From Actinomycetota bacterium (GTDB lineage Bacteria > Actinomycetota > CADDZG01 > JAHWKV01): a stretch of 64,000 nt of DNA. Positions 1-64,000 of the stretch are shown here, piece after piece. Under the pieces are notes generated by a model. The model saw only the letters and a list, made by a program, of their open reading frames with translations. It had not been told where the DNA came from and did not search any database. The stretch is from positions 1-64,000 of the forward strand of contig JAUJPC010000002.1 in assembly GCA_030447305.1 (NCBI GenBank). Direction: 5' to 3'. Positions within the stretch are counted from its first letter, which is position 1; each line of letters begins with the position of its first letter. The position numbers and the translations under genes were made by a program.

Positions 1-17
1 TACCAGCGGTCGCCCCC

Positions 18-23
18 TATACT
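18..23 (+). promoter_or_regulatory. putative -10 box of the ftsH-like gene
   Basis: The hexamer TATACT lies 29 nt before the ATG at 53, and GGAAGGATCC further on can act as ribosome binding site. The -35 region would fall at the very edge of the window and cannot be judged. Confidence 0.4.
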
Positions 24-52
24 GGACTGCTGACTCGGAAGGATCCTCGCTG

Positions 53-1867
53 ATGGTTTTCAGGAACAAACTCAAGTACTGGGCCCCCAAGATCATCTTC
101 GTGGTGGTCTTCTACACCTCGATCTCATGGTTGATCCAGCTTTACGGAACCTGTGGAGATCCCCTCACCGGAATCCGTCAGTGTGGTCCCATAGACGTGA
201 TCTCCCGACTAACTACGGGAGCGATGTTCTTCCTTCAACTCCTCTTCTTCATAGTCATCCAGCTCGCCGGAATGATGTGGTTCCTATCCCGGGGCCGCAA
301 GTACGTGATCTATCCCAAGGAGTACGAGACCACCTTCGAGGACGTCCGAGGTCAAAAGCCGGTGGTCGAGTCGGTTAAAGAGGTAGTGAAGCTGTTCCGG
401 GGATTCCGCGAGTTCAAGAAGATCGGTGGCTATCCGCCGCACGGGCTGCTGTTCGAAGGTCCTCCGGGCACGGGTAAAACCCTCATGGCCAAGGCGGTCG
501 CCGGACAGGTCGGAGTGCCTTTCATCTACGCCCCGGCAAGTGGTTTCACCAACGCAATCATGGGCGCCGGCATCATGCAGATCGCCATGCTTTTCCGCAA
601 GGCGAAGAAGTTCTCCCGCATCTACGACGGCTGCGTGATCTTCATCGATGAGATCGACGCCATCGGCTCCCGTGGCGGGGGTGGAATGGCGATGACGTCC
701 GAGGCTTCCGAGGCCGGACCGGCCAGGCGTCCGTTCATTAACCGGATCATGATGATGGGCATGGGCGGCGGTGGCGGCGGCGGTGCCATCAACGAGCTGC
801 TCATCCAGCTGGACGGCATGATCATGCCCCGTGGCTTCAAGCGGCACATCCGGCGGATCTTCGGCCTCAAGCCCAGAATCCCGCAGTACAACATCCTGGT
901 TATCGGTGCGACCAACCGGTCCAGCGATCTGGACCCGGCACTGCTTCGCCCCGGCCGTTTCGACCGCAAAATTCACGTCGGACTGCCGGACAAAGAAGGC
1001 CGTAAGGACGTGATCCGGTACTACCTCGAGAAGGTCAAGCACGAGGAGATGGATCTGGACCGCTTCGCGCAGGCCACCATCTACTACTCGCCCGCCCGTA
1101 TTAAGAACATCATCAACGAGGGCCTGATCGTCGCTCTGCAAGACGGACGTGACTCGGTGACCTGGGACGATGTCTGGGCGGCGAAGATGATCGACGACAT
1201 CGGTTTGAAGCAGGCCGTCACCTATACCGAGCGGGAGAAGCTCATGACGGCGGTCCACGAGGCCGGCCACGCCGTGGTCAACCACGAGCTTATGAAAGAG
1301 GACATGCAGATCCAGATCATCACCATCATCAAGCGCGAGTCCGCGCTGGGAATGGTGTACTCGGTGGACCTGGACGAGCGCTTTGGTAACACCAAAGAGG
1401 ATGTGCTGAACCGAATCCGGGTTTCCCTCGCCGGTCTGGTGGCCGAGGAGATGTGGTTCGGCACCACGACCTCGGGCACCAGCAGCGACCTGCGCAACGT
1501 AACCGCCTGGGCCCTCAACTACGTGGGTACGTGGGGTATGGGGAACCGCCTGTTCTCGTACGACATCCTGTATCCAACCCAGTTCAGCAACAGCACCGAG
1601 GCCATGATGAAGGATCCCGATGTCAAGCGGGAGGTTAACGAGCTGCTGCATAGGTGCAAGCAGGACGTCCGGGAGATCCTCGAGAAGCGACGCTTTGCTG
1701 TCGAACGCATTCGGGACGAGCTTCTGGCAAAAGACGAGCTGGTGGGAGAGCAGCTCGCCACCGTAATGCAGGAGATCAATGAGCAAATCGCCGCGAGCGA
1801 AGCTCAGGTGGGAGCGCCGCAGCTTCCGCCGTCCTCTCCTCCGCCGCTCCCTGGTCAGCGACTGTAG
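53..1867 (+). CDS. FtsH-like membrane AAA+ zinc metalloprotease
   Basis: ATP-dependent protease expected to extract and degrade membrane and misfolded proteins at the cytoplasmic membrane. Two hydrophobic segments (about residues 11-30 and 57-78) flank a short extracytoplasmic loop with two cysteines. The AAA+ module follows: Walker A GPPGTGKT (136-143), Walker B CVIFIDE (194-200), and an arginine-finger stretch ATNR...RPGRFDR. The peptidase domain has HEAGH (402-406), and the downstream SSDL probably gives the third zinc ligand. At 604 aa the length is near normal for FtsH. Odd features are a Gly/Met-rich insertion (about 207-244) directly after Walker B and a divergent pore-loop region (FTNAIMGAG rather than the usual FVGVGA type). 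It may be a paralogue rather than the housekeeping FtsH. The C-terminus is Pro-rich. Confidence 0.93.
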   Translation: MVFRNKLKYWAPKIIFVVVFYTSISWLIQLYGTCGDPLTGIRQCGPIDVISRLTTGAMFFLQLLFFIVIQLAGMMWFLSRGRKYVIYPKEYETTFEDVRGQKPVVESVKEVVKLFRGFREFKKIGGYPPHGLLFEGPPGTGKTLMAKAVAGQVGVPFIYAPASGFTNAIMGAGIMQIAMLFRKAKKFSRIYDGCVIFIDEIDAIGSRGGGGMAMTSEASEAGPARRPFINRIMMMGMGGGGGGGAINELLIQLDGMIMPRGFKRHIRRIFGLKPRIPQYNILVIGATNRSSDLDPALLRPGRFDRKIHVGLPDKEGRKDVIRYYLEKVKHEEMDLDRFAQATIYYSPARIKNIINEGLIVALQDGRDSVTWDDVWAAKMIDDIGLKQAVTYTEREKLMTAVHEAGHAVVNHELMKEDMQIQIITIIKRESALGMVYSVDLDERFGNTKEDVLNRIRVSLAGLVAEEMWFGTTTSGTSSDLRNVTAWALNYVGTWGMGNRLFSYDILYPTQFSNSTEAMMKDPDVKREVNELLHRCKQDVREILEKRRFAVERIRDELLAKDELVGEQLATVMQEINEQIAASEAQVGAPQLPPSSPPPLPGQRL

Positions 1868-1876
1868 TAAGCCGGT

Positions 1877-2416
1877 ATGGCGCAAAACCAGGCAGCCATC
1901 GCGGTCCCGGGGTCGGTTAAGGAAGCTCTGGCGATCATCGCTCAGACGCCCGCTGTCATACGAGGGCTCCTTTCCGGACTGTCAGAACAGACCCTTCAGG
2001 GATCTTCCACGGATCAGTGGGGTGCTCGCCAGGTCCTGGAGCACCTCATCGACGTTGAGGGTATTGCCTTCAGACAACGAATCGGGCGGATAGTGCAGGA
2101 GGACCGCCCCTTCATCCGCTCGATCGACCCCCCGGCCCGCTTGCACGAGGGCGGTTATGCCCGCCGGACCACGGAGGACCTGCTGGCTGAGTTGGCAGCC
2201 ATGCGGACGGAAGGCATCTTTTGGCTTCGCTCCCTTGGGCCTGCGGACTTTCAGCGGGAGGGCGAACACGATACCGCCGGATCGATAAGCGCGGGCCAGC
2301 TGATCCATTACTGGGCGGTGCACGATCTGGTCCACCTTCGTCAGATGCTTAAGGTGTTGCAAGACGGACTGGTGCCCCACGTTGGCAACATGACCGTTTT
2401 TCTGGAGGAAGCCTAG
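1877..2416 (+). CDS. DinB-superfamily protein
   Basis: A four-helix-bundle protein of the DinB/YfiT type, 179 aa. The likely metal-binding histidines are in LEHLIDVE (about residue 57) and in the C-terminal helix HYWAVHDLVHLRQ. Family members include thiol-dependent transferases (for example mycothiol or bacillithiol S-transferases), but the substrate here cannot be told. It begins 9 nt after the FtsH-like gene and is probably cotranscribed with it. Confidence 0.82.
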   Translation: MAQNQAAIAVPGSVKEALAIIAQTPAVIRGLLSGLSEQTLQGSSTDQWGARQVLEHLIDVEGIAFRQRIGRIVQEDRPFIRSIDPPARLHEGGYARRTTEDLLAELAAMRTEGIFWLRSLGPADFQREGEHDTAGSISAGQLIHYWAVHDLVHLRQMLKVLQDGLVPHVGNMTVFLEEA

Positions 2417-2470
2417 TACCGGGCTCCTGGAGAGCCTGGCGAACCGGGCAGGGCCGATTCAGAAATCGGA

Positions 2471-3556
2471 TTATTGGCCGAGCAGGGTCATCGCCTTATT
2501 GTCCTCGCTGTGATCCGGCATGGAGGTCTCTTCGGGGGCCGGCGCAGAGGTTCCACCGCTTGGCGGGGTGAAGGGGGGCGGAACCGGAACCGGAACCGGA
2601 ACCGGAGCGGGAGGCGGTGGTGCAGGGGGAGACGCCACCGGCTCTTCGGCGGGAACCAGGTTTGGAGGAGCCGGAGCATCCTCAATGGTCGGCTGGGGGT
2701 TCGAGCCGGTAGGCCCGCCGTGGACGTACACCACCTGGCCGATGGGAGCCGCCTCGTTGAAGAACCAGTCGGCGAAGCCCATCGGGAGCCGAACGCAACC
2801 ATGCGAAGCCGGATAGGTGGGAACGGAGCCGTTGCCGTGGAATGCAATGCCGCCGTTGAAGTAGGACGGCTTGTACAGCTCACCCAGGGGCGATATTCGC
2901 ATGCCGTTGATCTTGCGGGTGACCTTGAACTGGCCGTTCGGCGTTATCGCTCGGCGGGTCCAGCCGTCGTTCGTGAAGTTCTTGTTGGATCCGGTTGAGG
3001 TGGGCAGAATCGCGCTGACCGCCCCGCCTCTAACCACGTAAACCGTCTGCCGTGGAATGTCCACCTCCACGTGGTTGGCCGGGGTAGCGTACTTTGGCGC
3101 CGGGGTTGTTGCTGAGCCAAGCTGTTGCATGGTCGGGCCATCGCCCACGCCGCTTCGGCTCAGGCCCTGGACCTTTTGGAAAGCGATGACCCCATGCCGG
3201 GTGTTGTTGTCGAAGGTGCCGTCGACCTTGCCGACCAGGTACTTCAGATCGGCGAGCCTCTGCTCGAGGTCAGCAACCGCCGGACCCTTGGACCCAACGC
3301 GGAGGGAGTTGTCTTGAACGGCATTGGCAGGGGCTGGGCTGGGACTGGGTAAGGGCTTGATCACCGGTTCCATGCGGGGCGGCTCGTCGTCGATGACCTC
3401 CGCCACCGGCGGGGCCTCTACCGCAACCGGGGCGGCGACGACGGGGGCCGGCTCGGCCGGTTGTTCCCGACGGGGGCCAAGCGCGGCGGTCACGTTAGTA
3501 CCCACCGCAAGTACCGCAAGCACCCCAAGTAGGATTAGTTGCCGTTTCGCTGACAA
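2471..3556 (-). CDS. L,D-transpeptidase with peptidoglycan-binding domain
   Basis: Envelope enzyme that should form 3-3 cross-links in peptidoglycan or attach proteins to it. Of the 361 aa, residues 7-24 form a signal anchor, followed by a Pro/Ala linker. A PG_binding_1 domain (about 85-147) contains VGSKGPAVADLEQRL and DGTFDNNTRHGVIAFQ. The YkuD catalytic domain (about 161-280) carries HGNGSVPTYPASHGCVRLP with catalytic Cys254. The tail is Pro/Val-rich. The open frame extends upstream across the divergent thyX gene. The TTG at 3556 was chosen because it is preceded by AGGGGA and gives a normal signal peptide directly. It is divergent from thyX. Confidence 0.85.
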   Translation of the reverse strand: MSAKRQLILLGVLAVLAVGTNVTAALGPRREQPAEPAPVVAAPVAVEAPPVAEVIDDEPPRMEPVIKPLPSPSPAPANAVQDNSLRVGSKGPAVADLEQRLADLKYLVGKVDGTFDNNTRHGVIAFQKVQGLSRSGVGDGPTMQQLGSATTPAPKYATPANHVEVDIPRQTVYVVRGGAVSAILPTSTGSNKNFTNDGWTRRAITPNGQFKVTRKINGMRISPLGELYKPSYFNGGIAFHGNGSVPTYPASHGCVRLPMGFADWFFNEAAPIGQVVYVHGGPTGSNPQPTIEDAPAPPNLVPAEEPVASPPAPPPPAPVPVPVPVPPPFTPPSGGTSAPAPEETSMPDHSEDNKAMTLLGQ

Positions 3557-3619
3557 AGTTCCCCTAGTCTGGGCTGTTCCGCTAACACAAGCAACAACAT
3601 TTATCCGAGGAGCTCCTAA

Positions 3620-4312
3620 GTGCCAGGTGTAGGTGACAAAATTGACGTTTTGGACCACGGGTTCGTCCGCCTGGATGCGGCGGAGGCCACCGATCTCTCC
3701 GTCGTAAACGGTGCCCGGGTTTCCTTTCTGCAGATCAAAGACGAGATGGACGACCGGGATGAGAAGCTCATCCGTTTCCTGATGCGCGAGAAACACGCGT
3801 CCCCCTTCGAGCACAACCTGTTTCGATTCCACGTGAAGTGCCCCATTGCTGTTGCGCGGGAATGGATGCGTCACCGTTGGAGCAGCTTCAACGAGCACAG
3901 CCTGCGCTACTCGGAGGCTATCGAGTCGTTTTATGTGCCGGCTGCGGAGCAGGTTCGGACGCAGACGGGCAAGCCGGGGCGGTACACCTTCGTGCCGATG
4001 GAGGAGGAAACGGCGGAAAAGGTCCGGGCGATGATGGAAGCCCAGTACCGGCAGGCCTGGGACACGTACCAGAGTATGCTGGATATTGGTGTGGCCCGGG
4101 AGCTGGCCCGCCTCGTTTTGCCGGTCGGTTTGTACACTGAGTTTTACTGGACTGTTAACGCCCGAGCCCTCATGAACTTCGTTGCTTTGCGCAACGCGGA
4201 AGCAGCCATGTGGGAGATTCGGCAATACGGCGAAGCCGTGGAGGAGTTCTTTGCGGCTCAGATGCCGTCCACCCATAAGGCGTTTGTAGAGTTTGGGAGG
4301 GTCGCTCCTTGA
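3620..4312 (+). CDS. thyX: flavin-dependent thymidylate synthase ThyX
   Basis: Converts dUMP to dTMP using methylene-tetrahydrofolate, NADPH and FAD. The ThyX signature RHRWSSFNEHSLRY is intact at about residues 84-97, and the 230-aa length is typical. The GTG start at 3620 is preceded by CGAGGAGC at good spacing. The next gene starts inside its stop codon (TTGA overlap), so the two are translationally coupled. The deoxycytidylate deaminase at 32402 would supply dUMP in the same pathway. Confidence 0.97.
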   Translation: MPGVGDKIDVLDHGFVRLDAAEATDLSVVNGARVSFLQIKDEMDDRDEKLIRFLMREKHASPFEHNLFRFHVKCPIAVAREWMRHRWSSFNEHSLRYSEAIESFYVPAAEQVRTQTGKPGRYTFVPMEEETAEKVRAMMEAQYRQAWDTYQSMLDIGVARELARLVLPVGLYTEFYWTVNARALMNFVALRNAEAAMWEIRQYGEAVEEFFAAQMPSTHKAFVEFGRVAP

Positions 4313-5034
4313 CGGACCTGGAGTTCAACAAGGCACTTGTGTTCTTCGCTCATCCCGACGACGGCGAGTTCATGGCCGGCGGTTCGATGATCAAGTGGGT
4401 CTCCGAGGGCAAGGAGATAGTCCTCTGCGTGGTCACCAACGGTGCCAACGGGTCCAACGATCCCAACATGCCCAGAGAGAAGCTGATCGCCTCTCGCAGA
4501 GAGGAGCAGTGGGAAGCCGCGAAGATCACCGGAATCTCTGACGTGGTGTTCCTTGAGTACGAGGACTGCATGGTTGAGGACTCCCATGAGCTGCGGCTGG
4601 ACATGATTCGGCAGATCCGGCGCCACAAGCCCGATATCGTGATCGGTCCCGACCCCACCATGTATTTTTTCGGCGGTGCTTACATCAATCACCCCGACCA
4701 CCGAAGGGTTGGAGAGGCCCTCTGTGCCGCCATCAGCCCGGGAGCGGCGACTGTCCCCCTCTACCGGGAGCAACTGTACGACAAGGGCTTCGAGCCCCAC
4801 CACCTGACCTCCGCCCTGTTCGGGATGACGAACCACCCGGACTTCTGGGTCGACATCGAAGAGCACATGGAAGCCAAGATAAAATCGGTGTCGGTTCATC
4901 AGACCCAAACGCCTGAGTTCGGCGACCACTTTGCGGATCGAATGCGCATGGTGGCCTCGGCCAGCGCTGAGGGCTCGAATCCGAAACTAAAGTACGCGGA
5001 GGCCTTCAGGGCCATTCATTTCAGGGAGCGGTAG
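4309..5034 (+). CDS. PIG-L/LmbE family deacetylase
   Basis: Zinc-dependent N-deacetylase family (GlcNAc-PI, GlcNAc-inositol or GlcNAc-malate type substrates). The zinc motif is AHPDDGEFMAGG near residue 12, and HPDHRRVGEA supplies a further His. The length of 241 aa is usual. It starts with TTG at 4309, overlapping the thyX stop by 4 nt. The natural substrate cannot be inferred. A thiol-cofactor role (MshB/BshB-like) is possible, but no mycothiol genes are seen nearby. Confidence 0.88.
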   Translation: MTDLEFNKALVFFAHPDDGEFMAGGSMIKWVSEGKEIVLCVVTNGANGSNDPNMPREKLIASRREEQWEAAKITGISDVVFLEYEDCMVEDSHELRLDMIRQIRRHKPDIVIGPDPTMYFFGGAYINHPDHRRVGEALCAAISPGAATVPLYREQLYDKGFEPHHLTSALFGMTNHPDFWVDIEEHMEAKIKSVSVHQTQTPEFGDHFADRMRMVASASAEGSNPKLKYAEAFRAIHFRER

Positions 5035-5036
5035 GC

Positions 5037-5801
5037 GTGAGTTTGCGCCGCAGGGCAGTCACCAGCTGGATCGTTGTTGCGGTAACCCTGTTCGGCAGCG
5101 TCCCCGTTGTGCTTGCGGCTTCAGGCGGGCTTGCATCGGCAGCCGCCAGAGGCATCGCCCACGCACAGCTGCCTGCGTCGGCGGTGCTCAATGCCTCACC
5201 CACCGACCACCTGGTGGCCGATGCCGCCAGGGCCAACTTGCCGATCTATGAGGCTCCGAAGGCTCCCACGCCGGTTACCACCCTCACGAACCCGACCTGG
5301 GAAGGCGTTCCTCTGCTGTTTGGGGTCATAAAGCAGGAGGGCTCCCGGTTTCAGGTACGGCTGCCCACGCGCCCCAACGGCAGCACCGGATGGGTAAAGG
5401 CTTCGGACGTGCGGATCCGTAAGGTGCCCAACAGGATCGTGGTCGACAGGTCCGAACACAAGCTCATGGCGTTCAAAGGAGACGAGATGCTGCTGGAGAT
5501 GCCGGCGGGGGTCGGCACCCCGGCGACCCCCACCCCAGTCGGTGAGTTCTACGTCGACATCTCAATCCCATTTGCCAACACGAGCGGGGCGTACGGCGCC
5601 CATATGTTGAGCATCGCCGGGTTCTCTGAGGTCCACATGAGCTTCGGCGGGGGGATCGGCCAGCTGGCCATCCACGGGACCAACAGCAGGGCTTCGGTTG
5701 GCGTAAACTCCAGCAACGGCTGTATCAGGCTTTTCAATGAGTCGATCCTGCGTCTGAAGGACCTCGCTCCGACCGGAACGCCTGTCTCGATTCAGGCCTG
5801 A
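5037..5801 (+). CDS. L,D-transpeptidase with SH3-like N-terminal region
   Basis: A second YkuD-type transpeptidase, 254 aa, GTG start 2 nt after the deacetylase gene. An N-terminal signal peptide (about 1-36) is followed by an SH3-like segment ending GSTGWVKASDVRI. The YkuD domain has IHGTNSRASVGVNSSNGCIRL-type spacing, split here as IHGTNSRASVG and NSSNGCIRL, the Cys being the nucleophile. It should act on peptidoglycan outside the membrane. It resembles the single-domain actinobacterial L,D-transpeptidases rather than the PG-binding type at 2471-3556. Confidence 0.88.
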   Translation: MSLRRRAVTSWIVVAVTLFGSVPVVLAASGGLASAAARGIAHAQLPASAVLNASPTDHLVADAARANLPIYEAPKAPTPVTTLTNPTWEGVPLLFGVIKQEGSRFQVRLPTRPNGSTGWVKASDVRIRKVPNRIVVDRSEHKLMAFKGDEMLLEMPAGVGTPATPTPVGEFYVDISIPFANTSGAYGAHMLSIAGFSEVHMSFGGGIGQLAIHGTNSRASVGVNSSNGCIRLFNESILRLKDLAPTGTPVSIQA

Positions 5802-5886
5802 AGCCGTCGGGACGATTCGCTCCCTTGACCGGGGGGACCGTAGAATCCAAAGATCAAGCAATTGACCTGCCCCTAAAGGAGGCTCG

Positions 5887-7158
5887 ATGCGCCGAACGCT
5901 GCTCCCCTTAGCCGTCTTCTTTTTGCTCGTCTTGGGGACGGGCACGGCGCAGGCCGCCACAGTCACCATTGAAGCACAGGACAACAAGTTCGAGCCGGCC
6001 ACCGCCACTGCGAACGTCGGAGACACCATTGAGTTCAAGAACACAGGTGCCGCCCCGCACAACGCTGTTGCCGACAACGGCGCGTTCAACATTCCGCTGA
6101 TCAACCCCGGGGAGACCAAGACCGCCACGGTGGACCAGCCCGGGCCAATCCCATACGTCTGCACGTTCCACGTTTCGCTTGGAATGAAGGGCACCTTGAC
6201 GGTCGAAGGAGCCGCCGGCGCGCCGGCGGCGGGCGCTCCAGCCCAAGAACCCGGCCAGGAAGGAGAGACGAACGCTCCTACCCAGCAGCAAGAGGCAGAG
6301 GGCAACCAAGAGGCCAGCGATCCCGAGGGCGGGGAGGAAGGCGGCGACAGCGGCCAGGAGCAGGGTGACCAGGAAGGCGGCGGCGAGGAAGGCGGCGACG
6401 AGGCCGCAGCAGAAACCGACGCCACGGCTGCGCCCGAGGAACCGGCTGTAGGCCCGGCTTTCATGGTGCTGTCCGCGCTGATTGCAATGATGGTTCTGCT
6501 GGGCATGGTGCCGGCTGCGAAAACCTACCTCGTGCCTGCGCTCAAGGCCGCCGGGAACGCGCCGGCTCAACCGGTGGGGCCCCCGCCCAGCATTCAGGCT
6601 TTGACGGCCGCCGCTCCGGCCGCCGCCGTGGCCGCCCCCCCGGCACCGGCAACCGCGCCTCCTGCCGCAGCGCCGGCTCCCGTGGCAGCGCCCACTCCTG
6701 CTGCTCCGCCTCCGGGCAGGGCTTCACCGGTGGAGCCGACGGAGCCTCCGCTTGACCCGGAGCAGGTCTACCAGGCAGTCCTTCACGACGAGCAGACCAA
6801 GGGCACCGACCCACGCGTTGCCGAGGCGCGCGCCAAGGCGGCCAGAATGCGGGCCGAGGAAGCTCTCGTGACTCCATCTCCGGCCGCTGCAACTGCCCCG
6901 GTCGCCGCAGCCCCACCCGCCGCAGCGGAAGCAGCCGCAGCCCCCGCCGCTCCGGCCGCCGCGTCTCCAGAGGCACCGGCAGCCGCCGCTCCGGCAGCAG
7001 CCCCTCCCGCCGAGGGCGTCTCCGCAGAAGAGGCTGCCGACATTCGCAAGAAGGTGTACGACGAGGAGCTCGCCAAGGGATCGGACGCCAGGGTTGCCGA
7101 GGCGCGGGCCAAGGCTGCAGAGATGCGAGCGAAGAAGGGTACGTCGCTGACGAAGTAG
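5887..7158 (+). CDS. membrane-anchored cupredoxin with cytoplasmic Ala/Pro tail and two helical repeats
   Basis: 423 aa with an AAAGGAGG ribosome site 5 nt before ATG. The order is: signal peptide (1-23), a plastocyanin-like domain (about 25-108) with type-1 copper ligands His58, Cys92, His95 and Met100, an acidic Glu/Gly/Gln linker (about 118-190), one membrane segment (about 195-215), and an Ala/Pro-rich cytoplasmic part. That part carries two copies of a charged helix, EQVYQAVLHDEQTKGTDPRV and AADIRKKVYDEELAKGSDAR, each followed by VAEARAKAA(R/E)MRA. The outer domain suggests electron transfer or copper handling. The purpose of the inner repeats is unknown. The gene is followed by the palindromic repeat at 7169-7230. 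Confidence 0.8.
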   Translation: MRRTLLPLAVFFLLVLGTGTAQAATVTIEAQDNKFEPATATANVGDTIEFKNTGAAPHNAVADNGAFNIPLINPGETKTATVDQPGPIPYVCTFHVSLGMKGTLTVEGAAGAPAAGAPAQEPGQEGETNAPTQQQEAEGNQEASDPEGGEEGGDSGQEQGDQEGGGEEGGDEAAAETDATAAPEEPAVGPAFMVLSALIAMMVLLGMVPAAKTYLVPALKAAGNAPAQPVGPPPSIQALTAAAPAAAVAAPPAPATAPPAAAPAPVAAPTPAAPPPGRASPVEPTEPPLDPEQVYQAVLHDEQTKGTDPRVAEARAKAARMRAEEALVTPSPAAATAPVAAAPPAAAEAAAAPAAPAAASPEAPAAAAPAAAPPAEGVSAEEAADIRKKVYDEELAKGSDARVAEARAKAAEMRAKKGTSLTK

Positions 7159-7168
7159 TGGTTTAACG

Positions 7169-7230
7169 AAGGGGGGTAGGTCCTGGGGGGCTCCGAGAGC
7201 TGGAGTCGCCCGCCACGGACCTACCCCCTT
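7169..7230. repeat. palindromic intergenic repeat, copy 1
   Basis: The arms AAGGGGGGTAGGTCC (7169-7183) and GGACCTACCCCCTT (7217-7230) are inverted repeats around a 33-nt loop. The internal sequence, read on the minus strand, matches the element at 19312-19375 almost base for base (GTAGGTCC..GGCGGGCGACTCCAGC..CGGAGCCCCCC..GGACCTAC). It sits between convergent genes and could fold as a terminator, but it looks like a dispersed repeat family. Confidence 0.8.
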
Positions 7231-7418
7231 CTTTGACCCCTTCGCAGCTCCTATGGGGCCGAAGCTGGAGTCGCCCGCCACGGACCTACCCCCCTTCTTT
7301 GACCCCTTCGCAGCTCCTATGGGGCCGAAGCTGGAGTCGCCCGCCACGGACCTACCCCCCTTCTTTGACCCCTTCGCAGCTCCTATGGGGCCGAAGCTGG
7401 AGTCGCCCACCGGACCTA
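7199..7418. repeat. tandem 66-bp repeat (3 copies plus a partial fourth)
   Basis: Units begin with GCTGGAGTCGCCC at 7199, 7264, 7330 and 7396. The period is 65, 66 and 66 bp. Each unit contains one half of the palindromic element (CTGGAGTCGCCCGCCACGG then ACCTACCCCC) plus CTTTGACCCCTTCGCAGC. The first unit has one fewer C. The partial fourth copy runs into the next gene: its GGACCTA supplies the TAG stop of the minus-strand gene at 7416. The repeat is open in frame on both strands because 66 is a multiple of 3, but no coding signal accompanies it. Confidence 0.9.
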
Positions 7419-8021
7419 ACTGCGGTTGGTCGGCCGGGCAGCTGTTCTCGGATTGGAGGAGCCACCCTTCCTGGATGCAACGCGGCCTATGGCCCGCACC
7501 ACGACGTCCACGATCTTGAAAGTGGGCAAAGTGACCGACAGCAGCATCAGAAAGCCACCTAAGCCGATCAGCGCCAAACCGAACGTCCCGGAGCCGGCTC
7601 TACCCATGCCGAGGATGAACAGCAGTCCACCTAACAGCAGCATGATTCCGATACCCAGGACCCCGACGACTGCCCGGCGCCGTTTGATCCTGGGTGGAAG
7701 CGGTGGGGGGGCCACTCGGGCGGTGGAGGCAGACCTGCCACGCTTGGCGGCTGCCGACGTGGCCCTTGCGGGCGCAGGCGGTCGTACCGACCTTCTCCCC
7801 TTCGGACGGCGTGGTAACTCCAGACCTTTTCTCTTAGTTTCGAGTAACAGGCGCATGGGAACCACGCAGTAAGCTGCCAGCAGGCCGACCAACCAGACTG
7901 TTCCGCCGGTCAGAACTCTGAAGTACATGAGCGGCAAGGCCAGCACCAAAAGGCCCAACGGCAGGTACACCAGCCAGAGCCAACGGATGAAGAGCGCTTG
8001 TGCTTTAGGGGAGGTCGGCAC
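7416..8021 (-). CDS. hypothetical four-helix membrane protein
   Basis: 201 aa with two predicted transmembrane helices near the N-terminus (about 12-33 and 39-58). A basic, Pro/Ala/Arg-rich cytoplasmic loop (about 63-112) follows, then two more helices (about 115-136 and 142-164) and a basic tail. No family is recognised. It lies downstream of the START-like gene on the same strand, 9 nt apart, so it is probably cotranscribed. Its stop codon lies in the last copy of the 66-bp repeat. Confidence 0.6.
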   Translation of the reverse strand: MPTSPKAQALFIRWLWLVYLPLGLLVLALPLMYFRVLTGGTVWLVGLLAAYCVVPMRLLLETKRKGLELPRRPKGRRSVRPPAPARATSAAAKRGRSASTARVAPPPLPPRIKRRRAVVGVLGIGIMLLLGGLLFILGMGRAGSGTFGLALIGLGGFLMLLSVTLPTFKIVDVVVRAIGRVASRKGGSSNPRTAARPTNRS

Positions 8022-8030
8022 AGGGGAAGC

Positions 8031-8498
8031 CTATTGCACCCCTTCGGCCCGTGCTTCTTCGACGACCTGCTTGAGTACTCTGAGGTCCCGTTCGAAGGTC
8101 TTGCGCATGATCGGCTTGAAGATTCGCAGGCCGATCGCTCCCGGAATCCACAGGGGTGGGTAGAGCGTTTCCTTCCAGTAAAGGAAGGTTCCCCACGGGG
8201 CACGCCTGCAAAGCATCAGTCCCTTGCCGCCTACCCATCCCTTATGAGCGATCTCGAGCGCTTCCGGCGGCTCCCACCGCGTGACCTCCACTGGATCTGT
8301 GGTGGTTATGCCGGCGATGCGGATGGTGGCCTCGGCGGTGACTCCAAGACCCTCCGTATTAGGCGAGGTCACCTTGAAGCCCTTGCCTTCCAGCATCCAG
8401 CGGTCGAGGTTCTCCCAATCCACCAGATAGGTCCACACGACTTCGGGAGGGGCGTCGATCTTCACCGACATGTCCATCTCAACCGGCGGACCGACCAA
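8031..8498 (-). CDS. SRPBCC (START/polyketide-cyclase-like) protein
   Basis: 155 aa. The helix-grip fold is suggested by the opening strand VEMDMSVKIDAPPEVVWTYL, by DWENLDRWM, and by the long C-terminal helix MRKTFERDLRVLKQVVEEA. Such proteins bind small hydrophobic ligands, and the function is unknown. The TTG start at 8498 is preceded by AAGGAGACGCC at good spacing. It is divergent from the hydrolase at 8534 with only 35 nt between. Confidence 0.72.
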   Translation of the reverse strand: MVGPPVEMDMSVKIDAPPEVVWTYLVDWENLDRWMLEGKGFKVTSPNTEGLGVTAEATIRIAGITTTDPVEVTRWEPPEALEIAHKGWVGGKGLMLCRRAPWGTFLYWKETLYPPLWIPGAIGLRIFKPIMRKTFERDLRVLKQVVEEARAEGVQ

Positions 8499-8521
8499 AC
8501 GGCGTCTCCTTGCCTTCTAGA

Positions 8522-8527
8522 TACAGT
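8522..8527 (+). promoter_or_regulatory. -10 box of a probable leaderless transcript
   Basis: TACAGT ends 6 nt before the ATG at 8534, and no Shine-Dalgarno sequence is present. Transcription would therefore begin at or next to the start codon. Confidence 0.45.
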
Positions 8528-8533
8528 GTCTAC

Positions 8534-9202
8534 ATGGCCCTCAAGATCTTCGAGCATATGGTCGTGGGCGACCTTAGTTGCAACTGCTACCTGGTCGGCG
8601 ACCCCGACACCAAGCAGGCCGTCGTCATCGACCCGGGCGATGACGGAGGCAGGATTCAGCGGGCAGTCATCCGGCATGGTCTGACCGTTGTGGCGGTGGT
8701 GGCTACTCATGCCCATTTCGACCATGTTCTTGCGGCCGAGGCGCTCCGTGCCGCCACCGGCGCTCCGTTCTACCTCAATTTGGAGGACATGGACCTTCTG
8801 CAGTGGCTTCCGGCCAGTCTGCAGCTCTTCCTGGGCATCGTTGACGGACCCCCGCCGCCGGAGGTGGACAACACGCTGTCCGATGGCGACGAGCTCAAAG
8901 TAGGAAATTTCGGCTTGCAGGTGATCCACACACCGGGGCACTCGCCGGGCAGCATCTGCCTGGTGACTGCAGGGCCAGGCGAGGAGATGCTGTTTTCCGG
9001 CGACACGCTTTTCGCTATGTCGATCGGCCGCAGTGACCTTCCCGGGGGCGATCAGCATTCGTTGTTTGCATCGATTCGTCAGCGCCTGTTCCCGCTGGGT
9101 GATCTGCCGGTGTTCCCCGGGCACGGACCCTCCACATCGCTGGACCGGGAGAGGGTCAATAACCCCTTCGTCGGCGAGGGGTCGAGGTTTTGGACAAGCT
9201 AG
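8534..9202 (+). CDS. metallo-beta-lactamase-fold hydrolase (glyoxalase II-like)
   Basis: 222 aa when read from the ATG at 8534. A TTG 24 nt upstream is possible but has no support. Zinc ligands are THAHFDH (58-64), HTPGHSPGS, SGDTLF and FPGHGPST, the pattern of hydroxyacylglutathione-hydrolase-like enzymes. It probably hydrolyses a thioester or a related small thiol adduct in the cytoplasm, but the substrate is unknown. The -10 hexamer 6 nt before ATG suggests leaderless expression. Confidence 0.9.
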   Translation: MALKIFEHMVVGDLSCNCYLVGDPDTKQAVVIDPGDDGGRIQRAVIRHGLTVVAVVATHAHFDHVLAAEALRAATGAPFYLNLEDMDLLQWLPASLQLFLGIVDGPPPPEVDNTLSDGDELKVGNFGLQVIHTPGHSPGSICLVTAGPGEEMLFSGDTLFAMSIGRSDLPGGDQHSLFASIRQRLFPLGDLPVFPGHGPSTSLDRERVNNPFVGEGSRFWTS

Positions 9203-9230
9203 GGCGGCCTGCTGTTCTTATCGGCTCCGG

Positions 9231-9650
9231 CTAATCACGGGACTCCCATGCCGGGTTCCACGCGACCTCCCAGAGGTGGCCGTCAAGATCTTGGAAATAG
9301 CCGGAGTAACCTCCCCAAAAGCGCGGCCTCGCAGGGTCGGTAACGGCTGCTCCGGCGCGCAGGGCCTGATCCATGATGGCGTCAACCTCTTCTCTCGAAT
9401 CCACTAGATGCCCGATGGACAGGTCTGAGGGGCTGGGCGGGGACACCGATACCTTCGCATCCTTGGCCAGGGAGGCTCGCGGATAGAGGGCCAGCGTGAA
9501 ACCGTCGTTCATTTTGAAGAAGACGACGGCGCCATCCTCAAACTCGGTGCCGACTATTCCTTGCGTTTCCAGGCCAAGACCACGATAGAAAGCGAGTGAT
9601 TTCTCCAGGTCGTCTACGCCGAGGGTAAGAACGCCGATCCGAGCTTTCAT
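9231..9650 (-). CDS. VOC-family (glyoxalase/bleomycin-resistance fold) protein
   Basis: 139 aa with the vicinal-oxygen-chelate pattern: an opening GVLTLGVDDLEKSLAFYRGL and a closing GYSGYFQDLDGHLWEVAWNP with the C-terminal metal Glu. The closest described relatives are uncharacterised VOC proteins with the same GGYSGYFxDPDGxxWE ending. It is convergent with the MBL-fold hydrolase. Substrate unknown. Confidence 0.85.
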   Translation of the reverse strand: MKARIGVLTLGVDDLEKSLAFYRGLGLETQGIVGTEFEDGAVVFFKMNDGFTLALYPRASLAKDAKVSVSPPSPSDLSIGHLVDSREEVDAIMDQALRAGAAVTDPARPRFWGGYSGYFQDLDGHLWEVAWNPAWESRD

Positions 9651-9718
9651 GATCTCAGCTGCCGCTCAACCGTGTCCGTCGCAGGAAACGCCTGGGCTGG
9701 AAGGGGCAACCCGGCCCA

Positions 9719-10618
9719 CTAGGAGACGTGGCCCACCACCGGCAGCAAAACCGCCGGCTGTTCCGCTGCCGCTGCTGCTGCCCGCTCATCGGCATACGCG
9801 GGGCAGATCGGCTTATGGGGACAGTAGCTGCACATGTGGCTCGTCCTTGGGCGCCAGTCGTCCTTTTGATGGGCTTTTTGGATGGCGTGCGCCAGGGCAT
9901 CCAGTTGCTTCTCGAGGGCACTCAACATCTGGGCTGTAGGTACAAGTGTGATGATCTCCGGCTCCTTCAGGTGCAGGAGCCGGAGCAGCTTCGGCATCTT
10001 GCCGAATGCCCTCCAGCACACCAGCGCGTAGAACTTGAGGCCAAAGAACGAGCCAAGAGCATAGGTTTCCGAGGGAGAGCGGCCGGTCTTGTAATCGCTG
10101 AGGACCCACTCACCGTCCGGCATGATCTCCACCCGGTCGATAATCCCTCTCAACAGGGTTAGCTCGGTCTGGTGCTCAACCCACCACTCCAGCTCGTGCG
10201 GTGAAACCGTGGTGGGATCCTCCACTCTGAAATAGTTGATCAGCAGGGCGTCGGCCTGCTCAAGCCAGGTGCTCTCCACGTCGGGATCCAGCTCCAGCGA
10301 GGAATATTCCGGATCCGCTTTTAGATTCGTCCACACCTCGGCTGTCAGTGCCCGTGCCCGCTCGATGGTGCGGTCCGCCGGGTCCAGCAGATAGAGCTGT
10401 TCGAGGACGGCGTGGATGAGGGTTCCCCGCGTGCTGTAGATATCCGCCGGCTCAGGAAGCCGGTCTACCACCCGGTACTTGAACAGCCGGGGACAGGTCT
10501 TGTAGTCAGAGGCCCTGGACGGGGAGAGCCGGACCAACGATTCGACCAAGCTCAGGGTTCCTGACTCCTTGAGACGGTCGGACTCCCGCAGGGCTGCTGC
10601 GTTGGTTGCACTCATCAC
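9719..10618 (-). CDS. RecB/Cas4-type PD-(D/E)XK nuclease with Fe-S cysteines
   Basis: 299 aa. Motifs in order: LSPSRASDYKTCPRLFKYR, GTLIHAVLEQL, GIIDRVE...WVLSDYKTG (the nuclease D-xKTG core), and a C-terminal CSYCPHKPICPAY. Together with the early Cys this gives the four cysteines of the 4Fe-4S nuclease class (AddB/Cas4-like). No cas genes or helicase are adjacent, so a DNA repair role is the safer inference. The start is GTG 10618 or ATG 10615. TAAGAT lies 5-8 nt before them, so the transcript may be leaderless. Confidence 0.87.
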   Translation of the reverse strand: MMSATNAAALRESDRLKESGTLSLVESLVRLSPSRASDYKTCPRLFKYRVVDRLPEPADIYSTRGTLIHAVLEQLYLLDPADRTIERARALTAEVWTNLKADPEYSSLELDPDVESTWLEQADALLINYFRVEDPTTVSPHELEWWVEHQTELTLLRGIIDRVEIMPDGEWVLSDYKTGRSPSETYALGSFFGLKFYALVCWRAFGKMPKLLRLLHLKEPEIITLVPTAQMLSALEKQLDALAHAIQKAHQKDDWRPRTSHMCSYCPHKPICPAYADERAAAAAAEQPAVLLPVVGHVS

Positions 10619-10662
10619 CTTTAATCTTAGGAGGTGGGTGCGACAGGTTAGGGTTTTCCCCG

Positions 10663-11004
10663 TTAGAACAACGACATTTGTCCGGGGCTGAGCCCAAGGT
10701 TGGTCCGCTTTCTCGCCAGCCGGCCTTTACGGGACTTTGGGGCAGGTGCGACGGGCCCCATCTCCCAGACCGGCGGATCCGGCAGCAGGGGTAGCTGACA
10801 GGGTGAGGCGGGGGTCTCGCTCAACGGCTCCTGGTTGGCTTCGAAACTTAGCTGGTCGGAGCTGGAGTGTGTGTCCGGTGAGACGAATGAAACCTTCTCG
10901 GCCGGCTGCGGAACCAGTGGGGCCGCCGTCAGCAGGAAGCTTGGGAGGCCCGGAAGGTTGCATTGCTCGGCTTCCAGGCTGGGCAGGGTGAGTAGAGGTG
11001 TCAT
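10663..11004 (-). CDS. small Pro-rich protein ending in a clamp-binding-like QMSLF
   Basis: 113 aa from the ATG at 11004, which overlaps the stop of the M23 peptidase gene (ATGA), so the two are translationally coupled. The sequence is low in predicted structure, Pro/Ser/Leu-rich, with a basic segment KSRKGRLARKR near the end. The last five residues are QMSLF, which fits the bacterial sliding-clamp consensus QL(S/D)LF. The family is not recognised. Coupling to a cell-wall gene while ending like a clamp client is unexplained, and the downstream neighbour is a RecB-type nuclease. Confidence 0.55.
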   Translation of the reverse strand: MTPLLTLPSLEAEQCNLPGLPSFLLTAAPLVPQPAEKVSFVSPDTHSSSDQLSFEANQEPLSETPASPCQLPLLPDPPVWEMGPVAPAPKSRKGRLARKRTNLGLSPGQMSLF

Positions 11005-12041
11005 CTGATGAGGTTCACCCTCTTCAGTATCGGATAGGGGTTGGTGGCGGCGCCCGAAGGGACGTGGGTTTCGAAGTGCAGGTGGGCCGGGGTGGTCCTG
11101 GCGTTTCCGGTGTTGCCCACGTAGCCGATCAGCTGGCCTTTCTTCACGCGGACGCCGTTTGAGATGCCCGGGCCGTAGCCGGCCAGGTGGGCGTAGTAAT
11201 AGCGCCAGTTGTCGCCGGGCGACCGAATCCAAACCTTGTTGCCTCCCAACGGGTTGACCCCCTTCTCCTCGACGACTCCGTTGACCACTGCGTAGACCGG
11301 CGTTCCGGTGATGGCGAAGATGTCCACGCCCAGGTGCTTGCGGTACCCCGCCCGCGGAGCGAGATAAGTGTCGACGAAGGAGTAGGGCGCTTTAACGGGA
11401 AAGGCAAAGCCGGCCCTGCTGGTGTCCAGTTGAGTTTTCACCGCCTCGTACTGCTTGGCCAACGCCACCAGGGATCCCTGCATGTCCCGCTGGCGCTTTT
11501 TGAGCGCCTCAACGGCCCTTTGCTGGTCCCCCTTCTTGCTGTCCAGCTCCATCTTTAGGCGGGCCGTCTCCTCCTTGAGCTGCTTGATGTTGTGGAGAGT
11601 CTGGCTGTCGGCCACCGTGACGGACTCGAACAGGTCCATGGCGGTCGCCAGCTGGCGGAAGGTTCGGGCTCCCAGAACCACGTTCAGCAGCTCGGCGGGA
11701 CCGGACCGGTAATTCGAGGAGGCTCGCCTATTTATTGAGCCCTGGACCGCTCCTATCTGCTCCTGCAGGGCCGCATGCCTGACCTCGGCCGCAGCGATCT
11801 CCCCCTGGAGCGTCTCAAGGGCAGTCTGTCCTGCCTCGAAACCGGCAACCAGCCGGTCGAGCTCCTTTTGGGCGGCGCTCAACTTGCCGGATGAGGCAGC
11901 TACCTGCGCCTGAAGCCGGGCGGTTTCCTGGGGACTGGGCATCTGGGGGGGAAAGGCCCCAAAGGCAGGCGTCGGAGTGGCCAGGAGCCCGAGTGCAACC
12001 AGTATGGCAACGAGCAGTAAAGACCTCTTGGGGGTTGGCAT
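11001..12041 (-). CDS. M23 (LytM/EnvC-like) peptidase with coiled coil
   Basis: 346 aa exported protein. A signal peptide (about 1-29, ending PAFG-A) is followed by a long coiled-coil region (about 40-215). The C-terminal LytM domain has HLGVDIF (zinc H...D), VYAVVNGVV, YYYAHL and HLHFETH (HxH). All zinc ligands look present, so it may itself cleave peptidoglycan cross-bridges, or act as an activator of amidases as EnvC does. ATG at 12041 follows GGGAAA. Confidence 0.9.
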   Translation of the reverse strand: MPTPKRSLLLVAILVALGLLATPTPAFGAFPPQMPSPQETARLQAQVAASSGKLSAAQKELDRLVAGFEAGQTALETLQGEIAAAEVRHAALQEQIGAVQGSINRRASSNYRSGPAELLNVVLGARTFRQLATAMDLFESVTVADSQTLHNIKQLKEETARLKMELDSKKGDQQRAVEALKKRQRDMQGSLVALAKQYEAVKTQLDTSRAGFAFPVKAPYSFVDTYLAPRAGYRKHLGVDIFAITGTPVYAVVNGVVEEKGVNPLGGNKVWIRSPGDNWRYYYAHLAGYGPGISNGVRVKKGQLIGYVGNTGNARTTPAHLHFETHVPSGAATNPYPILKRVNLIR

Positions 12042-12150
12042 TTTCCCATTTAAGCACCGGGTTTGCGCGATTCAGCGGTGTTAATCCTGTGAAGTTCGAT
12101 CAATCCAAGTTGCCTAGTGTGTCGTTTTTCATCAACACAAGATGTGGTAG

Positions 12151-13392
12151 TTAGTTAGGTTCTTCCCAGAATGGTTGATCGCCGGCATTCCGTTCGGAAG
12201 GCAAATCCGGGGAGGCCTCGGACCTTCGAGGGGCGCTCACCACAAAAACCGCAAGTGCGGTGGTGATAGGGACCGATGCCACCAGGCCGATGCTTCCCAC
12301 CAACGTCCGGACCACCTCCTCCGCTATCACCTCGCCCGTGAGCACGTCGCTCAGCCGGGATTCGGCGATGGTGAAAAGGATTAGAAGGGGCAGGGCGGCA
12401 CCGGCGTACGCCAGGACCAGGGTGTTGACCGTCGAGGCGATGTGGTCGCGTCCGATGCGGATCGCCGCCCGGTACAGCTCGGCCGCTCGGAGGGCCGGGT
12501 TGGCCAGATGCAGCTCCCAGACCGCCGAGGACTGGGTGACCGTGACGTCGTCCAGCACGCCTAGCGAGCCGATTATGATCCCGCCGAGCAGGATGCCCCT
12601 CAGGTTGATGCTCGCACTTGCCACCCGGATGAAGGTCGCTTCCTCGGAAGCGAAGCCGGTCAGCTGGGTGAGCTCCACGAAAGCAAGGGCCAGCAGAGCG
12701 GTTATCGCAAGGCTGGCGAGCGTGCCGAGAACCGCTGAGGTGGTGCGAACGTTAACCCCATGGGAAAGGTAGAGCGCAATGAACATCACTCCGGCCGAGC
12801 CGACGACGGCCACAGCCAGCGGATTTCGACCGGAGAGAATGGCGGGAAGCACGAACCGGACGAGGATGGCCAGGCTGACTCCTATTCCCACCAACGCCGA
12901 GACTCCCTTCAGCCGGCCCAAAGCGATGACCACCGCGGCGAAGATCAGGGCAAGAGCCACCATGGGACCACCGCGCTGGACATCGGCGAAGTCGTACGCC
13001 CAAACGCCGGGCTCCGTCTCGGTCCGGGCCACCACTATCCTGCTGCCCTCCCTGACCGTGCGGACGGCGTTGGGATCCGCAACCTCGAAGGTGACGGTTT
13101 CCCCCTCATTCGGTCCTTCGGTCAGCCGAACCTCCGCCACGCTGCAGTCGGGCCCCTCATCCTCCAGGCCCGGACAGGGGACGGCGTTGATCGCGGTCAC
13201 GGTGCCGTTGAACAGGTCGGTAGGCAACTCGATGGCGCGGGAGATCTCGGGACGGGTCCGCGGCCACAACAAAACGAATCCCAGGAAGGTCAATAGGACG
13301 AGGGGCACTGTGACCAGGGTCAGAAGACGCCTGGTTCCAGCCGGAATCTCGTCCCGGTGACCGGAACTATGCCCGTGGGCGTGATGATGCAC
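12151..13392 (-). CDS. YibE/F family membrane protein
   Basis: 413 aa with a His-rich N-terminus (HHHAHGHSSGH), one membrane helix, an outside domain of about 110 aa with two close cysteines (PCPGLEDEGPDC), and then about seven further helices typical of YibE/F. The family is widespread in Gram-positive bacteria and its function is not established, although transport has been suggested. The start is GTG at 13392 and the ribosome site is weak. It ends 110 bp before the M23 gene on the same strand. Confidence 0.85.
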   Translation of the reverse strand: MHHHAHGHSSGHRDEIPAGTRRLLTLVTVPLVLLTFLGFVLLWPRTRPEISRAIELPTDLFNGTVTAINAVPCPGLEDEGPDCSVAEVRLTEGPNEGETVTFEVADPNAVRTVREGSRIVVARTETEPGVWAYDFADVQRGGPMVALALIFAAVVIALGRLKGVSALVGIGVSLAILVRFVLPAILSGRNPLAVAVVGSAGVMFIALYLSHGVNVRTTSAVLGTLASLAITALLALAFVELTQLTGFASEEATFIRVASASINLRGILLGGIIIGSLGVLDDVTVTQSSAVWELHLANPALRAAELYRAAIRIGRDHIASTVNTLVLAYAGAALPLLILFTIAESRLSDVLTGEVIAEEVVRTLVGSIGLVASVPITTALAVFVVSAPRRSEASPDLPSERNAGDQPFWEEPN

Positions 13393-13418
13393 GGCTGCTG
13401 AACCTACAGCATGTCAAG

Positions 13419-13472
13419 CCGCTAGCTGCGCTCTGGAGAGCAGTTTTTCTTTCAGTCTTGTAAAGCTAGCGG
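13419..13472. repeat. inverted repeat enclosing a hairpin and T-tract
   Basis: The arms CCGCTAGCT (13419-13427) and AGCTAGCGG (13464-13472) are perfect inverted repeats. Between them GCGCTCTGGAGAGC is followed by TTTTTCTTT on the plus strand. It lies between two minus-strand genes and overlaps the end of the small zinc protein gene. The T-tract faces the wrong way for a terminator of either gene, so its role is unclear. Confidence 0.4.
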
Positions 13473-13642
13473 GGGGTGCGGGGTCGGCGCAGCCGGGTGT
13501 GTGTGTAGCAGAACTGCGACTTGTTGTACACCGACAGGATGGTGTTGCAGTCGGGATGCGTGCAGGTACGACCGGCTACCGCAGTGCGGGTTCGCCGGGG
13601 CAGTCCGATCACAGGGGTTGCCTTAAGTGGCTTCGTATTCAT
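13466..13642 (-). CDS. small putative zinc-binding protein
   Basis: 58 aa from the ATG at 13642, preceded by TAGGAACC. A basic N-terminus is followed by CTHPDC...FCYTH, a C-x4-C-x10-C-x2-H arrangement that probably binds one zinc ion, and a basic end LRRPRTPR. Its size and charge suggest nucleic-acid binding. No named family is assigned. The frame is open further upstream but has no better start. Confidence 0.6.
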   Translation of the reverse strand: MNTKPLKATPVIGLPRRTRTAVAGRTCTHPDCNTILSVYNKSQFCYTHTRLRRPRTPR

Positions 13643-13781
13643 GGTTCCTAGGTAACTTCGTGAGCCTGAGAATTTCGTGAACATGGGGTTAAACCTGCCA
13701 AAGAAGTGCCGGTCAAGCGGAGGGCCATCCCTCCGCCGGCACCTTTGCGGCAAGGTGGGCTACCGGCGAACCCCGCATGTC

Positions 13782-16205
13782 TCACGCGTCGGGTCCTTTG
13801 GTCCTCCCGCGCCGCCGATAAGCAAGCCGGGTCGGACCTTCCGCGGGTTCCTCCGCCGGTGAATCAGCGGTCCGGTCTTCGGAGGAGGCATCGACAGGCG
13901 ACGGTGCACTGCCCTGCAGGCACGCGTTTACCGTCTCCAGCACGAATCTACGGTTGCCCGCAATGCCCGCCGCTCCAACTTTCAGTGCCCGTGATGCGAG
14001 GGCCACCATGAGATGGGTAGCCGCCTGCTCGGAGGAAACGGACTCGTTCACCCGGCCGAGGCGCTTCTCCAGATCGAGGTAGCCCGCCAGGATGGAGATG
14101 TCCTCCCGAGTCGACGACTGGGCTCCGTTGGCGACCCCCACCGGAAGGGCATCGCCTCCCGGCTGCGAGAGCCCAAACTGGTAGTAGCTGAGGGTTGCCA
14201 GGGCCACCTCTTCGAGGTTCTGTGCTACCTCTCCCGTACCTGCTTTGATAGGCAGGTCGACCATCAGCCCTCGCAGGTGGTAGTAGGAGTCGCTGGCTAT
14301 CGTGGCTCCCGCCGCCTCTTCCTCGGGCTCCCAAGCGCCTCCGGCAGCCGGCTTGTGGTGAAAGTGGGTATCCGCCACGCTCACCGGGGTGAGCGATGCG
14401 CTTTTTCGCTTTTCAGACCTACCGTCCGGTACAGGTGTGGAGGGCTCTTGGTCCGAGTCTTTGACCGATTCTGGCTCGGCTGCGGGGACCGGCGCAGGTG
14501 GAAGCGGATCGGGAAGGCCTACCCTCACCTCGTCCCACCGGTCCCCCTCCGTTTGCTGCTCCGGTTCTACAGCAGGGTGCTCCTGGCCGATGTCGCTCCG
14601 AACGAAGATGGCCGCAACCAATGCGGCAAGCAGCAGAAACCCGACGCCCAACAGCATGCCTGCGGAAATGGCGTCGACGAACGAGTTACGGGCCGCTGTC
14701 ACCACCTGGTCGACGACGGCGTCGGGAGTGCCGGCCGGAACCTGCTGCCGGATCGCGTCCAGCGTCCCGCCAGCGGCCGCCGCGTTGCCCGAGGCTCTGT
14801 CGACAATCGACCGGACTGCCGGAGAAGCTATGCCGGCTCCGGTCAGGTTTTCCAGAAGCCGGTCCCTAAAGGTAGAGGTCACGAGGGCTCCCAGCAGAGC
14901 GATGCCGAGCACCCCCCCAAGCTCCCGGGCGGTGTTCGTCGTAGCCGAGGCCACCCCTGCGTAAGGTGGGTCGGCGGCTCCCATCACCGCAGTCGTCATG
15001 GGGGCCAGGGTGAGCGCCATGCCCGCCCCGAGGACGACGAGGGCCGGAAGGATGATGTCGGTGTAGGACGAGGCCGGCTGGACTCTGAGCAACAGGGCCA
15101 TCCCGCCGGCAGCGTACAGGCAGCCGGTAGTCAAGAACCAGCGCGAGCCGTGTTTGCCCGACATCTTTCCGGCCATCGGCGAGATCAGCAGTATGGCCGC
15201 AGTGAACGGGATCAGCCGGATGCCGGTTTCCAAAGGGGAGTAGCCGCGCACGTTCTGCAGGTACAGCGCGAGGAAGAACGTCGTCCCGAACAGTGCGAAG
15301 AAAACCGAAGCTGCCACCACGTTCGCTGCCGCGAAGGTGGGGTTGCGGAAGAAGCGGAGCGGAAGCATCGGATTCTTGCTCTTGCTCTCAGAGACTATGA
15401 ACAGCAGCAGCAGGATCGCCGATGCGGCGAAGGAGCCGAGGGTCACGGCGTCGGTCCAGCCTTCGACTCGCCCTTCGACCAGCCCGTACACGAGGAATAA
15501 CAGGCCCGCGGTACCGGTTATCAGACCGGGCAGGTCCACCCTGCGGGCTCGAGAGGTGTCCCGGGTTTCCCCAGCACCGATCGCCGTGAGTAGCAAGCTC
15601 ACGATTCCGATCGGGATGTTGATGAAGAAGATCGTTTCCCAGGAGTAGCGCTCGACAAGGTAGCCGCCCACCAGCGGACCGACCGCTACGGCGAGCCCGG
15701 ACATCGCGGCCCAGATGCCGATGGCGGTGCCGCGCTGTCCGCCGTGGAAGGTTGCGGTGAGGATGGACAGTGACCCGGGCACCACGAGAGCGGCTCCCAG
15801 ACCCTGGAGGGCCCGAAAGGCGATCAACTGCTCGATCGACTGGGAGAGCCCGCACGCCAGGGACGCCGCAGTGAACAGCACCATGCCTCCCAGAAAGAGC
15901 TTCTTGCGTCCGAAGACATCCCCGAGAGATCCTCCGATCAGCATGTACGCTGCAAAAGTGAGGATGTAGGCGTCGATGATCCACTGCGTGTCGGAAACCT
16001 GCGCTGCCAGCTCTCGCTGTATGGCGGGCAGGGCGACGTTGACCACCAGGTTGTCCAGCATCGGCATGAACAGGCCGAACACCACGGCCGCCAGCACGAG
16101 CCACCTGCCTTTGCCGTCGTGCGTGCTCTCCGGCGACTGAGGCTCTTGGACTTGAGCCGAGGGCGGTTCGGCAGCCCCGTCGTCGACTGATGCTGTGCCG
16201 GCCAT
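13782..16205 (-). CDS. DHA2-type MFS drug exporter fused to a TetR-like ligand-binding domain
   Basis: 807 aa against the usual 480-540 for this class. Residues about 33-536 form a 14-helix MFS exporter with motifs LGDVFGRKK, LGAALVVPGSLSI and WAAMSGLAVAVGPLVGGYL. An acidic, Pro-rich linker (about 537-640) leads to a helical domain (about 640-765) whose pattern (YLDLEKRLGRVNESVSSEQA then ATHLMVALASRAL) resembles the C-terminal effector domain of TetR regulators. No helix-turn-helix is present. A TetR-type operator lies 36-53 nt before the start. The ATG at 16205 has GGGAGCGAGGA in front. Fusion seen directly; TetR relationship is inference. Confidence 0.85.
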   Translation of the reverse strand: MAGTASVDDGAAEPPSAQVQEPQSPESTHDGKGRWLVLAAVVFGLFMPMLDNLVVNVALPAIQRELAAQVSDTQWIIDAYILTFAAYMLIGGSLGDVFGRKKLFLGGMVLFTAASLACGLSQSIEQLIAFRALQGLGAALVVPGSLSILTATFHGGQRGTAIGIWAAMSGLAVAVGPLVGGYLVERYSWETIFFINIPIGIVSLLLTAIGAGETRDTSRARRVDLPGLITGTAGLLFLVYGLVEGRVEGWTDAVTLGSFAASAILLLLFIVSESKSKNPMLPLRFFRNPTFAAANVVAASVFFALFGTTFFLALYLQNVRGYSPLETGIRLIPFTAAILLISPMAGKMSGKHGSRWFLTTGCLYAAGGMALLLRVQPASSYTDIILPALVVLGAGMALTLAPMTTAVMGAADPPYAGVASATTNTARELGGVLGIALLGALVTSTFRDRLLENLTGAGIASPAVRSIVDRASGNAAAAGGTLDAIRQQVPAGTPDAVVDQVVTAARNSFVDAISAGMLLGVGFLLLAALVAAIFVRSDIGQEHPAVEPEQQTEGDRWDEVRVGLPDPLPPAPVPAAEPESVKDSDQEPSTPVPDGRSEKRKSASLTPVSVADTHFHHKPAAGGAWEPEEEAAGATIASDSYYHLRGLMVDLPIKAGTGEVAQNLEEVALATLSYYQFGLSQPGGDALPVGVANGAQSSTREDISILAGYLDLEKRLGRVNESVSSEQAATHLMVALASRALKVGAAGIAGNRRFVLETVNACLQGSAPSPVDASSEDRTADSPAEEPAEGPTRLAYRRRGRTKGPDA

Positions 16206-16240
16206 TCCTCGCTCCCTGGGCTATTCCCGCCGGCTTAGTG

Positions 16241-16258
16241 TGAGTGAGTGCTCACTCA
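16241..16258. promoter_or_regulatory. TetR-type operator palindrome
   Basis: TGAGTGAG-TG-CTCACTCA has perfect 8-nt arms. It lies in the 111-bp divergent spacer between the MFS-fusion gene and the oxidoreductase gene. TGAGTGAN-type palindromes of this length are classic sites of TetR repressors of actinobacterial efflux pumps. No TetR gene with a DNA-binding domain is adjacent, so the regulator must be encoded elsewhere. Confidence 0.7.
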
Positions 16259-16316
16259 GGTGTCAACGACTCGAATGCCGGATAGATACTTCCCGCCAAG
16301 CCACTGACGGAGAGAG

Positions 16317-17267
16317 ATGAGAGCCGCGGCGATAACCGAGTTCGGAGGACCGGAAAACATCCAGATCATGGATCTCCCCCGGCCGCTGCTGGGTCCGGAC
16401 ATCATCGTGGTCAGAGCCGTCGCCGCGGGGGTTAATCCCGCAGACTGGAAGATTCGAGAGGGCCGGATGGCGAAGCGTTATCCACATTACTTCCCTCTGG
16501 TCCTCGGCTGGGATGTAGCCGGAGTCGTCGAGGAAGTCGGCCCTGCCGTAACGTCATTCAGGCCGGGCGACGAGATATGTGCATACGCAAGAAAGTTCTG
16601 CATCGGACACGGCACCTACGCCGAGTACGTGGCCGTGGTCGAGGAGTCGGCGGCACCCGCTCCGACTTCCATCGACCTGGTCACGGCGGCGGCCATGCCG
16701 CTGGCGTCGCTCACCGCGGCGCAGGCAATTTACTCCCTGGAAGTAATTTCCGGCGAGACGGTCCTGGTCCACGGAGGCGCCGGGGGGGTGGGGTCTTTTT
16801 CCGTCCAGCTTCTGGTCGATATGGGGGTCACGGTGCTCGCAACTGGAAGCCCCGAGAACGCTGAGTACCTCCGATCGCTGGGAGCCGTCCCTATCGATCG
16901 GATGGGAGACATCGTCCGGCAGGTCCAGGCCGTGGCGTCCGAGGGGGTGGACGCCGTTATGGATCTGGCCGGCGGGCCTGACGCGGTTCAGACGAGTGTG
17001 CCGCTGATGAAGGATGGCGCCCGAGTCTGTTCAATTCTCCAAACGCCGGACCTTGGAGAGGAAGGCGAGAACCGGGGACTCAAAGCCCGGTACGTTTTCG
17101 TCCGCCCGTACGGCGCGCAGCTTGGCGACCTCATAGCCAAGGTTGACGCGGGATCGCTGGGGGTTCCGCTGCACGGAACCTTCCCCCTGGAGCAGGCTGC
17201 TCAGGCCCACCGAACCCTTCAGGCCGGGGGCGTCCGGGGCAAAATCGTTCTAACGATTGGGGAGTAG
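16317..17267 (+). CDS. NADP-dependent MDR-family oxidoreductase (quinone-reductase type)
   Basis: 316 aa medium-chain dehydrogenase/reductase. The N-terminal GroES-like part contains GVNPADWKIREG and GWDVAGVVEEVG. The nucleotide site is VLVHGGAGGVGSFSVQL. The structural-zinc cysteine cluster is absent, which places it with zinc-independent quinone or enone reductases. It is divergent from the exporter and may share the TetR operator, which suggests a detoxification unit. Confidence 0.9.
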   Translation: MRAAAITEFGGPENIQIMDLPRPLLGPDIIVVRAVAAGVNPADWKIREGRMAKRYPHYFPLVLGWDVAGVVEEVGPAVTSFRPGDEICAYARKFCIGHGTYAEYVAVVEESAAPAPTSIDLVTAAAMPLASLTAAQAIYSLEVISGETVLVHGGAGGVGSFSVQLLVDMGVTVLATGSPENAEYLRSLGAVPIDRMGDIVRQVQAVASEGVDAVMDLAGGPDAVQTSVPLMKDGARVCSILQTPDLGEEGENRGLKARYVFVRPYGAQLGDLIAKVDAGSLGVPLHGTFPLEQAAQAHRTLQAGGVRGKIVLTIGE

Positions 17268-17433
17268 GCAAGACGAAGAGCCCGCCGGGGGGCTCCGTTA
17301 TCTGAGCCATGCGCCTGTCCGCCATCTACATCCAAACGGCGGTATGCCTTCCGGTTGACGCCTGTTGGGCCGGAATTAGGACCGCCAGAGCCTTAGACTG
17401 ACTCTTACTCTCCAACTCTGAGGAACTCGTTCA

Positions 17434-19230
17434 ATGAGCAGTCCGACCGGGACCACCGGCGCGGAAGAAGTCTTCTGGAACCTCGACGACATCTACAAAG
17501 GTGCCGAGGACCCGAAGTTCTCCGCCGACATCGATGCGGCCAAGTTGGCCGCCCGTAGCTTCCGGGGAAAGTACTACGGCAAGGTCGCCGACCTAGACGC
17601 CGCGGGATTGCGCAACGCCGTCGCCGAACTGGAGAAGCTGACCGCCGACCTGATGAGGCCCTCCATTTACGCGATGCTCCAGTACGCCACCGATACCGCG
17701 GATCCGGCCCGGGGAGCCCTGCGCCAGCGGATGCTGGAGATGTCGACCGTGCTTTCCTCGGAGACCCTCTTTTTCGTGCTGGAGTGGGTGGCCGTGGACG
17801 ACGAGCGGGCGGAGCGGCTGTTAAACGACCCCGAGCTAGGCCAGTACCGCCACCACCTCAAGGCCGAACGGCGCTACAAGCCGTACGTGCTGTCCGAGCC
17901 GGAGGAGCGGATTCTTGCCGAGAAGGCGGCCACCAGTGAGAGCGCCTGGGCACGACTTTTCGAGGAGTTGACTGCAGAGATCCGTCCGGTCGTGGATGGT
18001 GAGGAGCTGATCTGGGAGCAGGCCATGTCGCTGCTCCAACAGCCCGACCGTGAGCTCCGCCGTAAGGGCTCCGAGGCCATCACCGCGGCTCTTCAACCGG
18101 GTCTTCGCATCCGTAACTTCATCCTCAACACCGTTCTTTTGGATCGCGCCACCAACGACCGCCTGCACGGCTACCCGACCTGGCTGTCATCCATGAACCT
18201 GTACAACGAGGCCTCGGACGAGGCGGTCGACGCCCTGGTCGACGCGGTGACCAAACGTTACGACATCCCCCGCCGCTATTACGCCCTCAAGGCGAAGCTG
18301 CTAGGCCTGGACAGGCTTGCGGACTATGACCGCATGGCTCCCATCGGCGACGACCCAACTTCTGTCTCATGGGACGAGGCCAGAGGCCTGGTGGTGGACG
18401 CCTACAGCTCTTTCTCCCTGGAGGCCGGCAAGATAATCAACGACTTCTTCGACCGCAAGTGGATCGATGCCGCGCAGGGGCCCACGAAGATGACTGGTGC
18501 ATTCTGCATGACGACAATTCCCGACACCCACCCCTATGTTTTGATGAGCTACACCGGTGAGCGTCGGTCGGTGCTGACCCTGGCCCATGAGCTCGGGCAT
18601 GGGCTGCACGGGTATCTGGCGGGGGAGCAGTCGCTGTTCAACGCCGAAACTCCGCTGACTCTGGCGGAGACCGCTTCTGTCTTCGGCGAGGCCCTCACTT
18701 TCGGAAAGCTGCTGGCTGCCGAGGGGGACCCGAAGCGGCGGCTGGGCCTGCTGGTCGGCCGGCTCGACGACTCCATTGCCACAGTCTTTCGCCAGATCGC
18801 CTTCAACCGTTTCGAGGACGCCATCCACAATGCCCGGCGCGAGCAGGGTGAGCTGGCGCCGCAGCAGATCTCCCAGTTCTGGTTGAAGACTCAGCGGGAC
18901 GTTCTGGGCGATTCGGTGGAGATTACCGACGGCTACCAGATCTGGTGGAGCTACATCCCCCACTTCGTCCGCACGCCGGGGTACGTCTACGCCTATGCGT
19001 TCGGGTTCTTGTTCTCCCTGGCGATCTACCAGCGCTACCTTAAGGAGGGCGAGGCGTTGATCGACCCTTATCTGAACCTACTGCGGGCGGGTGGCTCGGA
19101 CTCTCCCGAGGCGCTGGCCAAGCAGGTCGGGCTGGATGTCTCCGACCCCCACTTCTGGGCCGAAGGGTTGGAGTCGCTGGACGCCCTCCTGACCGAGGCG
19201 GAGGAGCTGGCCAAGTCAGTTCAGGCCTGA
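17434..19230 (+). CDS. M3-family oligoendopeptidase F
   Basis: 598 aa cytoplasmic zinc peptidase of the PepF type, cleaving short peptides. The active site HELGHGLHG (HExxH) lies near residue 386, with the downstream Glu in LAETASVFGEAL. No signal peptide is present. The ATG at 17434 is preceded by GAGGAACTCG. A TTGACG at 17355-17360 is a possible -35 element. A short hairpin (GAGCCC/GGGCTC, 17278-17295) after the preceding gene may end that transcript. Confidence 0.95.
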   Translation: MSSPTGTTGAEEVFWNLDDIYKGAEDPKFSADIDAAKLAARSFRGKYYGKVADLDAAGLRNAVAELEKLTADLMRPSIYAMLQYATDTADPARGALRQRMLEMSTVLSSETLFFVLEWVAVDDERAERLLNDPELGQYRHHLKAERRYKPYVLSEPEERILAEKAATSESAWARLFEELTAEIRPVVDGEELIWEQAMSLLQQPDRELRRKGSEAITAALQPGLRIRNFILNTVLLDRATNDRLHGYPTWLSSMNLYNEASDEAVDALVDAVTKRYDIPRRYYALKAKLLGLDRLADYDRMAPIGDDPTSVSWDEARGLVVDAYSSFSLEAGKIINDFFDRKWIDAAQGPTKMTGAFCMTTIPDTHPYVLMSYTGERRSVLTLAHELGHGLHGYLAGEQSLFNAETPLTLAETASVFGEALTFGKLLAAEGDPKRRLGLLVGRLDDSIATVFRQIAFNRFEDAIHNARREQGELAPQQISQFWLKTQRDVLGDSVEITDGYQIWWSYIPHFVRTPGYVYAYAFGFLFSLAIYQRYLKEGEALIDPYLNLLRAGGSDSPEALAKQVGLDVSDPHFWAEGLESLDALLTEAEELAKSVQA

Positions 19231-19252
19231 GCAACGCGCTAGGCAAACGGGA

Positions 19253-19284
19253 GTAGGTCATTGTGGGGGCTCCGGGGACCTACC
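19253..19284. repeat. shortened copy of the palindromic intergenic repeat
   Basis: GTAGGTCA (19253-19260) through GGGGGCTCCG to GGACCTAC (19277-19284). It keeps both arm ends and one half of the loop of the family at 7169 and 19312, with about 18 bp missing from the middle. Confidence 0.6.
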
Positions 19285-19311
19285 GCCTTGTCGGTCGAAA
19301 ACCAAAGATCC

Positions 19312-19375
19312 GAAGCGAGTAGGTCCTCGGCGGGCGACTCCAGCCTTCGGAGCCCCCCGGGGACCTACTCGCTTC
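19312..19375. repeat. palindromic intergenic repeat, copy 2
   Basis: Perfect 15-nt arms GAAGCGAGTAGGTCC (19312-19326) and GGACCTACTCGCTTC (19361-19375) surround a 34-nt loop GGCGGGCGACTCCAGC...CGGAGCCCCCC. It is the inverted counterpart of copy 1 at 7169-7230. It lies after the PepF gene and before the DUF2330 gene, where it could also work as a terminator. Confidence 0.85.
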
Positions 19376-19464
19376 CTTAGTGGAAAACTGAACCACTGGG
19401 AACCGCCAGGTCGGTCGCGGCCGTCTAAGGCTCATCTCAATACCGAGCCGGAAGCGAGGTTCCT

Positions 19465-20493
19465 ATGCGACGCCTTCTTATCGTTCCTCTAGTAGTTGTC
19501 TTCCTGGTTACAGGTGCCGGAGCCGCTCTGGCCTGCGCCGGAGTCTTCTCGCCCAATGGCAATGTCAATCTGCTGCGCACGAGCACGCTGGCCGGTTACG
19601 CCGATGGGATCGAGCACTACGTCACCTCGTTCACGTTCTCCGGCGCGGGCGGCGAGTTCGGTACGGTGGTGCCACTGCCCGGGATTCCCACCACAGTTGA
19701 ACGCGGCGGGGACTGGACCTTGCAGCGGCTGAACCGTGAAGTCACTCCGGCCAGGGACGTCTTTGCCGCAGGCAATGCCGTCTCGCTGGCCAGGGCCGAG
19801 TCGGCCGAGGTGCTGCTGGAGACGACCATCGATGCCTTGGACATAACCATTCTCAGGGGCGGTGGAGATGAGGTCGGCATCTGGGCCAAGGAGAACGGCT
19901 TCCTTCTGTCGCCCGACGCCCCGGAGGTCCTGGACTTCTACGCCAAGCGAAGCCCGATCTTCATGGCGGCCAAGTTCGACGCCGCAGCAGCTCAGGGGCG
20001 CGGCCAGGCGGTAGGCGAGGGGACTCCGATTCACCTCAGCATCCCTACCGACAATCCGTGGGTCCCTCTTCGGATTCTCGGTCTCGGGAAGCAGGCGGTG
20101 GAGCGAGTCGAAGCCGATGTCTTCCTGCTGACTGAGAGGGTGCCTGCGCTTCTCCTTCCCGATGACGGATTGATCCTGGAGCGCAGTGAAAAGGCGTCGG
20201 GCAGCCTGATCACCGACCTGCGGGTGGACAGAGGAATGGAGTGGATCCCTGAGGGGGGAATGTGGCTGAGCCATCTTCGGGTGGACTCCTCGGCCGAAGA
20301 TCTAACTTATGACCTGGCGGTTGACGTGAAAGGAAACGCTCCCGCCGCAGTGGATGCGGGGCTGGCCGGCTTGGGTTCCCTGCCGGAACCTCCCTCCGAC
20401 GGTCTGCCGGCGTGGCTACTGGCCGGGGTGGCGGCGTTGGTGGCCGGCGCCGGCATCACGGCGGGGCGCTGGACCTTGCGGCATGCGGCATAG
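19465..20493 (+). CDS. DUF2330-type exported membrane-anchored protein
   Basis: 342 aa with a signal peptide (about 1-23), a Cys at the mature start (ALACAGVFSPNG), an extracytoplasmic domain with TVVPLPGIPTTVERGGDWTL, and one C-terminal membrane helix (LPAWLLAGVAALVAGAGITA). The N-terminal part resembles DUF2330, whose function is unknown. It overlaps the next gene, a cupredoxin, by 11 nt, so a joint role at the outer face of the membrane is likely. Confidence 0.72.
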   Translation: MRRLLIVPLVVVFLVTGAGAALACAGVFSPNGNVNLLRTSTLAGYADGIEHYVTSFTFSGAGGEFGTVVPLPGIPTTVERGGDWTLQRLNREVTPARDVFAAGNAVSLARAESAEVLLETTIDALDITILRGGGDEVGIWAKENGFLLSPDAPEVLDFYAKRSPIFMAAKFDAAAAQGRGQAVGEGTPIHLSIPTDNPWVPLRILGLGKQAVERVEADVFLLTERVPALLLPDDGLILERSEKASGSLITDLRVDRGMEWIPEGGMWLSHLRVDSSAEDLTYDLAVDVKGNAPAAVDAGLAGLGSLPEPPSDGLPAWLLAGVAALVAGAGITAGRWTLRHAA

Positions 20494-20899
20494 CCGGCAC
20501 CTTCGCCTGCCGCTTGCCCTTGCTCTGGCCGGTCTGACGGTGCTGGCGGGGGCTGTGATCGCCCGGGCAGGCGACCACCGCGCCGTCGTCCTGGACATCA
20601 AGTACTCCCGCTTTGAACCCGATGAGCTCCGGTTCGAAGCAGGGCAGGTCGTGACGTTTGTCCTATCCAACGACGACCCGATCGACCATGAGTTCATCTT
20701 GGGCGATCAGGCGGTTCAGGACCGTCACGAGATGGGGACAGAGCCGCACCACGGCTCAATTCCGACAGAGGTCACGGTACCCGCCGGGCAGACGGTGAGA
20801 ACCACGATCACCCTTCCAGAGCGCGGCGATCTGATCATCGGCTGCCATATGCCCGGTCACTATGGGTATGGGATGAAGGCTTCGGTTTCCGTAGGCTGA
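20483..20899 (+). CDS. secreted cupredoxin-domain protein
   Basis: 138 aa from the ATG at 20483. A frame open further upstream only shadows the DUF2330 gene. A signal peptide or anchor (about 9-29) is followed by one plastocyanin-like domain. Likely copper ligands are His in DPIDHEF, then Cys, His and Met in IGCHMPGHYGYGM. It probably carries electrons or copper outside the membrane with its overlapping DUF2330 partner. Confidence 0.83.
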   Translation: MRHSRHLRLPLALALAGLTVLAGAVIARAGDHRAVVLDIKYSRFEPDELRFEAGQVVTFVLSNDDPIDHEFILGDQAVQDRHEMGTEPHHGSIPTEVTVPAGQTVRTTITLPERGDLIIGCHMPGHYGYGMKASVSVG

Positions 20900-20984
20900 G
20901 CAGCCATCGCCCTTCGACCGCGGTTTTGACGACGTCGAACTTGGAGGGAGATGAAAATTGCCGACGAGCGGGATGCAACCGCAA

Positions 20985-20990
20985 TAGGCT
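20985..20990 (+). promoter_or_regulatory. -10 box of a probable leaderless transcript
   Basis: TAGGCT ends 7 nt before the ATG at 20998, and no convincing Shine-Dalgarno sequence intervenes. Confidence 0.4.
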
Positions 20991-20997
20991 GGTGGCG

Positions 20998-21570
20998 ATG
21001 AACCCGCCCAACCTGACCTATGACGAGCTTCATAGAACCGGCGAATGGGCCTATGGTCAGCGGCCCGATCAGGAGCTGGCCGATGCCCTGTCCGGGATCA
21101 GGCCAGGACCAGCGGTGGACCTGGGAGGGGGACAGGGCCGGCATGCTCTCTCCCTGGCGTCCCTCGGTTTCGACGTCGAGCTGGTTGACCTTTCGGAGGA
21201 GGCGCTGGCCCAGGCGGCCCGGTCGGCAGCCGAGATGCGCGTTGCTTTGCGGACCGTAAGGTCGAACATAGCCTTCTACGCACCTCCCTCTGGGCTGCAG
21301 GTGGTGGTAGCTGCCCTGATGTTCCATGTGCCTGCCCGGCACGCCAGCCTTAAAGCCGCCCGCCTTCTGGGCGCCGCCGTGAACCACGGGGGACTTTTTT
21401 ACCTGTCGCTGCCGGGCTTCGACGAGACCACGAGGCGGCTGGCCCTGGAGATCCTTACGGCCGCCGGTTGTGAGGGATCGGCTGAAAAGCACGTGGTAAC
21501 CCGCCAGGAGCGCCCGCGGCTGCCGGTTCCCCGGCGTAACGAGACCAGAGCCGTTGGGTTCCGTCGCTGA
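20998..21570 (+). CDS. class I SAM-dependent methyltransferase
   Basis: 190 aa. Motif I is VDLGGGQGRHALSLA and the acidic end of beta-2 is VELVDLS. The arrangement resembles TehB-like small-molecule methyltransferases. The substrate is unknown. The ATG at 20998 was preferred over an upstream in-frame start because TAGGCT lies 7 nt before it. The 3' end overlaps the uracil glycosylase gene by 17 nt. Confidence 0.8.
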   Translation: MNPPNLTYDELHRTGEWAYGQRPDQELADALSGIRPGPAVDLGGGQGRHALSLASLGFDVELVDLSEEALAQAARSAAEMRVALRTVRSNIAFYAPPSGLQVVVAALMFHVPARHASLKAARLLGAAVNHGGLFYLSLPGFDETTRRLALEILTAAGCEGSAEKHVVTRQERPRLPVPRRNETRAVGFRR

Positions 21571-22264
21571 GGAGTCGGTAGAAGGAATCCAGGCGGAGGT
21601 GGCCGGCTGTTTTAAGTGCCCCCGCCTGGTGGCCTGGCGAGAAGCCAGTGCAGCAAACCCACCCGCACGATTCCGTGGAGAGCAGTACTGGGCGCGACCG
21701 GTCCCCGGGTTCGGCGACCCACAGGCCCGGCTCCTGATCATCGGGTTGGCGCCCGCGGCTCACGGGGGCAACCGGACCGGGCGAGTTTTCACCGGGGACC
21801 GGTCGGGGGACTGGCTCTACCGGGCCCTGCACCGTGCGGGTTTCGCCAACCAGGGTCTGTCCCGGGACCGGTCCGACGGCCTGAGGCTGACCGACTGCTA
21901 CGTCGCGGCCGCCGTTCGGTGCGCTCCTCCCGACAACAAACCCCTCCCCGAGGAGAAGCGCACCTGCTTGCCCTACCTGGTCCGGGAGATGCGGGCGCTC
22001 ACCAGTCTGAAGGTCCTGGTTGCCCTCGGGTCCATCGCCTGGGAAGCGGCACTTTCTGCATTGGGTGACAATGGAACAAGTGTCCCCTCACCCAGGCCGC
22101 GATTCGGGCATGGGGTTGAGGTTGCTGTTGGGGGGTTCCATCTGATCGGTTCGTACCATCCAAGCCCTCAGAACACCAACACCGGGCGCCTGAGCGAGCA
22201 GGCTCTGGACCGGATCTTCATTGACGCTGCAGACTTGATCGCGGGGTTGAAGCCGAATGAATAG
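21554..22264 (+). CDS. family 5 (UDGb-type) uracil-DNA glycosylase
   Basis: 236 aa base-excision repair enzyme. Motif A is GLAPAAHGGNRTGRVFTGD, which lacks the catalytic Asp/Asn of other families, as is typical of UDGb. Motif B is GSYHPSPQNTNTGRL. Four cysteines for a 4Fe-4S cluster are visible: CFKC, VRC and RTC. The TTG start at 21554 lies inside the end of the methyltransferase gene. The second glycosylase of the window, UdgX, is at 57771-58391. Confidence 0.9.
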   Translation: MGSVAEESVEGIQAEVAGCFKCPRLVAWREASAANPPARFRGEQYWARPVPGFGDPQARLLIIGLAPAAHGGNRTGRVFTGDRSGDWLYRALHRAGFANQGLSRDRSDGLRLTDCYVAAAVRCAPPDNKPLPEEKRTCLPYLVREMRALTSLKVLVALGSIAWEAALSALGDNGTSVPSPRPRFGHGVEVAVGGFHLIGSYHPSPQNTNTGRLSEQALDRIFIDAADLIAGLKPNE

Positions 22265-22280
22265 AGGTTAGGAGGCCAAC

Positions 22281-23063
22281 TTGAGCGAGCCGGTAGAGGA
22301 GTTCGCCAGCATCGTCGCCCGCCCCGAGGACCAGATCGATCTGGCGCGCGCGGCCCTGACGATAGCAGCCGCCGATCATCCGGACCTGCAGCCCGAGATC
22401 TGGTTGAGCAGGCTCGATGAGCTTGCCTACGGAGTTGACGACCTTGAGTCCCTGCGCCGGCGACTCTTTACCGAGCTGGGGTTCGATGGAGAGCGTGACG
22501 GCTACTACGAGCCTGAAAGCTCATTTCTGGACGTCGCCATCGACCGGCGACGCAGCATTCCCATCACGCTGTCGGTGCTGACCATCGAGGTTGGCCGCAG
22601 GGCCGGCATCAAGCTGGAAGGCATCGGCATGCCCGGCCATTTCCTCGTGCGTTCTCCGATGACCGGCGACTATATCGATCCGTTCTTCAACGGTGAGGTG
22701 ATGGACGAGCAAGCGGTGGAAGCCCGCTTCCGCCAGGTCACCGGAGTCCCGGCCGCGGTCAAGTTCGGTCCGGGCATGCGTCCGGTTTCGAGCAAGCAGG
22801 AGATTCTCGCCCGGATGCTCAACAACCTGAAGGCCATCTACCGGGCCCGTCGAAACGGTCGGTCGCTGGAGTGGGTGCAGCGCATGCGCCTTTCCATTCC
22901 GATCGTCACCCCGGAGGAGGTTACCGACCTCGGGGAAGCCCTTGCTCTGCAGGGGCGGGTACAGGAGGGGGTCGAGGAAGTCCTTGCGGTCGCTGCAACT
23001 AACCCCGAGCTGGCCAATCAACTGAGGGCGGCCGCCAGGTCCCTGCGAGCGTCTTTAAACTAG
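22281..23063 (+). CDS. SirB1-family transglutaminase-like/TPR protein
   Basis: 260 aa. It has the SirB1 N-terminal transglutaminase-like region (FLDVAIDRRRSIPITLSVL, GIGMPGHFLVR, YIDPFFNGE) followed by TPR-like helices at the C-terminus. The usual catalytic Cys is not evident, so a scaffold or non-catalytic role is possible. TTG at 22281 follows TTAGGAGG. It lies 16 nt after the glycosylase gene. Confidence 0.82.
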   Translation: MSEPVEEFASIVARPEDQIDLARAALTIAAADHPDLQPEIWLSRLDELAYGVDDLESLRRRLFTELGFDGERDGYYEPESSFLDVAIDRRRSIPITLSVLTIEVGRRAGIKLEGIGMPGHFLVRSPMTGDYIDPFFNGEVMDEQAVEARFRQVTGVPAAVKFGPGMRPVSSKQEILARMLNNLKAIYRARRNGRSLEWVQRMRLSIPIVTPEEVTDLGEALALQGRVQEGVEEVLAVAATNPELANQLRAAARSLRASLN

Positions 23064-23108
23064 CAGCGCAGCAGGAAAGGGCCTCTCGAACGGTCCCGAC
23101 TGTTGGTG

Positions 23109-23145
23109 CCGCACGCCGTAAGCCGCTTCCTATTGCGGTGCGCGG
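23109..23145. terminator. possible bidirectional terminator hairpin
   Basis: CCGCAC...GTGCGCGG with an inner CCGC/GCGG pair forms an imperfect stem between the convergent genes ending at 23063 and 23149. There is no T-tract. Confidence 0.35.
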
Positions 23146-23148
23146 GCC

Positions 23149-23355
23149 TTAAAGCTCGGGCTTGGTGACCAATGCGGTGCGTGCTGCCCGTACTGCCATT
23201 CCGGCCTGCGGAGGAAGGGTGTCAAATTGGGGGTCGAGGTTATCTTCGATTGGTACCGGTTTGTCGGACCTGTCCAGGAGGCGTTCAGCCCACGCTGCCA
23301 GCATCAGCACCAGAGTCATCAGTAAAGGGAACGATCCAGCCATTAGTAAACTCAT
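23149..23355 (-). CDS. small membrane protein
   Basis: 68 aa with one hydrophobic helix at the N-terminus (about residues 2-21), then a charged cytoplasmic or outer tail. No family is recognised and the ribosome site is weak (GGGCAC). It stands alone between convergent and divergent neighbours. It is retained because of its clean signal-anchor pattern and because no other frame explains the region. Confidence 0.4.
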   Translation of the reverse strand: MSLLMAGSFPLLMTLVLMLAAWAERLLDRSDKPVPIEDNLDPQFDTLPPQAGMAVRAARTALVTKPEL

Positions 23356-23553
23356 GTGCCCAATGATTCCCTATGGAGGGCGCTTCTAACCGGCATTACG
23401 CAATAAAACTCGCTTTTAGTGGTCAGTCTGACACTTAGTGCTCATACGTTGCTTAGGCAATCGCCTAAACCGACGACTGAACTCTTAAAAAACCGCGTTT
23501 CGCCGGTCGTATCCGCGGAAATACACCCGAGACGACACCAGAACGGAGAACGG

Positions 23554-24702
23554 ATGGCCGACCGTGTGGAGTTGATCGAGTACGGGGACGCTCCGTGGTA
23601 CGACCTCGGCCCCATCCACCCGCTTCGGCCCAGCCGGGTCCTTCTCACTTACCGGCTCATCGAGGAGTACGGAATTCTCGAGGCCGACCACGTCACTCGG
23701 ACCCCCGCCCAAGACGCCACCGACGAGGACATTCTGCGAGTGCATGACGAGCCCTACATCGAGGCGGTCAAGCTCGCCGGCCGGGGCAAGCGAGGGCCGT
23801 GGTGGCAGTTCGGCTTCGGTCCCGGAGACAACCCTATCTTTCCAAATATGCACGAGGCGTCGGCCCATGTGGCAGGGGCGTCGATCACGGCAGCCGAGGG
23901 GCTGCTCTCCGGCCGGGCCGATCACGTCTTCAACCCGTCCGGGGGTCTCCACCACGCGATGCCGGACCGAGCCAGCGGATTTTGTGTCTACGACGATCCG
24001 GCCATCGCCATCGCGTGGTTGCAGTCGCACGGCGTCGGAAGGGTGGCGTACCTGGACGTCGACGCCCATCACGGCGACGGTCCTCAGGCCATCTTCTACG
24101 ACAACCCAGACGTGCTCACCATCTCTCTGCACCAGTCGGGGGACACCCTTTTCCCCGGGACCGGCTTTGTCGACGAGATAGGAGGTCCGGGGGCTGAGGG
24201 TTCCTCGGTGAACGTGCCCGTTCCGCCCTTCACGCCGGACCGGCTGTGGCTGCAGGCCTTCCGGCAGGTGGTGCCCCCGCTGCTGGAGGCGTGGAAGCCT
24301 GAGGTGCTGGTGACCCAGCTCGGGTGTGACACCCACTACACTGACCCTTTGACCCACCTGATGCTGACCACCGGGGCGTTCTTCGAGACGGCAACCATGA
24401 TCCACGAGCTTGCTCACGCCACTGCAGGGGGCAAGTGGCTGGCCACCGGCGGGGGCGGTTATCAGTGGGCCAGGGTGGTTCCCCGGGCATGGACGATCTA
24501 CTTCGCCGACATGGCCGAGACCACCTTGCCGGATGAGGTTCCACTTACATTTTTGCTTGAGGCGGAGAGCGAGGCCGGCGAACCCGTGCCGGACCGGCTC
24601 TCCGAACCGGAGATTCGTGACTCCCCCGTCTCACCTGCCGACATCGACCGCATTGTCGGCGAGGTCAGGCGGGTGATCTTCCCCTATCACGGCCTGACCT
24701 GA
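23554..24702 (+). CDS. histone-deacetylase-fold protein (AcuC-like)
   Basis: 383 aa from the ATG at 23554, which is preceded by CGGAGAACGG. The frame extends further upstream without coding character. Metal and catalytic motifs of the class I/II deacetylase fold are present: GGLHHAMPDRASGFCVYDD, YLDVDAHHGDG and GGGGYQW. Relatives include AcuC, which deacetylates acetyl-CoA synthetase, and acetylpolyamine amidohydrolases. No acs gene is adjacent, so the target is open. Confidence 0.9.
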   Translation: MADRVELIEYGDAPWYDLGPIHPLRPSRVLLTYRLIEEYGILEADHVTRTPAQDATDEDILRVHDEPYIEAVKLAGRGKRGPWWQFGFGPGDNPIFPNMHEASAHVAGASITAAEGLLSGRADHVFNPSGGLHHAMPDRASGFCVYDDPAIAIAWLQSHGVGRVAYLDVDAHHGDGPQAIFYDNPDVLTISLHQSGDTLFPGTGFVDEIGGPGAEGSSVNVPVPPFTPDRLWLQAFRQVVPPLLEAWKPEVLVTQLGCDTHYTDPLTHLMLTTGAFFETATMIHELAHATAGGKWLATGGGGYQWARVVPRAWTIYFADMAETTLPDEVPLTFLLEAESEAGEPVPDRLSEPEIRDSPVSPADIDRIVGEVRRVIFPYHGLT

Positions 24703-24710
24703 ACCCCGCG

Positions 24711-25022
24711 TCAGCTGATGTTCGAGGCCAGTGCCGTGCCAGTGTCGTCACGCTTTTTGAATACCTCGGCGGATAGCTGCTCCATGTGGTTGAAGGCGCT
24801 CATCAGGCGCTGAATCAGGAAGTTGTCGAGCCTCTCGTGGCCCTCGAGGTCGGCAAGAGTGGCCTCCACGAGGTCGGCGTAGTCCCGCAGCTTGTGCACC
24901 AGCTCCCGGGATTCAGCAAGGTGGCTCCGTAAGGCGTTGTCTACGAAGACGGAGTCATCGGGCTTCAGTAGGGTGGTCATGGAGACGCGGAAGGATGTAT
25001 TCGGGTTCAGCGTGCCGGCCAT
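24711..25022 (-). CDS. hypothetical helical protein
   Basis: 103 aa from the ATG at 25022, which has a strong AAGGAGA ribosome site. The sequence is almost wholly alpha-helical by pattern (HLAESRELVHKLRDYADLVE and FLIQRLMSAFNHMEQLSAEV), with no membrane segment. No family is recognised. It lies 65 nt downstream of the end of no plus-strand gene and is convergent with the deacetylase, 8 nt apart. Confidence 0.6.
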   Translation of the reverse strand: MAGTLNPNTSFRVSMTTLLKPDDSVFVDNALRSHLAESRELVHKLRDYADLVEATLADLEGHERLDNFLIQRLMSAFNHMEQLSAEVFKKRDDTGTALASNIS

Positions 25023-25086
25023 CGTTTCTCCTTTGCTCTGACCCTGAGTAGTCTCACACTCCGGCCCTGCGCGGGCCAATCGGCCG

Positions 25087-26328
25087 CTACGGTTCGCTGA
25101 ATGTTCGAGCGACCAGCATCAGTGTCAGCACAACGAACAGCACGCTGGCGGCGAGGACCCTGAGAGGAGTGATGCGCAACACCTCGGAGACCTGGTCGCC
25201 GGATCCGGCGGCCTCAGCCGCCTTCTCGGAGTCCATGATCACCGGATCGGTTCTTTCACCCTGCAGGATCAGGGCGGACGGGATGGGGGTGCTTGGTTCG
25301 CCGGTGTCGTCAGCGTCGCCGATGTCGTCCCGGGGCACACCGAAGGCGGCGGCCACGTCCAGGATACGGTAGCGGTTGCCCTCTTCCCGGCATGAGAGAC
25401 CGGGTCCCCGGGCGGTGCTTATGAGACGTTCCACTGTCTCCACATTGTTTAGGCCCTCCGCCATCAACAGTGCTGCGGCCCCGGCCACAAAGGGCACCGC
25501 CATCGAGGTTCCGTCGGCGTAGGCGTAACCGGATCGGTTGTCTGGAGCATTCCAGTAGGTCGACAAGATCCCAACACCGGGTGCCAGGATGTCGAGTCCC
25601 TCTCCGTAGTTGGTGAAACTCGTGCACCGATCGTTTTTGTCGCTTGCGCCCACCACGATGATCCCCTGGTGGCTCGACGGGTCAAAAGCGGTGTGAGGCG
25701 TCGAATCGTTGCCGGCCGCGGTCACCACAACGGCGCCGGATGCTGCGGCGTCGGCAATGGCCTTCTTGACTGCCTCATCGCCGAAGATTGCTGTGCCGCT
25801 TTCGCCATCGATTGCACCGTGAGGCTGAGGGGGACCGACGAAGCTGAGGTTCAGGACCAGCTTGGCCCTTCTCCGGTCGGCAACATCGACCGCGAAACGA
25901 ATGGCCCTGGCCACTCGGCTCGAGGTAGCGCTGCCGGCGGAGTCGAATACCCTCACCGGGAGGACCTTGGCGTCGGGTGCCACCCCGGCAATCCCCTCAC
26001 CGTTCCCGGCGGTTGCTGCGGCAATGCCGGCTATCAGGCTCCCATGACCGTGCTTGTCGTCCGGTTGCCCTTCGCCTACGACACTCAAGCCTGGAACCAG
26101 ATTGTCTTTGAGATCTGGATGCTCCAGGTCCACGCCGGTGTCGATGACGGCGATCAGAACGCCCGCTCCCCTCGAGAACTCCCACGCGGATTCGGCCCCG
26201 ATTCGGCGAAGCCCCCAAAGCTGGTCGTAGAGCGTATCGTCGGTCCGGGCGGTTGCCGGGGCTGCGGCTGCCAGCACCCACGCGGCCGCAAGGGCAATGA
26301 GTCTTCTTGCGCGCATATGCTCGACCAT
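25087..26328 (-). CDS. mycosin-like S8 subtilase with C-terminal membrane anchor
   Basis: 413 aa exported serine protease. A signal peptide (about 5-27) is followed by the catalytic triad in VIDTGVDLEHPDL, HGHGSLIAGI and GTSMAVPFVAGAAALL. A single membrane helix (VLAASVLFVVLTLMLVA) ends the protein. This layout matches mycosins (MycP) of type VII secretion, but no ESX genes are in the window, so it may be an orphan. The start is ATG 26328 or ATG 26316, and ribosome sites are weak for both. Confidence 0.88.
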   Translation of the reverse strand: MVEHMRARRLIALAAAWVLAAAAPATARTDDTLYDQLWGLRRIGAESAWEFSRGAGVLIAVIDTGVDLEHPDLKDNLVPGLSVVGEGQPDDKHGHGSLIAGIAAATAGNGEGIAGVAPDAKVLPVRVFDSAGSATSSRVARAIRFAVDVADRRRAKLVLNLSFVGPPQPHGAIDGESGTAIFGDEAVKKAIADAAASGAVVVTAAGNDSTPHTAFDPSSHQGIIVVGASDKNDRCTSFTNYGEGLDILAPGVGILSTYWNAPDNRSGYAYADGTSMAVPFVAGAAALLMAEGLNNVETVERLISTARGPGLSCREEGNRYRILDVAAAFGVPRDDIGDADDTGEPSTPIPSALILQGERTDPVIMDSEKAAEAAGSGDQVSEVLRITPLRVLAASVLFVVLTLMLVARTFSEP

Positions 26329-26392
26329 AAACCACCCGCCCCCCGGGCGCCGGTGCGGAATAAGCTAGGAAGACACAAAACGCGGAGGCTCC

Positions 26393-26782
26393 ATGGATCC
26401 AAGCCAGAGACAGTCAATTCTTGAACAGGCTCGCAAGAGCGTCCCTGAGGTGACCCCGCAAGAAGCCGAGGCCGAACTACAGGCTGGAAGCGTGGGCATC
26501 TTCCTCGACGTGCGCGAGGCGCACGAGCTGCGCAAGGGGTACATCCCGGGCGCGGTTCGCATCGTCCTCGACGAGGTTCCCGAGGCCGGGGACCCGAACT
26601 CCAACTTTGCCGATCCCCAGCTCACCGCCCATAAGGACGACCGCATCATTGTCTACTGCGCCAGCGGGGTGCGCTCCATGATCGGCGGCTACTTCCTCAA
26701 GCAGCTCGGCTACTCCAACGTCGCATCGCTGGCCGGGGGTATCCAGGGCTGGCAGAGGGCAGGCAACCCGACGGAGAGGTAA
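26393..26782 (+). CDS. single-domain rhodanese
   Basis: 129 aa sulfurtransferase-like protein. Conserved parts are FLDVREAHELRKGYIPGAV and the active-site loop YCASGVRS with the catalytic Cys near residue 90. It may handle persulfide sulfur in the cytoplasm. A good GGAGG ribosome site precedes the ATG. The MFS gene follows after 21 nt. Confidence 0.92.
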   Translation: MDPSQRQSILEQARKSVPEVTPQEAEAELQAGSVGIFLDVREAHELRKGYIPGAVRIVLDEVPEAGDPNSNFADPQLTAHKDDRIIVYCASGVRSMIGGYFLKQLGYSNVASLAGGIQGWQRAGNPTER

Positions 26783-26803
26783 CTCACCGTCGATGATGAG
26801 CCC

Positions 26804-28075
26804 ATGGGTCGGCGAAGCGTTGCTCTGTCCGCCTGGCTCCATCCGGCGGTCATCGCCCCGGCGGTCCTGTCGCTTGCGGCCGGTTTCGCCCAGTTCGTCG
26901 CCACCGCGTCTCTGGCGGACGTCGCTAGCACATTCGGCGTATCGGGGGTCGGCTCCAGCCGTCCGGACCTGACCGGAACCGCGCTGGGCGTCGGCCTGGC
27001 AGTTATCCGCGCCGGCTCTCTCGCAGCGCTTCCTCTGACGAGCCGGGCCGATCGATCCGGCCGCCGCCGGCTGGCGCTTTTCTGCACGACACTCGGACTG
27101 GCGCTCACTGCAGCCGCCGCCCTGGCGCCCACCTTTTGGTGGTTCGTGTTGATCCTGGCCCTGGCCAGACCCCTGCTGACTGCCACCAACGCCATAGCCG
27201 TGGTGGTTGCCGCCGAGGTGACCAGGACCAAAGAGCGGTCGCGGGCGGTTTCCCTCGTGGGGGCGGCCTACGGGGTGGGCGCCGGGCTGACCGTCCTGTT
27301 GCGTAGTGCTGCCGGTGACCGGCTCAGCTTCCGCGGGCTGTTCGTGGTGGTCGCTCTTCCCATCCTCGCGGTTGCTCTCGTTTCCCGCCGTCTGGAAGAG
27401 CCGCAGGCCTTTCGCAGCCTGTCGGCCGAGACGAGGAGCGCCCACCGCCTGTTCGGCCCGGTCGCTGCAGAGTACCGGATGCATCTGATCATTCTCTGCG
27501 TGCTTACTGCGAGCGCGGCCTTCGTCAGTGGACCGATCACCACCTTCGTCTTCTACTTTGCCGAGACCTTCCGAGGCCTTAAGCCGTCGGTGATGGCATT
27601 TGCCGTTCTGGCCGCCGCCCCCATTGGCCTGGCCGGATTGGTGGCGGGTCGCTGGGCCGCCGACAACCTGGGGCGCCGGGTCAGCTGTGCCGTTTCTCAA
27701 GCGGTGATCGCGGCGGCCGCCGTCGTCACCTACAACGTCCCGGGAATGGGTGTCGTGATCGGTTACCTGGCGGCTATCTTCGCCGCCTCCGTATACACCC
27801 CCGGATCCGGCGCCATCTCAGCAGAGCTGTTTCCCACCTCCTACCGCAGCTCCGCCGCCGGCTGGATCACCGCCGCCGGCGTGGTAGGCGCGGTCCTCGG
27901 CCTGGGGCTGTTCGGGTTTCTCGCCGACAGCTTAGGGGACTACGGCGTGGCATCGATTTGCATAGCGGCGCCGGTGATGCTGCTGAGCTTGCTGTATCTC
28001 AGGCTTCCCGAGACGAGCGGAAAAGAGCTGCCGGGTGTGATGCCGGGGGTCGGGCAGGTGCCTCCGCTTCTGTAG
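26804..28075 (+). CDS. MFS transporter
   Basis: 423 aa with twelve predicted helices. The loop 2-3 motif appears as LTSRADRSGRRRLALF, and the C-terminal half repeats it as RWAADNLGRRVSCA. It resembles drug or metabolite transporters of the sugar-porter side, with a C-terminal FPTSYRSSAAGW pattern. The substrate is unknown. It is probably cotranscribed with the rhodanese. Confidence 0.83.
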   Translation: MGRRSVALSAWLHPAVIAPAVLSLAAGFAQFVATASLADVASTFGVSGVGSSRPDLTGTALGVGLAVIRAGSLAALPLTSRADRSGRRRLALFCTTLGLALTAAAALAPTFWWFVLILALARPLLTATNAIAVVVAAEVTRTKERSRAVSLVGAAYGVGAGLTVLLRSAAGDRLSFRGLFVVVALPILAVALVSRRLEEPQAFRSLSAETRSAHRLFGPVAAEYRMHLIILCVLTASAAFVSGPITTFVFYFAETFRGLKPSVMAFAVLAAAPIGLAGLVAGRWAADNLGRRVSCAVSQAVIAAAAVVTYNVPGMGVVIGYLAAIFAASVYTPGSGAISAELFPTSYRSSAAGWITAAGVVGAVLGLGLFGFLADSLGDYGVASICIAAPVMLLSLLYLRLPETSGKELPGVMPGVGQVPPLL

Positions 28076-28102
28076 TCGGGCCCGTGACCTCGAGGGGAAT
28101 CG

Positions 28103-28541
28103 CTAGGAGCTGCTCAATCTGACCAGTGGTTGTATCGTGCTCCTCAACTGCTCCTTCTCGCCCAAGACGCTCGCACCCGAACCAAGCAGCGGCGAGGGTT
28201 TGTCTTCCCACTGCGCCTCCGGACCGAAGAGCATGTAGAAGTCCCAGTCGCTGGCTGCTTCCGCATTCTTGGCTAACCACTCCCCGGCAATGTTCTGTTC
28301 ATCCCAGAGGTGCTCAACCCTCCGATCAGCCAGCCCGGCGGCGTTCCAGCGCCGGCGGGAGTCGAACGGGATCTTTTCGGTCCAAATAGCAATGACCTTC
28401 AAGGGCGAGCCGACCGAACGCTCAAGAATCTCCTGCCTGGCATTCGGATCAGGTGGGCGACAGGACAACAAGGAGCCGGGGCGTTCCTTTGCTCTCATTG
28501 AACTTGGCTCTAAGTTGGTCGAGGCCTTGCAGATCGCTCAT
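28103..28541 (-). pseudogene. thioredoxin-like gene of a mer-type locus, broken by in-frame TGA and frameshift
   Basis: Reading from the ATG at 28541 gives 30 residues ending RLLVVLSPT, then TGA (28451-28449), then Ser-Glu-Cys-Gln-Ala-Gly. From memory, the intact family reads SPTCPxC about here, so TGA stands where the first Cys of the CxxC pair is expected. After CQAG the frame is lost: the remainder (QEILERSVGSPLKVIAIWTE to LLGSGASVLGEKEQLR) continues in another frame to 28103. About 17 nt appear to be missing at a CAGGCAGG direct repeat. Either a decayed gene, or a selenocysteine codon plus an assembly error. The first reading is simpler. Confidence 0.65.
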
Positions 28542-28641
28542 GGGACGCCGGAGGGGGCTGGACAGGACCAACCAGTCTTAGTCCTCCATAGAGTACCGCC
28601 GCCACAACGGCTACCGTCAGCCAAATACGCTGTTTGCTCAT
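28510..28641 (-). CDS. very small single-helix membrane protein
   Basis: 43 aa from the ATG at 28641 (an in-frame ATG at 28677 is an alternative). It has MSKQRIWLTVAVVAAVLYGG, one hydrophobic helix, then a Pro/Arg-rich tail that overlaps the start of the broken thioredoxin-like gene by 32 nt. Small one-helix proteins are common in metal-resistance loci. There is no homology claim. Confidence 0.35.
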   Translation of the reverse strand: MSKQRIWLTVAVVAAVLYGGLRLVGPVQPPPASHERSARPRPT

Positions 28642-28761
28642 CGTGGGGATGCGCACCCGGCCGATGCCCGCGCCCATGTTCGAAGTGGATCAATCTGTCC
28701 TCTGGCGAGCCACGATGATCCGGTGCTCCGCTTTTGTCGAGGCTCTTCGTTTGGTCGATTC

Positions 28762-29067
28762 TTACTCAAGGGCAGAGATCGCCTTCTCAAGATCGGACAG
28801 CGAGGGGGCTCCCTCGAGTCCGCGGTTGGTTGGATACAACCTGCAGGCAAGGCCCGCCGCTCCCGGGTGCTTCGGGAACAGATCCGCACCATCGACCAGA
28901 AGCGTTGGAGAGCCGCGAAAGCCAAGCTCTTCCGCCTGGGTCAGAGACTCGACCCTTCGGGGTCGGATCTGCAGATCCCGCCCGAGCCGCTCAGCCGCCA
29001 GCTGCAGCCTCGACTCCGCTAACTGCTGATGAGGGCACCCTTCGACGTACAGAACAACGACTTCCAT
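28762..29067 (-). CDS. thioredoxin-fold protein of the DF (seleno)protein type
   Basis: 101 aa. It opens with a thioredoxin-like strand VVVLYVEGCPHQQLAESRL. The middle has FRGSPTLLVDGADLF, and the end has LACRLYPTNRGLEGAPS. This is the pattern of the small family annotated as DF family (seleno)protein, often found beside MerR regulators and mercury genes. Only one Cys remains in the first motif (GCP). It is expressed from the MerR-type promoter at 29074-29105. The -10 box ends 6 nt before ATG, so the mRNA is probably leaderless. Confidence 0.72.
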   Translation of the reverse strand: MEVVVLYVEGCPHQQLAESRLQLAAERLGRDLQIRPRRVESLTQAEELGFRGSPTLLVDGADLFPKHPGAAGLACRLYPTNRGLEGAPSLSDLEKAISALE

Positions 29068-29073
29068 AAAAGC

Positions 29074-29105
29074 AGGTTAAAGCCTCCACCCGACTAGAAG
29101 GTCAA
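29074..29105 (-). promoter_or_regulatory. MerR-type promoter/operator with 20-bp spacer
   Basis: On the minus strand TTGACC (29105-29100) and TAACCT (29079-29074) are separated by 20 bp, the over-long spacing that MerR-family activators correct by twisting DNA. The spacer contains the imperfect dyad ACCTTCTA...TGGAGGCT, close to the usual MerR/CueR-type operator layout. It lies between the divergent MerR gene and its likely target. Confidence 0.75.
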
Positions 29106-29109
29106 GTGG

Positions 29110-29115
29110 TAGATT
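29110..29115 (+). promoter_or_regulatory. -10 box of the merR gene
   Basis: TAGATT ends 6 nt before the ATG at 29122, with no ribosome site, so the transcript is probably leaderless. The operator lies just upstream, so MerR should control its own gene. Confidence 0.5.
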
Positions 29116-29121
29116 CGCAGC

Positions 29122-29520
29122 ATGCGTATTGGGGAGGTGGCGGCGGCCACGGGGGTGCCGGTCAAGACCCTGCGGTACTGGGAGCAGGTCGGCGTGCTGC
29201 ACCCTCCGCCCCGCGAAGGGTCCGGCTACCGCAACTACCCGACAAAGGTTATCGACCAGGTCCAATTCATCCTGTCTGCGCAAGCGGTCGGACTTTCTCT
29301 GCAGGTGATCAGTGGAATTATTCGCCTTCGATCCAAAGGCGTTACACCATGTGCACACGTCGAAGGCTTGCTCCGGCAGCGGCTGGAGGAGATCGATCGA
29401 CGAATGGAGTCCTTGCACGAAGCCCGCAGTGAGGTGCAGCGGCTGCTGGAACGAGCCCAAGAGCTGGATCCGCAGGAATGCGACGACAGGTCCGTGTGCC
29501 ACCTGATCGCTCAGGTTTGA
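29122..29520 (+). CDS. MerR-family heavy-metal-responsive regulator
   Basis: 132 aa. The winged-helix part MRIGEVAAATGVPVKTLRYW is typical. A long dimerisation helix follows. Metal-binding cysteines are in VTPCAHV and in CDDRSVCHLI near the C-terminus, the three-Cys spacing seen in mercury and related MerR sensors. It should activate the divergent thioredoxin-fold genes in response to a thiophilic metal such as Hg(II). The identity of the metal is inference. Confidence 0.87.
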   Translation: MRIGEVAAATGVPVKTLRYWEQVGVLHPPPREGSGYRNYPTKVIDQVQFILSAQAVGLSLQVISGIIRLRSKGVTPCAHVEGLLRQRLEEIDRRMESLHEARSEVQRLLERAQELDPQECDDRSVCHLIAQV

Positions 29521-29543
29521 GACCCTGCCTTCACTTCTGGGAG

Positions 29544-30149
29544 TCAGATGACTGCGGACCCTACCGGAAGGTAGTCGGACCCCACGAACTCGTCATCCTC
29601 GAACGCCAGGGTGGTGATCGAGGCGCGCGAGCAGGGGACCTTGGCCCGCCACGGCGGCTTGGGGTTCTTCTCGAACATCAGGCGTGCTACCAGCACTGGC
29701 GTCTCGTGGGACACCGCTACCACCTCGCCGCCGGCATGGTCCTGGCGCATACGGGTGACTGCCTGTGCCATCCGGGCCCTGATGCTGACGTAGGGCTCGC
29801 CCCATGAGGGCCGCATGGGGTTGATGAAGTACCTGACGTTGGCGGGGTTGCGAAACAGGCGGCGGTCGCCCGGAAGGCCCTGCAGCTTGGCTTCGGACTC
29901 GATGATGTCCTCGTCAATCTCGACCTGGAGCCCATGGGAACTTGCGATGGCCGTCGAGGTCTGGATCGCCCGGGTCAACGGGCTGGAGTACACGGCGACC
30001 AGCGGCTTGGCGGCGAAGTGGTCGGCCAGAGCCTGGACCTGGCGAAGGCCGCGCTCCGAGAGGACCCATCCCTCAAGCCTGCCGTACCAGATGTTGTTCG
30101 GGTTCTCGACCTCGGCGTGGCGAACCAGATGGATCAGTGTCTTGGTCAA
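29544..30149 (-). CDS. histidine-phosphatase superfamily protein
   Basis: 201 aa. The catalytic motif is LVRHAEVENPNN (RHG replaced by RHA), the second arginine is in SSPLTRAIQTS, and the C-terminal catalytic His is in AVSHETPV. It probably removes phosphate from a small molecule, and the substrate is unknown. It starts with TTG at 30149. It is convergent with merR. Confidence 0.85.
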   Translation of the reverse strand: MTKTLIHLVRHAEVENPNNIWYGRLEGWVLSERGLRQVQALADHFAAKPLVAVYSSPLTRAIQTSTAIASSHGLQVEIDEDIIESEAKLQGLPGDRRLFRNPANVRYFINPMRPSWGEPYVSIRARMAQAVTRMRQDHAGGEVVAVSHETPVLVARLMFEKNPKPPWRAKVPCSRASITTLAFEDDEFVGSDYLPVGSAVI

Positions 30150-30223
30150 CGTGGTCCAGGCTTGAGGCTTGTCCGAAGCAGGGTCACATCAATATAAAGG
30201 CCGGCCGGGTAGCCTGTTCGTAG

Positions 30224-31027
30224 ATGGACTGGGAAGGGCTCACCTGCGTGATCACCGGCGCCTCCAGCGGCATCGGCCGCGCGGCCGCTCAGGCATTCGC
30301 CAAGCGGGGGGCCACCGTGATCGGCGTGGCCAGGCGGGAGGACAAGCTGGCCTCCCTGATGGAGGAGTTGGAGGGCGACTCCCACTCCTACGTCGTCTGT
30401 GATGTCTCGGACATCCAGCAGGTTCGGTCGATGGCCAGAACCGTTGCTCTCAGGACCCCCAAGGTAGACATCCTGGTCAACAACGCCGGCATCCCGGGTC
30501 CTGGTCCCATCACCGAGTGCAGCCCCGAGGAGGTCGAGCAGCTTTTCAAGGTCAACCTCCTGGCACCGATCTGGTGCATCCAGGCCATCTTCCCGTCAAT
30601 AGCTCAGGCTCCCCGAGAGAGCCGGACCCCGGTCATCGTGAACGTGGCATCCATGGCCGGGCGGATCCCGGTGCCGAGCTCCTCGGCCTACACCGCCTCA
30701 AAGTTCGCCCTGGTGGGTTTTACCGAGTCCTTTTGGGCAGAGATGCACGACAAGGGCGTCCGGGTGATGACTGTGAACCCGGCTTTCGTCCACACTGAGG
30801 GGTTTCCCATGGACGAGCTGCTTCGCAACCCGCTGCTTCGCTGGACGGTCATGGAGCCCTCCCGGGTGGCCGAGGCCATCTGCCGGGGTATCGAGTTGGG
30901 ACGTACCGAGGTGCGGGTGCAGGGCTGGTGGCATGCCGGCTACTACCTCACCCTCCTGCTGGGCCCCTTCCGCCGGCGCGTGTCGCACGCCGTGTGGAGA
31001 TCGGTGGGCAAACGGGTGCGGGTCTAG
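30224..31027 (+). CDS. short-chain dehydrogenase/reductase
   Basis: 267 aa classical SDR. The NAD(P) site is ITGASSGIGRAAAQAFAKRG, followed by NNAG and the catalytic YTASK. The basic residue in VARREDK favours NADP(H). TAGCCT lies 8 nt before the ATG with no ribosome site, so the start may be leaderless. The 3' end overlaps the convergent phosphoesterase gene by 4 nt. Confidence 0.93.
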   Translation: MDWEGLTCVITGASSGIGRAAAQAFAKRGATVIGVARREDKLASLMEELEGDSHSYVVCDVSDIQQVRSMARTVALRTPKVDILVNNAGIPGPGPITECSPEEVEQLFKVNLLAPIWCIQAIFPSIAQAPRESRTPVIVNVASMAGRIPVPSSSAYTASKFALVGFTESFWAEMHDKGVRVMTVNPAFVHTEGFPMDELLRNPLLRWTVMEPSRVAEAICRGIELGRTEVRVQGWWHAGYYLTLLLGPFRRRVSHAVWRSVGKRVRV

Positions 31028-32319
31028 GGAGCTTCCTCGTCGTTCAAGGCCAGGAACGATCGTGCCTCATCCGGGCCGGTCGCATAGCGGCGGAACAGGT
31101 ATTCCCGATGGCTCATCGGGTCCAGATCCGGCTCATAGTCGATCGGCCGAAGGTTCAGCGACCAGCCCTCATCGGTCACCTCCACCATGTTGTATCCGAA
31201 CGGCCAGTCGCAGGCAGTGGCCAGCTCGAAGACCGGCACATCCTCCAGATAGTTCAGGTGGCAGCGGTGCGAGTGGCCCACAAAGATTGCCTTGGCCTGG
31301 ACCCTTACTGCCAGCTCCGCCAGATGCGCCGTGCCGGCCTGGTCCAGCCCGAAGACCAGCGGGGGCACGCCCAGGAACGGGTAGGGCGGGTGGTGCAGGA
31401 CGATGAAGGTCGGCCCAGCCGGCTCAAAAGTTCGCAGCCACTCAATGGTCTCCTCCGAGAAGGTTCCGCCGGGCACGGTCAGCGGGGGCACGTCCTTGAA
31501 CTGGCCCGTCGTCATGTCGAAGGGAGGAAAGGGGTTGCGCCGGGGATCGGCAGAGTCGATCACGATTACCCGGACCCCGTTCTCGGTGTGCTCGGTATAC
31601 GGCTTGATGCCGAAGGCGGCAGTAAAGCGCTCCATTCCGAGCGACCGATCCTCGCCTCCCCACATGTCGTGGTTGCCCAGGGTGACCAGAACCGGCACCT
31701 CCGATTGGTCGAAGATCTTGCGGGCCGTGTGGAAATGCTCCACTTTACCGTCCTTGGTCAGGTCCCCATTCGCCACCACGAAAGAGGCGCCGTCCTTCGC
31801 CATGTGGTCCAGCGCAGTCAGCAGCGACTCGTTGGTTTCAGTCTGGCCGACATGGGGATCGCCGAGTATGCCGAACCGGGCAAGAAGCTCTCCGGGAGCT
31901 TTGCTCTCCTCCGTCGCCGGCCAGGCGGCCGGCGGAGGGGGGAACAGCCGGCCCGACATCAGGGCCATGTTCACTTCGTCCAGCTCGGCTTGGCCCAACT
32001 CAACGAGCTTCTGGTGGTCCTCCTCAGTCAGGAATCGATCGGTGTGGGCATCGACGAACGCACCCAGGCGTTGCAGGACAATCATCCCCAGGGCGCCCAT
32101 CTCCTCGTCCGTTCCGGCGACCTCCCGCAGGAAGTCGGCGTGACGGGTGGCATAGTTCGGAACTATGCGGACTCCCTCCTTGTGGCACGCCGACGCGAGG
32201 ATCCGCGCTCGTGCCGCACTTTGGATCGCCGATTCCTGCTGGCCCCGGCTGGCCATGGCGGCGGAGCGCCCAGCCTCGGCAATCCAGCAGGAAAGGAGCA
32301 GGTCGGTGAACTGGCTCAT
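31024..32319 (-). CDS. calcineurin-like metallophosphoesterase with helical N-terminal extension
   Basis: 431 aa. The first about 145 residues are helical and not recognised. The catalytic domain then runs through GDPHVG, NGDLT, GNHD, LHHPP and GHSH, the five metal-binding blocks of this superfamily. A cytoplasmic phosphodiesterase role is likely and the substrate unknown. TACGGT lies 6 nt before the ATG. Confidence 0.87.
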   Translation of the reverse strand: MSQFTDLLLSCWIAEAGRSAAMASRGQQESAIQSAARARILASACHKEGVRIVPNYATRHADFLREVAGTDEEMGALGMIVLQRLGAFVDAHTDRFLTEEDHQKLVELGQAELDEVNMALMSGRLFPPPPAAWPATEESKAPGELLARFGILGDPHVGQTETNESLLTALDHMAKDGASFVVANGDLTKDGKVEHFHTARKIFDQSEVPVLVTLGNHDMWGGEDRSLGMERFTAAFGIKPYTEHTENGVRVIVIDSADPRRNPFPPFDMTTGQFKDVPPLTVPGGTFSEETIEWLRTFEPAGPTFIVLHHPPYPFLGVPPLVFGLDQAGTAHLAELAVRVQAKAIFVGHSHRCHLNYLEDVPVFELATACDWPFGYNMVEVTDEGWSLNLRPIDYEPDLDPMSHREYLFRRYATGPDEARSFLALNDEEAP

Positions 32320-32325
32320 TTCTCG

Positions 32326-32331
32326 ACCGTA
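32326..32331 (-). promoter_or_regulatory. -10 box of a probable leaderless transcript
   Basis: On the minus strand TACGGT is followed by CGAGAA and the ATG at 32319. No Shine-Dalgarno sequence is present. Confidence 0.4.
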
Positions 32332-32401
32332 TCAGCACGGGGTTGGATGCGCGCACCGGGGCTCGCCGTTTTTCCCGTTTCTGGCAGAATTGCGCCAGCA
32401 G

Positions 32402-32851
32402 ATGCCCGAGACCAAGCCACCAACCGACTGGGACACTTACTTTCTGGATTTGGCGCGCCAGGCAGCCACCCGATCCAGCTGCACCCAGCACCGCCACGGC
32501 GCCGTAATCGTGTCCAACCGGCACGTGCGGTCGACAGGCTACAACGGCACTCCGTCAGGGCACGCCAACTGCGATGTCGGGGGGTGTCCCAGGGGCAGGA
32601 CCGGCGACAAGGACAAGCCGTGCTTGGGCCTGCACGCTGAGGCCAACGCAATCCTGTACGCCGATCCGCATCAGCGTGATGGCGCCACCCTGTACATCAC
32701 CGGCGCTCCGTGCCTGGAGTGCGCCAAGCTCATCGCCAACTCAGGGCTGCGTGAGGTGGTAGCACCCCGGCCTCAGGACGGCGAGGCCGACCTGGTCAAG
32801 GAGTTCCTGCTGGACTGCAAGGTGAGGGTGCGCTTCATCAAGCCGGCCTGA
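32402..32851 (+). CDS. deoxycytidylate deaminase-like enzyme
   Basis: 149 aa from the ATG at 32402. The frame is open upstream but overlaps the divergent phosphoesterase gene. Zinc and catalytic motifs are HAEANAIL and APCLECAK. An additional Cys/His set (CDVGGCPRG, CLGLHAEA) matches the second zinc site of dCMP deaminases. It would make dUMP for ThyX (3620-4312). Confidence 0.9.
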   Translation: MPETKPPTDWDTYFLDLARQAATRSSCTQHRHGAVIVSNRHVRSTGYNGTPSGHANCDVGGCPRGRTGDKDKPCLGLHAEANAILYADPHQRDGATLYITGAPCLECAKLIANSGLREVVAPRPQDGEADLVKEFLLDCKVRVRFIKPA

Positions 32852-32906
32852 GCCTCCAGGCTCGTAGCCGTCGTCCGTCGCAGCAGGTTGAGCCGCCAGG
32901 ACGCCC

Positions 32907-34010
32907 TTATTGCTGCACGACTTCGGGGTTCGCGCCGCCCGGGGCGGGACCGGTTTGGGCGGAGTGCGTGGTTGCGCACCGGTACTGCTGGGGGAACCAG
33001 TCGGAAGCTCCCGAGCCGCTTCTGGCTCGAACGCGAAAGCAAGACTCGGTGCCGGGTGACAGTCCGCTCCAGATGTAGCTCTTTGCGTCGGCCTCGGTGG
33101 TGTGCACGTCCAACCCGGTTTGACCCCTCCGTTCGATCACGAAACCTGTCTCGTCCGACGAGTTGTCCGTCCACGTCAGCGAGACTGTGGTGTCGTTGAC
33201 TGCAGTGACAAGCAGGTCCGACGGAGCCGTCGGAGCGGACCCCGCAGATGTTGCACCCTGCGTCGAGGTCCCGTCGGCACCGGGCGATGCGTTGGCCGAT
33301 GAACCCGTGGCAGGCTGGCCCGGTGACCCTGGGGCCCCCGGCGACCCGCCCTTAGGGGCATCGCTGGAACCGGCACTCCCGCTCCTTGCCGGGGTGGTCT
33401 CTCCGGCTTCGGTGGATTCGGTTCTTCCGCCCCCTTCCCCTTCCGACGTGGAACTTTCGCCACTGGATTCACCGGACGTTCTTCCCGGCTCACTCGACGC
33501 CTGGGAGCCTGAAGTCTTCTCCGGATCCTCGATGGAAAAGAGGATCGCCAGCGGCCCCCGAGGCTTGATGCCGGCCAGGCTGGAGATGGGCACCACCTGA
33601 GGCAGCAACAGGAGTACCGCAAGGACTGCGGTGACAAAGCCGAGGGTGTTGACTCTCCCTTTCAGAGGGAGCGCCATGGGGGGCAGATGAGGCAGCCGGC
33701 GGAGAGCCGGTACGGCAATCCGGCCCCTTCGAGAGGCTGCTGCCGTTCCGGGCTGGTTGACCAGGCGCTCCTCGGCGTCTTCCAGCTCATCGAGAGCCAT
33801 CTGTCTCACCTTTGCAGCCCGCCTGCTCACCCGAGCCCAAAACGGTCCGGGAAACACCGGTACCACCTCAGCCTCGCCCTCCATCGTCAGCAGCAGGTGC
33901 CCGGCGCGCTCCAGCTCGTCGCGCGTGATGGTACGGACCTGGTCCACGCGCTGATGGACGGTCATCCAGAATTCTTCCTCGAACTGGGGTCCGAGCGGCT
34001 GATCGCTCAA
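32907..34010 (-). CDS. membrane protein with extracytoplasmic fibronectin type III domain, sigma-factor partner
   Basis: 367 aa. The N-terminal about 110 residues are cytoplasmic and hold two similar helical stretches (FWMTVHQRVDQVRTITRDEL and FWARVSRRAAKVRQMALDEL). One membrane helix follows (about 122-143), then a Ser/Gly/Thr-rich linker and an FN3 domain (APSDLLVTAVNDTTVSLTWT). It overlaps the upstream sigma-factor gene by 4 nt, so it may be its anti-sigma partner, although no classical zinc anti-sigma motif is visible. Confidence 0.75.
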   Translation of the reverse strand: MSDQPLGPQFEEEFWMTVHQRVDQVRTITRDELERAGHLLLTMEGEAEVVPVFPGPFWARVSRRAAKVRQMALDELEDAEERLVNQPGTAAASRRGRIAVPALRRLPHLPPMALPLKGRVNTLGFVTAVLAVLLLLPQVVPISSLAGIKPRGPLAILFSIEDPEKTSGSQASSEPGRTSGESSGESSTSEGEGGGRTESTEAGETTPARSGSAGSSDAPKGGSPGAPGSPGQPATGSSANASPGADGTSTQGATSAGSAPTAPSDLLVTAVNDTTVSLTWTDNSSDETGFVIERRGQTGLDVHTTEADAKSYIWSGLSPGTESCFRVRARSGSGASDWFPQQYRCATTHSAQTGPAPGGANPEVVQQ

Positions 34011-34591
34011 CGGAGCCCCTCCCGGCCATCCGCCAAGTCTTCACGCAGGGCACGAAACGCTCTTTTCAGGTGAGTCTTAACAGACGCAACTTCGACGCCC
34101 ATGCGCCGGGCCGCACTGCTACGGTCCATTCCTTCCAGGTAGCAGTAGGTGATTGCCTCCCGCTGCCGCTTGGGAAGGGTCTTGACGGCCTCCTCGATGA
34201 CAAGGCGGGACAGAAGCCGGTCCGGGTCATGCCCATCTCGCTCCGGTCGCTGATCCGTCCACCACTGCAGGCGCCGGCGCTGACGATTGAGTCCGCGCAG
34301 TTTGTTCTTCGCCAGGTTCTTGGCCACCGTCGTCACATAGCTCTCGTTGTTGCTGGGAGGCTCGAAGCGCGCTAGAAGGGTGATCATCGTCTCGCTTGCC
34401 ACGTCCATCGCCTCCGAATGGTCTTTGAGAATCTGAGTAGCAATTCCGTACGCAATTCGAGCGAGCGCCTCATGCTCCGGCCTGGCCAGCGCTTGGGACA
34501 TCTTCTGCGGCTGGTCCCTGTGCGGCGCGGAAGGAACTCCTTCAATCGCGCTTGGACCTGCGGGCTTGCCCATCAGTAGATCGAACACCAT
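34007..34591 (-). CDS. ECF-type RNA polymerase sigma factor
   Basis: 194 aa. Region 2 is represented by DHSEAMDVASETMITLLARF and TTVAKNLAKNKLR. Region 4 is LPKRQREAITYCYLEGMDRS followed by a helix-turn-helix SSAARRMGVEVASVKTHLKRA. It is coupled by ATGA overlap to the FN3 membrane protein that may control it. The start is ATG at 34591, and an internal ATG in PQKMSQAL is possible. Confidence 0.88.
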   Translation of the reverse strand: MVFDLLMGKPAGPSAIEGVPSAPHRDQPQKMSQALARPEHEALARIAYGIATQILKDHSEAMDVASETMITLLARFEPPSNNESYVTTVAKNLAKNKLRGLNRQRRRLQWWTDQRPERDGHDPDRLLSRLVIEEAVKTLPKRQREAITYCYLEGMDRSSAARRMGVEVASVKTHLKRAFRALREDLADGREGLR

Positions 34592-34756
34592 AAATGGCGG
34601 CGAAGGGGGACATTCCTAGGAATAAACATAACTACCCATGAACCAGCTGATTTGCATGGAAAACTTTAGGGCGTGTACCCCGCGAGATGCTTCGGTGGTG
34701 TTTGTACATCACAACGAAGAATGAAGCATTTTCCCAGCGTGCGGAAGGCCAAGGCA

Positions 34757-34999
34757 ATGACCTGGATTCAAGCAGTGCTCGCAGCGGTACCGGCAACATT
34801 CTTGGTCTGGACCTTGATCCGTGACTTCTCGGCCGGCCTGGGCGAGGACAGGCTCTGGAGTGATCCCGAGCAGGAAGAGCACTTTGCCTTTACGACCCGG
34901 CCCGAGTGGGAAACCCTCTCGTGCAATTTTTACGACTTCCGGCCGCCTCGCCGGCCGGCCGGCGGGCTGACTCGGCTTCCCCTCGACCGCGAGGCCTGA
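34757..34999 (+). CDS. small membrane-anchored hypothetical protein
   Basis: 80 aa from the ATG at 34757, preceded by GGAAGGCCAAGG. An upstream in-frame ATG at 34721 is also possible. One hydrophobic helix (MTWIQAVLAAVPATFLVWTL) is followed by an acidic then Pro/Arg-rich tail. No family is recognised. A strong hairpin follows the stop. Confidence 0.45.
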   Translation: MTWIQAVLAAVPATFLVWTLIRDFSAGLGEDRLWSDPEQEEHFAFTTRPEWETLSCNFYDFRPPRRPAGGLTRLPLDREA

Positions 35000-35009
35000 G
35001 CAAAGCGTC

Positions 35010-35044
35010 CCTCCTCCGAGCGGCACTTGGCCGCTCGGAGGAGG
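35010..35044. terminator. perfect 14-bp hairpin between convergent genes
   Basis: CCTCCTCCGAGCGG and CCGCTCGGAGGAGG flank the loop CACTTGG. The hairpin lies between convergent genes ending at 34999 and 35066, so it can serve both. There is no T-tract on the plus strand; the minus strand has a weak GCTTTG. Confidence 0.7.
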
Positions 35045-35065
35045 ATGACAAAACCCACTTTACGC

Positions 35066-36151
35066 TTAGTCCTTAACCTCTTCGGTCACCCACTTCGGTA
35101 CTTGCCGTTTCGGCTCGTCTCCCAAGTCGAGCGACATCTGCTCGACTTGGGGTGCCGGTTTCAGCTCGGCAGAGCCGACCGGCTTTGAGCGGCGGTGGCT
35201 TGGGCCCCTTCTCGCTCCGTGCTGATCCCGTAGCGCATAGACCGCCTTTTGGATGGGCTCCGCTACCGATTTCGGCGCATTGCTCCCGCGGTACATCTTC
35301 CGGTAGGGCGGCACAAGCTCCGGGTACTCCCTCTCCAGCCACGGAAGAAACTCCTCTTTCACGCCCGGCCGCAGGTGCAACACCAGTGGGGTAATGTGAG
35401 TTGCCCCGGCTTCCGCCGCGGCTCTGACAGTGGCCGTGAGCTGTTCGGGCGAATCTGAGATGCCGGGAAGGACCGGCGCCATGAGGATGCCGCAGGGCAC
35501 CCCCGCTCTGTTCAGCTTGCTCAGAACCTCCAGCCGCTTGAGTGGGTGAGGAGTGCCCGGTTCGGTCTTGCGCCACACCTCCTCGTCGACGGTACCCACC
35601 GAGAAGGAGGTGGAGACATCAGTGACAGCCGCCCCTTCGACCAGAAGATCAAGGTCCCGCTGAATCAGCGTTGACTTGGTGAGGATCGAGTAAGGGTTCC
35701 GGTTGGCGTTCAGCTCGGAGAGGATTCCCTGCATCAGCCGGTAGCGGCCCTCGGCCCGTTGGTAGTTGTCGGTGTTGGTCCCCATGGCGATGTGCTCGCC
35801 GGGCCACGAAGGCTTGCGGAGCTCCCTCCTAAGGAGCTCAACGGCGTTGACCTTCACGATGATCTTTGTCTCGAAGTCGATGCCCGCGTTCAGGTCGAGA
35901 TAGGTATGCGTTGGGCGAGCAAAGCAATAGGAGCACGCATGGGAGCATCCACGGTACGGGTTGATCGTCCAGCTGAAGCCCATGTTGTTCGGCTTGACGT
36001 GGTTGATGGTGCTCTTTGCCTGCACCTCGTAAAAAGTCATGCCCTTGAACTCGGGCGTGTTGACCCGGCGCACAATCGCTTCCTGCCCAAAGAGGGGCAG
36101 CCTGGCCGTCTCGCCTTGGGGTGGCTCTAAGAGCTGGTTATCCCATCGCAT
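35066..36151 (-). CDS. Rv2578c-type radical SAM protein
   Basis: 361 aa from the ATG at 36151 (MRWDNQLL). An upstream ATG at 36169 is possible, and the open frame beyond that overlaps fxsA. The 4Fe-4S/SAM motif is GCSHACSYCFAR. It resembles the actinobacterial Rv2578c group, related to spore-photoproduct-lyase-like SplB enzymes. The C-terminal tail holds VEQMSLDLGDEP, which resembles a clamp-binding motif and would fit a DNA repair role. The function is not established. Confidence 0.87.
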   Translation of the reverse strand: MRWDNQLLEPPQGETARLPLFGQEAIVRRVNTPEFKGMTFYEVQAKSTINHVKPNNMGFSWTINPYRGCSHACSYCFARPTHTYLDLNAGIDFETKIIVKVNAVELLRRELRKPSWPGEHIAMGTNTDNYQRAEGRYRLMQGILSELNANRNPYSILTKSTLIQRDLDLLVEGAAVTDVSTSFSVGTVDEEVWRKTEPGTPHPLKRLEVLSKLNRAGVPCGILMAPVLPGISDSPEQLTATVRAAAEAGATHITPLVLHLRPGVKEEFLPWLEREYPELVPPYRKMYRGSNAPKSVAEPIQKAVYALRDQHGARRGPSHRRSKPVGSAELKPAPQVEQMSLDLGDEPKRQVPKWVTEEVKD

Positions 36152-36241
36152 TCGACCAGGATAGAACATGTGTTCGGTCCCAAACAAGCCAGATGCCGGC
36201 CTGCTTTGATCTTCAGCCAAGAGGGGTACCCTTGAGTAGCA

Positions 36242-36751
36242 ATGCCTTTCATCCTTGCTCTGCTCTTCATCGTCATTCCGATCCTCGAGATCGCGGTGCT
36301 TATCCAGGTCGGCGAGGTCATCGGCGTCGGTCCTACCATCCTTTTGCTCATCGCGATGAGCATCGCCGGCGGAATCCTTGCCAAGCGCGAGGGCATGGCG
36401 GTGTGGAGGCGCTTCCGGACCGTGCTGGCCAGGGGCGAGGTCCCGTCCAAAGAAATCGTCGACGGCGTTCTGGTTCTCTTCGGTGCCGCTCTGCTGCTCA
36501 CCCCGGGCTTCTTGACCGACATCCTGGGCCTGGTGCTGCTGGTTCCGGTCACCCGTGCGGCGGTGCGGCGGTCCATGATGAAGGGCGGCAGCTGGCTGGT
36601 GGCCAAGAGGTTCCCCATCCTCATTCCACTGGGGGTGGTGCGAAGCCGCAGCCGCAAAGTGAAGGCAAGGACGGTCCACATAGACCCGGAGCAGCCGGGC
36701 GGCGGCGAGTGGCAGGACGCTGGGGATTCGGATCGGATAACCGGCCGCTGA
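36242..36751 (+). CDS. fxsA: FxsA-family membrane protein
   Basis: 169 aa with three or four helices in the first 110 residues. Conserved parts are IPILEIAVLIQVG, the AKREGMAVWRR loop and LLLTPGFLTDILGLVLLVP. In E. coli the family protects against phage T7 exclusion by F plasmid, but its housekeeping role is unknown. The C-terminus is basic and cytoplasmic. TACCCT lies 9 nt before the ATG. Confidence 0.92.
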   Translation: MPFILALLFIVIPILEIAVLIQVGEVIGVGPTILLLIAMSIAGGILAKREGMAVWRRFRTVLARGEVPSKEIVDGVLVLFGAALLLTPGFLTDILGLVLLVPVTRAAVRRSMMKGGSWLVAKRFPILIPLGVVRSRSRKVKARTVHIDPEQPGGGEWQDAGDSDRITGR

Positions 36752-36797
36752 CCAGCGGTTCCGCGCAGATGGCGCCGAACCATCGGATACTAGACGG

Positions 36798-37274
36798 GTG
36801 AACCAGCCCGAGGACATCTTCGTCAGCCCCCATACGCTTCAGCGTTTGCAAGAGGAGCTGCGGGAGCTGACCGGACCCGGCCGCGAGGAGATGTCTGTAC
36901 GCCTGCTCCGAGCCAGGGAGCTCGGCGACCTCAAGGAGAACGCCGAGTACCATGCCGCCAAGGACGCCCAGGGCATGATGGAGGCACGTATCCGGCAGCT
37001 CGAGCACACTATCGACAGGGCCGTGGTTCGTGAGGTCTCTACCAATGCCGATGAGGTGGGGCCCGGACTGATAGTGACCGTCAAGGACAAATACGGCACC
37101 GAGGAGTACCTGATTGCCGATTCCATGGAGGAGAAGGTTGACGGCGCAAGCACGGTGACCCCCAGCTCGCCGATGGGCAAAGCCCTTGCCGGCAAGAAGA
37201 TCGGCGAAACAGTCACCGTCGAAGCCCCGAGGGGGACCTTCTCGGTCGAGGTAGTGGGGCTCAGGCCCCTTTAG
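36798..37274 (+). CDS. greA: transcription elongation factor GreA
   Basis: 158 aa. The N-terminal coiled coil has LREARELGDLKENAEYHAAK-type sequence (RARELGDLKENAEYHAAKD), whose acidic tip enters the RNA polymerase secondary channel. The C-terminal FKBP-like domain ends PRGTFSVEVVGLRPL. It rescues backtracked polymerase by stimulating RNA cleavage. The GTG start at 36798 gives the usual length. The next gene starts at the last base of its stop codon. Confidence 0.96.
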   Translation: MNQPEDIFVSPHTLQRLQEELRELTGPGREEMSVRLLRARELGDLKENAEYHAAKDAQGMMEARIRQLEHTIDRAVVREVSTNADEVGPGLIVTVKDKYGTEEYLIADSMEEKVDGASTVTPSSPMGKALAGKKIGETVTVEAPRGTFSVEVVGLRPL

Positions 37275-38029
37275 TGAGCGTCCTGCGCAAGGCGCTCAAG
37301 GTTGCCGGCTTCACGCTCCTTGGGATCATTGTCCTGTTGGTCGGTGAGGGCATCTACGCGGTGACGCGTGACTATCCTCTTCATGGTCCCGAGCAGCCGG
37401 TCCAGGGTGAGTTCGGGGACCCGGCCCTTCCCCGGCTGAAGTTTGTCGTGCTTGGCGACAGCACCTCGGTGGGCGTGGGAACCACTCCTGAAAAGTCGTA
37501 CCCCTGGCTGCTCGCGACGTGGCTGAGCGACGAGTACCACGTGGAGCTGGACGTGGTCGGTGTCGGCGGAGCCACGACGGCCGACCTGGCCGACAAGCAG
37601 GTCGACAAAGCCCTGAGGCTGGAGCCGGACCTGGTTCTGGTGGAGATCGGCGCCAACGATACAACCCACGGGACGCCGCTGCGGACGGTAGAGACCAAGA
37701 TTGCGAAGGCTCTGGACCGGCTGCAGGCCAGCGGGGCGAAGCTGGTTGTTGCCGGCCCTCCCAACATGGGCACTTCACCGGTTATGCCGCAGCCGCTCCG
37801 TATGGTCTCCGGCTGGCGAGGCGCGGCGGTCGGACGCAGGATAGAGGAGCAGGTCGTCAAGCGGAACATCCCGTATATCGACCTGGCGGGCGGTACCCGG
37901 AAGGGCTTCACCGAGAAGCCGGAGAAGTACTACAGCACGGACTGGTTCCACCCGGGAGCGGGCGGATACAGGCTGTGGGCAGAGGTGATGTATCCCGCCG
38001 TCCGCAAGGCGGCGGAGAGCCTGGCTTAA
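37274..38029 (+). CDS. SGNH/GDSL-family hydrolase
   Basis: 251 aa with an N-terminal membrane anchor (about 8-30). Block I is VLGDSTSVGVG with the catalytic Ser, block III GANDTTHG, and the Asp-His pair is DWFHPGAGGY. It is probably an esterase or acetyl hydrolase on the outer face of the membrane. The GTG start overlaps the greA stop by 1 nt. Confidence 0.88.
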   Translation: MSVLRKALKVAGFTLLGIIVLLVGEGIYAVTRDYPLHGPEQPVQGEFGDPALPRLKFVVLGDSTSVGVGTTPEKSYPWLLATWLSDEYHVELDVVGVGGATTADLADKQVDKALRLEPDLVLVEIGANDTTHGTPLRTVETKIAKALDRLQASGAKLVVAGPPNMGTSPVMPQPLRMVSGWRGAAVGRRIEEQVVKRNIPYIDLAGGTRKGFTEKPEKYYSTDWFHPGAGGYRLWAEVMYPAVRKAAESLA

Positions 38030-38277
38030 TCCGGCTTCATCACTAGATGGTCGTGCTCCAGGGTAGTGTCAAGGAGGCCCTGGCCCACGTCGTCCGCTAC
38101 GAAAAGGATCATCCCCTCGTGCAGAACAACCTGATCACCGTCCTCCGGGACATCCGTAAAGCCGGTTTGAATTTCACCCTTTCGCCGGAAGATGCGGATT
38201 TTCACCGCCGGGTTGAACCGGACCGCCGCATCGTAAGCGCGTTCCAGTACCCCGGTTGCCGCGTCGCTGATCTCCAT
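38026..38277 (-). CDS. HesB/IscA-like small protein without cysteines
   Basis: 83 aa with an excellent ribosome site (AAAGGAGGTCGAGCG before ATG). The pattern EISDAATGVLERAYDAAV, QTGF and VLHEGMILFVAD...L resembles an A-type iron-sulfur carrier fold, but no cysteine is present, so it cannot bind a cluster in the usual way. It is convergent with the SGNH gene by a 4-nt overlap and divergent from the GTPase gene. Function unknown. Confidence 0.65.
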   Translation of the reverse strand: MEISDAATGVLERAYDAAVRFNPAVKIRIFRRKGEIQTGFTDVPEDGDQVVLHEGMILFVADDVGQGLLDTTLEHDHLVMKPD

Positions 38278-38315
38278 CGCTCGACCTCCTTTGGACCATT
38301 ATCGACCCGGCCGGC

Positions 38316-39284
38316 ATGAAAACGGTCGGCATCACCGGCCCCGCCGGATCGGGCAAGAGCACCCTTTGGCGGGCGATCTCCGGGCAGAAGCCTGTCGGCG
38401 ACGTGGCGACTGTCGCCGTGCCGGATCCCCGGCTGGACAAGCTGTCGGAGCTGCATGCCTCCAAGAGCACGGTTCACGCCCAGGTTGAGGTGGTCGACGT
38501 CCACGCAACCGCTCGCACCGCGGCGGCGGCGAGTGCTCGTCTGAGGAACATGGATGCTCTGCTGGAGGTCATCCCGGGCTTCGGCGGCCAGGACGGGGCG
38601 GCCGGTCTAGGAGCCATTAAGGACGAGCTGTTGCTGGCCGACATGGGGCCTTTCGAGAACCGGCTGGCAAAGGCAAAACGTGATCCGTCGGCCAAGAAAG
38701 AGCTGCCGGTGCTGCAGACGGCACTCGACCATCTGAACGAAGGAAAATTTCTCAGCACCAGGTCGTGGGAAAAGGAGGAGCTGGCCTTCTTCTCGGCACT
38801 GGCGCCGGTCACGCTTAAGCCGATCATCCTCGTTTACAACGTCGACGAGGATGCGCTGGACCGCACCATCGAGACGGCCGGGCTTACGACCATCTCAGTC
38901 TCGGCGCTGCTCGAGGCCGAGGTCGCCGGGCTAAGCAATGAGGAGGCCAGGGACCTGCTGAGCGCCTACGGCGTGGATGAGCCGGTGATGGGCCGGGTGA
39001 TCCAGGAGGTCTATCGGTCCCTGGACCTGATCACCTTCTTCACCACGGGGGAAGACGAGTCGAGAGCGTGGGAGGTCAGGCGGGGAGCCACCGCTCCGGA
39101 GGCGGCGGGGGTCATCCACACCGACATTCAGCGGGGATTCATTCGGGCCGAGGTGATCTCGTACGACGAGCTGGTGGCCGCCGGACACTGGGACAAGGCC
39201 AAGGCGGCGGCCAAGATACGGGTCGAGGGTAAGGATTACGTGTTCAAAGAGGCAGATTGCACGCACTTCCGTTTCAACGTCTAG
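38316..39284 (+). CDS. divergent YchF/OLA1-like GTPase
   Basis: 322 aa against about 360 for YchF. The P-loop is GPAGSGKST, and the YchF segment VAVPDPRLDKLSEL is recognisable. A helical insertion domain follows, then ILVYNVDED in place of the canonical NxxD box. The C-terminal TGS-like/DUF933 part is clear (TFFTTGEDESRAWEVRRG, IHTDIQRGFIRAEVISYDEL). The switch I region between P-loop and VPD is shortened, so it is a paralogue or a lineage-specific variant. It binds purine nucleotide and probably acts at the ribosome. Confidence 0.85.
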   Translation: MKTVGITGPAGSGKSTLWRAISGQKPVGDVATVAVPDPRLDKLSELHASKSTVHAQVEVVDVHATARTAAAASARLRNMDALLEVIPGFGGQDGAAGLGAIKDELLLADMGPFENRLAKAKRDPSAKKELPVLQTALDHLNEGKFLSTRSWEKEELAFFSALAPVTLKPIILVYNVDEDALDRTIETAGLTTISVSALLEAEVAGLSNEEARDLLSAYGVDEPVMGRVIQEVYRSLDLITFFTTGEDESRAWEVRRGATAPEAAGVIHTDIQRGFIRAEVISYDELVAAGHWDKAKAAAKIRVEGKDYVFKEADCTHFRFNV

Positions 39285-39396
39285 CGGTGGGTGAGGCTCT
39301 GATCGGCTCGGCGACGACAAATCCGGCCAAGGCGCTCTTTCGACCTTTTTAGGTCCAACCTGTCGGAGACTGGGCGGCCCGGACGACGATGGTGGT

Positions 39397-39921
39397 GTGA
39401 GCGAGGAGCCGTCAGTTATGGGTGATCCCGGGGCAACCCTGGTCGCGCTCTACGACGAGGCTCTCCCGCACGTCTACGGCTACTTGCTGGCGCGTTGCGG
39501 CCGAACGGCCCTCGCCGAAGACCTCACCGCAGAGACGTTCCTCGCCGCCGTGGACGCCGTCTTCCGAGAAGATCCGCCCACCCTGAGCGTCCCCTGGGTC
39601 ATCGGCGTCGCCCGCCACAAGCTCGTCGACCACTGGCGACGGCAGGCCCGGGACGAGCGCAGCCTGCGCGCCTTGGTCGACGACTCGGCGCCGGAGAAGG
39701 ACCCGTGGGACGTTCAGCTCGACGTGGTGCGGGCCCGGGAGACGCTCGAGCGCCTGGGGAGCCATCACCGAGCCGCCCTGGCCCTGCGCTACCTCGACGA
39801 CCTCCCGGTCCCGGTGGTCGCGGCGGTGCTTGAGCGGACCGTGCACGCCACCGAGGCCCTGCTGGTGCGGGCCCGCATCGCCTTCCGGCGCGCCTACGGG
39901 GAGGTGCCGTCCGATGGCTGA
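39397..39921 (+). CDS. ECF-type RNA polymerase sigma factor
   Basis: 174 aa from GTG at 39397; ATG at 39418 is an alternative. Region 2 has YLLARCGRTALAEDLTAETF and VPWVIGVARHKLVDHWRR. Region 4 has HHRAALALRYLDDLPVPVVA. The stop overlaps the start of the three-domain VOC gene (ATGGCTGA), a pairing found in other actinobacteria. This gene and the next are visibly richer in G+C and in GCC/CGG codons than their neighbours, which may mean transfer. Confidence 0.85.
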   Translation: MSEEPSVMGDPGATLVALYDEALPHVYGYLLARCGRTALAEDLTAETFLAAVDAVFREDPPTLSVPWVIGVARHKLVDHWRRQARDERSLRALVDDSAPEKDPWDVQLDVVRARETLERLGSHHRAALALRYLDDLPVPVVAAVLERTVHATEALLVRARIAFRRAYGEVPSDG

Positions 39922-41194
39922 TCCCTTCAAGGCACTGCACACCCCCATTGTGCCGACCGATCCCGATCCAGCCTTCGCCGGCCGTCTCCGAGATCGCATC
40001 GAGCTGGCCTTCAAGGCGAGAGGAGAGAACCTGCCGACCCGAAGGGGCCCATCCAAGAGCGCAACCGCTCCTACGCCGGTCACCGGCGTCGTCCCGTACC
40101 TGGCGGTCGCCGATGCTCCCCGCGCCCTCGCCTGGTATGTCGAGGCGTTGGGCGCCCGGCCGCGGGGCGAGCCGATCGTCATGCCCGACGGCCGAGTCGG
40201 CCATGCCGAGCTGGAGGTCGCCGGTCAGGTGCTGATGCTCGCCGACGAGCATCCCGAGATCGGCGTCGTCGCCCCGGCGCCGGGACGGGGCGCCACCGTG
40301 ACGCTCCACCTCACCGTCGACGACATCGACGCCGTCACCACCCGGGCGGTAGACGCCGGGGCCGCCCTCGAGCGGCCGGCGGCCGACCACCCCTACGGGC
40401 GCAACGCCGTTATCCGCGATCCGTTCGGGCACCGCTGGCTTGTGGCGTCGGCGGCAGCGCCGGCGCCACCGCCGGGCGGCAGACGGGCCGAGCTGCGACC
40501 GGGGGACCTCGCGTACGTCTCGCTGTGGGTTCCCGACGTCGAGCGGGCCGCCGCCTTCTTCGGCGCCGTGCTCGGGTGGACCTACGTCCCCGGCAGCGGT
40601 CCCCAGGGTCGCCTGGTCGAGGGCCTCACCCCCCGCCACGCCCTCTGGGGGGGCCAGCAGCGCAACACCCTGTTCATGTGCTTCGCGGTAGACGACATCG
40701 ATGCCGCCGTGGCGCGGGTGCGGGCGGCGGGGGGCCGGGGGGAGGCGCCGAGGGAGGAGCCGTACGGGCTCGTCGCCGACTGCATCGACGACCAGGGACT
40801 GCCCTTTGCCATCTTGCAGTCGCCGGCGGGGCCCGACGCCGAGAGTGAGTTGCAGGCTGCCGATCGCCCCGGTGATCTCGCCTACGTCGTCATGGAGGTG
40901 GTCGATTCGGCTCGGAGCCGTGCCTTCTACGGCTCGGTATTGGGATGGCGGTTCAGCCCCGGGCGGACCTCAGGGGGCTGGAATGTGGAGGACGTGGTGC
41001 CCATGGTGGGCATCGCCGGCGGCCAGGACCGGGCGACTATCGTGCCCATGTACCGGGTGGGCGACATCGCGCTCGCAGTCGAGCGGGTGCGGGCCGCAGG
41101 CGGCACCGCCACCGACCCCGAGCGTCACCCCTACGGCATGTCCTCGTTGTGCGCGGACGACCAGGCCACGCGTTTTTACCTGGGGGAGCTGTGA
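39914..41194 (+). CDS. three-domain VOC protein coupled to the sigma factor
   Basis: 426 aa from the ATG at 39914. The first about 40 residues (DPFKALHTPIVPTDPDPAFA) are a leader segment seen in such sigma-linked proteins. Three VOC units follow, at about 50-180 (VVPYLAVADAPRALAWYVEA), 195-312 (DLAYVSLWVPDVERAAAFF) and 322-425 (DLAYVVMEVVDSARSRAFY). Metal ligands vary between units. It might sense or modify a small molecule and act on the sigma factor, but no mechanism is known. Confidence 0.83.
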   Translation: MADPFKALHTPIVPTDPDPAFAGRLRDRIELAFKARGENLPTRRGPSKSATAPTPVTGVVPYLAVADAPRALAWYVEALGARPRGEPIVMPDGRVGHAELEVAGQVLMLADEHPEIGVVAPAPGRGATVTLHLTVDDIDAVTTRAVDAGAALERPAADHPYGRNAVIRDPFGHRWLVASAAAPAPPPGGRRAELRPGDLAYVSLWVPDVERAAAFFGAVLGWTYVPGSGPQGRLVEGLTPRHALWGGQQRNTLFMCFAVDDIDAAVARVRAAGGRGEAPREEPYGLVADCIDDQGLPFAILQSPAGPDAESELQAADRPGDLAYVVMEVVDSARSRAFYGSVLGWRFSPGRTSGGWNVEDVVPMVGIAGGQDRATIVPMYRVGDIALAVERVRAAGGTATDPERHPYGMSSLCADDQATRFYLGEL

Positions 41195-41216
41195 CCGGCT
41201 TACGCGTGCAGCCCGG

Positions 41217-41576
41217 ATGATGGAGCTGGAGGAGGCCAGGCGGTTCGCCCTGTCGCTGCCGGAGGCAACCGAGGAGCCCCACTTCGAAAAGGCGTCGTTC
41301 CGGGTCCGGGGCAAGATCTTCGCCACCGCGCCGCCCGGCGGGGAATACCTCCACGTGCTCGTCGACGAGGAGGAGGCTCGCGCCGCGGTGGCCGAGGACA
41401 GCACAGCCTTCGAAGACCTCTTGTGGGGAGGACGGCTTAAAGGCGTGCGGGTCAGCCTGGCCGCTGCTTCATCCGAGCGGGTAGCCGAGTTGCTCGAGGA
41501 GTCCTGGCGGCGCAGGGCGCCAAAGCGGTTGGTGGCCGCCTTCGACGCCGCTCGCGCCGGACAAGCACCGACCTAG
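41217..41576 (+). CDS. MmcQ/YjbR-family protein
   Basis: 119 aa from the ATG at 41217 (ATGATG). The pattern LSLPEATEEPHFEKASFRVRGKIFAT and the C-terminal ELLEESWRRRAPKRLVAAFD match the MmcQ/YjbR fold, proposed to bind DNA. The function is unknown. It follows the VOC gene by 22 nt and overlaps the convergent dehydratase gene by 4 nt. Confidence 0.85.
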   Translation: MMELEEARRFALSLPEATEEPHFEKASFRVRGKIFATAPPGGEYLHVLVDEEEARAAVAEDSTAFEDLLWGGRLKGVRVSLAAASSERVAELLEESWRRRAPKRLVAAFDAARAGQAPT

Positions 41577-41896
41577 AGCCGGTCGATCTTGGCCGCCATG
41601 ATGAAGTCGTTGTCGGTCAGCCCGTTAGCGGCATGGGTGGTGAGAGTCACCTGCAACCTTCCCCAGCCGATTTCAAAATCCGGATGGTGGCCTTCCTCCT
41701 CGGCCAGCAGCGCCACCTTGGTGGCCAATCCGAAGGCGTCCCTGAAGTTCTTGAGCTTGAATTGCCGCACGAGCTTGTCGGGGTGAAGGGCCCAATCCGG
41801 GCCCAGCTGCGCGTGAAGCTCAGCGGCGCTCTCCGGATCAAGCGGGGGCGTCCCGGCGTGGCAGGCTTCGCACTTTCTGGCAGCAAGATCGCTCAC
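41573..41896 (-). CDS. pterin-4a-carbinolamine dehydratase
   Basis: 107 aa. The active-site signature is EEGHHPDFEIGWGRLQVTL, followed by TTHAANGLTDND, both intact. The enzyme recycles 4a-hydroxytetrahydropterin, and stand-alone versions can also join molybdopterin metabolism. GTG at 41896 is preceded by GAGGGGTTAAGC. Two Cys in the N-terminal tail (CEACHAG) are unusual. Confidence 0.93.
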   Translation of the reverse strand: MSDLAARKCEACHAGTPPLDPESAAELHAQLGPDWALHPDKLVRQFKLKNFRDAFGLATKVALLAEEEGHHPDFEIGWGRLQVTLTTHAANGLTDNDFIMAAKIDRL

Positions 41897-42051
41897 GCTT
41901 AACCCCTCTTAGTTGATTCGCTAGCGGTTTGCCACGTCCGGGAAAACTCCGAACCGTTGCTCCATACTAGCCACCCCCCGGAAGTTCTCCACGACCTCCC
42001 GCGGGGAATTGCAGCCAAGGAAAACTCATTTCTTATCCCGGAGGTCCAATC

Positions 42052-42599
42052 GTGAAGACGGCGTCGCATGGCTGTGCCCATTTTTCTTGTGCTCGTGCTC
42101 GGGCACTTGCACACCGGACGATTCCAATCCCAACGCCACTCCGTCGAGCGAGATCGCGTGAGAGTTCCGGCCAAAGCGTGGGGAAGTACCGGCTCACCCT
42201 GGTCCTGGGCGATAGCTCCGAGATGCGGCTCGGCAGAACGTCGGACGTCGTCGAGGTGGACGTGACGGGCCCGTCGATCGATGCGACCGCCCCCGGGGAC
42301 GCCCCTCTGGCGACCGGCTTCACACTTACGACTGCTGTAACCGTACAGATCGGTTCCGAGGACGAGGCCCGGCGCCGGCGGCAGGCGCTTTCGACCTGAT
42401 CGTCGATCCGACGAGGACCCTGAGCCCAACGGCCGGCCCGATAGCGACCGATGCGTCGCACATCCACACGTTGGGCACGACCCCCGGAGTAACCGGGTTG
42501 CAAGAGGGGCAGCACACCGTTTGGGTGGTGCTGACCGACGGTAATCACGTTCCCGTCAGTCCGCTGGTCGGCGACAAGGTGGTTGTCACCATCCTGTAG
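42052..42599 (+). pseudogene. frameshifted exported beta-rich protein gene
   Basis: A ribosome site CGGAGGTCC precedes a GTG at 42052. The first frame (to 42399) contains VGKYRLTLVLGDSSEMRLGR and TGFTLTTAVTVQI. The second frame, read from about 42390 to the TAG at 42597-42599, gives LIVDPTRTLSP, HTLGTTPGVTGLQEGQHT and VWVVLTDGNHVPVSP. The second part resembles the HTVxVVLADxxHxP segment of DUF4399-like exported domains. A hydrophobic stretch (VPIFLVLVLG) lies in yet another frame near the start. At least one frameshift, either decay or an assembly error. Confidence 0.5.
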
Positions 42600-42674
42600 C
42601 GAGCCAAAGCACCGAATCGGACATTTTGTTTCGCGCTCCGGCTGAATTAACGCCGGCCTGTCATACCCCCTCGC

Positions 42675-42680
42675 TAGCAT
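42675..42680 (+). promoter_or_regulatory. -10 box of the nurA-herA-sbcD-sbcC operon
   Basis: TAGCAT ends 6 nt before the ATG at 42687. GGGG in the spacer is too close to serve well as a ribosome site, so the operon mRNA is probably leaderless. A clear -35 hexamer at 17-18 bp is not seen. Confidence 0.45.
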
Positions 42681-42686
42681 GGGGTC

Positions 42687-43631
42687 ATGACCGTAGATCA
42701 GATGTGGGTCGAGTCCTGGAGCCCCGAGTACGGCTCTTCATCGGAGGTCGATGACGGCCTGGCGCCCTCGGAAGAGGAGGTGGATCTGTACGTGGAGACC
42801 GCCGATTGGCGGGCCCTCTCGCCCGAGCCCTCTTCCTCACCGCTGGTCGCCTTCATCGACGGGGTGGACAGGGTGGATGCCCGGGCCTTCGTCGGTCACA
42901 GCATGAGTACGGCGCCCGGTCTTTTCGGCTCGGTGGCGGCGGGCGCCGTTGTCGTGGACGGCCGGGCGAGGTTCGAGGCCTGTGAGGTCCAGCGTTGGAG
43001 TGTCTTCGGGGACGGAGTCGCTCCCCGGGTCCGGCCGTTCAGTGCGGCCATCACCTATCGCGGCAGGTCCATACCGGGGACCCGGCCGGAGGAGCTCAGG
43101 TACGAGCTGCAGAAGGCCCGTAGCGACCTGGAGGAGGACCTGGCACGCCGGTTGGCACGGGGCGGCATGCTGGTGATCGCCGACGGTCCCTTGCGGGTCC
43201 GGGAGCCGGTCAATCTGGTCGGCTACATAAAGAGCCACCAAAAGACCTACCTGAGTCCCGGCCATGCGCCGGTCGCACTGGGACTGACGCCCGGCGAACG
43301 CACGCCGATTTTCAGCTTCGGCAGGATCCGACCTCGGTACTCGTGGTACACCCGCATCGCGCCTGCCCCGCACCAGCACCCGTGGGCGGCAATCGCCCGT
43401 TGCGAGGTCAGCACCACCGTCGAACTCCGGCGGGCCATCGGTCTGGCGGACGTGGTTACCCATCACCTGCCTCGCTTTGCCTCCAGGGGATTCTGGGATA
43501 CCCGCGCTCCGCAGAACCTGGTCCCCATCGCCTCGCTGGAGCGCAAGCTCTGGAGTCTGCTCGGCAACCGGGAGCTGGTCATGCGGCGAATCCGATCCGG
43601 TGTGATGGCGGGAGGTCGGGCGGATGGCTGA
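42687..43631 (+). CDS. nurA: NurA 5'-3' nuclease
   Basis: 314 aa. NurA is the nuclease partner of the HerA helicase in DNA end resection. The metal-binding motifs of the RNase H-like fold are seen as LVAFIDGVDRVDAR and MLVIADGPLR, with the conserved GYIKS lysine motif, SWYTRI and FASRGFWDTRAPQNL. The gene starts the operon and overlaps herA by 8 nt. NurA is known mostly from archaea and from bacteria such as Thermus and Deinococcus. Confidence 0.88.
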   Translation: MTVDQMWVESWSPEYGSSSEVDDGLAPSEEEVDLYVETADWRALSPEPSSSPLVAFIDGVDRVDARAFVGHSMSTAPGLFGSVAAGAVVVDGRARFEACEVQRWSVFGDGVAPRVRPFSAAITYRGRSIPGTRPEELRYELQKARSDLEEDLARRLARGGMLVIADGPLRVREPVNLVGYIKSHQKTYLSPGHAPVALGLTPGERTPIFSFGRIRPRYSWYTRIAPAPHQHPWAAIARCEVSTTVELRRAIGLADVVTHHLPRFASRGFWDTRAPQNLVPIASLERKLWSLLGNRELVMRRIRSGVMAGGRADG

Positions 43632-45285
43632 GGAGCAGGTCGGTCTGGTGCTGGGAGTAGTGGAGCCGGCCACCTCCACCCAGTTCCGGGTGGTCATCGA
43701 TGAGGACAACTACCTCCAGCTCGACGACCTGGTGGAGGCCCGCACCCAGGTTCCGAAAGTCGGCGAAGTTCATCTTTACGGGCTGGTCACCGAGGTGGCC
43801 GCCCGCTATGAGGGGGCGCGGTTTGAGTCGGACATGTTCCTGATTGCCGAGGAGGGTTCACTGCCCGCCGAGCTGGCGCGGTCTGCGTCGGTCCAGACCA
43901 TCCGAGTGGATCCTGAGATCTGGGTTGCTCCCGACCCGGGTGAGCCGGTCTACCGGGTCCGGGGGCACTCCCGCGACAAGGCTCTCTACGCCGACCAGAT
44001 GGGACGCCGTCTGCCCATCGGATTCGCCCGGGATGGGGATCCCATCTGGGTCGACCTTGACTTCTTCGACGGTCGTAAGGGAGGTCACATCTCGATATCC
44101 GGGGTCTCGGGGGTGGCCACCAAGACGTCCTTCGCCCTCGCCTTTCTGCGCTCACTGACTGCCCACCCCGATGTTCTGGGTCCGGCTGCCTCCAACGTCC
44201 GGGTCCTGGTGTTCAACGTGAAGCAGGAGGACCTGCTGTGGCTCGACAAGCCCAACCGCGGGCTGACCGACGAGGCCCGCCTGCAGTGGACGCGGATGGG
44301 AATCCCCTCGGAGCCGTTTCCCTCGGTTTCCTTCTGGGCGCCGCCGCGCGGGGCGGTCGGCATGGTTCCGGACACCGACTCCAGGACCGAGGGCGTCTCC
44401 CCCTTCTCCTGGACGCCGCGGGAGTTCATCGAGATGGGGCTGCTGCGGTTCCTGTTCACCGAGACCGGGGACTTCCGCCAGCAGCTGACCTTTGTGGAGG
44501 AGCGGGTTCGTTCTCAGCTGGCCCGCCTGGCCCAGCCGGTGGAAGGTCGGGACGGTGTGGTTCGCATAGGGACCCGCCTGGTGGCGTCGCTGGCAGACCT
44601 CGTTGATGTCATCGAGCAACATCTCGATCCCCCGGAAGGTGAGCCGGACCAGTCGTGGACCGGCCGGGTGCAGGGCGGCACCGCGCAGGCGTTCATGCGC
44701 CGGCTGCGGGCGGCGGAGCACCGTATCGGGCGGCTAATCAGAGCGGACGGCAATCGGGTTGACCGCACGGCGGAAGCAGTAACGGTCGTAGACCTTCACA
44801 AGCTGCACGACTTCGCACAGAGGTTTGTCGTCGGAGCGCTGCTCGACGAGGTCTTCGCCGGTAAGGAGAAGACGGGGCAGCGCCTCCCCCTGCAAGTGAT
44901 CCTGCTGGACGAGCTGAACAAGTACGCCCCGCGTGAGGGCCACTCACCCATCAAGGAAACCCTGATCGACATCGCACAGAGGGGCCGATCTCTGGGGATC
45001 ATCCTCATCGGCGCCCAGCAGACGGCATCCCGGGTCGCGCCCGAGGTGGTCGAGAACGCCTCCATCCGGGTCAGCGGCCGGCTTGATGCCGCGGAGGCGG
45101 AGCGGGCGGAGTACGGCTGGATGCTACCCTCCACCCGGATGCGGGCCCGCCTGTTCAAACCGGGCACCATGGTGGTCTTTCAGCCGGGTATCCCGGCGCC
45201 CCTGGTATTCACCTTCCCCTACCCGCCATGGGCCACGCGCCCCGAGGAGGCGGTGGAGGAAGATCCGTTTGAGGGGTTGTCATGA
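43624..45285 (+). CDS. herA: HerA-type DNA translocase ATPase
   Basis: 553 aa. An N-terminal HAS-barrel-like domain (about 1-100, opening VGLVLGVVEPATSTQFRVV) is followed by a RecA/FtsK-like motor. The P-loop reads GVSGVATKTS (160-169), with T rather than G before the lysine. Walker B is VILLDELNKYAP near residue 430, and sensor-like IGAQQTASRVAPEVVENASI follows. The hexamer should translocate DNA for NurA. It overlaps nurA by 8 nt and sbcD by 4 nt. Confidence 0.88.
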   Translation: MAEEQVGLVLGVVEPATSTQFRVVIDEDNYLQLDDLVEARTQVPKVGEVHLYGLVTEVAARYEGARFESDMFLIAEEGSLPAELARSASVQTIRVDPEIWVAPDPGEPVYRVRGHSRDKALYADQMGRRLPIGFARDGDPIWVDLDFFDGRKGGHISISGVSGVATKTSFALAFLRSLTAHPDVLGPAASNVRVLVFNVKQEDLLWLDKPNRGLTDEARLQWTRMGIPSEPFPSVSFWAPPRGAVGMVPDTDSRTEGVSPFSWTPREFIEMGLLRFLFTETGDFRQQLTFVEERVRSQLARLAQPVEGRDGVVRIGTRLVASLADLVDVIEQHLDPPEGEPDQSWTGRVQGGTAQAFMRRLRAAEHRIGRLIRADGNRVDRTAEAVTVVDLHKLHDFAQRFVVGALLDEVFAGKEKTGQRLPLQVILLDELNKYAPREGHSPIKETLIDIAQRGRSLGIILIGAQQTASRVAPEVVENASIRVSGRLDAAEAERAEYGWMLPSTRMRARLFKPGTMVVFQPGIPAPLVFTFPYPPWATRPEEAVEEDPFEGLS

Positions 45286-46475
45286 GATTCCTTCACACCG
45301 CCGACTGGCATGTGGGCCGCAAGCTCGGACGGATCTCCCGCGCCTCGGAATACGAGGCCGTGCTCGACGAGCTGGTTCAGGTGGCGAAGGACGAGAAGGT
45401 GGATGCAGTCCTGGTAGCGGGGGACCTATGGGATAGAGCTCTTCCGCCACTGGACAGCATGCAGCTGGTGGTCGAGACCTTGATACGTTTTGCCGACGCC
45501 GCCGGGCGGGTTGTCGCAATTCCCGGCAACCACGATTCACCGGCTTTGTTCTCCGTGCTCGCCGGTCTGCTGGCGCCGAGGGGGGTGCTGCTGGCGCCGA
45601 AGATTGCTCGGCCGGACGGCGGCGGAGTCCTGAAGATTCCGTCACGGGACGGAACCGAAACCGCCAGCGTCGCAGTGTTTCCGTTTCTCCACGAGGCCAT
45701 CGTGATCAGCGACGTGCTGAAGGACTCCGGGGACTGGTTCGCCAACCTCGATCCGGGGACCGTGATGGGAGCCGACCGCTATGCGGATAGGGTGCGGCGG
45801 CTCAGCACCGCTTTGTGCTCGGGATTCGACGACGGAGGAGTCGGTGTGCTGATGGCCCATTACTTCGTAGACGGTGCCGAGATTGGCGGCGGCGAGCGCA
45901 AGATCCATTTGAGCGAGCAGTACGCGGCCACGGCCCAGTCCATTCCTCCGGGAGCTGGATACGTCGCGCTGGGCCATATTCACCGCCCGCAGGAGGTCGT
46001 AGGAGCCGCGGTCGCCACCCGGTACAGCGGCAGCCCCCTTCAGCTCGATTTCTCCGAGCGAACCCACGAGAAACAGGCGGTCATCGTGGACATCAAGCCT
46101 GGGTTGCCGGCCAGGATCAAGACTATTCCGCTCTCCTCAGGCCGCAGGCTGATCCGGGTGCATGACGAGCTGGAGGCGCTGCAGGGCCGGGTAGCCGAGT
46201 TCGGCGATGCCTATCTGGACGTCCGGGTGAAGACCTCGGGGCCCGTGTTCGGACTGGCCGACCAGGTGCGCAAGTTTCTGCCGAATGCGGTGATGGTCCA
46301 GGCAGTGTACGAACGGCTGGCTGGTTCGGAGGAGGCGAGGGCAAAGCCGATGGACGGCGGGATCACCGAGCTGTATGCCGGTTACCACCTCCACCAGCAC
46401 GGGGTAGAGGCGTCCGTCGAGCTGCTGGACGAGCTTAGAACCTTAGAGGGGGAGGTCCAGCGTGCGGCCTCTTGA
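45282..46475 (+). CDS. sbcD: SbcD/Mre11-type exonuclease
   Basis: 397 aa. Phosphoesterase motifs are LHTADWHVGRKL, VAGDLWDR, AIPGNHDS, LMAHYFVDG and LGHIHRPQ. They bind two Mn ions for 3'-5' exonuclease and hairpin endonuclease activity. The C-terminal capping domain follows. It works with the SbcC/Rad50 ATPase encoded next (14-nt overlap). Fusion of this pair to nurA-herA in one operon copies the archaeal arrangement. Confidence 0.94.
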   Translation: MRFLHTADWHVGRKLGRISRASEYEAVLDELVQVAKDEKVDAVLVAGDLWDRALPPLDSMQLVVETLIRFADAAGRVVAIPGNHDSPALFSVLAGLLAPRGVLLAPKIARPDGGGVLKIPSRDGTETASVAVFPFLHEAIVISDVLKDSGDWFANLDPGTVMGADRYADRVRRLSTALCSGFDDGGVGVLMAHYFVDGAEIGGGERKIHLSEQYAATAQSIPPGAGYVALGHIHRPQEVVGAAVATRYSGSPLQLDFSERTHEKQAVIVDIKPGLPARIKTIPLSSGRRLIRVHDELEALQGRVAEFGDAYLDVRVKTSGPVFGLADQVRKFLPNAVMVQAVYERLAGSEEARAKPMDGGITELYAGYHLHQHGVEASVELLDELRTLEGEVQRAAS

Positions 46476-48900
46476 GCTGACCCTGGAGGGATTTAAGTCC
46501 TACCGGAAAGCCCAGACCTTCAACCTCGAGTCACGCACGCTATTCGGCATCGTCGGACCCACCGGTTCGGGCAAGTCCTCCATCCTGGAGGGCATCATCT
46601 TCGGCCTTTACGGCAAGACGCCGAGCGTGGAGTCGGGCACCAAAAAGCTGATCAACTCCCAGGAGGAGCAGGCCCGGGTCCAGCTTGTCTTCGAAACCGA
46701 CGACGTGGCGTGGCAGGTCATTAGGGTCATCCGCCAGAAAGGCACTTCCCAGACGGTGCTTCGTCGGCTCGATGGGGTCGGAGATGTGGTGACCGGTGAC
46801 CGCAATGTGACCGATCGCATCGAGGAGATCGTCGGGCTGGATTTCGAGTCGTTCCGTTCTTCGGTGGTCCTGCCGCAGGGCGAGTTCGACCGCTTCCTGA
46901 AAGCCACCCCCACCGAACGCTCGAGGATCCTCAAGGGCATCTTCCGCCTGGACAGAGTGGACCTGTTGCGGGAGGGCGCGAAGGCAAAGTGGCAGCTTCT
47001 CGAGGGACAGATCGCCGTCCACCGGACCGTCTTGGAGTCGTTCCCGGACGAGCCCGAGGTGCTGCTGAAGCAGCTCACGGCCGAGGCGGCTGAGGCCCGG
47101 TGCCTCGTGGAGGAGATAAGGGAGGAGCTCCCGAAGGTTCTGCGCGCCGAGCAGGAGGTCCGCCGGTCGTCGGAGGAAATCTCGAGGGTCCGGCAGGAGC
47201 GCTCGCAGACCGAGGCGGCGCTGCTGCGGTTACCCCCCGAGGAGACCCTGCATGATCTGGCGGATCAGCACGACCGGGCGGAGTCTCGCCTTGCGGAAGC
47301 AAAGGATGCGCTGGACTCGGCTGCTGTGCTGTTGGAGAAGGCGGAAGCACACGAGAGCACGGTAACCGTCGAGTGCGGTGGGGACGCGTGGCTGGGGGCA
47401 GTTGAGTCCGGCTTGACCGCCAAGCAGCGTCTCCTGGATGCCCTTGGAACCGCCAGGCGGGAGCGGACGGAGCTTCAGGACGCCTACAGCTCCGCCGCCG
47501 CCCAGCTGCCGCTGCTTAAGGAGACTTTCCAGGCGGCGGAGGCTCTACTTAGCAGAGCCCGCAGTGAGGTGCACGAGCTGCAGCAGCGGCATGCCGCACA
47601 TCTGCTTCGCCTGGATTTGGCCGAGGGGGCTCCCTGTCCAGTATGCGAGCACCCGGTGACCGCCATTCCGCCATCCGCACCCCTTCCGGCGTTGAGCGCC
47701 GCCAAGGAAGCGTTGTTGAAAGCGGAAGACAACCTAAAGTCCTCCGGGGCAGCGTTCCAAGCGGCAGCCACCAGGCACGCCCTGGCGCAGGAGCGCCTGC
47801 GCCTGGCCATCGAAAATTCAGATCGGCTCCAGACCGACCTCGATGAAGTCGACCGGCGGATTTCCGAGCTGGCGCCCGGCATCGACGAGGTGGCCCGCGA
47901 GCTTGGCCGGCGGCGGACGGCGCTACGGGAAGCTCGTGCGGCCGTGGCCGGAGCGCGCACGGTGCGGGACGCCGCGGACCTCCAAGAGCGCAAGACCCGC
48001 CGGGAACTGGACCAGCTGTCCCAGAAATGGCGGGATGTCACTAATCTCCTGAGCCACACCTGCGGATTGCTGGGAATTGGATCGGTCTCTGGCGGGAGCG
48101 AGGGCCTTTGGGACGCCGCCAAACGGGTTCTCGAGGCGGGGGCAGAAAAGGTGGAGGACCTGGCACGCCGGACGGCAGCGTTGGAGTCGGCTGCTTTGGC
48201 CGCGGCCCGAACCGTGAGCAGCTTCCGTACCCGCTTCCGAGCCGGCGCTCAGGATCAGGCATCCGACGTTCTTGCCCGTGCAAAGAGCGAGATGACCAGG
48301 CTTGAGCTGAAGATCGAGGATCTCAAGGCCGGGATGATAAAGCGCCGCGAGGTCGAGGGCCGGCTGGCGACGCTGATGGAGCGCCGCAACCGGTTTGATC
48401 GGCTGACAGCCGACTTTGCCGACTCCAAGTTCACGGCGTATCTTCTCGATGAGCAGCGCCGGCTGCTCTCTCGGATCGGCTCCGAGAAGTTCCACGAGCT
48501 CACCGGCTACTACACATTCGACGATGCCGGGCAGTTTCAGATTGTCGACGAGCGGACCGGGCTCATGCGCAGCCCAGAAACCCTCTCGGGCGGCGAGACC
48601 TTCCTCGCCTCGCTCTCACTTGCCCTGGCGCTTTCGGAGGCGGTAGCTCTGGAGGGCGGCCGGTTGGGGTGCTTCTTCCTGGACGAAGGATTCGGATCCT
48701 TGGATCAGGAGAGTCTGGATCTGGCACTTGAGGGCATCGAGACGCTGGCGGATCCCGGCCGGCTCATCGGACTGATCTCGCACATCGCCGGAGTGCAGGC
48801 GAGGCTGGACGACCTGATCGTTCTGGAGCGACTGGCGGACGGAAGCACCGAGGTGGCGCAGCACGAGGGGCCCATCGGCTACGCCTCTCTGCTGGTCTGA
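46462..48900 (+). CDS. sbcC: SbcC/Rad50-type SMC ATPase
   Basis: 812 aa, short for SbcC (about 1000) and nearer to archaeal Rad50. Walker A is GPTGSGKSS (32-40) and the Q-loop VVLPQGEFDRFL. Two coiled-coil arms meet at a zinc hook CPVC (392-395). The ABC signature LSGGETFLASLSLALALSEA starts near 708, and Walker B is CFFLDEGFGSLDQ. ATP-driven dimerisation of the heads gates the Mre11 nuclease. GTG start at 46462. Confidence 0.95.
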   Translation: MRPLELTLEGFKSYRKAQTFNLESRTLFGIVGPTGSGKSSILEGIIFGLYGKTPSVESGTKKLINSQEEQARVQLVFETDDVAWQVIRVIRQKGTSQTVLRRLDGVGDVVTGDRNVTDRIEEIVGLDFESFRSSVVLPQGEFDRFLKATPTERSRILKGIFRLDRVDLLREGAKAKWQLLEGQIAVHRTVLESFPDEPEVLLKQLTAEAAEARCLVEEIREELPKVLRAEQEVRRSSEEISRVRQERSQTEAALLRLPPEETLHDLADQHDRAESRLAEAKDALDSAAVLLEKAEAHESTVTVECGGDAWLGAVESGLTAKQRLLDALGTARRERTELQDAYSSAAAQLPLLKETFQAAEALLSRARSEVHELQQRHAAHLLRLDLAEGAPCPVCEHPVTAIPPSAPLPALSAAKEALLKAEDNLKSSGAAFQAAATRHALAQERLRLAIENSDRLQTDLDEVDRRISELAPGIDEVARELGRRRTALREARAAVAGARTVRDAADLQERKTRRELDQLSQKWRDVTNLLSHTCGLLGIGSVSGGSEGLWDAAKRVLEAGAEKVEDLARRTAALESAALAAARTVSSFRTRFRAGAQDQASDVLARAKSEMTRLELKIEDLKAGMIKRREVEGRLATLMERRNRFDRLTADFADSKFTAYLLDEQRRLLSRIGSEKFHELTGYYTFDDAGQFQIVDERTGLMRSPETLSGGETFLASLSLALALSEAVALEGGRLGCFFLDEGFGSLDQESLDLALEGIETLADPGRLIGLISHIAGVQARLDDLIVLERLADGSTEVAQHEGPIGYASLLV

Positions 48901-48916
48901 ACCAGGCGTAGCCTGT

Positions 48917-49990
48917 TCAGAGGTACAGACCCCAGCGGTCCTGGACGCCGAACACTCCGGAGACGAAGCCGATAAGCGGTCCTACGTCTTTCAACAAGCC
49001 AAGTCCCCTGGCCGGGGTGACGTGGCGGAAGGATCCGACGCGGGTTACCCGGCCGGTCGCCGGGGGCTCGAGCGACGCCACAAGCAGCTCCGACTCGCTG
49101 GGCGGGGACGCGGGGTCCTGGCGGCTGTGCATTGCGGAGACCGGAATCCGAATCCGGTCGATTTGGGCGGCGGGGGACAGGTCCGCGATCAGCTCTCCCA
49201 GACCGGCCGGCAGAGCCCCCACCAACTCCTGGGTACGAGCCGGATCCTTGTTCACCATCAGGTCGTAGATCGCCCGGCCCTCCGGGCTCAGACCCTCCGG
49301 ATCCCGGTCCTCATACGCCTTGACCACTGCTTTCTCGTCGGCCGGGTCCAGATAATTTGCGAGGAACTCGGTTACCGCTTTGCCGGCTCTGGGGTCGGGG
49401 CTCCACTCGTCGGTCACCCCTCCGGGGGCATTCACGCGCCCCGCTGTTACCCCCTGCAACAGATGCACAAGATCGAAATAGGTGCCCACCGTCGCCAGTT
49501 CCACAACCTTTTCCTGAATCGCCGGTTCCTCCTCCATGGCGACCAGGCTCAAGGCCGCCCCGAATGAGAAGGCCAGCACAAGAACCCTGTCGCCGGTCTT
49601 GTTGTGCAGATAGTCGATGCTCTGGCGAACCCTGGCGGTGTCGGTTCGGTCCAATCGTTGCTCGCCGAGCGCGAGGTAGGGAGCGAGCACGGTCCTGCCC
49701 AGCCGGTTCAAGGACTTGGCCACCTGGACGACCCGGACGTCCGCCGGACCGCCCGGGGCTACACCGTGAACCAGCACCACGCCGGGCATCGTCGTGCGTC
49801 CCTCGTAGAGGTCGGCCCGTCCTCCCTGCAGGGCGACTGTGGAGAAGCGCGGCTCGGGGGCCGCGCTCAGCAGCTTGACCGGCGTTAGCATCTCGCCGAG
49901 GAGCAGGACCGCCTTGGAGTTGCTCTTGACCGCCGGGATGGAGGCTCCCGCTGAGAGGGCGAGCACGAGGATCACGCCCTTCCGAGCCAC
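48917..49990 (-). CDS. alpha/beta-hydrolase with N-terminal anchor
   Basis: 357 aa. Hydrophobic N-terminus (about 5-18), then VVLVHGVAPGG (oxyanion-region HG) and the nucleophile elbow LAFSFGAALSL. The acid is likely in MHSRQDPASPP and the His in GSFRHVTPA. The family resembles dienelactone-hydrolase-like and acyl hydrolases. Substrate unknown. It lies 4 nt after lysA on the same strand and is convergent with sbcC (16 nt). Confidence 0.78.
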   Translation of the reverse strand: MARKGVILVLALSAGASIPAVKSNSKAVLLLGEMLTPVKLLSAAPEPRFSTVALQGGRADLYEGRTTMPGVVLVHGVAPGGPADVRVVQVAKSLNRLGRTVLAPYLALGEQRLDRTDTARVRQSIDYLHNKTGDRVLVLAFSFGAALSLVAMEEEPAIQEKVVELATVGTYFDLVHLLQGVTAGRVNAPGGVTDEWSPDPRAGKAVTEFLANYLDPADEKAVVKAYEDRDPEGLSPEGRAIYDLMVNKDPARTQELVGALPAGLGELIADLSPAAQIDRIRIPVSAMHSRQDPASPPSESELLVASLEPPATGRVTRVGSFRHVTPARGLGLLKDVGPLIGFVSGVFGVQDRWGLYL

Positions 49991-49994
49991 CGAG

Positions 49995-51308
49995 CTACTG
50001 GCTTTCGAGCCGGACCAGATCTTCGTACGTCTCCCGGCGGATCATCAGCCGGGCCTCTCCGTCCCCCACGGTGACCACCGCGGGCCGCGGTTTGCGGTTG
50101 TAGTTGGAGGCCATCGCGTAGGTATAGGCGCCGGTCGCCGGCATCGCAACCAGATCGCCGCGCTTAACCGAACCCGGCAGGGACACGGCGTCCGCCAGCA
50201 GGTCTCCCGACTCGCAGTGCATGCCGGCCAGAGTGACGATGAGATCGGCGTCCTCCGCGGCTTTGTTCGCCAGGATAGCGGCGTACCTGGCTTGATAGAG
50301 GGCCGGTCGAATGTTGTCGCTCATTCCTCCGTCTACCGATACGAAGATGAGATCTTCCGACGAGTGCTTGATGGTGCCCACCGAGTACAGGGTCACCATC
50401 GCGTTGCTGATGAGCCACCGCCCCGGTTCGAAGGAGAGCTTCGGAATGACCACACCGTGCGCCTCGGCCGCCTTGCGGGCGGTGGAGACGACCAGCTCGC
50501 CGAGGGCCTTTACGTCAAACGGGCGATCATCGGCGACGAAGGGCACGCCGAAGCCGCCGCCGAGGTTCAGCTCCGGAAACTCAAGGCCAAAGTCCGCTTT
50601 GAGCTCCGCCAGGAACCCGAACAGCACCTCGATGGTCTGCTGGAAGGGGGCGGGGGAGAAGATGTTGGAGCCGATGTGGGCGTGAAGACCAACGAGCTCG
50701 AGGTCGGGATGAGCGTTTGCTTTGACGATGGCTTGCCGCGCCGCTCCGCCCATAATCGGCAGCCCGAACTTCGACTCAAGGTGGCCGGTCCGGATATGGA
50801 TGTGCGTGTCGGCCGTCACGCCCGGCGTCACACGCAGGAATACCGACTGCCGCCGCCCCTGCCTGCGGGCAAGGCCGCCGATGCGGTCGATGTCCTCCAG
50901 GTTGTCGACGGCAATCCGCCCGATGCCGGCCACCACCGCCGTCGTCAGCTCCGAGTCCAGCTTGTTGTTGCCGTGCATCACCATTCGAGACGCCGGAAAG
51001 CCGGCCGATAGCGCCGTGAAGAGCTCCCCGCCGGAGGCAACGTCAAGATTGAGGCCCTGCTGCTCCGCCAGCCGGCAGATCGCTTTGCTTAGGAAGGCCT
51101 TGGCAGCGTAGTAGATGATCGCTCCGTCAAACGCTGCTCGAAATGAGCTCGCCCGATCGATGAAGGTCCGCTCGCAGAAAACAAATAGGGGAGTGCCGAA
51201 CCGCTCCGTCAGCTCAACGGTGTCGCAACCGGCGATCTCAAGGTGGCCCTGCTTGTTCACTGCAGCGGTGTTGGGAAGGACGGCGCGCAGGTCCTCGATA
51301 GTGGTCAC
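49995..51308 (-). CDS. lysA: diaminopimelate decarboxylase
   Basis: 437 aa PLP enzyme for the last step of lysine synthesis (meso-DAP to lysine). The PLP lysine is in IIYYAAKAFLSKA, with GLHAHIGSNI, the glycine loop LNLGGGFGVPF, EPGRWLISNA and the dimer-site MHCESGDLLAD. GTG at 51308 overlaps the argS stop (GTGA). The frame is open further upstream inside argS but is not coding there. argS-lysA order is common in actinobacteria. Confidence 0.96.
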   Translation of the reverse strand: MTTIEDLRAVLPNTAAVNKQGHLEIAGCDTVELTERFGTPLFVFCERTFIDRASSFRAAFDGAIIYYAAKAFLSKAICRLAEQQGLNLDVASGGELFTALSAGFPASRMVMHGNNKLDSELTTAVVAGIGRIAVDNLEDIDRIGGLARRQGRRQSVFLRVTPGVTADTHIHIRTGHLESKFGLPIMGGAARQAIVKANAHPDLELVGLHAHIGSNIFSPAPFQQTIEVLFGFLAELKADFGLEFPELNLGGGFGVPFVADDRPFDVKALGELVVSTARKAAEAHGVVIPKLSFEPGRWLISNAMVTLYSVGTIKHSSEDLIFVSVDGGMSDNIRPALYQARYAAILANKAAEDADLIVTLAGMHCESGDLLADAVSLPGSVKRGDLVAMPATGAYTYAMASNYNRKPRPAVVTVGDGEARLMIRRETYEDLVRLESQ

Positions 51309-52951
51309 ATGCTCTCCGGTGCGATGACACCCAACAGATCCAGTGTGTTCGCAAGTATCTGGCGGGTTCCCTCCACCAGCCAAAGGCGGGCCCGGCTGAG
51401 CTCGGCATCGTCGCTCAGAACCCGGCAGTCCCGGTAGAAGGCACTGAACACGGATGCCAGGGCCTGAGCGTAGTGGGTAAGGCGGTGTGGGGCTCGATCG
51501 CGGGCGGAATCCTCGATGAGATCAGGGAACTCGGAGAGCTTGCGGATCAACGTCGACTCGGCCTCATGGGTCAACAGGCCAAAGTCGGCGTCGTCCACTG
51601 CGACCAGATCGGCACCCTGCTCTCGAGCGTTGCGCAGGATCGAGCAGGCGCGTGCATGCTGGTATTGAACGTAATAAACGGGGTTCTCCTGCGACTCGGA
51701 CTTCACCAGATCCAGGTCGAAGTCGATGGTCGCGTCGATGCTGCGGCTCACCAACGTGAACCGTGCTGCGTCGACCCCCACCTCATTGATCAGCTCGTCG
51801 ATCGTCACTATGGTCCCCGCTCGCTTCGACATCTTGGCCGCCTCGCCGCCCGAGATGAAGTTCACCAGCTGCTGCAACAGAATTTCCACGGACTGGGTAA
51901 TGCCCAGAGCTTTGGCCGCGGCCTGGAGGCCCGCCACGTTGCCGTGGTGGTCGGCCCCCCACACATACATGATGCGGTCGAAACCCCGGGACGCCTTATC
52001 GAGCAGATAGGCGACATCCGCAGCCAGGTAGGTGGTGCTGGAGTGGGAATCCGAGCGCACCAGCACCTGGTCACGGGCAGCTCCTAGCTCGCTGGAGCGA
52101 AACCACAGCGCTCCTTCCTTCTCGTAGGTGTGCCCGCCTTCGGTCAGGCGCTTGATTCCCTCCTGCACCTTTCCCGACTCGTGAAGTGACGACTCGTACA
52201 TCCAGTTGTCGAAGTGAACTCGGAAGGTTTGCAGCGTCCGTCGGTGGCTCTCCACCATCCGGTCGGTCCCGATTCGGCCGATACGGACCGGGTCATCCGT
52301 CAGACTATCTGCGTACTCGGTGGCCAGCTCTCCACCTAGCTCCGCAAGGTACTCCCCCTGATAGCCGTCGCCGGGAACCGCCGCCTCCCGGCCGAGCGCT
52401 TGCAGGTAGCGGGCATGCAGTGACCGCGAGAACAGCTCCATCTGCCTGCCGGAGTCGTTGACGTAGTACTCGGTGGAGACGTCGTATCCGGCCGCGGCAA
52501 GCAGGCGCGCCAGCGCGTCCCCGTATGCGGCGTTGCGGCCGGAGCCCACGTGCAGGGGGCCGGTGGGGTTGGCGGAGACGAACTCGATCTGAACCCTCTC
52601 CTTTTTTGCAGGCGCTCTCCCAAAGGCGGACCTGCGGGCAGCGATGTCCTTGATCGTCAGGCCGAGCCACCCCCTGGCCAGATGGAAGTTGATGAAGCCC
52701 GGACCGGCGACCTCCGCTCTGTCCACAAGCTCCGATTCGGGAAGGGCGGCAACCAGCCGCTCGGCCAGCGTCCGGGGCGGCATATTGGACCCTCTAGCGA
52801 GAACCAGTGGCAGGTTAGTCGAGAACTCTCCGTGTTCGGGGCGGGCGGGGCGCGTCAACTCGACCGCCGCCGAATGGGCGGGAAGGGTTCCGGCGGTACG
52901 CAGCTTGTCGAGCCCGGCCTCCAGGAGACCGGTGAGATGACCGGTAATCAT
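51305..52951 (-). CDS. argS: arginyl-tRNA synthetase
   Basis: 548 aa class I synthetase. The HIGH-like site is NPTGPLHVGSGRNAAYGD (the second His of HVGH is replaced by Ser). The KMSKS-like site is AAKMSKRAGTIVT. The N-terminal Add-1 domain and the C-terminal DALR anticodon-binding domain (PHRLTHYAQALASVFSAFYR) are complete. It charges tRNA-Arg; a tRNA-Arg(CCG) gene lies 484 bp away on the opposite strand. Confidence 0.96.
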   Translation of the reverse strand: MITGHLTGLLEAGLDKLRTAGTLPAHSAAVELTRPARPEHGEFSTNLPLVLARGSNMPPRTLAERLVAALPESELVDRAEVAGPGFINFHLARGWLGLTIKDIAARRSAFGRAPAKKERVQIEFVSANPTGPLHVGSGRNAAYGDALARLLAAAGYDVSTEYYVNDSGRQMELFSRSLHARYLQALGREAAVPGDGYQGEYLAELGGELATEYADSLTDDPVRIGRIGTDRMVESHRRTLQTFRVHFDNWMYESSLHESGKVQEGIKRLTEGGHTYEKEGALWFRSSELGAARDQVLVRSDSHSSTTYLAADVAYLLDKASRGFDRIMYVWGADHHGNVAGLQAAAKALGITQSVEILLQQLVNFISGGEAAKMSKRAGTIVTIDELINEVGVDAARFTLVSRSIDATIDFDLDLVKSESQENPVYYVQYQHARACSILRNAREQGADLVAVDDADFGLLTHEAESTLIRKLSEFPDLIEDSARDRAPHRLTHYAQALASVFSAFYRDCRVLSDDAELSRARLWLVEGTRQILANTLDLLGVIAPESM

Positions 52952-53365
52952 CTAGATCCCCGGACGCGAATCGGGGCCCGAATAATCGCCGCTCAGAATA
53001 ACGGCGATCAGGTCGAGCAGCTCAACCGGCTCGAACGGCTTGGTGACGTACGCGGCCACTCCAGACTCGTATCCTCTTTTCAAGTCGGCCTGCTGAGCTC
53101 GTGCGGAGAGGAAGATCACAGGGATCCCCGCCGTTCGGGGATCCTTCAGAAGCTCCGCCCGGGCGGTCCACCCGTCCATCCGGGGCATCATGATGTCCAG
53201 GATCACCAGATCCGGATGTTGCTGGGTAGCCCGCTCCACCGCCTCCAGGCCGTCGGCGGCGGAGATGACATCGTAGCCCTCAAACGCCAGATTTACCTGA
53301 AGAAGCTCGATGATGACCGGGTCATCGTCGGTGATCAGGATCGTGTGGCGGGGCCCGGGGTTCAC
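52952..53365 (-). CDS. single-domain response regulator
   Basis: 137 aa CheY-like receiver: acidic pocket TDDDP, phospho-acceptor Asp in LVILDIMMPRMDGW, switch Ser in VIFLSARAQ and Lys in YVTKPFEP. No output domain is present and no histidine kinase is adjacent. It ends one base before argS begins. It may act by protein contact, as CheY and Spo0F do. Confidence 0.93.
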   Translation of the reverse strand: MNPGPRHTILITDDDPVIIELLQVNLAFEGYDVISAADGLEAVERATQQHPDLVILDIMMPRMDGWTARAELLKDPRTAGIPVIFLSARAQQADLKRGYESGVAAYVTKPFEPVELLDLIAVILSGDYSGPDSRPGI

Positions 53366-53389
53366 GTTCCTTCGATTCTAGCCGGGGCC

Positions 53390-53420
53390 TTGTCCTACCT
53401 CCCGGACCGGCAAGTACAAT
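53390..53420 (+). promoter_or_regulatory. promoter of tRNA-Arg
   Basis: TTGTCC (53390-53395) and TACAAT (53415-53420) are separated by 19 bp and lie 14 nt before the tRNA gene. Confidence 0.5.
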
Positions 53421-53434
53421 TGGTTGCGATCCCC

Positions 53435-53507
53435 GCCCTCGTAGCTCAGGGGATAGAGCGTTCGCCTCCGGAGCGAAAGGCCGCAGGTTCGAATCCTGCC
53501 GGGGGCA
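53435..53507 (+). tRNA. tRNA-Arg(CCG)
   Basis: A 73-nt cloverleaf. The acceptor arms are GCCCTCG and CGGGGGC (with one G-T pair), followed by discriminator A. The D-arm is GCTC/GAGC, the anticodon arm TTCGC/GCGAA with loop CTCCGGA and anticodon CCG, and the T-arm is CAGG-TTCGAAT-CCTG. CCA is not encoded. It reads CGG codons, which are common in this high-GC genome. Confidence 0.95.
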
Positions 53508-53626
53508 CATTTGCAGACCCTGATGAGAGCTTAATCGAGCCGATTTCCGAGTGTGCGGCTTCGCAAGCCGGGTCGCGGCCGGATCCCCCCGTTGCCTTCC
53601 CTGCGCCTGAGAAGACGATGTTGTAA
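53508..53626 (+). other. spacer after the tRNA
   Basis: No gene is seen here. A short perfect hairpin CGGCTT-CGC-AAGCCG (53556-53570) may help end the tRNA transcript. Confidence 0.3.
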
Positions 53627-54319
53627 GTGCCCCAGCTTGGTCTCTTTACGGAAGCCACTCGCGGTTCGTTCATCCTCACGCCACTGGCAGTCTCCTGCAG
53701 ACGGAGCATCCCGGACCTCAATGCGCGCGTTGGCGACCATTTCACGGGGAGGAGCAGTACAGGGCATAGGGCCACCTACTCGACAGCGTCAGGACCGGCG
53801 GGACCGCTTTCGAGCGCCAGTTCGGCATGGAGTATTTCGCTTACCTTGCCGAAACCGCATGCCGATCGAGTGTTCAGGAAGGCGATGGTCAGGTGCGCAA
53901 ATCACTCGCCAGCGCGGTCGAGGCCTACGATCTCTCAGTTCACAACCGTGGTTGGCGTGAGGCGGTTGCGGTACTTTCCTGGCGGCTCTCTTGCGGTGAG
54001 CCGGATCGAAAGGGATCCTCTTCGATCAGCCGCACGGGATCGCTGCCGTCGGGGATCGGCTCATCGCATCCGATGTCGCGGACCGGCTGCGCGGCCGTCG
54101 GCGGCGACTTCTTCGTGAGGTCCCCAGGGCGGAGATGCGTACTTGCTCGACCGGATCCTGCATGCTGGGACGATGAAGAAGCACTGGGTGACATTCTCGA
54201 ACAGTGCCGATACCGGACCGCGCTAGCTGCTGGTGATCGAGCTGCTGCAGCCGGGTGAGGAGCCGTGCTTCGGGAAGCGGCTTGATCTACATATGCTCGT
54301 TCTGCTTGGTGCCCGCTAG
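53627..54319 (+). pseudogene. degraded family-2 O-methyltransferase (SAM-dependent)
   Basis: Family motifs occur in the right order but in different frames. They are LFTEATRGSFILTPLA (from 53645), HFTGR with an EEQYRA-like stretch (about 53740), FERQFGMEYFAYLAE (about 53810-53860), VGGDFFV (about 54090), WDDEEALGDILEQCR (about 54165-54210) and, finally, LLVIELLQPGEEPCFGKRLD then LHMLVLLGAR with the stop at 54317-54319. Several frameshifts and internal losses are needed to explain this, so it is a true pseudogene. It directly follows tRNA-Arg, a typical site for acquired DNA. The intact enzyme would methylate a hydroxyl of a secondary metabolite or carotenoid-type substrate. Confidence 0.78.
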
Positions 54320-54322
54320 CTG

Positions 54323-54853
54323 CTACCGGCCAGCGTCTAGCTGGCCGCGAGTAGCTCCGTCAGGGAACCTCTTGGTGTGAACGTTGACGTAGAAGCCGCT
54401 GGGGTTCTGAGTGATCTCGTTGATCACCTGCTCCTCAGCCGTCACACAGTCCGGCTTCACGCTCTTGGCCTCCGACTGGAACCTCACGACGATTGGTCCG
54501 TTCACGCCGGTGACTCCTCGATGGATGTGCGCCCCGGTGATCTCCGCATCGGCCGGGGTTGAGATATTGAGGGATGGACAGGCGGTCCCCTGGTCTGCAT
54601 TGATCGTCACCGTTCCGGAGCCCTCCATGCCAGAGTCTGCCGGAGGAACCTCATTGTTGCCCGAAAGGGTTACCTGGAACTGTCCTGCTTGAGCGGCCGG
54701 GGACACGGTCGGAGAGGCTGTGGCGGTAGGACTGGCCGTCGCTGTCGGGCTTTGGGGTACCTCGGGGGTTTCGCCCTGGCCCCCGTCACATCCTGCGAGT
54801 AGCACAGCTGCCACTACTACCGCTATCGCAAACCGGGCTTCCCTCGACTTCAT
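54323..54853 (-). CDS. CHRD-domain lipoprotein
   Basis: 176 aa from the ATG at 54853, preceded by GAGGGAG. A lipoprotein signal peptide has the lipobox VLLAGC. A Thr/Ala/Ser/Pro linker (repeated TATASP) leads to a CHRD domain with GNNEVPPADSGMEGSGTVTI, ITGAHIHRGVTGVNGPIVV and the closing YVNVHTKRFPDGATRGQL. Such domains occur in exported proteins of unknown function. It is convergent with the methyltransferase pseudogene. Confidence 0.87.
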   Translation of the reverse strand: MKSREARFAIAVVVAAVLLAGCDGGQGETPEVPQSPTATASPTATASPTVSPAAQAGQFQVTLSGNNEVPPADSGMEGSGTVTINADQGTACPSLNISTPADAEITGAHIHRGVTGVNGPIVVRFQSEAKSVKPDCVTAEEQVINEITQNPSGFYVNVHTKRFPDGATRGQLDAGR

Positions 54854-54906
54854 CTCGACCACTCCCTCTACTGTTTCCTCGCCACATTTTCACCAAGCTG
54901 GAGTGA

Positions 54907-55724
54907 GAAGTAAAGCGGAACTACGGCACGACAGTCGACTTCGAGACTCCCGTGAACGTCGATGGTTTGGCCAAGGTCGTACAGGTTTCCGCCGGACTTC
55001 TGCACAGTCTGGCTCTGGACGGAAATGCAGACGTCCGGGCCTGGGGCTACAACGCACTCGGCATGCTGGGCAACGGAGACACCACAGACCAGAACGTGCC
55101 CGTAAAGGTTGCGGAGCTGACCAATGTGAAGGCTATTTCTGCAGAGGGCTTCACAGTCTCGCCTTAAAGGAAGATGGAACGGTTTGGTCCTGGGGTTACA
55201 ACGCCTACGGCCAGCTCGGTACTGGCACCACCATCGACAGAACCCTGCCGGTGACGGTCACCAACCTGACCGGCCCCAGCATGTTGTCGGCCGGATACAT
55301 GCACAACCTGGCGCTCAAGGGGGGCAAAGCGACGGCCTGGGGTTGGAATGTCCTCGGGCAGCTCGGCGACGCAACCACGTCTGACCGCTTCAAGCCGGTT
55401 GCAGTAAAGAATCTGACGGCCGTGAGCTCTGTGTCGGCTGGACTGCTTCACAGCGCTGCGGCCGGCAAGTTCGACACCATCGAGCCGGTCCTCGCACTGC
55501 CCGCCGATATCACCACGGAGGCGACAGGAAGCACCGGAGCGACTGTGGACTACGAAGCAACAGCTACCGACGCGGTAGATGGTGCAGTTGACGTCAACTG
55601 CCTGCCGCCCTCTGGCTCGGCGTTTGGCGTAAAGGAAACCGTGGTCAGCTGCACGGCCGTCGACGCGGCCGGAAACACCAACGAGGGTTCCTTCACCGTC
55701 ACGGTGATAGCCAGGGAGGTGTAA
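54907..55724 (+). pseudogene. RCC1-repeat/HYR-domain protein gene, 5'-truncated and frameshifted
   Basis: From 54907 one frame (no start codon or signal peptide) reads TPVNVDGLAKVVQVSAGLLH, LALDGNADVRAWGYNALGML and VPVKVAELTNVKAISAEG. Near 55148 the frame shifts by one base, and the other frame continues LHSLALKEDGTVWSWGYNAY through two more RCC1 blades to VSAGLLHSAA. A HYR-like domain ends the protein (DAVDGAVDVNCLPPSGSAFG and CTAVDAAGNTNEGSFTVTV). The stop upstream of 54907 and the absence of a start show that the 5' end is lost. Confidence 0.75.
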
Positions 55725-55766
55725 CCAGGCGGTATCTCAAGCCGGCGAACCCGGCGAAATGCAAGA

Positions 55767-55840
55767 CAGTGGCCTGTGGGAATCTTTCCGCAGACCACTG
55801 GCGACTCCTGTGGGAATCTTTCCGCAGACCACTGGCGACT
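55767..55840. repeat. 34-bp tandem direct repeat with hairpin
   Basis: CCTGTGGGAATCTTTCCGCA and the following GACCACTGGCGACT occur twice without spacing (55773-55806 and 55807-55840), identical at all 34 positions. The first copy with its flank also forms an inverted repeat, CAGTGGCCTGTGG (55767-55779) against CCGCAGACCACTG (55788-55800). It lies between convergent ends and could be a terminator. Confidence 0.75.
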
Positions 55841-55926
55841 AAGGAGTGCGCCCGGTCAAGTGGCCGGACATTTGTTAGACACGGGTGCCACCGTGCCGTT
55901 ATCTAAGCCAACGCAGTCTCAACTCT

Positions 55927-56283
55927 CTACTTCAGCGGCGGAGGCTCCTTGCCCGCATCGTTCAGGTGCTGGGCGAGATGATTGTAAATCCTCCTTCTGT
56001 CCTTTTCCGGGATGCTGGCGCCTCCACGGGCCCCGTTGAGCACCCCGATTGCGCTGGCTGCGGCTCTCACGTTGGCCGGTCCCACGCTACCGTCGCCGGT
56101 GACCTCGTGGTGGATGAACTTATAGGCCGATTTGGTGGAGGGGTCGGCATCCCCGTCCACCCAGCCGTGCGCCTGCCGAAGCTTGCGCTCATCATCACCC
56201 AGCTTTTTCTGAGCCTTGGGTCCGCTCCACGGGCGGTCTGACGTCTCCGTGCCGTGGGGCCCAATTGGTCCGCTCTCGGCCAT
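55927..56283 (-). CDS. DUF6582-like hypothetical protein
   Basis: 118 aa with a strong GGAGGATCGAC ribosome site before the ATG at 56283. The core reads ERKLRQAHGWVDGDADPSTK, SAYKFIHHEVTGDGSVGPAN and GGASIPEKDRRRIYNHLAQH. It resembles a domain found alone in actinobacteria and attached to some phage prohead proteases. The function is unknown. No phage genes are nearby apart from the holin-like protein, which is a cellular family. Confidence 0.62.
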   Translation of the reverse strand: MAESGPIGPHGTETSDRPWSGPKAQKKLGDDERKLRQAHGWVDGDADPSTKSAYKFIHHEVTGDGSVGPANVRAAASAIGVLNGARGGASIPEKDRRRIYNHLAQHLNDAGKEPPPLK

Positions 56284-56498
56284 GTCGATCCTCCGTTCGT
56301 TTAGGAGTTCGTTGAGGAGTGTGAAGACTTTTCTTACCCTTTTCTCGGCGCTCCAATTCGCAAGGAAACCAACATTCCGGGATTCGGTCCGAAATACCTA
56401 CCGAGGGTTCGGACGGAGTGCTGTTGGGAAAAGAACTGTCAACCTTTCGCTTCGGGCCATGGAGCGCTGCAATGAATACAACCCATTAGGAGGTGCCG

Positions 56499-57134
56499 GT
56501 GGCTGAACAGGGTGGTGTCCGAGGTCTTTTGGACCCGGACCTTGTAGACAAACTCAAAGAGATCTCTGATGACACCAAGCGGCTTGTCCAGCAGGAGGTC
56601 CAGCTGGCTAAGGCAGAGATCATGCAGAAGGTGGACCTGGTAAAGGACGACCTCCAGCAGACCGCGGCCCAGGTCTCGCACGAGGTGCAACAGACCAAGG
56701 CCGAGCTAGTTGAGGTCGGCAAGAAGGCGGGCATCGGCGCCGGGCTGTTCAGCGGTGCGGGGCTGTTTGGCCTTGCTGCCTTCGCCACCCTGACGGCCGC
56801 TTTGGTGGCCGGCCTGGCGGAGTTCATGCCAACATGGGTAAGCGCCCTTATCGTGACCGTACTGTACGGAATCGCTGCAGGCATTCTGGCGATGGCGGGC
56901 AAGTCTAAGGTTCAGCAGGCAAGCGATCAGCTTCCGGCGGCCACCCAGCACGTGACCAACGTGAAGGACGCGGTGACCTCGGCCAAGGACAGAATTCAGC
57001 AGGATGTCCCCCTGGCGCCCGAGATGACCATCGACTCGCTCAAGCAGTCCAAGGATCAGCTTGCGGACGCCTGGAAGCGCGGCAGCACCGAAAATGAGCT
57101 CCCGGGGCAGTCGCCGGGTGAGAAGCAGGATTGA
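56499..57134 (+). CDS. actinobacterial holin-superfamily (phage_holin_3_6/DUF1469-like) membrane protein
   Basis: 211 aa from GTG at 56499; TTAGGAGG stands 5 nt before it, which rules out the GTG at 56493. A charged coiled-coil N-terminus (LVDKLKEISDDTKRLVQQEV and onward) is followed by two membrane helices (about 80-105 and 112-134) and a soluble tail. Despite the name, such proteins are chromosomal and membrane-associated in actinobacteria. It overlaps the frame of the DUF3618 gene, which begins 77 nt later. Confidence 0.75.
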   Translation: MAEQGGVRGLLDPDLVDKLKEISDDTKRLVQQEVQLAKAEIMQKVDLVKDDLQQTAAQVSHEVQQTKAELVEVGKKAGIGAGLFSGAGLFGLAAFATLTAALVAGLAEFMPTWVSALIVTVLYGIAAGILAMAGKSKVQQASDQLPAATQHVTNVKDAVTSAKDRIQQDVPLAPEMTIDSLKQSKDQLADAWKRGSTENELPGQSPGEKQD

Positions 57135-57211
57135 GACACCCTGTCGTCAGCTCAACGGTCGTCGAAGACCGGGACCTTGTCCAGATCGGTGAAGAGTTCC
57201 AGGAGGATCCT

Positions 57212-57745
57212 ATGAGTCAGCAACCACACGAAACGCGGGACCCCGAGGCGGTCCGAGAGCAGGTAGACGAGACTCGGGAGCAGCTTGCTGAAGATGTCGA
57301 GCACATTGCGTATCACAAGGCCCACATCAAGGAAGAGGTCAAGGATGCTCTGAAAAGGCAGGTGACCGATGCCAAGGACCAGCTCCTTGAGAATGTCACC
57401 GGCAAGAAGGAACACCTCAAAGAGGCAATGACCGAGAAAAAAGACCAGCTCAAGGGCACCGTCGCCGAGAAAAGGGAGGATTTTACGGACGCCGCCGCGG
57501 GAGGGGCCGGCGACGTAAAGCAGGTCGCCACTGAGAAAAGGGAAGAGCTCCTACAGGCGGCCTCCGAGAAGAAGGATGCGCTGATGGAAAAAGCTTCGGA
57601 GACAAAAGATGATCTCTCCGATACCCTCGACAAGGCGAAGGACAAGGTCACCGACGTCGTGGAAAGCGTAGGCCACCAGGCGAAGCAGAAGGTCTCCAGC
57701 GCGATCCACGGCCAGCCGGGAACTGCCGGTTCCGAGGAAGCGTGA
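57212..57745 (+). CDS. DUF3618-type protein with LEA-like helical repeats
   Basis: 177 aa from the ATG at 57212, which has AGGAGGATCCT in front. The DUF3618 segment is AVREQVDETREQLAEDVEHI. Lys/Glu-rich 11-residue-type repeats follow (KEHLKEAMTEKKDQLKGTVA, KREELLQAASEKKDALMEKA), which resemble late-embryogenesis/apolipoprotein-like amphipathic helices. No membrane segment is seen. It should act with the preceding membrane protein, perhaps in envelope stress or desiccation. Confidence 0.75.
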   Translation: MSQQPHETRDPEAVREQVDETREQLAEDVEHIAYHKAHIKEEVKDALKRQVTDAKDQLLENVTGKKEHLKEAMTEKKDQLKGTVAEKREDFTDAAAGGAGDVKQVATEKREELLQAASEKKDALMEKASETKDDLSDTLDKAKDKVTDVVESVGHQAKQKVSSAIHGQPGTAGSEEA

Positions 57746-57770
57746 CGAAACCCGCGGCGAGGCCTGAGCC

Positions 57771-58391
57771 TTAGCTCTCCTTCACGTACGACGCTGCGGT
57801 CTGAAGATCCCGGACGAAACCCTTCATCTCCAACCGCCGCGTTTCATCATCCCGAGACCGCAGGATCGATGAAGGGTGCACCGTCGCGATCACGGTCGGT
57901 GCCAGGTCGGAATCCACCGGCTCCCCTCTGTGCTGAGTCACCTTGAACGTAGGGCCCAGCAGAGCCTGGGCCGCGGTAGCGCCCAGGCACACGAGCAATC
58001 TGGGCTGCACCGTGGCAATCTCTTCGCGGAGCCAAGGAAGGCAGGCCTTGATCTCCTCGGCGTTCGGACGCTGGTGGATCCTGCGCTTTCCCCGGGGGGT
58101 CCACTTCAAATGCTTCACGACGTTGGTCACATAGACCTCGTCCCTGCGCAGCCCGGCTTCCTCCATCGCCTCATCCAGCAGCCGCCCTGCCGGCCCCACG
58201 AAGGGGGATCCCTCCCGGTCCTCCCGGTCCCCGGGCTGCTCTCCGACGAGCATCACGGCCGCCGGTACCGGACCCTGTCCAAAAACCGTCTGAGTGGCGT
58301 TCTGCCATAGATCACATCAGCGGCAGATCTTCGACGCTTCACGCAGCTCTTCCATGGAAGCGCCCGAGGGGATGAATTCGGTTGCCGTCAA
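57771..58391 (-). pseudogene. udgX: UdgX uracil-DNA glycosylase interrupted by an in-frame TGA
   Basis: The UdgX reading frame starts with TTG at 58391, overlapping the DUF72 stop by 4 nt. It reads ATEFIPSGASMEELREASKI-CR, then TGA (58319-58317), then CDLWQNATQTVFGQGP, MLVGEQPGDREDREGSPFVG and the UdgX hallmark KRRIHQRP, ending near IATVHPSSILRSRD. The TGA is inside the N-terminal CxxC that helps bind the 4Fe-4S cluster. Without readthrough, translation could only restart at the ATGATG near 58256, losing both N-terminal cysteines. Everything else is conserved, so the break is recent, recoded or an error. UdgX bonds covalently to DNA at uracil through the loop histidine. Confidence 0.78.
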
Positions 58392-59158
58392 GGTACGGGC
58401 ACCGGATCCGCCAGCGCGCGGCTGGGGTGAAGCCCCCTCTCCGCCGCCATCCCGGCGAAGCTGACGGCGTCCCGGATGGCACAGCAGCGGCCGTCGTTGT
58501 TGAAGTAGACGTATACGTCCTCGGCCGGGTGGAACTGCGCCGCCAGGGCGTCGGTCCAGCGGGAGAGACTTTCGTTTGGGTAGCAAGGGTGGGGATTGCC
58601 GTCCCCCTCGTGCATCCGCAGGTAGCCCCAGGAAGACGTCCGCCAGTCGGCTCCGAGGACCACCGACTTGCGGTCGGCCAGGCAGAATGCCGCATTCCGG
58701 CGTTCCAGAACCTGGCGAATCTCATCGGTGAACCAGGTGATGTGGCGAAACTCAACTGCCAGCCGGACATCCCCCGGGAAGGCCCGCAGGGTCTCCTCCA
58801 AGCGGCCGGCGTCGACCGGGAAGTTCGGCGGAAGCTGCAACAGGATCGGCCCCAGCTTGGGGCCCAGGCCCCCTGCGGCATCCATAAGTGTCTTGACGAT
58901 GGGGGCCGGCTCCTTCAGGCGTTTCAAGTGGGTGAGGTAGCGGTTGGCTTTCACCGTGACGATGAAGTCCTCCGGCGTCTGATTGCGCCACTTCTCGAAA
59001 GTTCTGCGCTCGGGCAGGCGGTAGAAGGTGTTGTTGACCTCCACGGTGGCGAAGCGCTCGCAGTAGTAGCGCAGCCATTGGGAGGTGGGCATCTCCTCGG
59101 GGTAGAAGCGGCCCTTCCAGTCGGCGTACTGCCAACCCGACGTCCCGATGTAGAGCAT
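58388..59158 (-). CDS. DUF72 (YecE-type) protein
   Basis: 256 aa TIM-barrel-like protein. Conserved parts are YIGTSGWQYADWKGRFYP, VEVNNTFYRLP, VKANRYLTHLKRL, GPILLQLPPNF, VEFRHITWF and VYVYFNNDGR. The biochemical function is not established. It is translationally coupled to udgX, an association seen in other actinobacteria, which hints at a shared repair context. Confidence 0.92.
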   Translation of the reverse strand: MLYIGTSGWQYADWKGRFYPEEMPTSQWLRYYCERFATVEVNNTFYRLPERRTFEKWRNQTPEDFIVTVKANRYLTHLKRLKEPAPIVKTLMDAAGGLGPKLGPILLQLPPNFPVDAGRLEETLRAFPGDVRLAVEFRHITWFTDEIRQVLERRNAAFCLADRKSVVLGADWRTSSWGYLRMHEGDGNPHPCYPNESLSRWTDALAAQFHPAEDVYVYFNNDGRCCAIRDAVSFAGMAAERGLHPSRALADPVPVP

Positions 59159-59271
59159 GGCAGTTGCTTACCCGGTGAAACGCCCGGTAACTCCCAACGA
59201 TTGCAAGTCGCCGGTTTTGCAGCGATCTGACCCGGGAAACCTACCGGGAACTCGAGCCGCCGGAGGACCGT

Positions 59272-60240
59272 ATGGAGATCGGATACGCGCTATCCAGTGA
59301 AGAGACCAGCCCCAACGATTTGGTGGACTTTGCAGTCCGGGCCGAGGACTCAGGATTCTCCTTCGCCTTGATCTCCGATCACTTCCATCCGTGGATCGAT
59401 GCCCAGGGCCAATCTCCCTTCGTCTGGTCAGTCATCGGTGGAATAGCCCGGGCGACTCGAAAGCTGAGGCTTGGAACGGGCGTCACCTGTCCCACCGTAC
59501 GGATCCATCCGGCGATCATCGCTCAGGCTGCGGCGACCTCGGCGTGCATGATGCCGGGCCGGTTCTTCCTGGGAGTCGGCAGCGGCGAAAAACTGAACGA
59601 GCACATCACCGGGAGCCGGTGGCCCGAGGTCGACGTGCGTTTGGAGATGCTGGCCGAGGCGGTGGAGGTCATCCGGCTCCTTTGGGAAGGTGGGAACAAG
59701 AGCCATCACGGGCGCCACTACACCGTCGAGAACGCCAGGATCTACACGCTTCCCGACGAGCCGATCCCGCTATACGTGGCCGCCGGGGGAGAGAAAGCCG
59801 GAGAGCTGGCGGGAAAGATCGGTGACGGCCTGATCGGGACATCGCCCGGCCCGCATATGGAGGCCTTCGACCGGGCCGGCGGCCGTGAGAAGCCGAAGTA
59901 CGGACAGATCACCGTGTGCTACGCCTCCGGCGAGGCCGAAGCCCGCAGAACGGCCCTGGAGTGGTGGCCCAATGCCGCGCTGGACGGAGAGCTGAACCAG
60001 GAGCTTCCGAGTCCGGGGCACTTCAAGCAGGCGACCTCGTGGGTGGATGAGGATGCGATCGCCGGCAGGATCATCTGCGGTCCCGATCCTCAGAAGCACA
60101 TCGACCGGCTGCGCGAGTACGCCGATGGAGGCTTCACCCACATTTACGTCCACCAGGTCGGTCCCGATCAGGAGGGCTTCTTCGAGTTCTACGAGCGTGA
60201 GATCCTGCCCAGGATGGTTCCCGCGACGGCAGGCCGGTGA
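59272..60240 (+). CDS. F420-dependent LLM-class oxidoreductase (TIGR03557 type)
   Basis: 322 aa. The luciferase-like barrel has LISDHFHPWIDAQGQSPFVW, the loop LGTGVTCPTVRIHPAIIAQA, GRFFLGVGSGEKLNEHI and the C-terminal FTHIYVHQVGPDQ. These are features of F420-dependent glucose-6-phosphate-dehydrogenase-like enzymes. The substrate is open. Its presence implies that the organism makes F420. The ATG at 59272 follows GGAGGACCGT. Confidence 0.93.
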   Translation: MEIGYALSSEETSPNDLVDFAVRAEDSGFSFALISDHFHPWIDAQGQSPFVWSVIGGIARATRKLRLGTGVTCPTVRIHPAIIAQAAATSACMMPGRFFLGVGSGEKLNEHITGSRWPEVDVRLEMLAEAVEVIRLLWEGGNKSHHGRHYTVENARIYTLPDEPIPLYVAAGGEKAGELAGKIGDGLIGTSPGPHMEAFDRAGGREKPKYGQITVCYASGEAEARRTALEWWPNAALDGELNQELPSPGHFKQATSWVDEDAIAGRIICGPDPQKHIDRLREYADGGFTHIYVHQVGPDQEGFFEFYEREILPRMVPATAGR

Positions 60241-60275
60241 CCCAAGGTTCGGCTTGAGGTAAACCTCTGCCCGGT

Positions 60276-60479
60276 CTAGGGCTGGGGGAAGTCCTCTCCG
60301 GCCTCCGCCGGCTTCTCCAAGGCGTCCGCCGCCTCGTCCGTCATGTGGGGTTCCTGCCCGGGATTTGGCTTGGGCGCCATGGGGGTGCCGTCCTCCGGGC
60401 TCCGGGGTGGAGCTATGGCTCCCGCCGCCTCCGGTCCCTCGTCGACTCCGGAGTCGTCTGAATCGATGTCGGTTGCCAC
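60276..60479 (-). CDS. small acidic, disordered protein
   Basis: 67 aa, GTG start at 60479 with TTAGGAGAAGCAG in front. The sequence is Asp/Glu/Pro/Ala-rich without predicted folded parts (MATDIDSDDSGVDEGPEAAG). The good ribosome site supports translation. No family is recognised. Confidence 0.45.
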   Translation of the reverse strand: MATDIDSDDSGVDEGPEAAGAIAPPRSPEDGTPMAPKPNPGQEPHMTDEAADALEKPAEAGEDFPQP

Positions 60480-60600
60480 CTGCTTCTCCTAACTATCGGC
60501 CTGCTGCTCGGTGGCTTGGATACCCTGGCGCCTAGCGCCCAAACCCGGGTGAATTGCATGACGTCGGTTTGATATTGGGGCTAGGGGGAACCCATCATCG

Positions 60601-61965
60601 ATGCCCAAACTCGATGTGTTCGACCCGGCAACCGGTGAGCTGGTCGACTCCCTTCCGCTCAGCGACCCCGGCGAACTGATCCGAAACTCCCGAGCCGCCT
60701 ATGGGGGGTGGACCCGAACCCCGCCGGGTGACCGGGCGGCCATGCTCAAGTCCGGGGCCCAAACGCTGCGGGCGGCGGTCGATGACATTGCCCTCCTGCA
60801 GACCCGGGAAGGGGGAAAGCCCCTAAGCGACTCGCGCGGCGGCGTTGAGGCCGGCGTCTCCGCCATCGAGCAGTACGCAGAGCTCGGGCCGCTGCATCGG
60901 GGGCGCAGTTTGCAAGGCGGGTGGAACGCCACCGACCTGATGACCTTCGTCAGCCGGGGAGTGGCCGTACTCTGCCTACCCTGGAACGACCCGGTGGCAA
61001 TCGCCTGCGCTCAAATAGCTGCGAATTTGGTGGTCGGCAACACCGTAATTTGCAAGCCGAGTGAGAAGACGCCTCTGTCGACCGCGAAGGTCATCCGGCT
61101 GCTTCAACATGACCTTCCCGCCGGCGTCCTGCAGTTGGGAGTGGGGGATGGAAGCCTCGGCGCGGCGCTGGTGGGGGACCTCGATGTGGACGTCGTCGTC
61201 CATGTGGGTTCGGTGAACACCGGTCGCCGGGTGGCGTCGGTATGTGCCGAGAACGGCTCGAAGGCGGTTCTGGAGCTGGGCGGCAAGGATCCGATGATCA
61301 TCGACGCAGGCGTCGACCCGGCCTGGGCGGCATCGCAGGCAGCCGTCGGATGCTTCGCCAACGCCGGCCAGATCTGTACCTCCGTGGAGCGGCTCTACGT
61401 CCATCGTGACGTGGCCGACGCATTCCTGGACGAGCTGGTGGAGATCGCCAAGGCGAGACGGGTGGGTCCGGGCACCGACCCCAGCACCGAGATGGGTCCC
61501 CTCATCGACCAGCGACAGCTCGAAATCGTCGCCCGGCACGTGTCGGAAGCGGTGTCCGCCGGAGCGCAGCTGCTATGCGGCGGGCACCGGCTGGAGGGAC
61601 CGGGATTCTTCTATCCCCCGACCGTCCTCGCGGGAGTAACGCGAGGAATGGCCGTGGTGGAGGCGGAGACCTTTGGTCCCGTGGCCGCGGTTCAGGTGGT
61701 CGACAGCTTCGACGAAGCGATGAAAGCGGCGAATGAGACGGTGTACGGACTGGCTGCCGTGGTCCTCACCCGGGACATGGAGAATGCCCAAAGGGCGGTT
61801 AGGGAGCTCGAGGTCGGAACGGTCAAGGTCAATGCTGCCTTTGGTGGTGCTCCCGGTGGAGCGGCGTCGCCACACGGCGCCTCCGGGTCGGGCTTTGGTT
61901 ATGGCCCCGAGCTGCTGGACGAGCTGACCCGGGTGCGGGTCCTCCACATCGAACCGGCCCCCTAG
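60601..61965 (+). CDS. NAD(P)-dependent aldehyde dehydrogenase
   Basis: 454 aa. Cofactor and active-site motifs are LPWNDPVAIACAQI, GNTVICKPSEKTP, ELGGKDPMII (catalytic Glu) and FANAGQICTSVERLYV (catalytic Cys). The length is slightly short of the 480-500 of most members. It oxidises an aldehyde of unknown identity, and succinate-semialdehyde-like enzymes are the nearest in pattern. It overlaps the convergent glycosyltransferase gene by 4 nt. Confidence 0.93.
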   Translation: MPKLDVFDPATGELVDSLPLSDPGELIRNSRAAYGGWTRTPPGDRAAMLKSGAQTLRAAVDDIALLQTREGGKPLSDSRGGVEAGVSAIEQYAELGPLHRGRSLQGGWNATDLMTFVSRGVAVLCLPWNDPVAIACAQIAANLVVGNTVICKPSEKTPLSTAKVIRLLQHDLPAGVLQLGVGDGSLGAALVGDLDVDVVVHVGSVNTGRRVASVCAENGSKAVLELGGKDPMIIDAGVDPAWAASQAAVGCFANAGQICTSVERLYVHRDVADAFLDELVEIAKARRVGPGTDPSTEMGPLIDQRQLEIVARHVSEAVSAGAQLLCGGHRLEGPGFFYPPTVLAGVTRGMAVVEAETFGPVAAVQVVDSFDEAMKAANETVYGLAAVVLTRDMENAQRAVRELEVGTVKVNAAFGGAPGGAASPHGASGSGFGYGPELLDELTRVRVLHIEPAP

Positions 61966-62837
61966 GTCTCGGCCTCGCTGAGGGTTCGGGCCATCGCCTC
62001 GACCGCCACCGGCAGTTTCCTTCGTTGCCGGACCACCCAGGGAAGTCCCCGGACGGCCTGAACCACACCTCGCCGGGCTCTGGGGCTGGTAAATGCCAGG
62101 GCAAACGCTTCCAAAGTCGCTCGGGTCACCTCCCGACCGGAGCGCAGGAGCCAGGTGGTCCATAGGCGGTTGCGTGTGATGATCTGCAGACGGGCGTCCT
62201 TGTCGCGGATCGGCGACGGGTGGTGGTACGCAACCAGCTCCTCCACGTAAGCCAGGTCCCATCCGAGTGCCGCCATGGACAGAGCCAGATGGTCCTCCTC
62301 ACCCCCAATGCCGAAATGGCTATCGAATCCGCCGGCCTGCAGGAATGCCTCCCGGCGCACGATCGCTCCGCACGCGATGAATCCCAGGATCAGCGGCCCG
62401 GGAACGCCCGGCGGCTGCCCCAGAGGGCTTTTGGCCATAAGGTCGCAGGTCGGGTCGACCCGTTCGTCGTTGCCTACCAGCACCTTACCTGCCAGAAGGC
62501 CCAGTTTGGGACTGGTCTCGAACGTCTCAGCAGCGGCATCCAGGATCCCGGGCGCCCACCACGAGTCGTCGTCGCAGAATGCGACAAACGGGGTGTCGAG
62601 GGCTTCGACGCCGGCGTTTCGAGCGGCGGCACCTAGGTTCTGCTTAAGCTTTATGACTCGTACTTCGGGAAACCGCTCCTTCACCAGATCGGGGGAACCG
62701 TCGGTCGAAGCGTTGTCGACAACCACCACCGGCGGGCGTTCGGGAAGCGCCCTAAGGCGCTCAAGGGTGCCGCAGAGGCCGTGGACGCGGTTGCGGGTGG
62801 CGATCACAACGCCAACCGGACGGCTCCTCGACTCCAT
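61962..62837 (-). CDS. family 2 glycosyltransferase
   Basis: 291 aa GT-A fold enzyme. Nucleotide-sugar motifs are VVIATRNRVHGL, VVDNASTDGSPDLV and the metal-binding AFCDDDSWW. GIGGEEDHLALSMAALGWDL corresponds to the catalytic ED region. The C-terminus has an amphipathic basic helix. It probably adds a sugar to a cell-surface or lipid acceptor. Confidence 0.9.
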   Translation of the reverse strand: MESRSRPVGVVIATRNRVHGLCGTLERLRALPERPPVVVVDNASTDGSPDLVKERFPEVRVIKLKQNLGAAARNAGVEALDTPFVAFCDDDSWWAPGILDAAAETFETSPKLGLLAGKVLVGNDERVDPTCDLMAKSPLGQPPGVPGPLILGFIACGAIVRREAFLQAGGFDSHFGIGGEEDHLALSMAALGWDLAYVEELVAYHHPSPIRDKDARLQIITRNRLWTTWLLRSGREVTRATLEAFALAFTSPRARRGVVQAVRGLPWVVRQRRKLPVAVEAMARTLSEAET

Positions 62838-62996
62838 TGCGGCTTCTTTTCCGCTTCAGGCGAGGTTCAACCCCGGAATGGAAATAACAGGAAGGTAATT
62901 CTCTATGGGGAAGTTACTTCTCGGCGTCTTGGGGAAGGAGGTGAAGAAGGAGCCGGCGAGCAAAGCCGGCAAAATCGATCTCTTGGGAGGCTCTAA

Positions 62997-64000
62997 CTGC
63001 GCATTCTCGGGATCAATGCCGCCTTTCACGATCCGGCTGCGGCTCTTGTGGTAGGCGGCAAAATAGTCGCTGCGTCGGAAGAAGAGCGGTTCACCCGCCG
63101 CAAGCACGGCAAGCCCGCGGTTCCCTTCTCGACGTGGGAGCTGCCCGAGTGCTCCGCCCGGTGGTGCCTCTCCTACGCCGGCCTGCGGCCCGAGGACCTG
63201 GACGCCGTCGCCTACTCCTACGATCCTTCGTTGGCGCTGCCCCCGGGGGACGACATCACAGCCGAGCTGTGGGAGGGCCTGAGGACCCTGTACGTCCAGC
63301 GAGCCCCAAAGTTTTTGACCACAGCTCTTCCCGGTCTGGACCCGCACTGCGTCAGGTTCGTCCCCCACCATGTTGCACACGCCGCTTCGGCCTACCTGGC
63401 CGGCCCCCACTCGGACTGCAGCGTCATGGTTTTGGACGGACGGGGGGAACGCACCTCCTACCTGGCGGGGAAGGTGAGGGACGGCAGGCTGGAGGTTCTG
63501 GCGATCCAGGAGCTGCCCCACTCCCTTGGATTGCTCTACGAGGAGGCCACCGAGCACCTCGGCTTTCACCGGGGTGGAGATGAGTACAAGGTCATGGCAC
63601 TGGCTTCCTACGGGCAGCCCGCGTATCTGCCCGCCCTGCGCGACCGGGTGAGAGCGACGGGGGACGGTGGGTTCCTCACCCTGCCGGTCGATTGGGCACA
63701 CCTCGTGCCGCGTCGCAGGCAGGACGATGGACGGGGGCCCGAGCACGCCAACCTGGCCTCTACCGTGCAGGTCCTGGTGCAGGAGGTGATGGGGCAGCTT
63801 GCCGACTGGCTGCATGCCCAAACCGGGGACTCCCGTCTGGTGCTTGCCGGGGGCGTTGCCCTGAACTGCGTGGCGAACTCGCACCTGCTTCAGCGCGGTC
63901 CCTTCGAGGAGATCTGGGTGCAACCGGCTTCGGGTGACTCGGGGACCGCCCTGGGAGCGGCCCTCTCCGTCGCCAAGGGGCTGGACGAGCCCATTGAGCC
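62997..64000 (+). CDS. carbamoyltransferase, NodU/CmcH family (3' end beyond the window)
   Basis: The reading frame begins directly after a TAA (62994-62996). The first possible start is CTG at 62997, with TTGGGAGG 6 nt upstream, and no ATG or GTG occurs before LVVGGK. It reads LRILGINAAFHDPAAALVVG, AASEEERFTRRKHGKPAVPF, FVPHHVAHAASAYL (metal-binding HH..H), the DGRGERTS loop, VMALASYGQ, and LAGGVALNCVANSHLL near the end. The first about 335 residues of some 550-600 are inside the window. These enzymes O-carbamoylate sugars or antibiotics and sometimes act in surface polysaccharide clusters, which fits the nearby glycosyltransferase. Confidence 0.9.
   Translation, partial: MRILGINAAFHDPAAALVVGGKIVAASEEERFTRRKHGKPAVPFSTWELPECSARWCLSYAGLRPEDLDAVAYSYDPSLALPPGDDITAELWEGLRTLYVQRAPKFLTTALPGLDPHCVRFVPHHVAHAASAYLAGPHSDCSVMVLDGRGERTSYLAGKVRDGRLEVLAIQELPHSLGLLYEEATEHLGFHRGGDEYKVMALASYGQPAYLPALRDRVRATGDGGFLTLPVDWAHLVPRRRQDDGRGPEHANLASTVQVLVQEVMGQLADWLHAQTGDSRLVLAGGVALNCVANSHLLQRGPFEEIWVQPASGDSGTALGAALSVAKGLDEPIE

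Follow-up and report, generated by a model that had tools for sequence, protein, structure and literature searches.

What do nurA, herA, sbcD and sbcC do when they stand side by side on a bacterial chromosome, and where did the set come from? Work on archaea and Deinococcus has Mre11-Rad50 (SbcCD) opening a DNA end, and HerA-NurA pumping the duplex and degrading its 5' strand. In archaea the genes follow the order herA-mre11-rad50-nurA, that is, herA-sbcD-sbcC-nurA. The window analysed here covers the first 64,000 nucleotides of contig 2 in a genome of 2.88 Mb that is 98% complete, and carries all four with nurA in front. An earlier sequence-only reading took them for an operon in an actinobacterial host that might process double-strand breaks by an archaeal-style route.

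We propose, with a probability of roughly 0.7, that the operon encodes a chromosomal end-resection machine of bacterial ancestry in which SbcCD primes HerA-NurA, and which works beside AdnAB. SbcCD would bind the double-strand break, clear blocked ends and cut near the end. A HerA hexamer and a NurA dimer would then be loaded; the duplex would be pumped into NurA, which would degrade the 5' strand and leave a 3' tail for RecA. The module probably takes ends that AdnAB cannot start on, whether protein-blocked, hairpin or damaged. We infer that a complex forms, that SbcCD hands the end over to HerA-NurA, which strand is degraded and how the work is shared with AdnAB; joint action of the two pairs in bacteria is suggested by the linkage of their genes.

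The four open reading frames lie on one strand, and their lengths and overlaps are exactly those of the sequence-only reading (Table 1). Such overlaps imply coupled translation, and the four-gene module is probably co-translated. Because the same four genes are clustered in dozens of other genomes, the set goes beyond chance. The host assignment also holds: the nearest named relatives are uncultured Actinomycetota (91% identity in HerA), followed by genomes labelled Acidimicrobiia. The contig of the closest relative (L002) has the same 1180 nt between the sbcD and sbcC starts as the window, and its flanks match as well, with phhB upstream and abhydrolase, lysA and argS downstream. These common flanks mark a resident chromosomal locus.

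Table 1. Features of the nurA-herA-sbcD-sbcC locus, in window positions
Feature	Position	Strand	Description
conserved block upstream of nurA	42660..42686	+	from a three-sequence alignment only
nurA	42687..43631	+	bacterial-type NurA nuclease, 314 aa; catalytic D58, K182, R273
nurA/herA overlap	43624..43631	+	8 nt
herA	43624..45285	+	bacterial-type HerA, predicted hexameric DNA translocase, 553 aa
herA/sbcD overlap	45282..45285	+	4 nt
sbcD (mre11)	45282..46475	+	bacterial SbcD nuclease, 397 aa
sbcD/sbcC overlap	46462..46475	+	14 nt
sbcC (rad50)	46462..48900	+	short SbcC ATPase, 812 aa, GTG start

How the operon might be expressed is hinted at by the conserved block. A TAGCAT at 42675-42680, 6 nt before the nurA ATG, is a candidate -10 element of a leaderless promoter; a scan for promoters and terminators gave nothing above chance. 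Nor did we find a convincing SOS box before nurA with the mycobacterial-type consensus, which may not be this lineage's LexA site: sites with one to three mismatches are scattered over the window, and none falls in the conserved block. The lack of such a box counts against the resection reading. Between phhB and nurA lies a DUF4399 lipoprotein-like gene (42052-42599) that is split between reading frames. It is intact in the close relative (L002:6202-6978); the window copy is either a pseudogene or an assembly error.

Are the first two proteins really NurA and HerA? Neither receives a name from Pfam or NCBIfam at E <= 1e-3, so we identified them by comparison with the sequences and folds of PDB entries. 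For NurA, the match to its D. radiodurans counterpart (7f6d_H) has a phmmer E of 1.2e-20, a profile E of 2.4e-49 and a fold E of 1.1e-17. Its predicted model (pLDDT 84) has the RNase H-like NurA fold, with 7f6d_G (1e-17) and 1zup (2e-12) as best matches. D58, K182 and R273 correspond to D53, K201 and R309 of the D. radiodurans protein (drNurA) and are invariant in all 15 aligned sequences. The Pfam NurA model, PF09376, misses bacterial members: the window protein has no match to it at 1e-3, and a cyanobacterial relative scores just under its cut-off. HerA matches D. radiodurans HerA (drHerA) with a phmmer E of 2.5e-117 and, over positions 4-552, a profile E of 9e-193 (645 bits); its predicted fold matches that protein with a Foldseek E of 3e-54 and a TM of 0.85. 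Its K167/T168 (Walker A), D203 (catalytic acid) and D429/E430 (Walker B) correspond to drHerA K175/T176, D220 and D487/E488. K167, D203, D429 and E430 are invariant in one alignment (A1) and T168 in another (A5).

By sequence and fold, then, the window's HerA and NurA are members of the bacterial family that D. radiodurans HerA-NurA represents among solved structures, and do not fall among unrelated DUF87 ATPases or DUF4007-like proteins. The residues compared were proven by mutation or structure in D. radiodurans, where end resection by HerA-NurA has been shown biochemically (PMC9960219). The match at residue level supports a role in resection.

The other two proteins are more readily named. 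SbcD lies above the NCBIfam TIGR00619 cut-off, keeps its phosphoesterase motifs and metal ligands (D8/H10, D48, N83/H84, H193, H232/H234) and is the only SbcD detected in the host genome. SbcC has the Pfam domains SMC_N, AAA_23 and SbcC_Walker_B, together with Walker A and Walker B, a zinc hook (CPVC, residue 392) and the signature LSGGE (residue 708). All catalytic residues tested are thus present in the four proteins, as had been claimed. Against TIGR00618 SbcC reaches an E of 2e-62 but only 211 bits, under the family cut-off of 478. It falls some 200 residues short of the usual length, presumably in the coiled coil. This shortness had been read as closeness to archaeal Rad50, a claim that did not survive. 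Most HerA-linked SbcC proteins have 780-850 residues, against about 930-1050 for most unlinked ones, although divergent and plasmid copies of the linked kind are longer. The best family models are those of bacterial SbcC, with archaeal Rad50 models scoring far lower.

How widespread is the linkage? We surveyed 247 genomes sampled evenly across the Actinomycetota and found bacterial-type HerA in 75 of them, in 55 of 170 genera. A SbcD profile placed sbcD on the same contig as herA in 69 genomes, and in 69/69 it lies downstream on the same strand; the estimated chance expectation for one random SbcD in 3 Mb is that about 0.1% of genomes would have it so placed. The gap is at most 1 kb in 52 of the 69 and at most 6 kb in 67, some gaps being overstated by partial matches to divergent SbcD proteins. 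For the remaining 6 HerA genomes, SbcD is on a different contig or was not found. Order and direction are kept even where other DNA of 4-14 kb separates the two genes (L132, L133 and L134, from G017, G093 and G071), and direction is unbroken by the 10-14 kb that intervene in G093 and G071. Outside the phylum, HerA occurs in 15 of 201 Chloroflexota genomes, and the short stretch examined around each showed all four genes at 9 of the 15 loci. The set is also found on plasmids of Streptomyces, Sphaerospermopsis, Aulosira and Chlorohelix; a Marinitoga phage carries nurA-herA alone.

Distances between the proteins are correlated for every pair of the four (r = 0.91-0.94, with no shuffle as high), as expected of joint inheritance, although shared species history accounts for part of this. 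The constant placement of sbcD, these correlations, the resident locus and the single SbcD detected in the genome all support the resection-module reading. They also qualify the statement that bacteria usually have sbcCD alone: linkage of the four genes is not peculiar to this lineage, and the set had already been published for Oceanithermus profundus (PMC5448004). We considered a fifth component between herA and sbcD and rejected it. The intervening genes differ from genome to genome (a pyridine nucleotide-disulphide oxidoreductase in L058; in L012, read by eye, an MscS-like membrane protein), and we treat them as insertions.

Does the resemblance to archaea reflect a recent import of an archaeal cluster? 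Archaea own the same gene set, and of the two orders we found, nurA-herA-sbcD-sbcC and herA-sbcD-sbcC-nurA, the second is the one known from archaea and is carried by the sister clade of the window's type. That order, however, maps to one clade within the bacterial trees of HerA and of NurA, from which it follows that nurA moved once within bacteria. All four proteins, moreover, are closer to bacterial than to archaeal homologues, descent being judged here from scores and the trees being built from rows without archaeal sequences. The HerA profile meets T. kodakarensis HerA at only 33 bits (E 1.5e-7; 16% identity in the fold alignment), and E. coli SbcCD is the best match of SbcD and SbcC. We therefore consider a recent import very improbable. 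Nothing in these scores points to a recent acquisition from archaea; they place the module's ancestry in bacteria. 'Archaeal-style' holds for the gene set, four genes adjacent on one strand; it fails for descent.

The SbcD tree recovers the same groups as those of HerA and NurA, with most ordinary actinobacterial SbcD proteins and that of E. coli on a separate branch. A further four unlinked SbcD proteins sit next to linked relatives instead, which means that the linkage also arose or disappeared on a few other occasions. D. radiodurans HerA falls among the linked homologues, with an SH-aLRT of 99 for its grouping with the Sphaerospermopsis plasmid copy, although its exact position is not fixed in the bootstrap tree. 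This suggests that Deinococcus lost the linkage to sbcCD.

In the sequence-only reading the module might act in addition to or instead of AddAB, AdnAB or RecBCD. The first half stands and replacement of AdnAB does not: the same genome encodes Ku and, on contig 4, a pair resembling AdnAB, the nuclease usual for break repair in actinobacteria, which rules out a HerA-NurA route in AdnAB's place. This pair, found in a PDDEXK_1 search of the genome, consists of two tandem reading frames of about 1000 residues with UvrD-type helicase and PDDEXK domains, the first of them read in part. PDDEXK_1 proteins occur in all 41 near genomes searched, most of which have reading frames of about 1000 residues. 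The window itself encodes, at 9719-10618 on the minus strand, a small PDDEXK_1 nuclease (RecB-like, 299 aa) that stands alone.

Two other functions deserve weighing against resection. The four proteins might degrade the DNA ends of invading phages or plasmids, much as the HerA-Sir2 and HerA-DUF4297 systems defend their hosts. Known defence systems do use HerA, plasmids carry related modules beside Wadjet-type genes (L065), others (L068, L070, L139) are preceded by an M78 peptidase and a small sigma factor, and according to a study of T. kodakarensis HerA-NurA may act against viruses (PMC12977600). Yet the window copy is chromosomal, amid metabolic and housekeeping genes as in the close relative, with no defence gene in the flanks examined, and it carries the only SbcD detected in the genome. 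PADLOC's HerA models match weakly (best 3e-6); a mad8 model, which SbcC matches too, reaches 2e-11. Solved defence HerA proteins are remote, their folds ranking well below Deinococcus HerA. We regard defence as unlikely.

It is about as doubtful, perhaps marginally more so, that two separate enzyme pairs merely share an operon, SbcCD serving hairpins and blocked ends and HerA-NurA the processing of chromosomes or replication forks. Deinococcus and Thermus do have nurA-herA without sbcCD (PMC5448004), and its loss there is mild. Against this, linkage holds across several phyla and in two gene orders, despite insertions. Joint resection by SbcCD and HerA-NurA remains the reading we prefer.

Some relatives of the operon come in other company. 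The plasmids of Chlorohelix and Aulosira (L068:3802-13116 and L070:2612-11924) and a Chloroflexota genome, G401 (L139:90-8990), carry a divergent HerA clade in a longer cassette: a small sigma-70-like factor, an unknown protein of about 200 aa, an M78 (ImmA/IrrE-type) peptidase and nurA-herA-sbcD-sbcC. The cassette has the look of a mobile module that can be switched, perhaps by stress or invaders; we know of no description of it. Within the window genome's family, G004 has both the window-type operon and a second, divergent nurA-herA-sbcD-sbcC set (L052:2289-10946) preceded by genes for an HTH-M78 protein and a HigB-like toxin. On a plasmid of Streptomyces sp. BB1-1-1 (NZ_CP134205.1; L065), herA-sbcD-sbcC-nurA adjoins an ImmA/IrrE gene and Wadjet-type genes (TIGR02680, TIGR02678, DUF2397).

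Why might this matter? The functional work we found on bacterial HerA-NurA concerns Deinococcus and Thermus, whose genes stand apart from sbcCD and whose knock-outs are mild: deletion of nurA or herA has modest effects or even raises damage resistance (PMC9960219). These phenotypes are the main ground for caution about joint action, a main resection role being not proven there; our literature search found no experiment linking SbcCD to HerA-NurA in any bacterium, although archaeal Mre11 does interact with HerA (PMC2288612). If most bacteria with this HerA keep the linkage to SbcCD, the Deinococcus and Thermus models may be atypical, and actinobacteria with both the operon and AdnAB would be the organisms in which to learn what takes over from Mre11-Rad50 in bacteria. 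Tentatively, the linkage may be ancestral to bacterial-type HerA, making the module a second bacterial route of resection, widespread and operating alongside AdnAB; the Deinococcus/Thermus pair would then be derived, which could explain the weak knock-outs.

How does the locus compare with known systems? D. radiodurans HerA-NurA (PDB 7f6d, 7wrw, 7wrx) shares families and catalytic residues with it and sits inside the tree of linked homologues. Deinococcus, however, has nurA-herA without sbcCD and lacks RecBCD/AddAB (PMC9960219, PMC12977600), whereas the window has sbcD-sbcC in the operon and AdnAB-like genes in its genome. The archaeal clusters of Sulfolobus, Pyrococcus and Thermococcus join the same four functions, but nurA comes last there and first here, and HerA is remote between them. 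The SbcCD operons of E. coli and ordinary actinobacteria have the same families in the same sbcD-sbcC order, without adjacent herA or nurA, with an SbcC of about 930-1050 residues against 812, and with SbcD on a separate branch. The anti-phage complexes HerA-Sir2 (Nezha) and HerA-DUF4297 are analogues in coupling a HerA-type hexamer to an effector enzyme; their partners differ from the window's and their HerA is only remotely alike. We found no paper on the four-gene set in Actinomycetota, although Constantinesco 2004 and Iyer 2004 possibly mention bacterial clusters, and relative to the papers searched the breadth and the apparently ancestral linkage look new. The nearest precedent is nurA-hepA-sbcD-sbcC of Oceanithermus profundus, in which the herA homologue is followed by sbcD and sbcC, an arrangement that Blesa et al. 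2017 (PMC5448004) read as a local recruitment of SbcCD. The four genes are the same; what was reported there, in a different phylum, as a single case appears here as a widespread and apparently old linkage.
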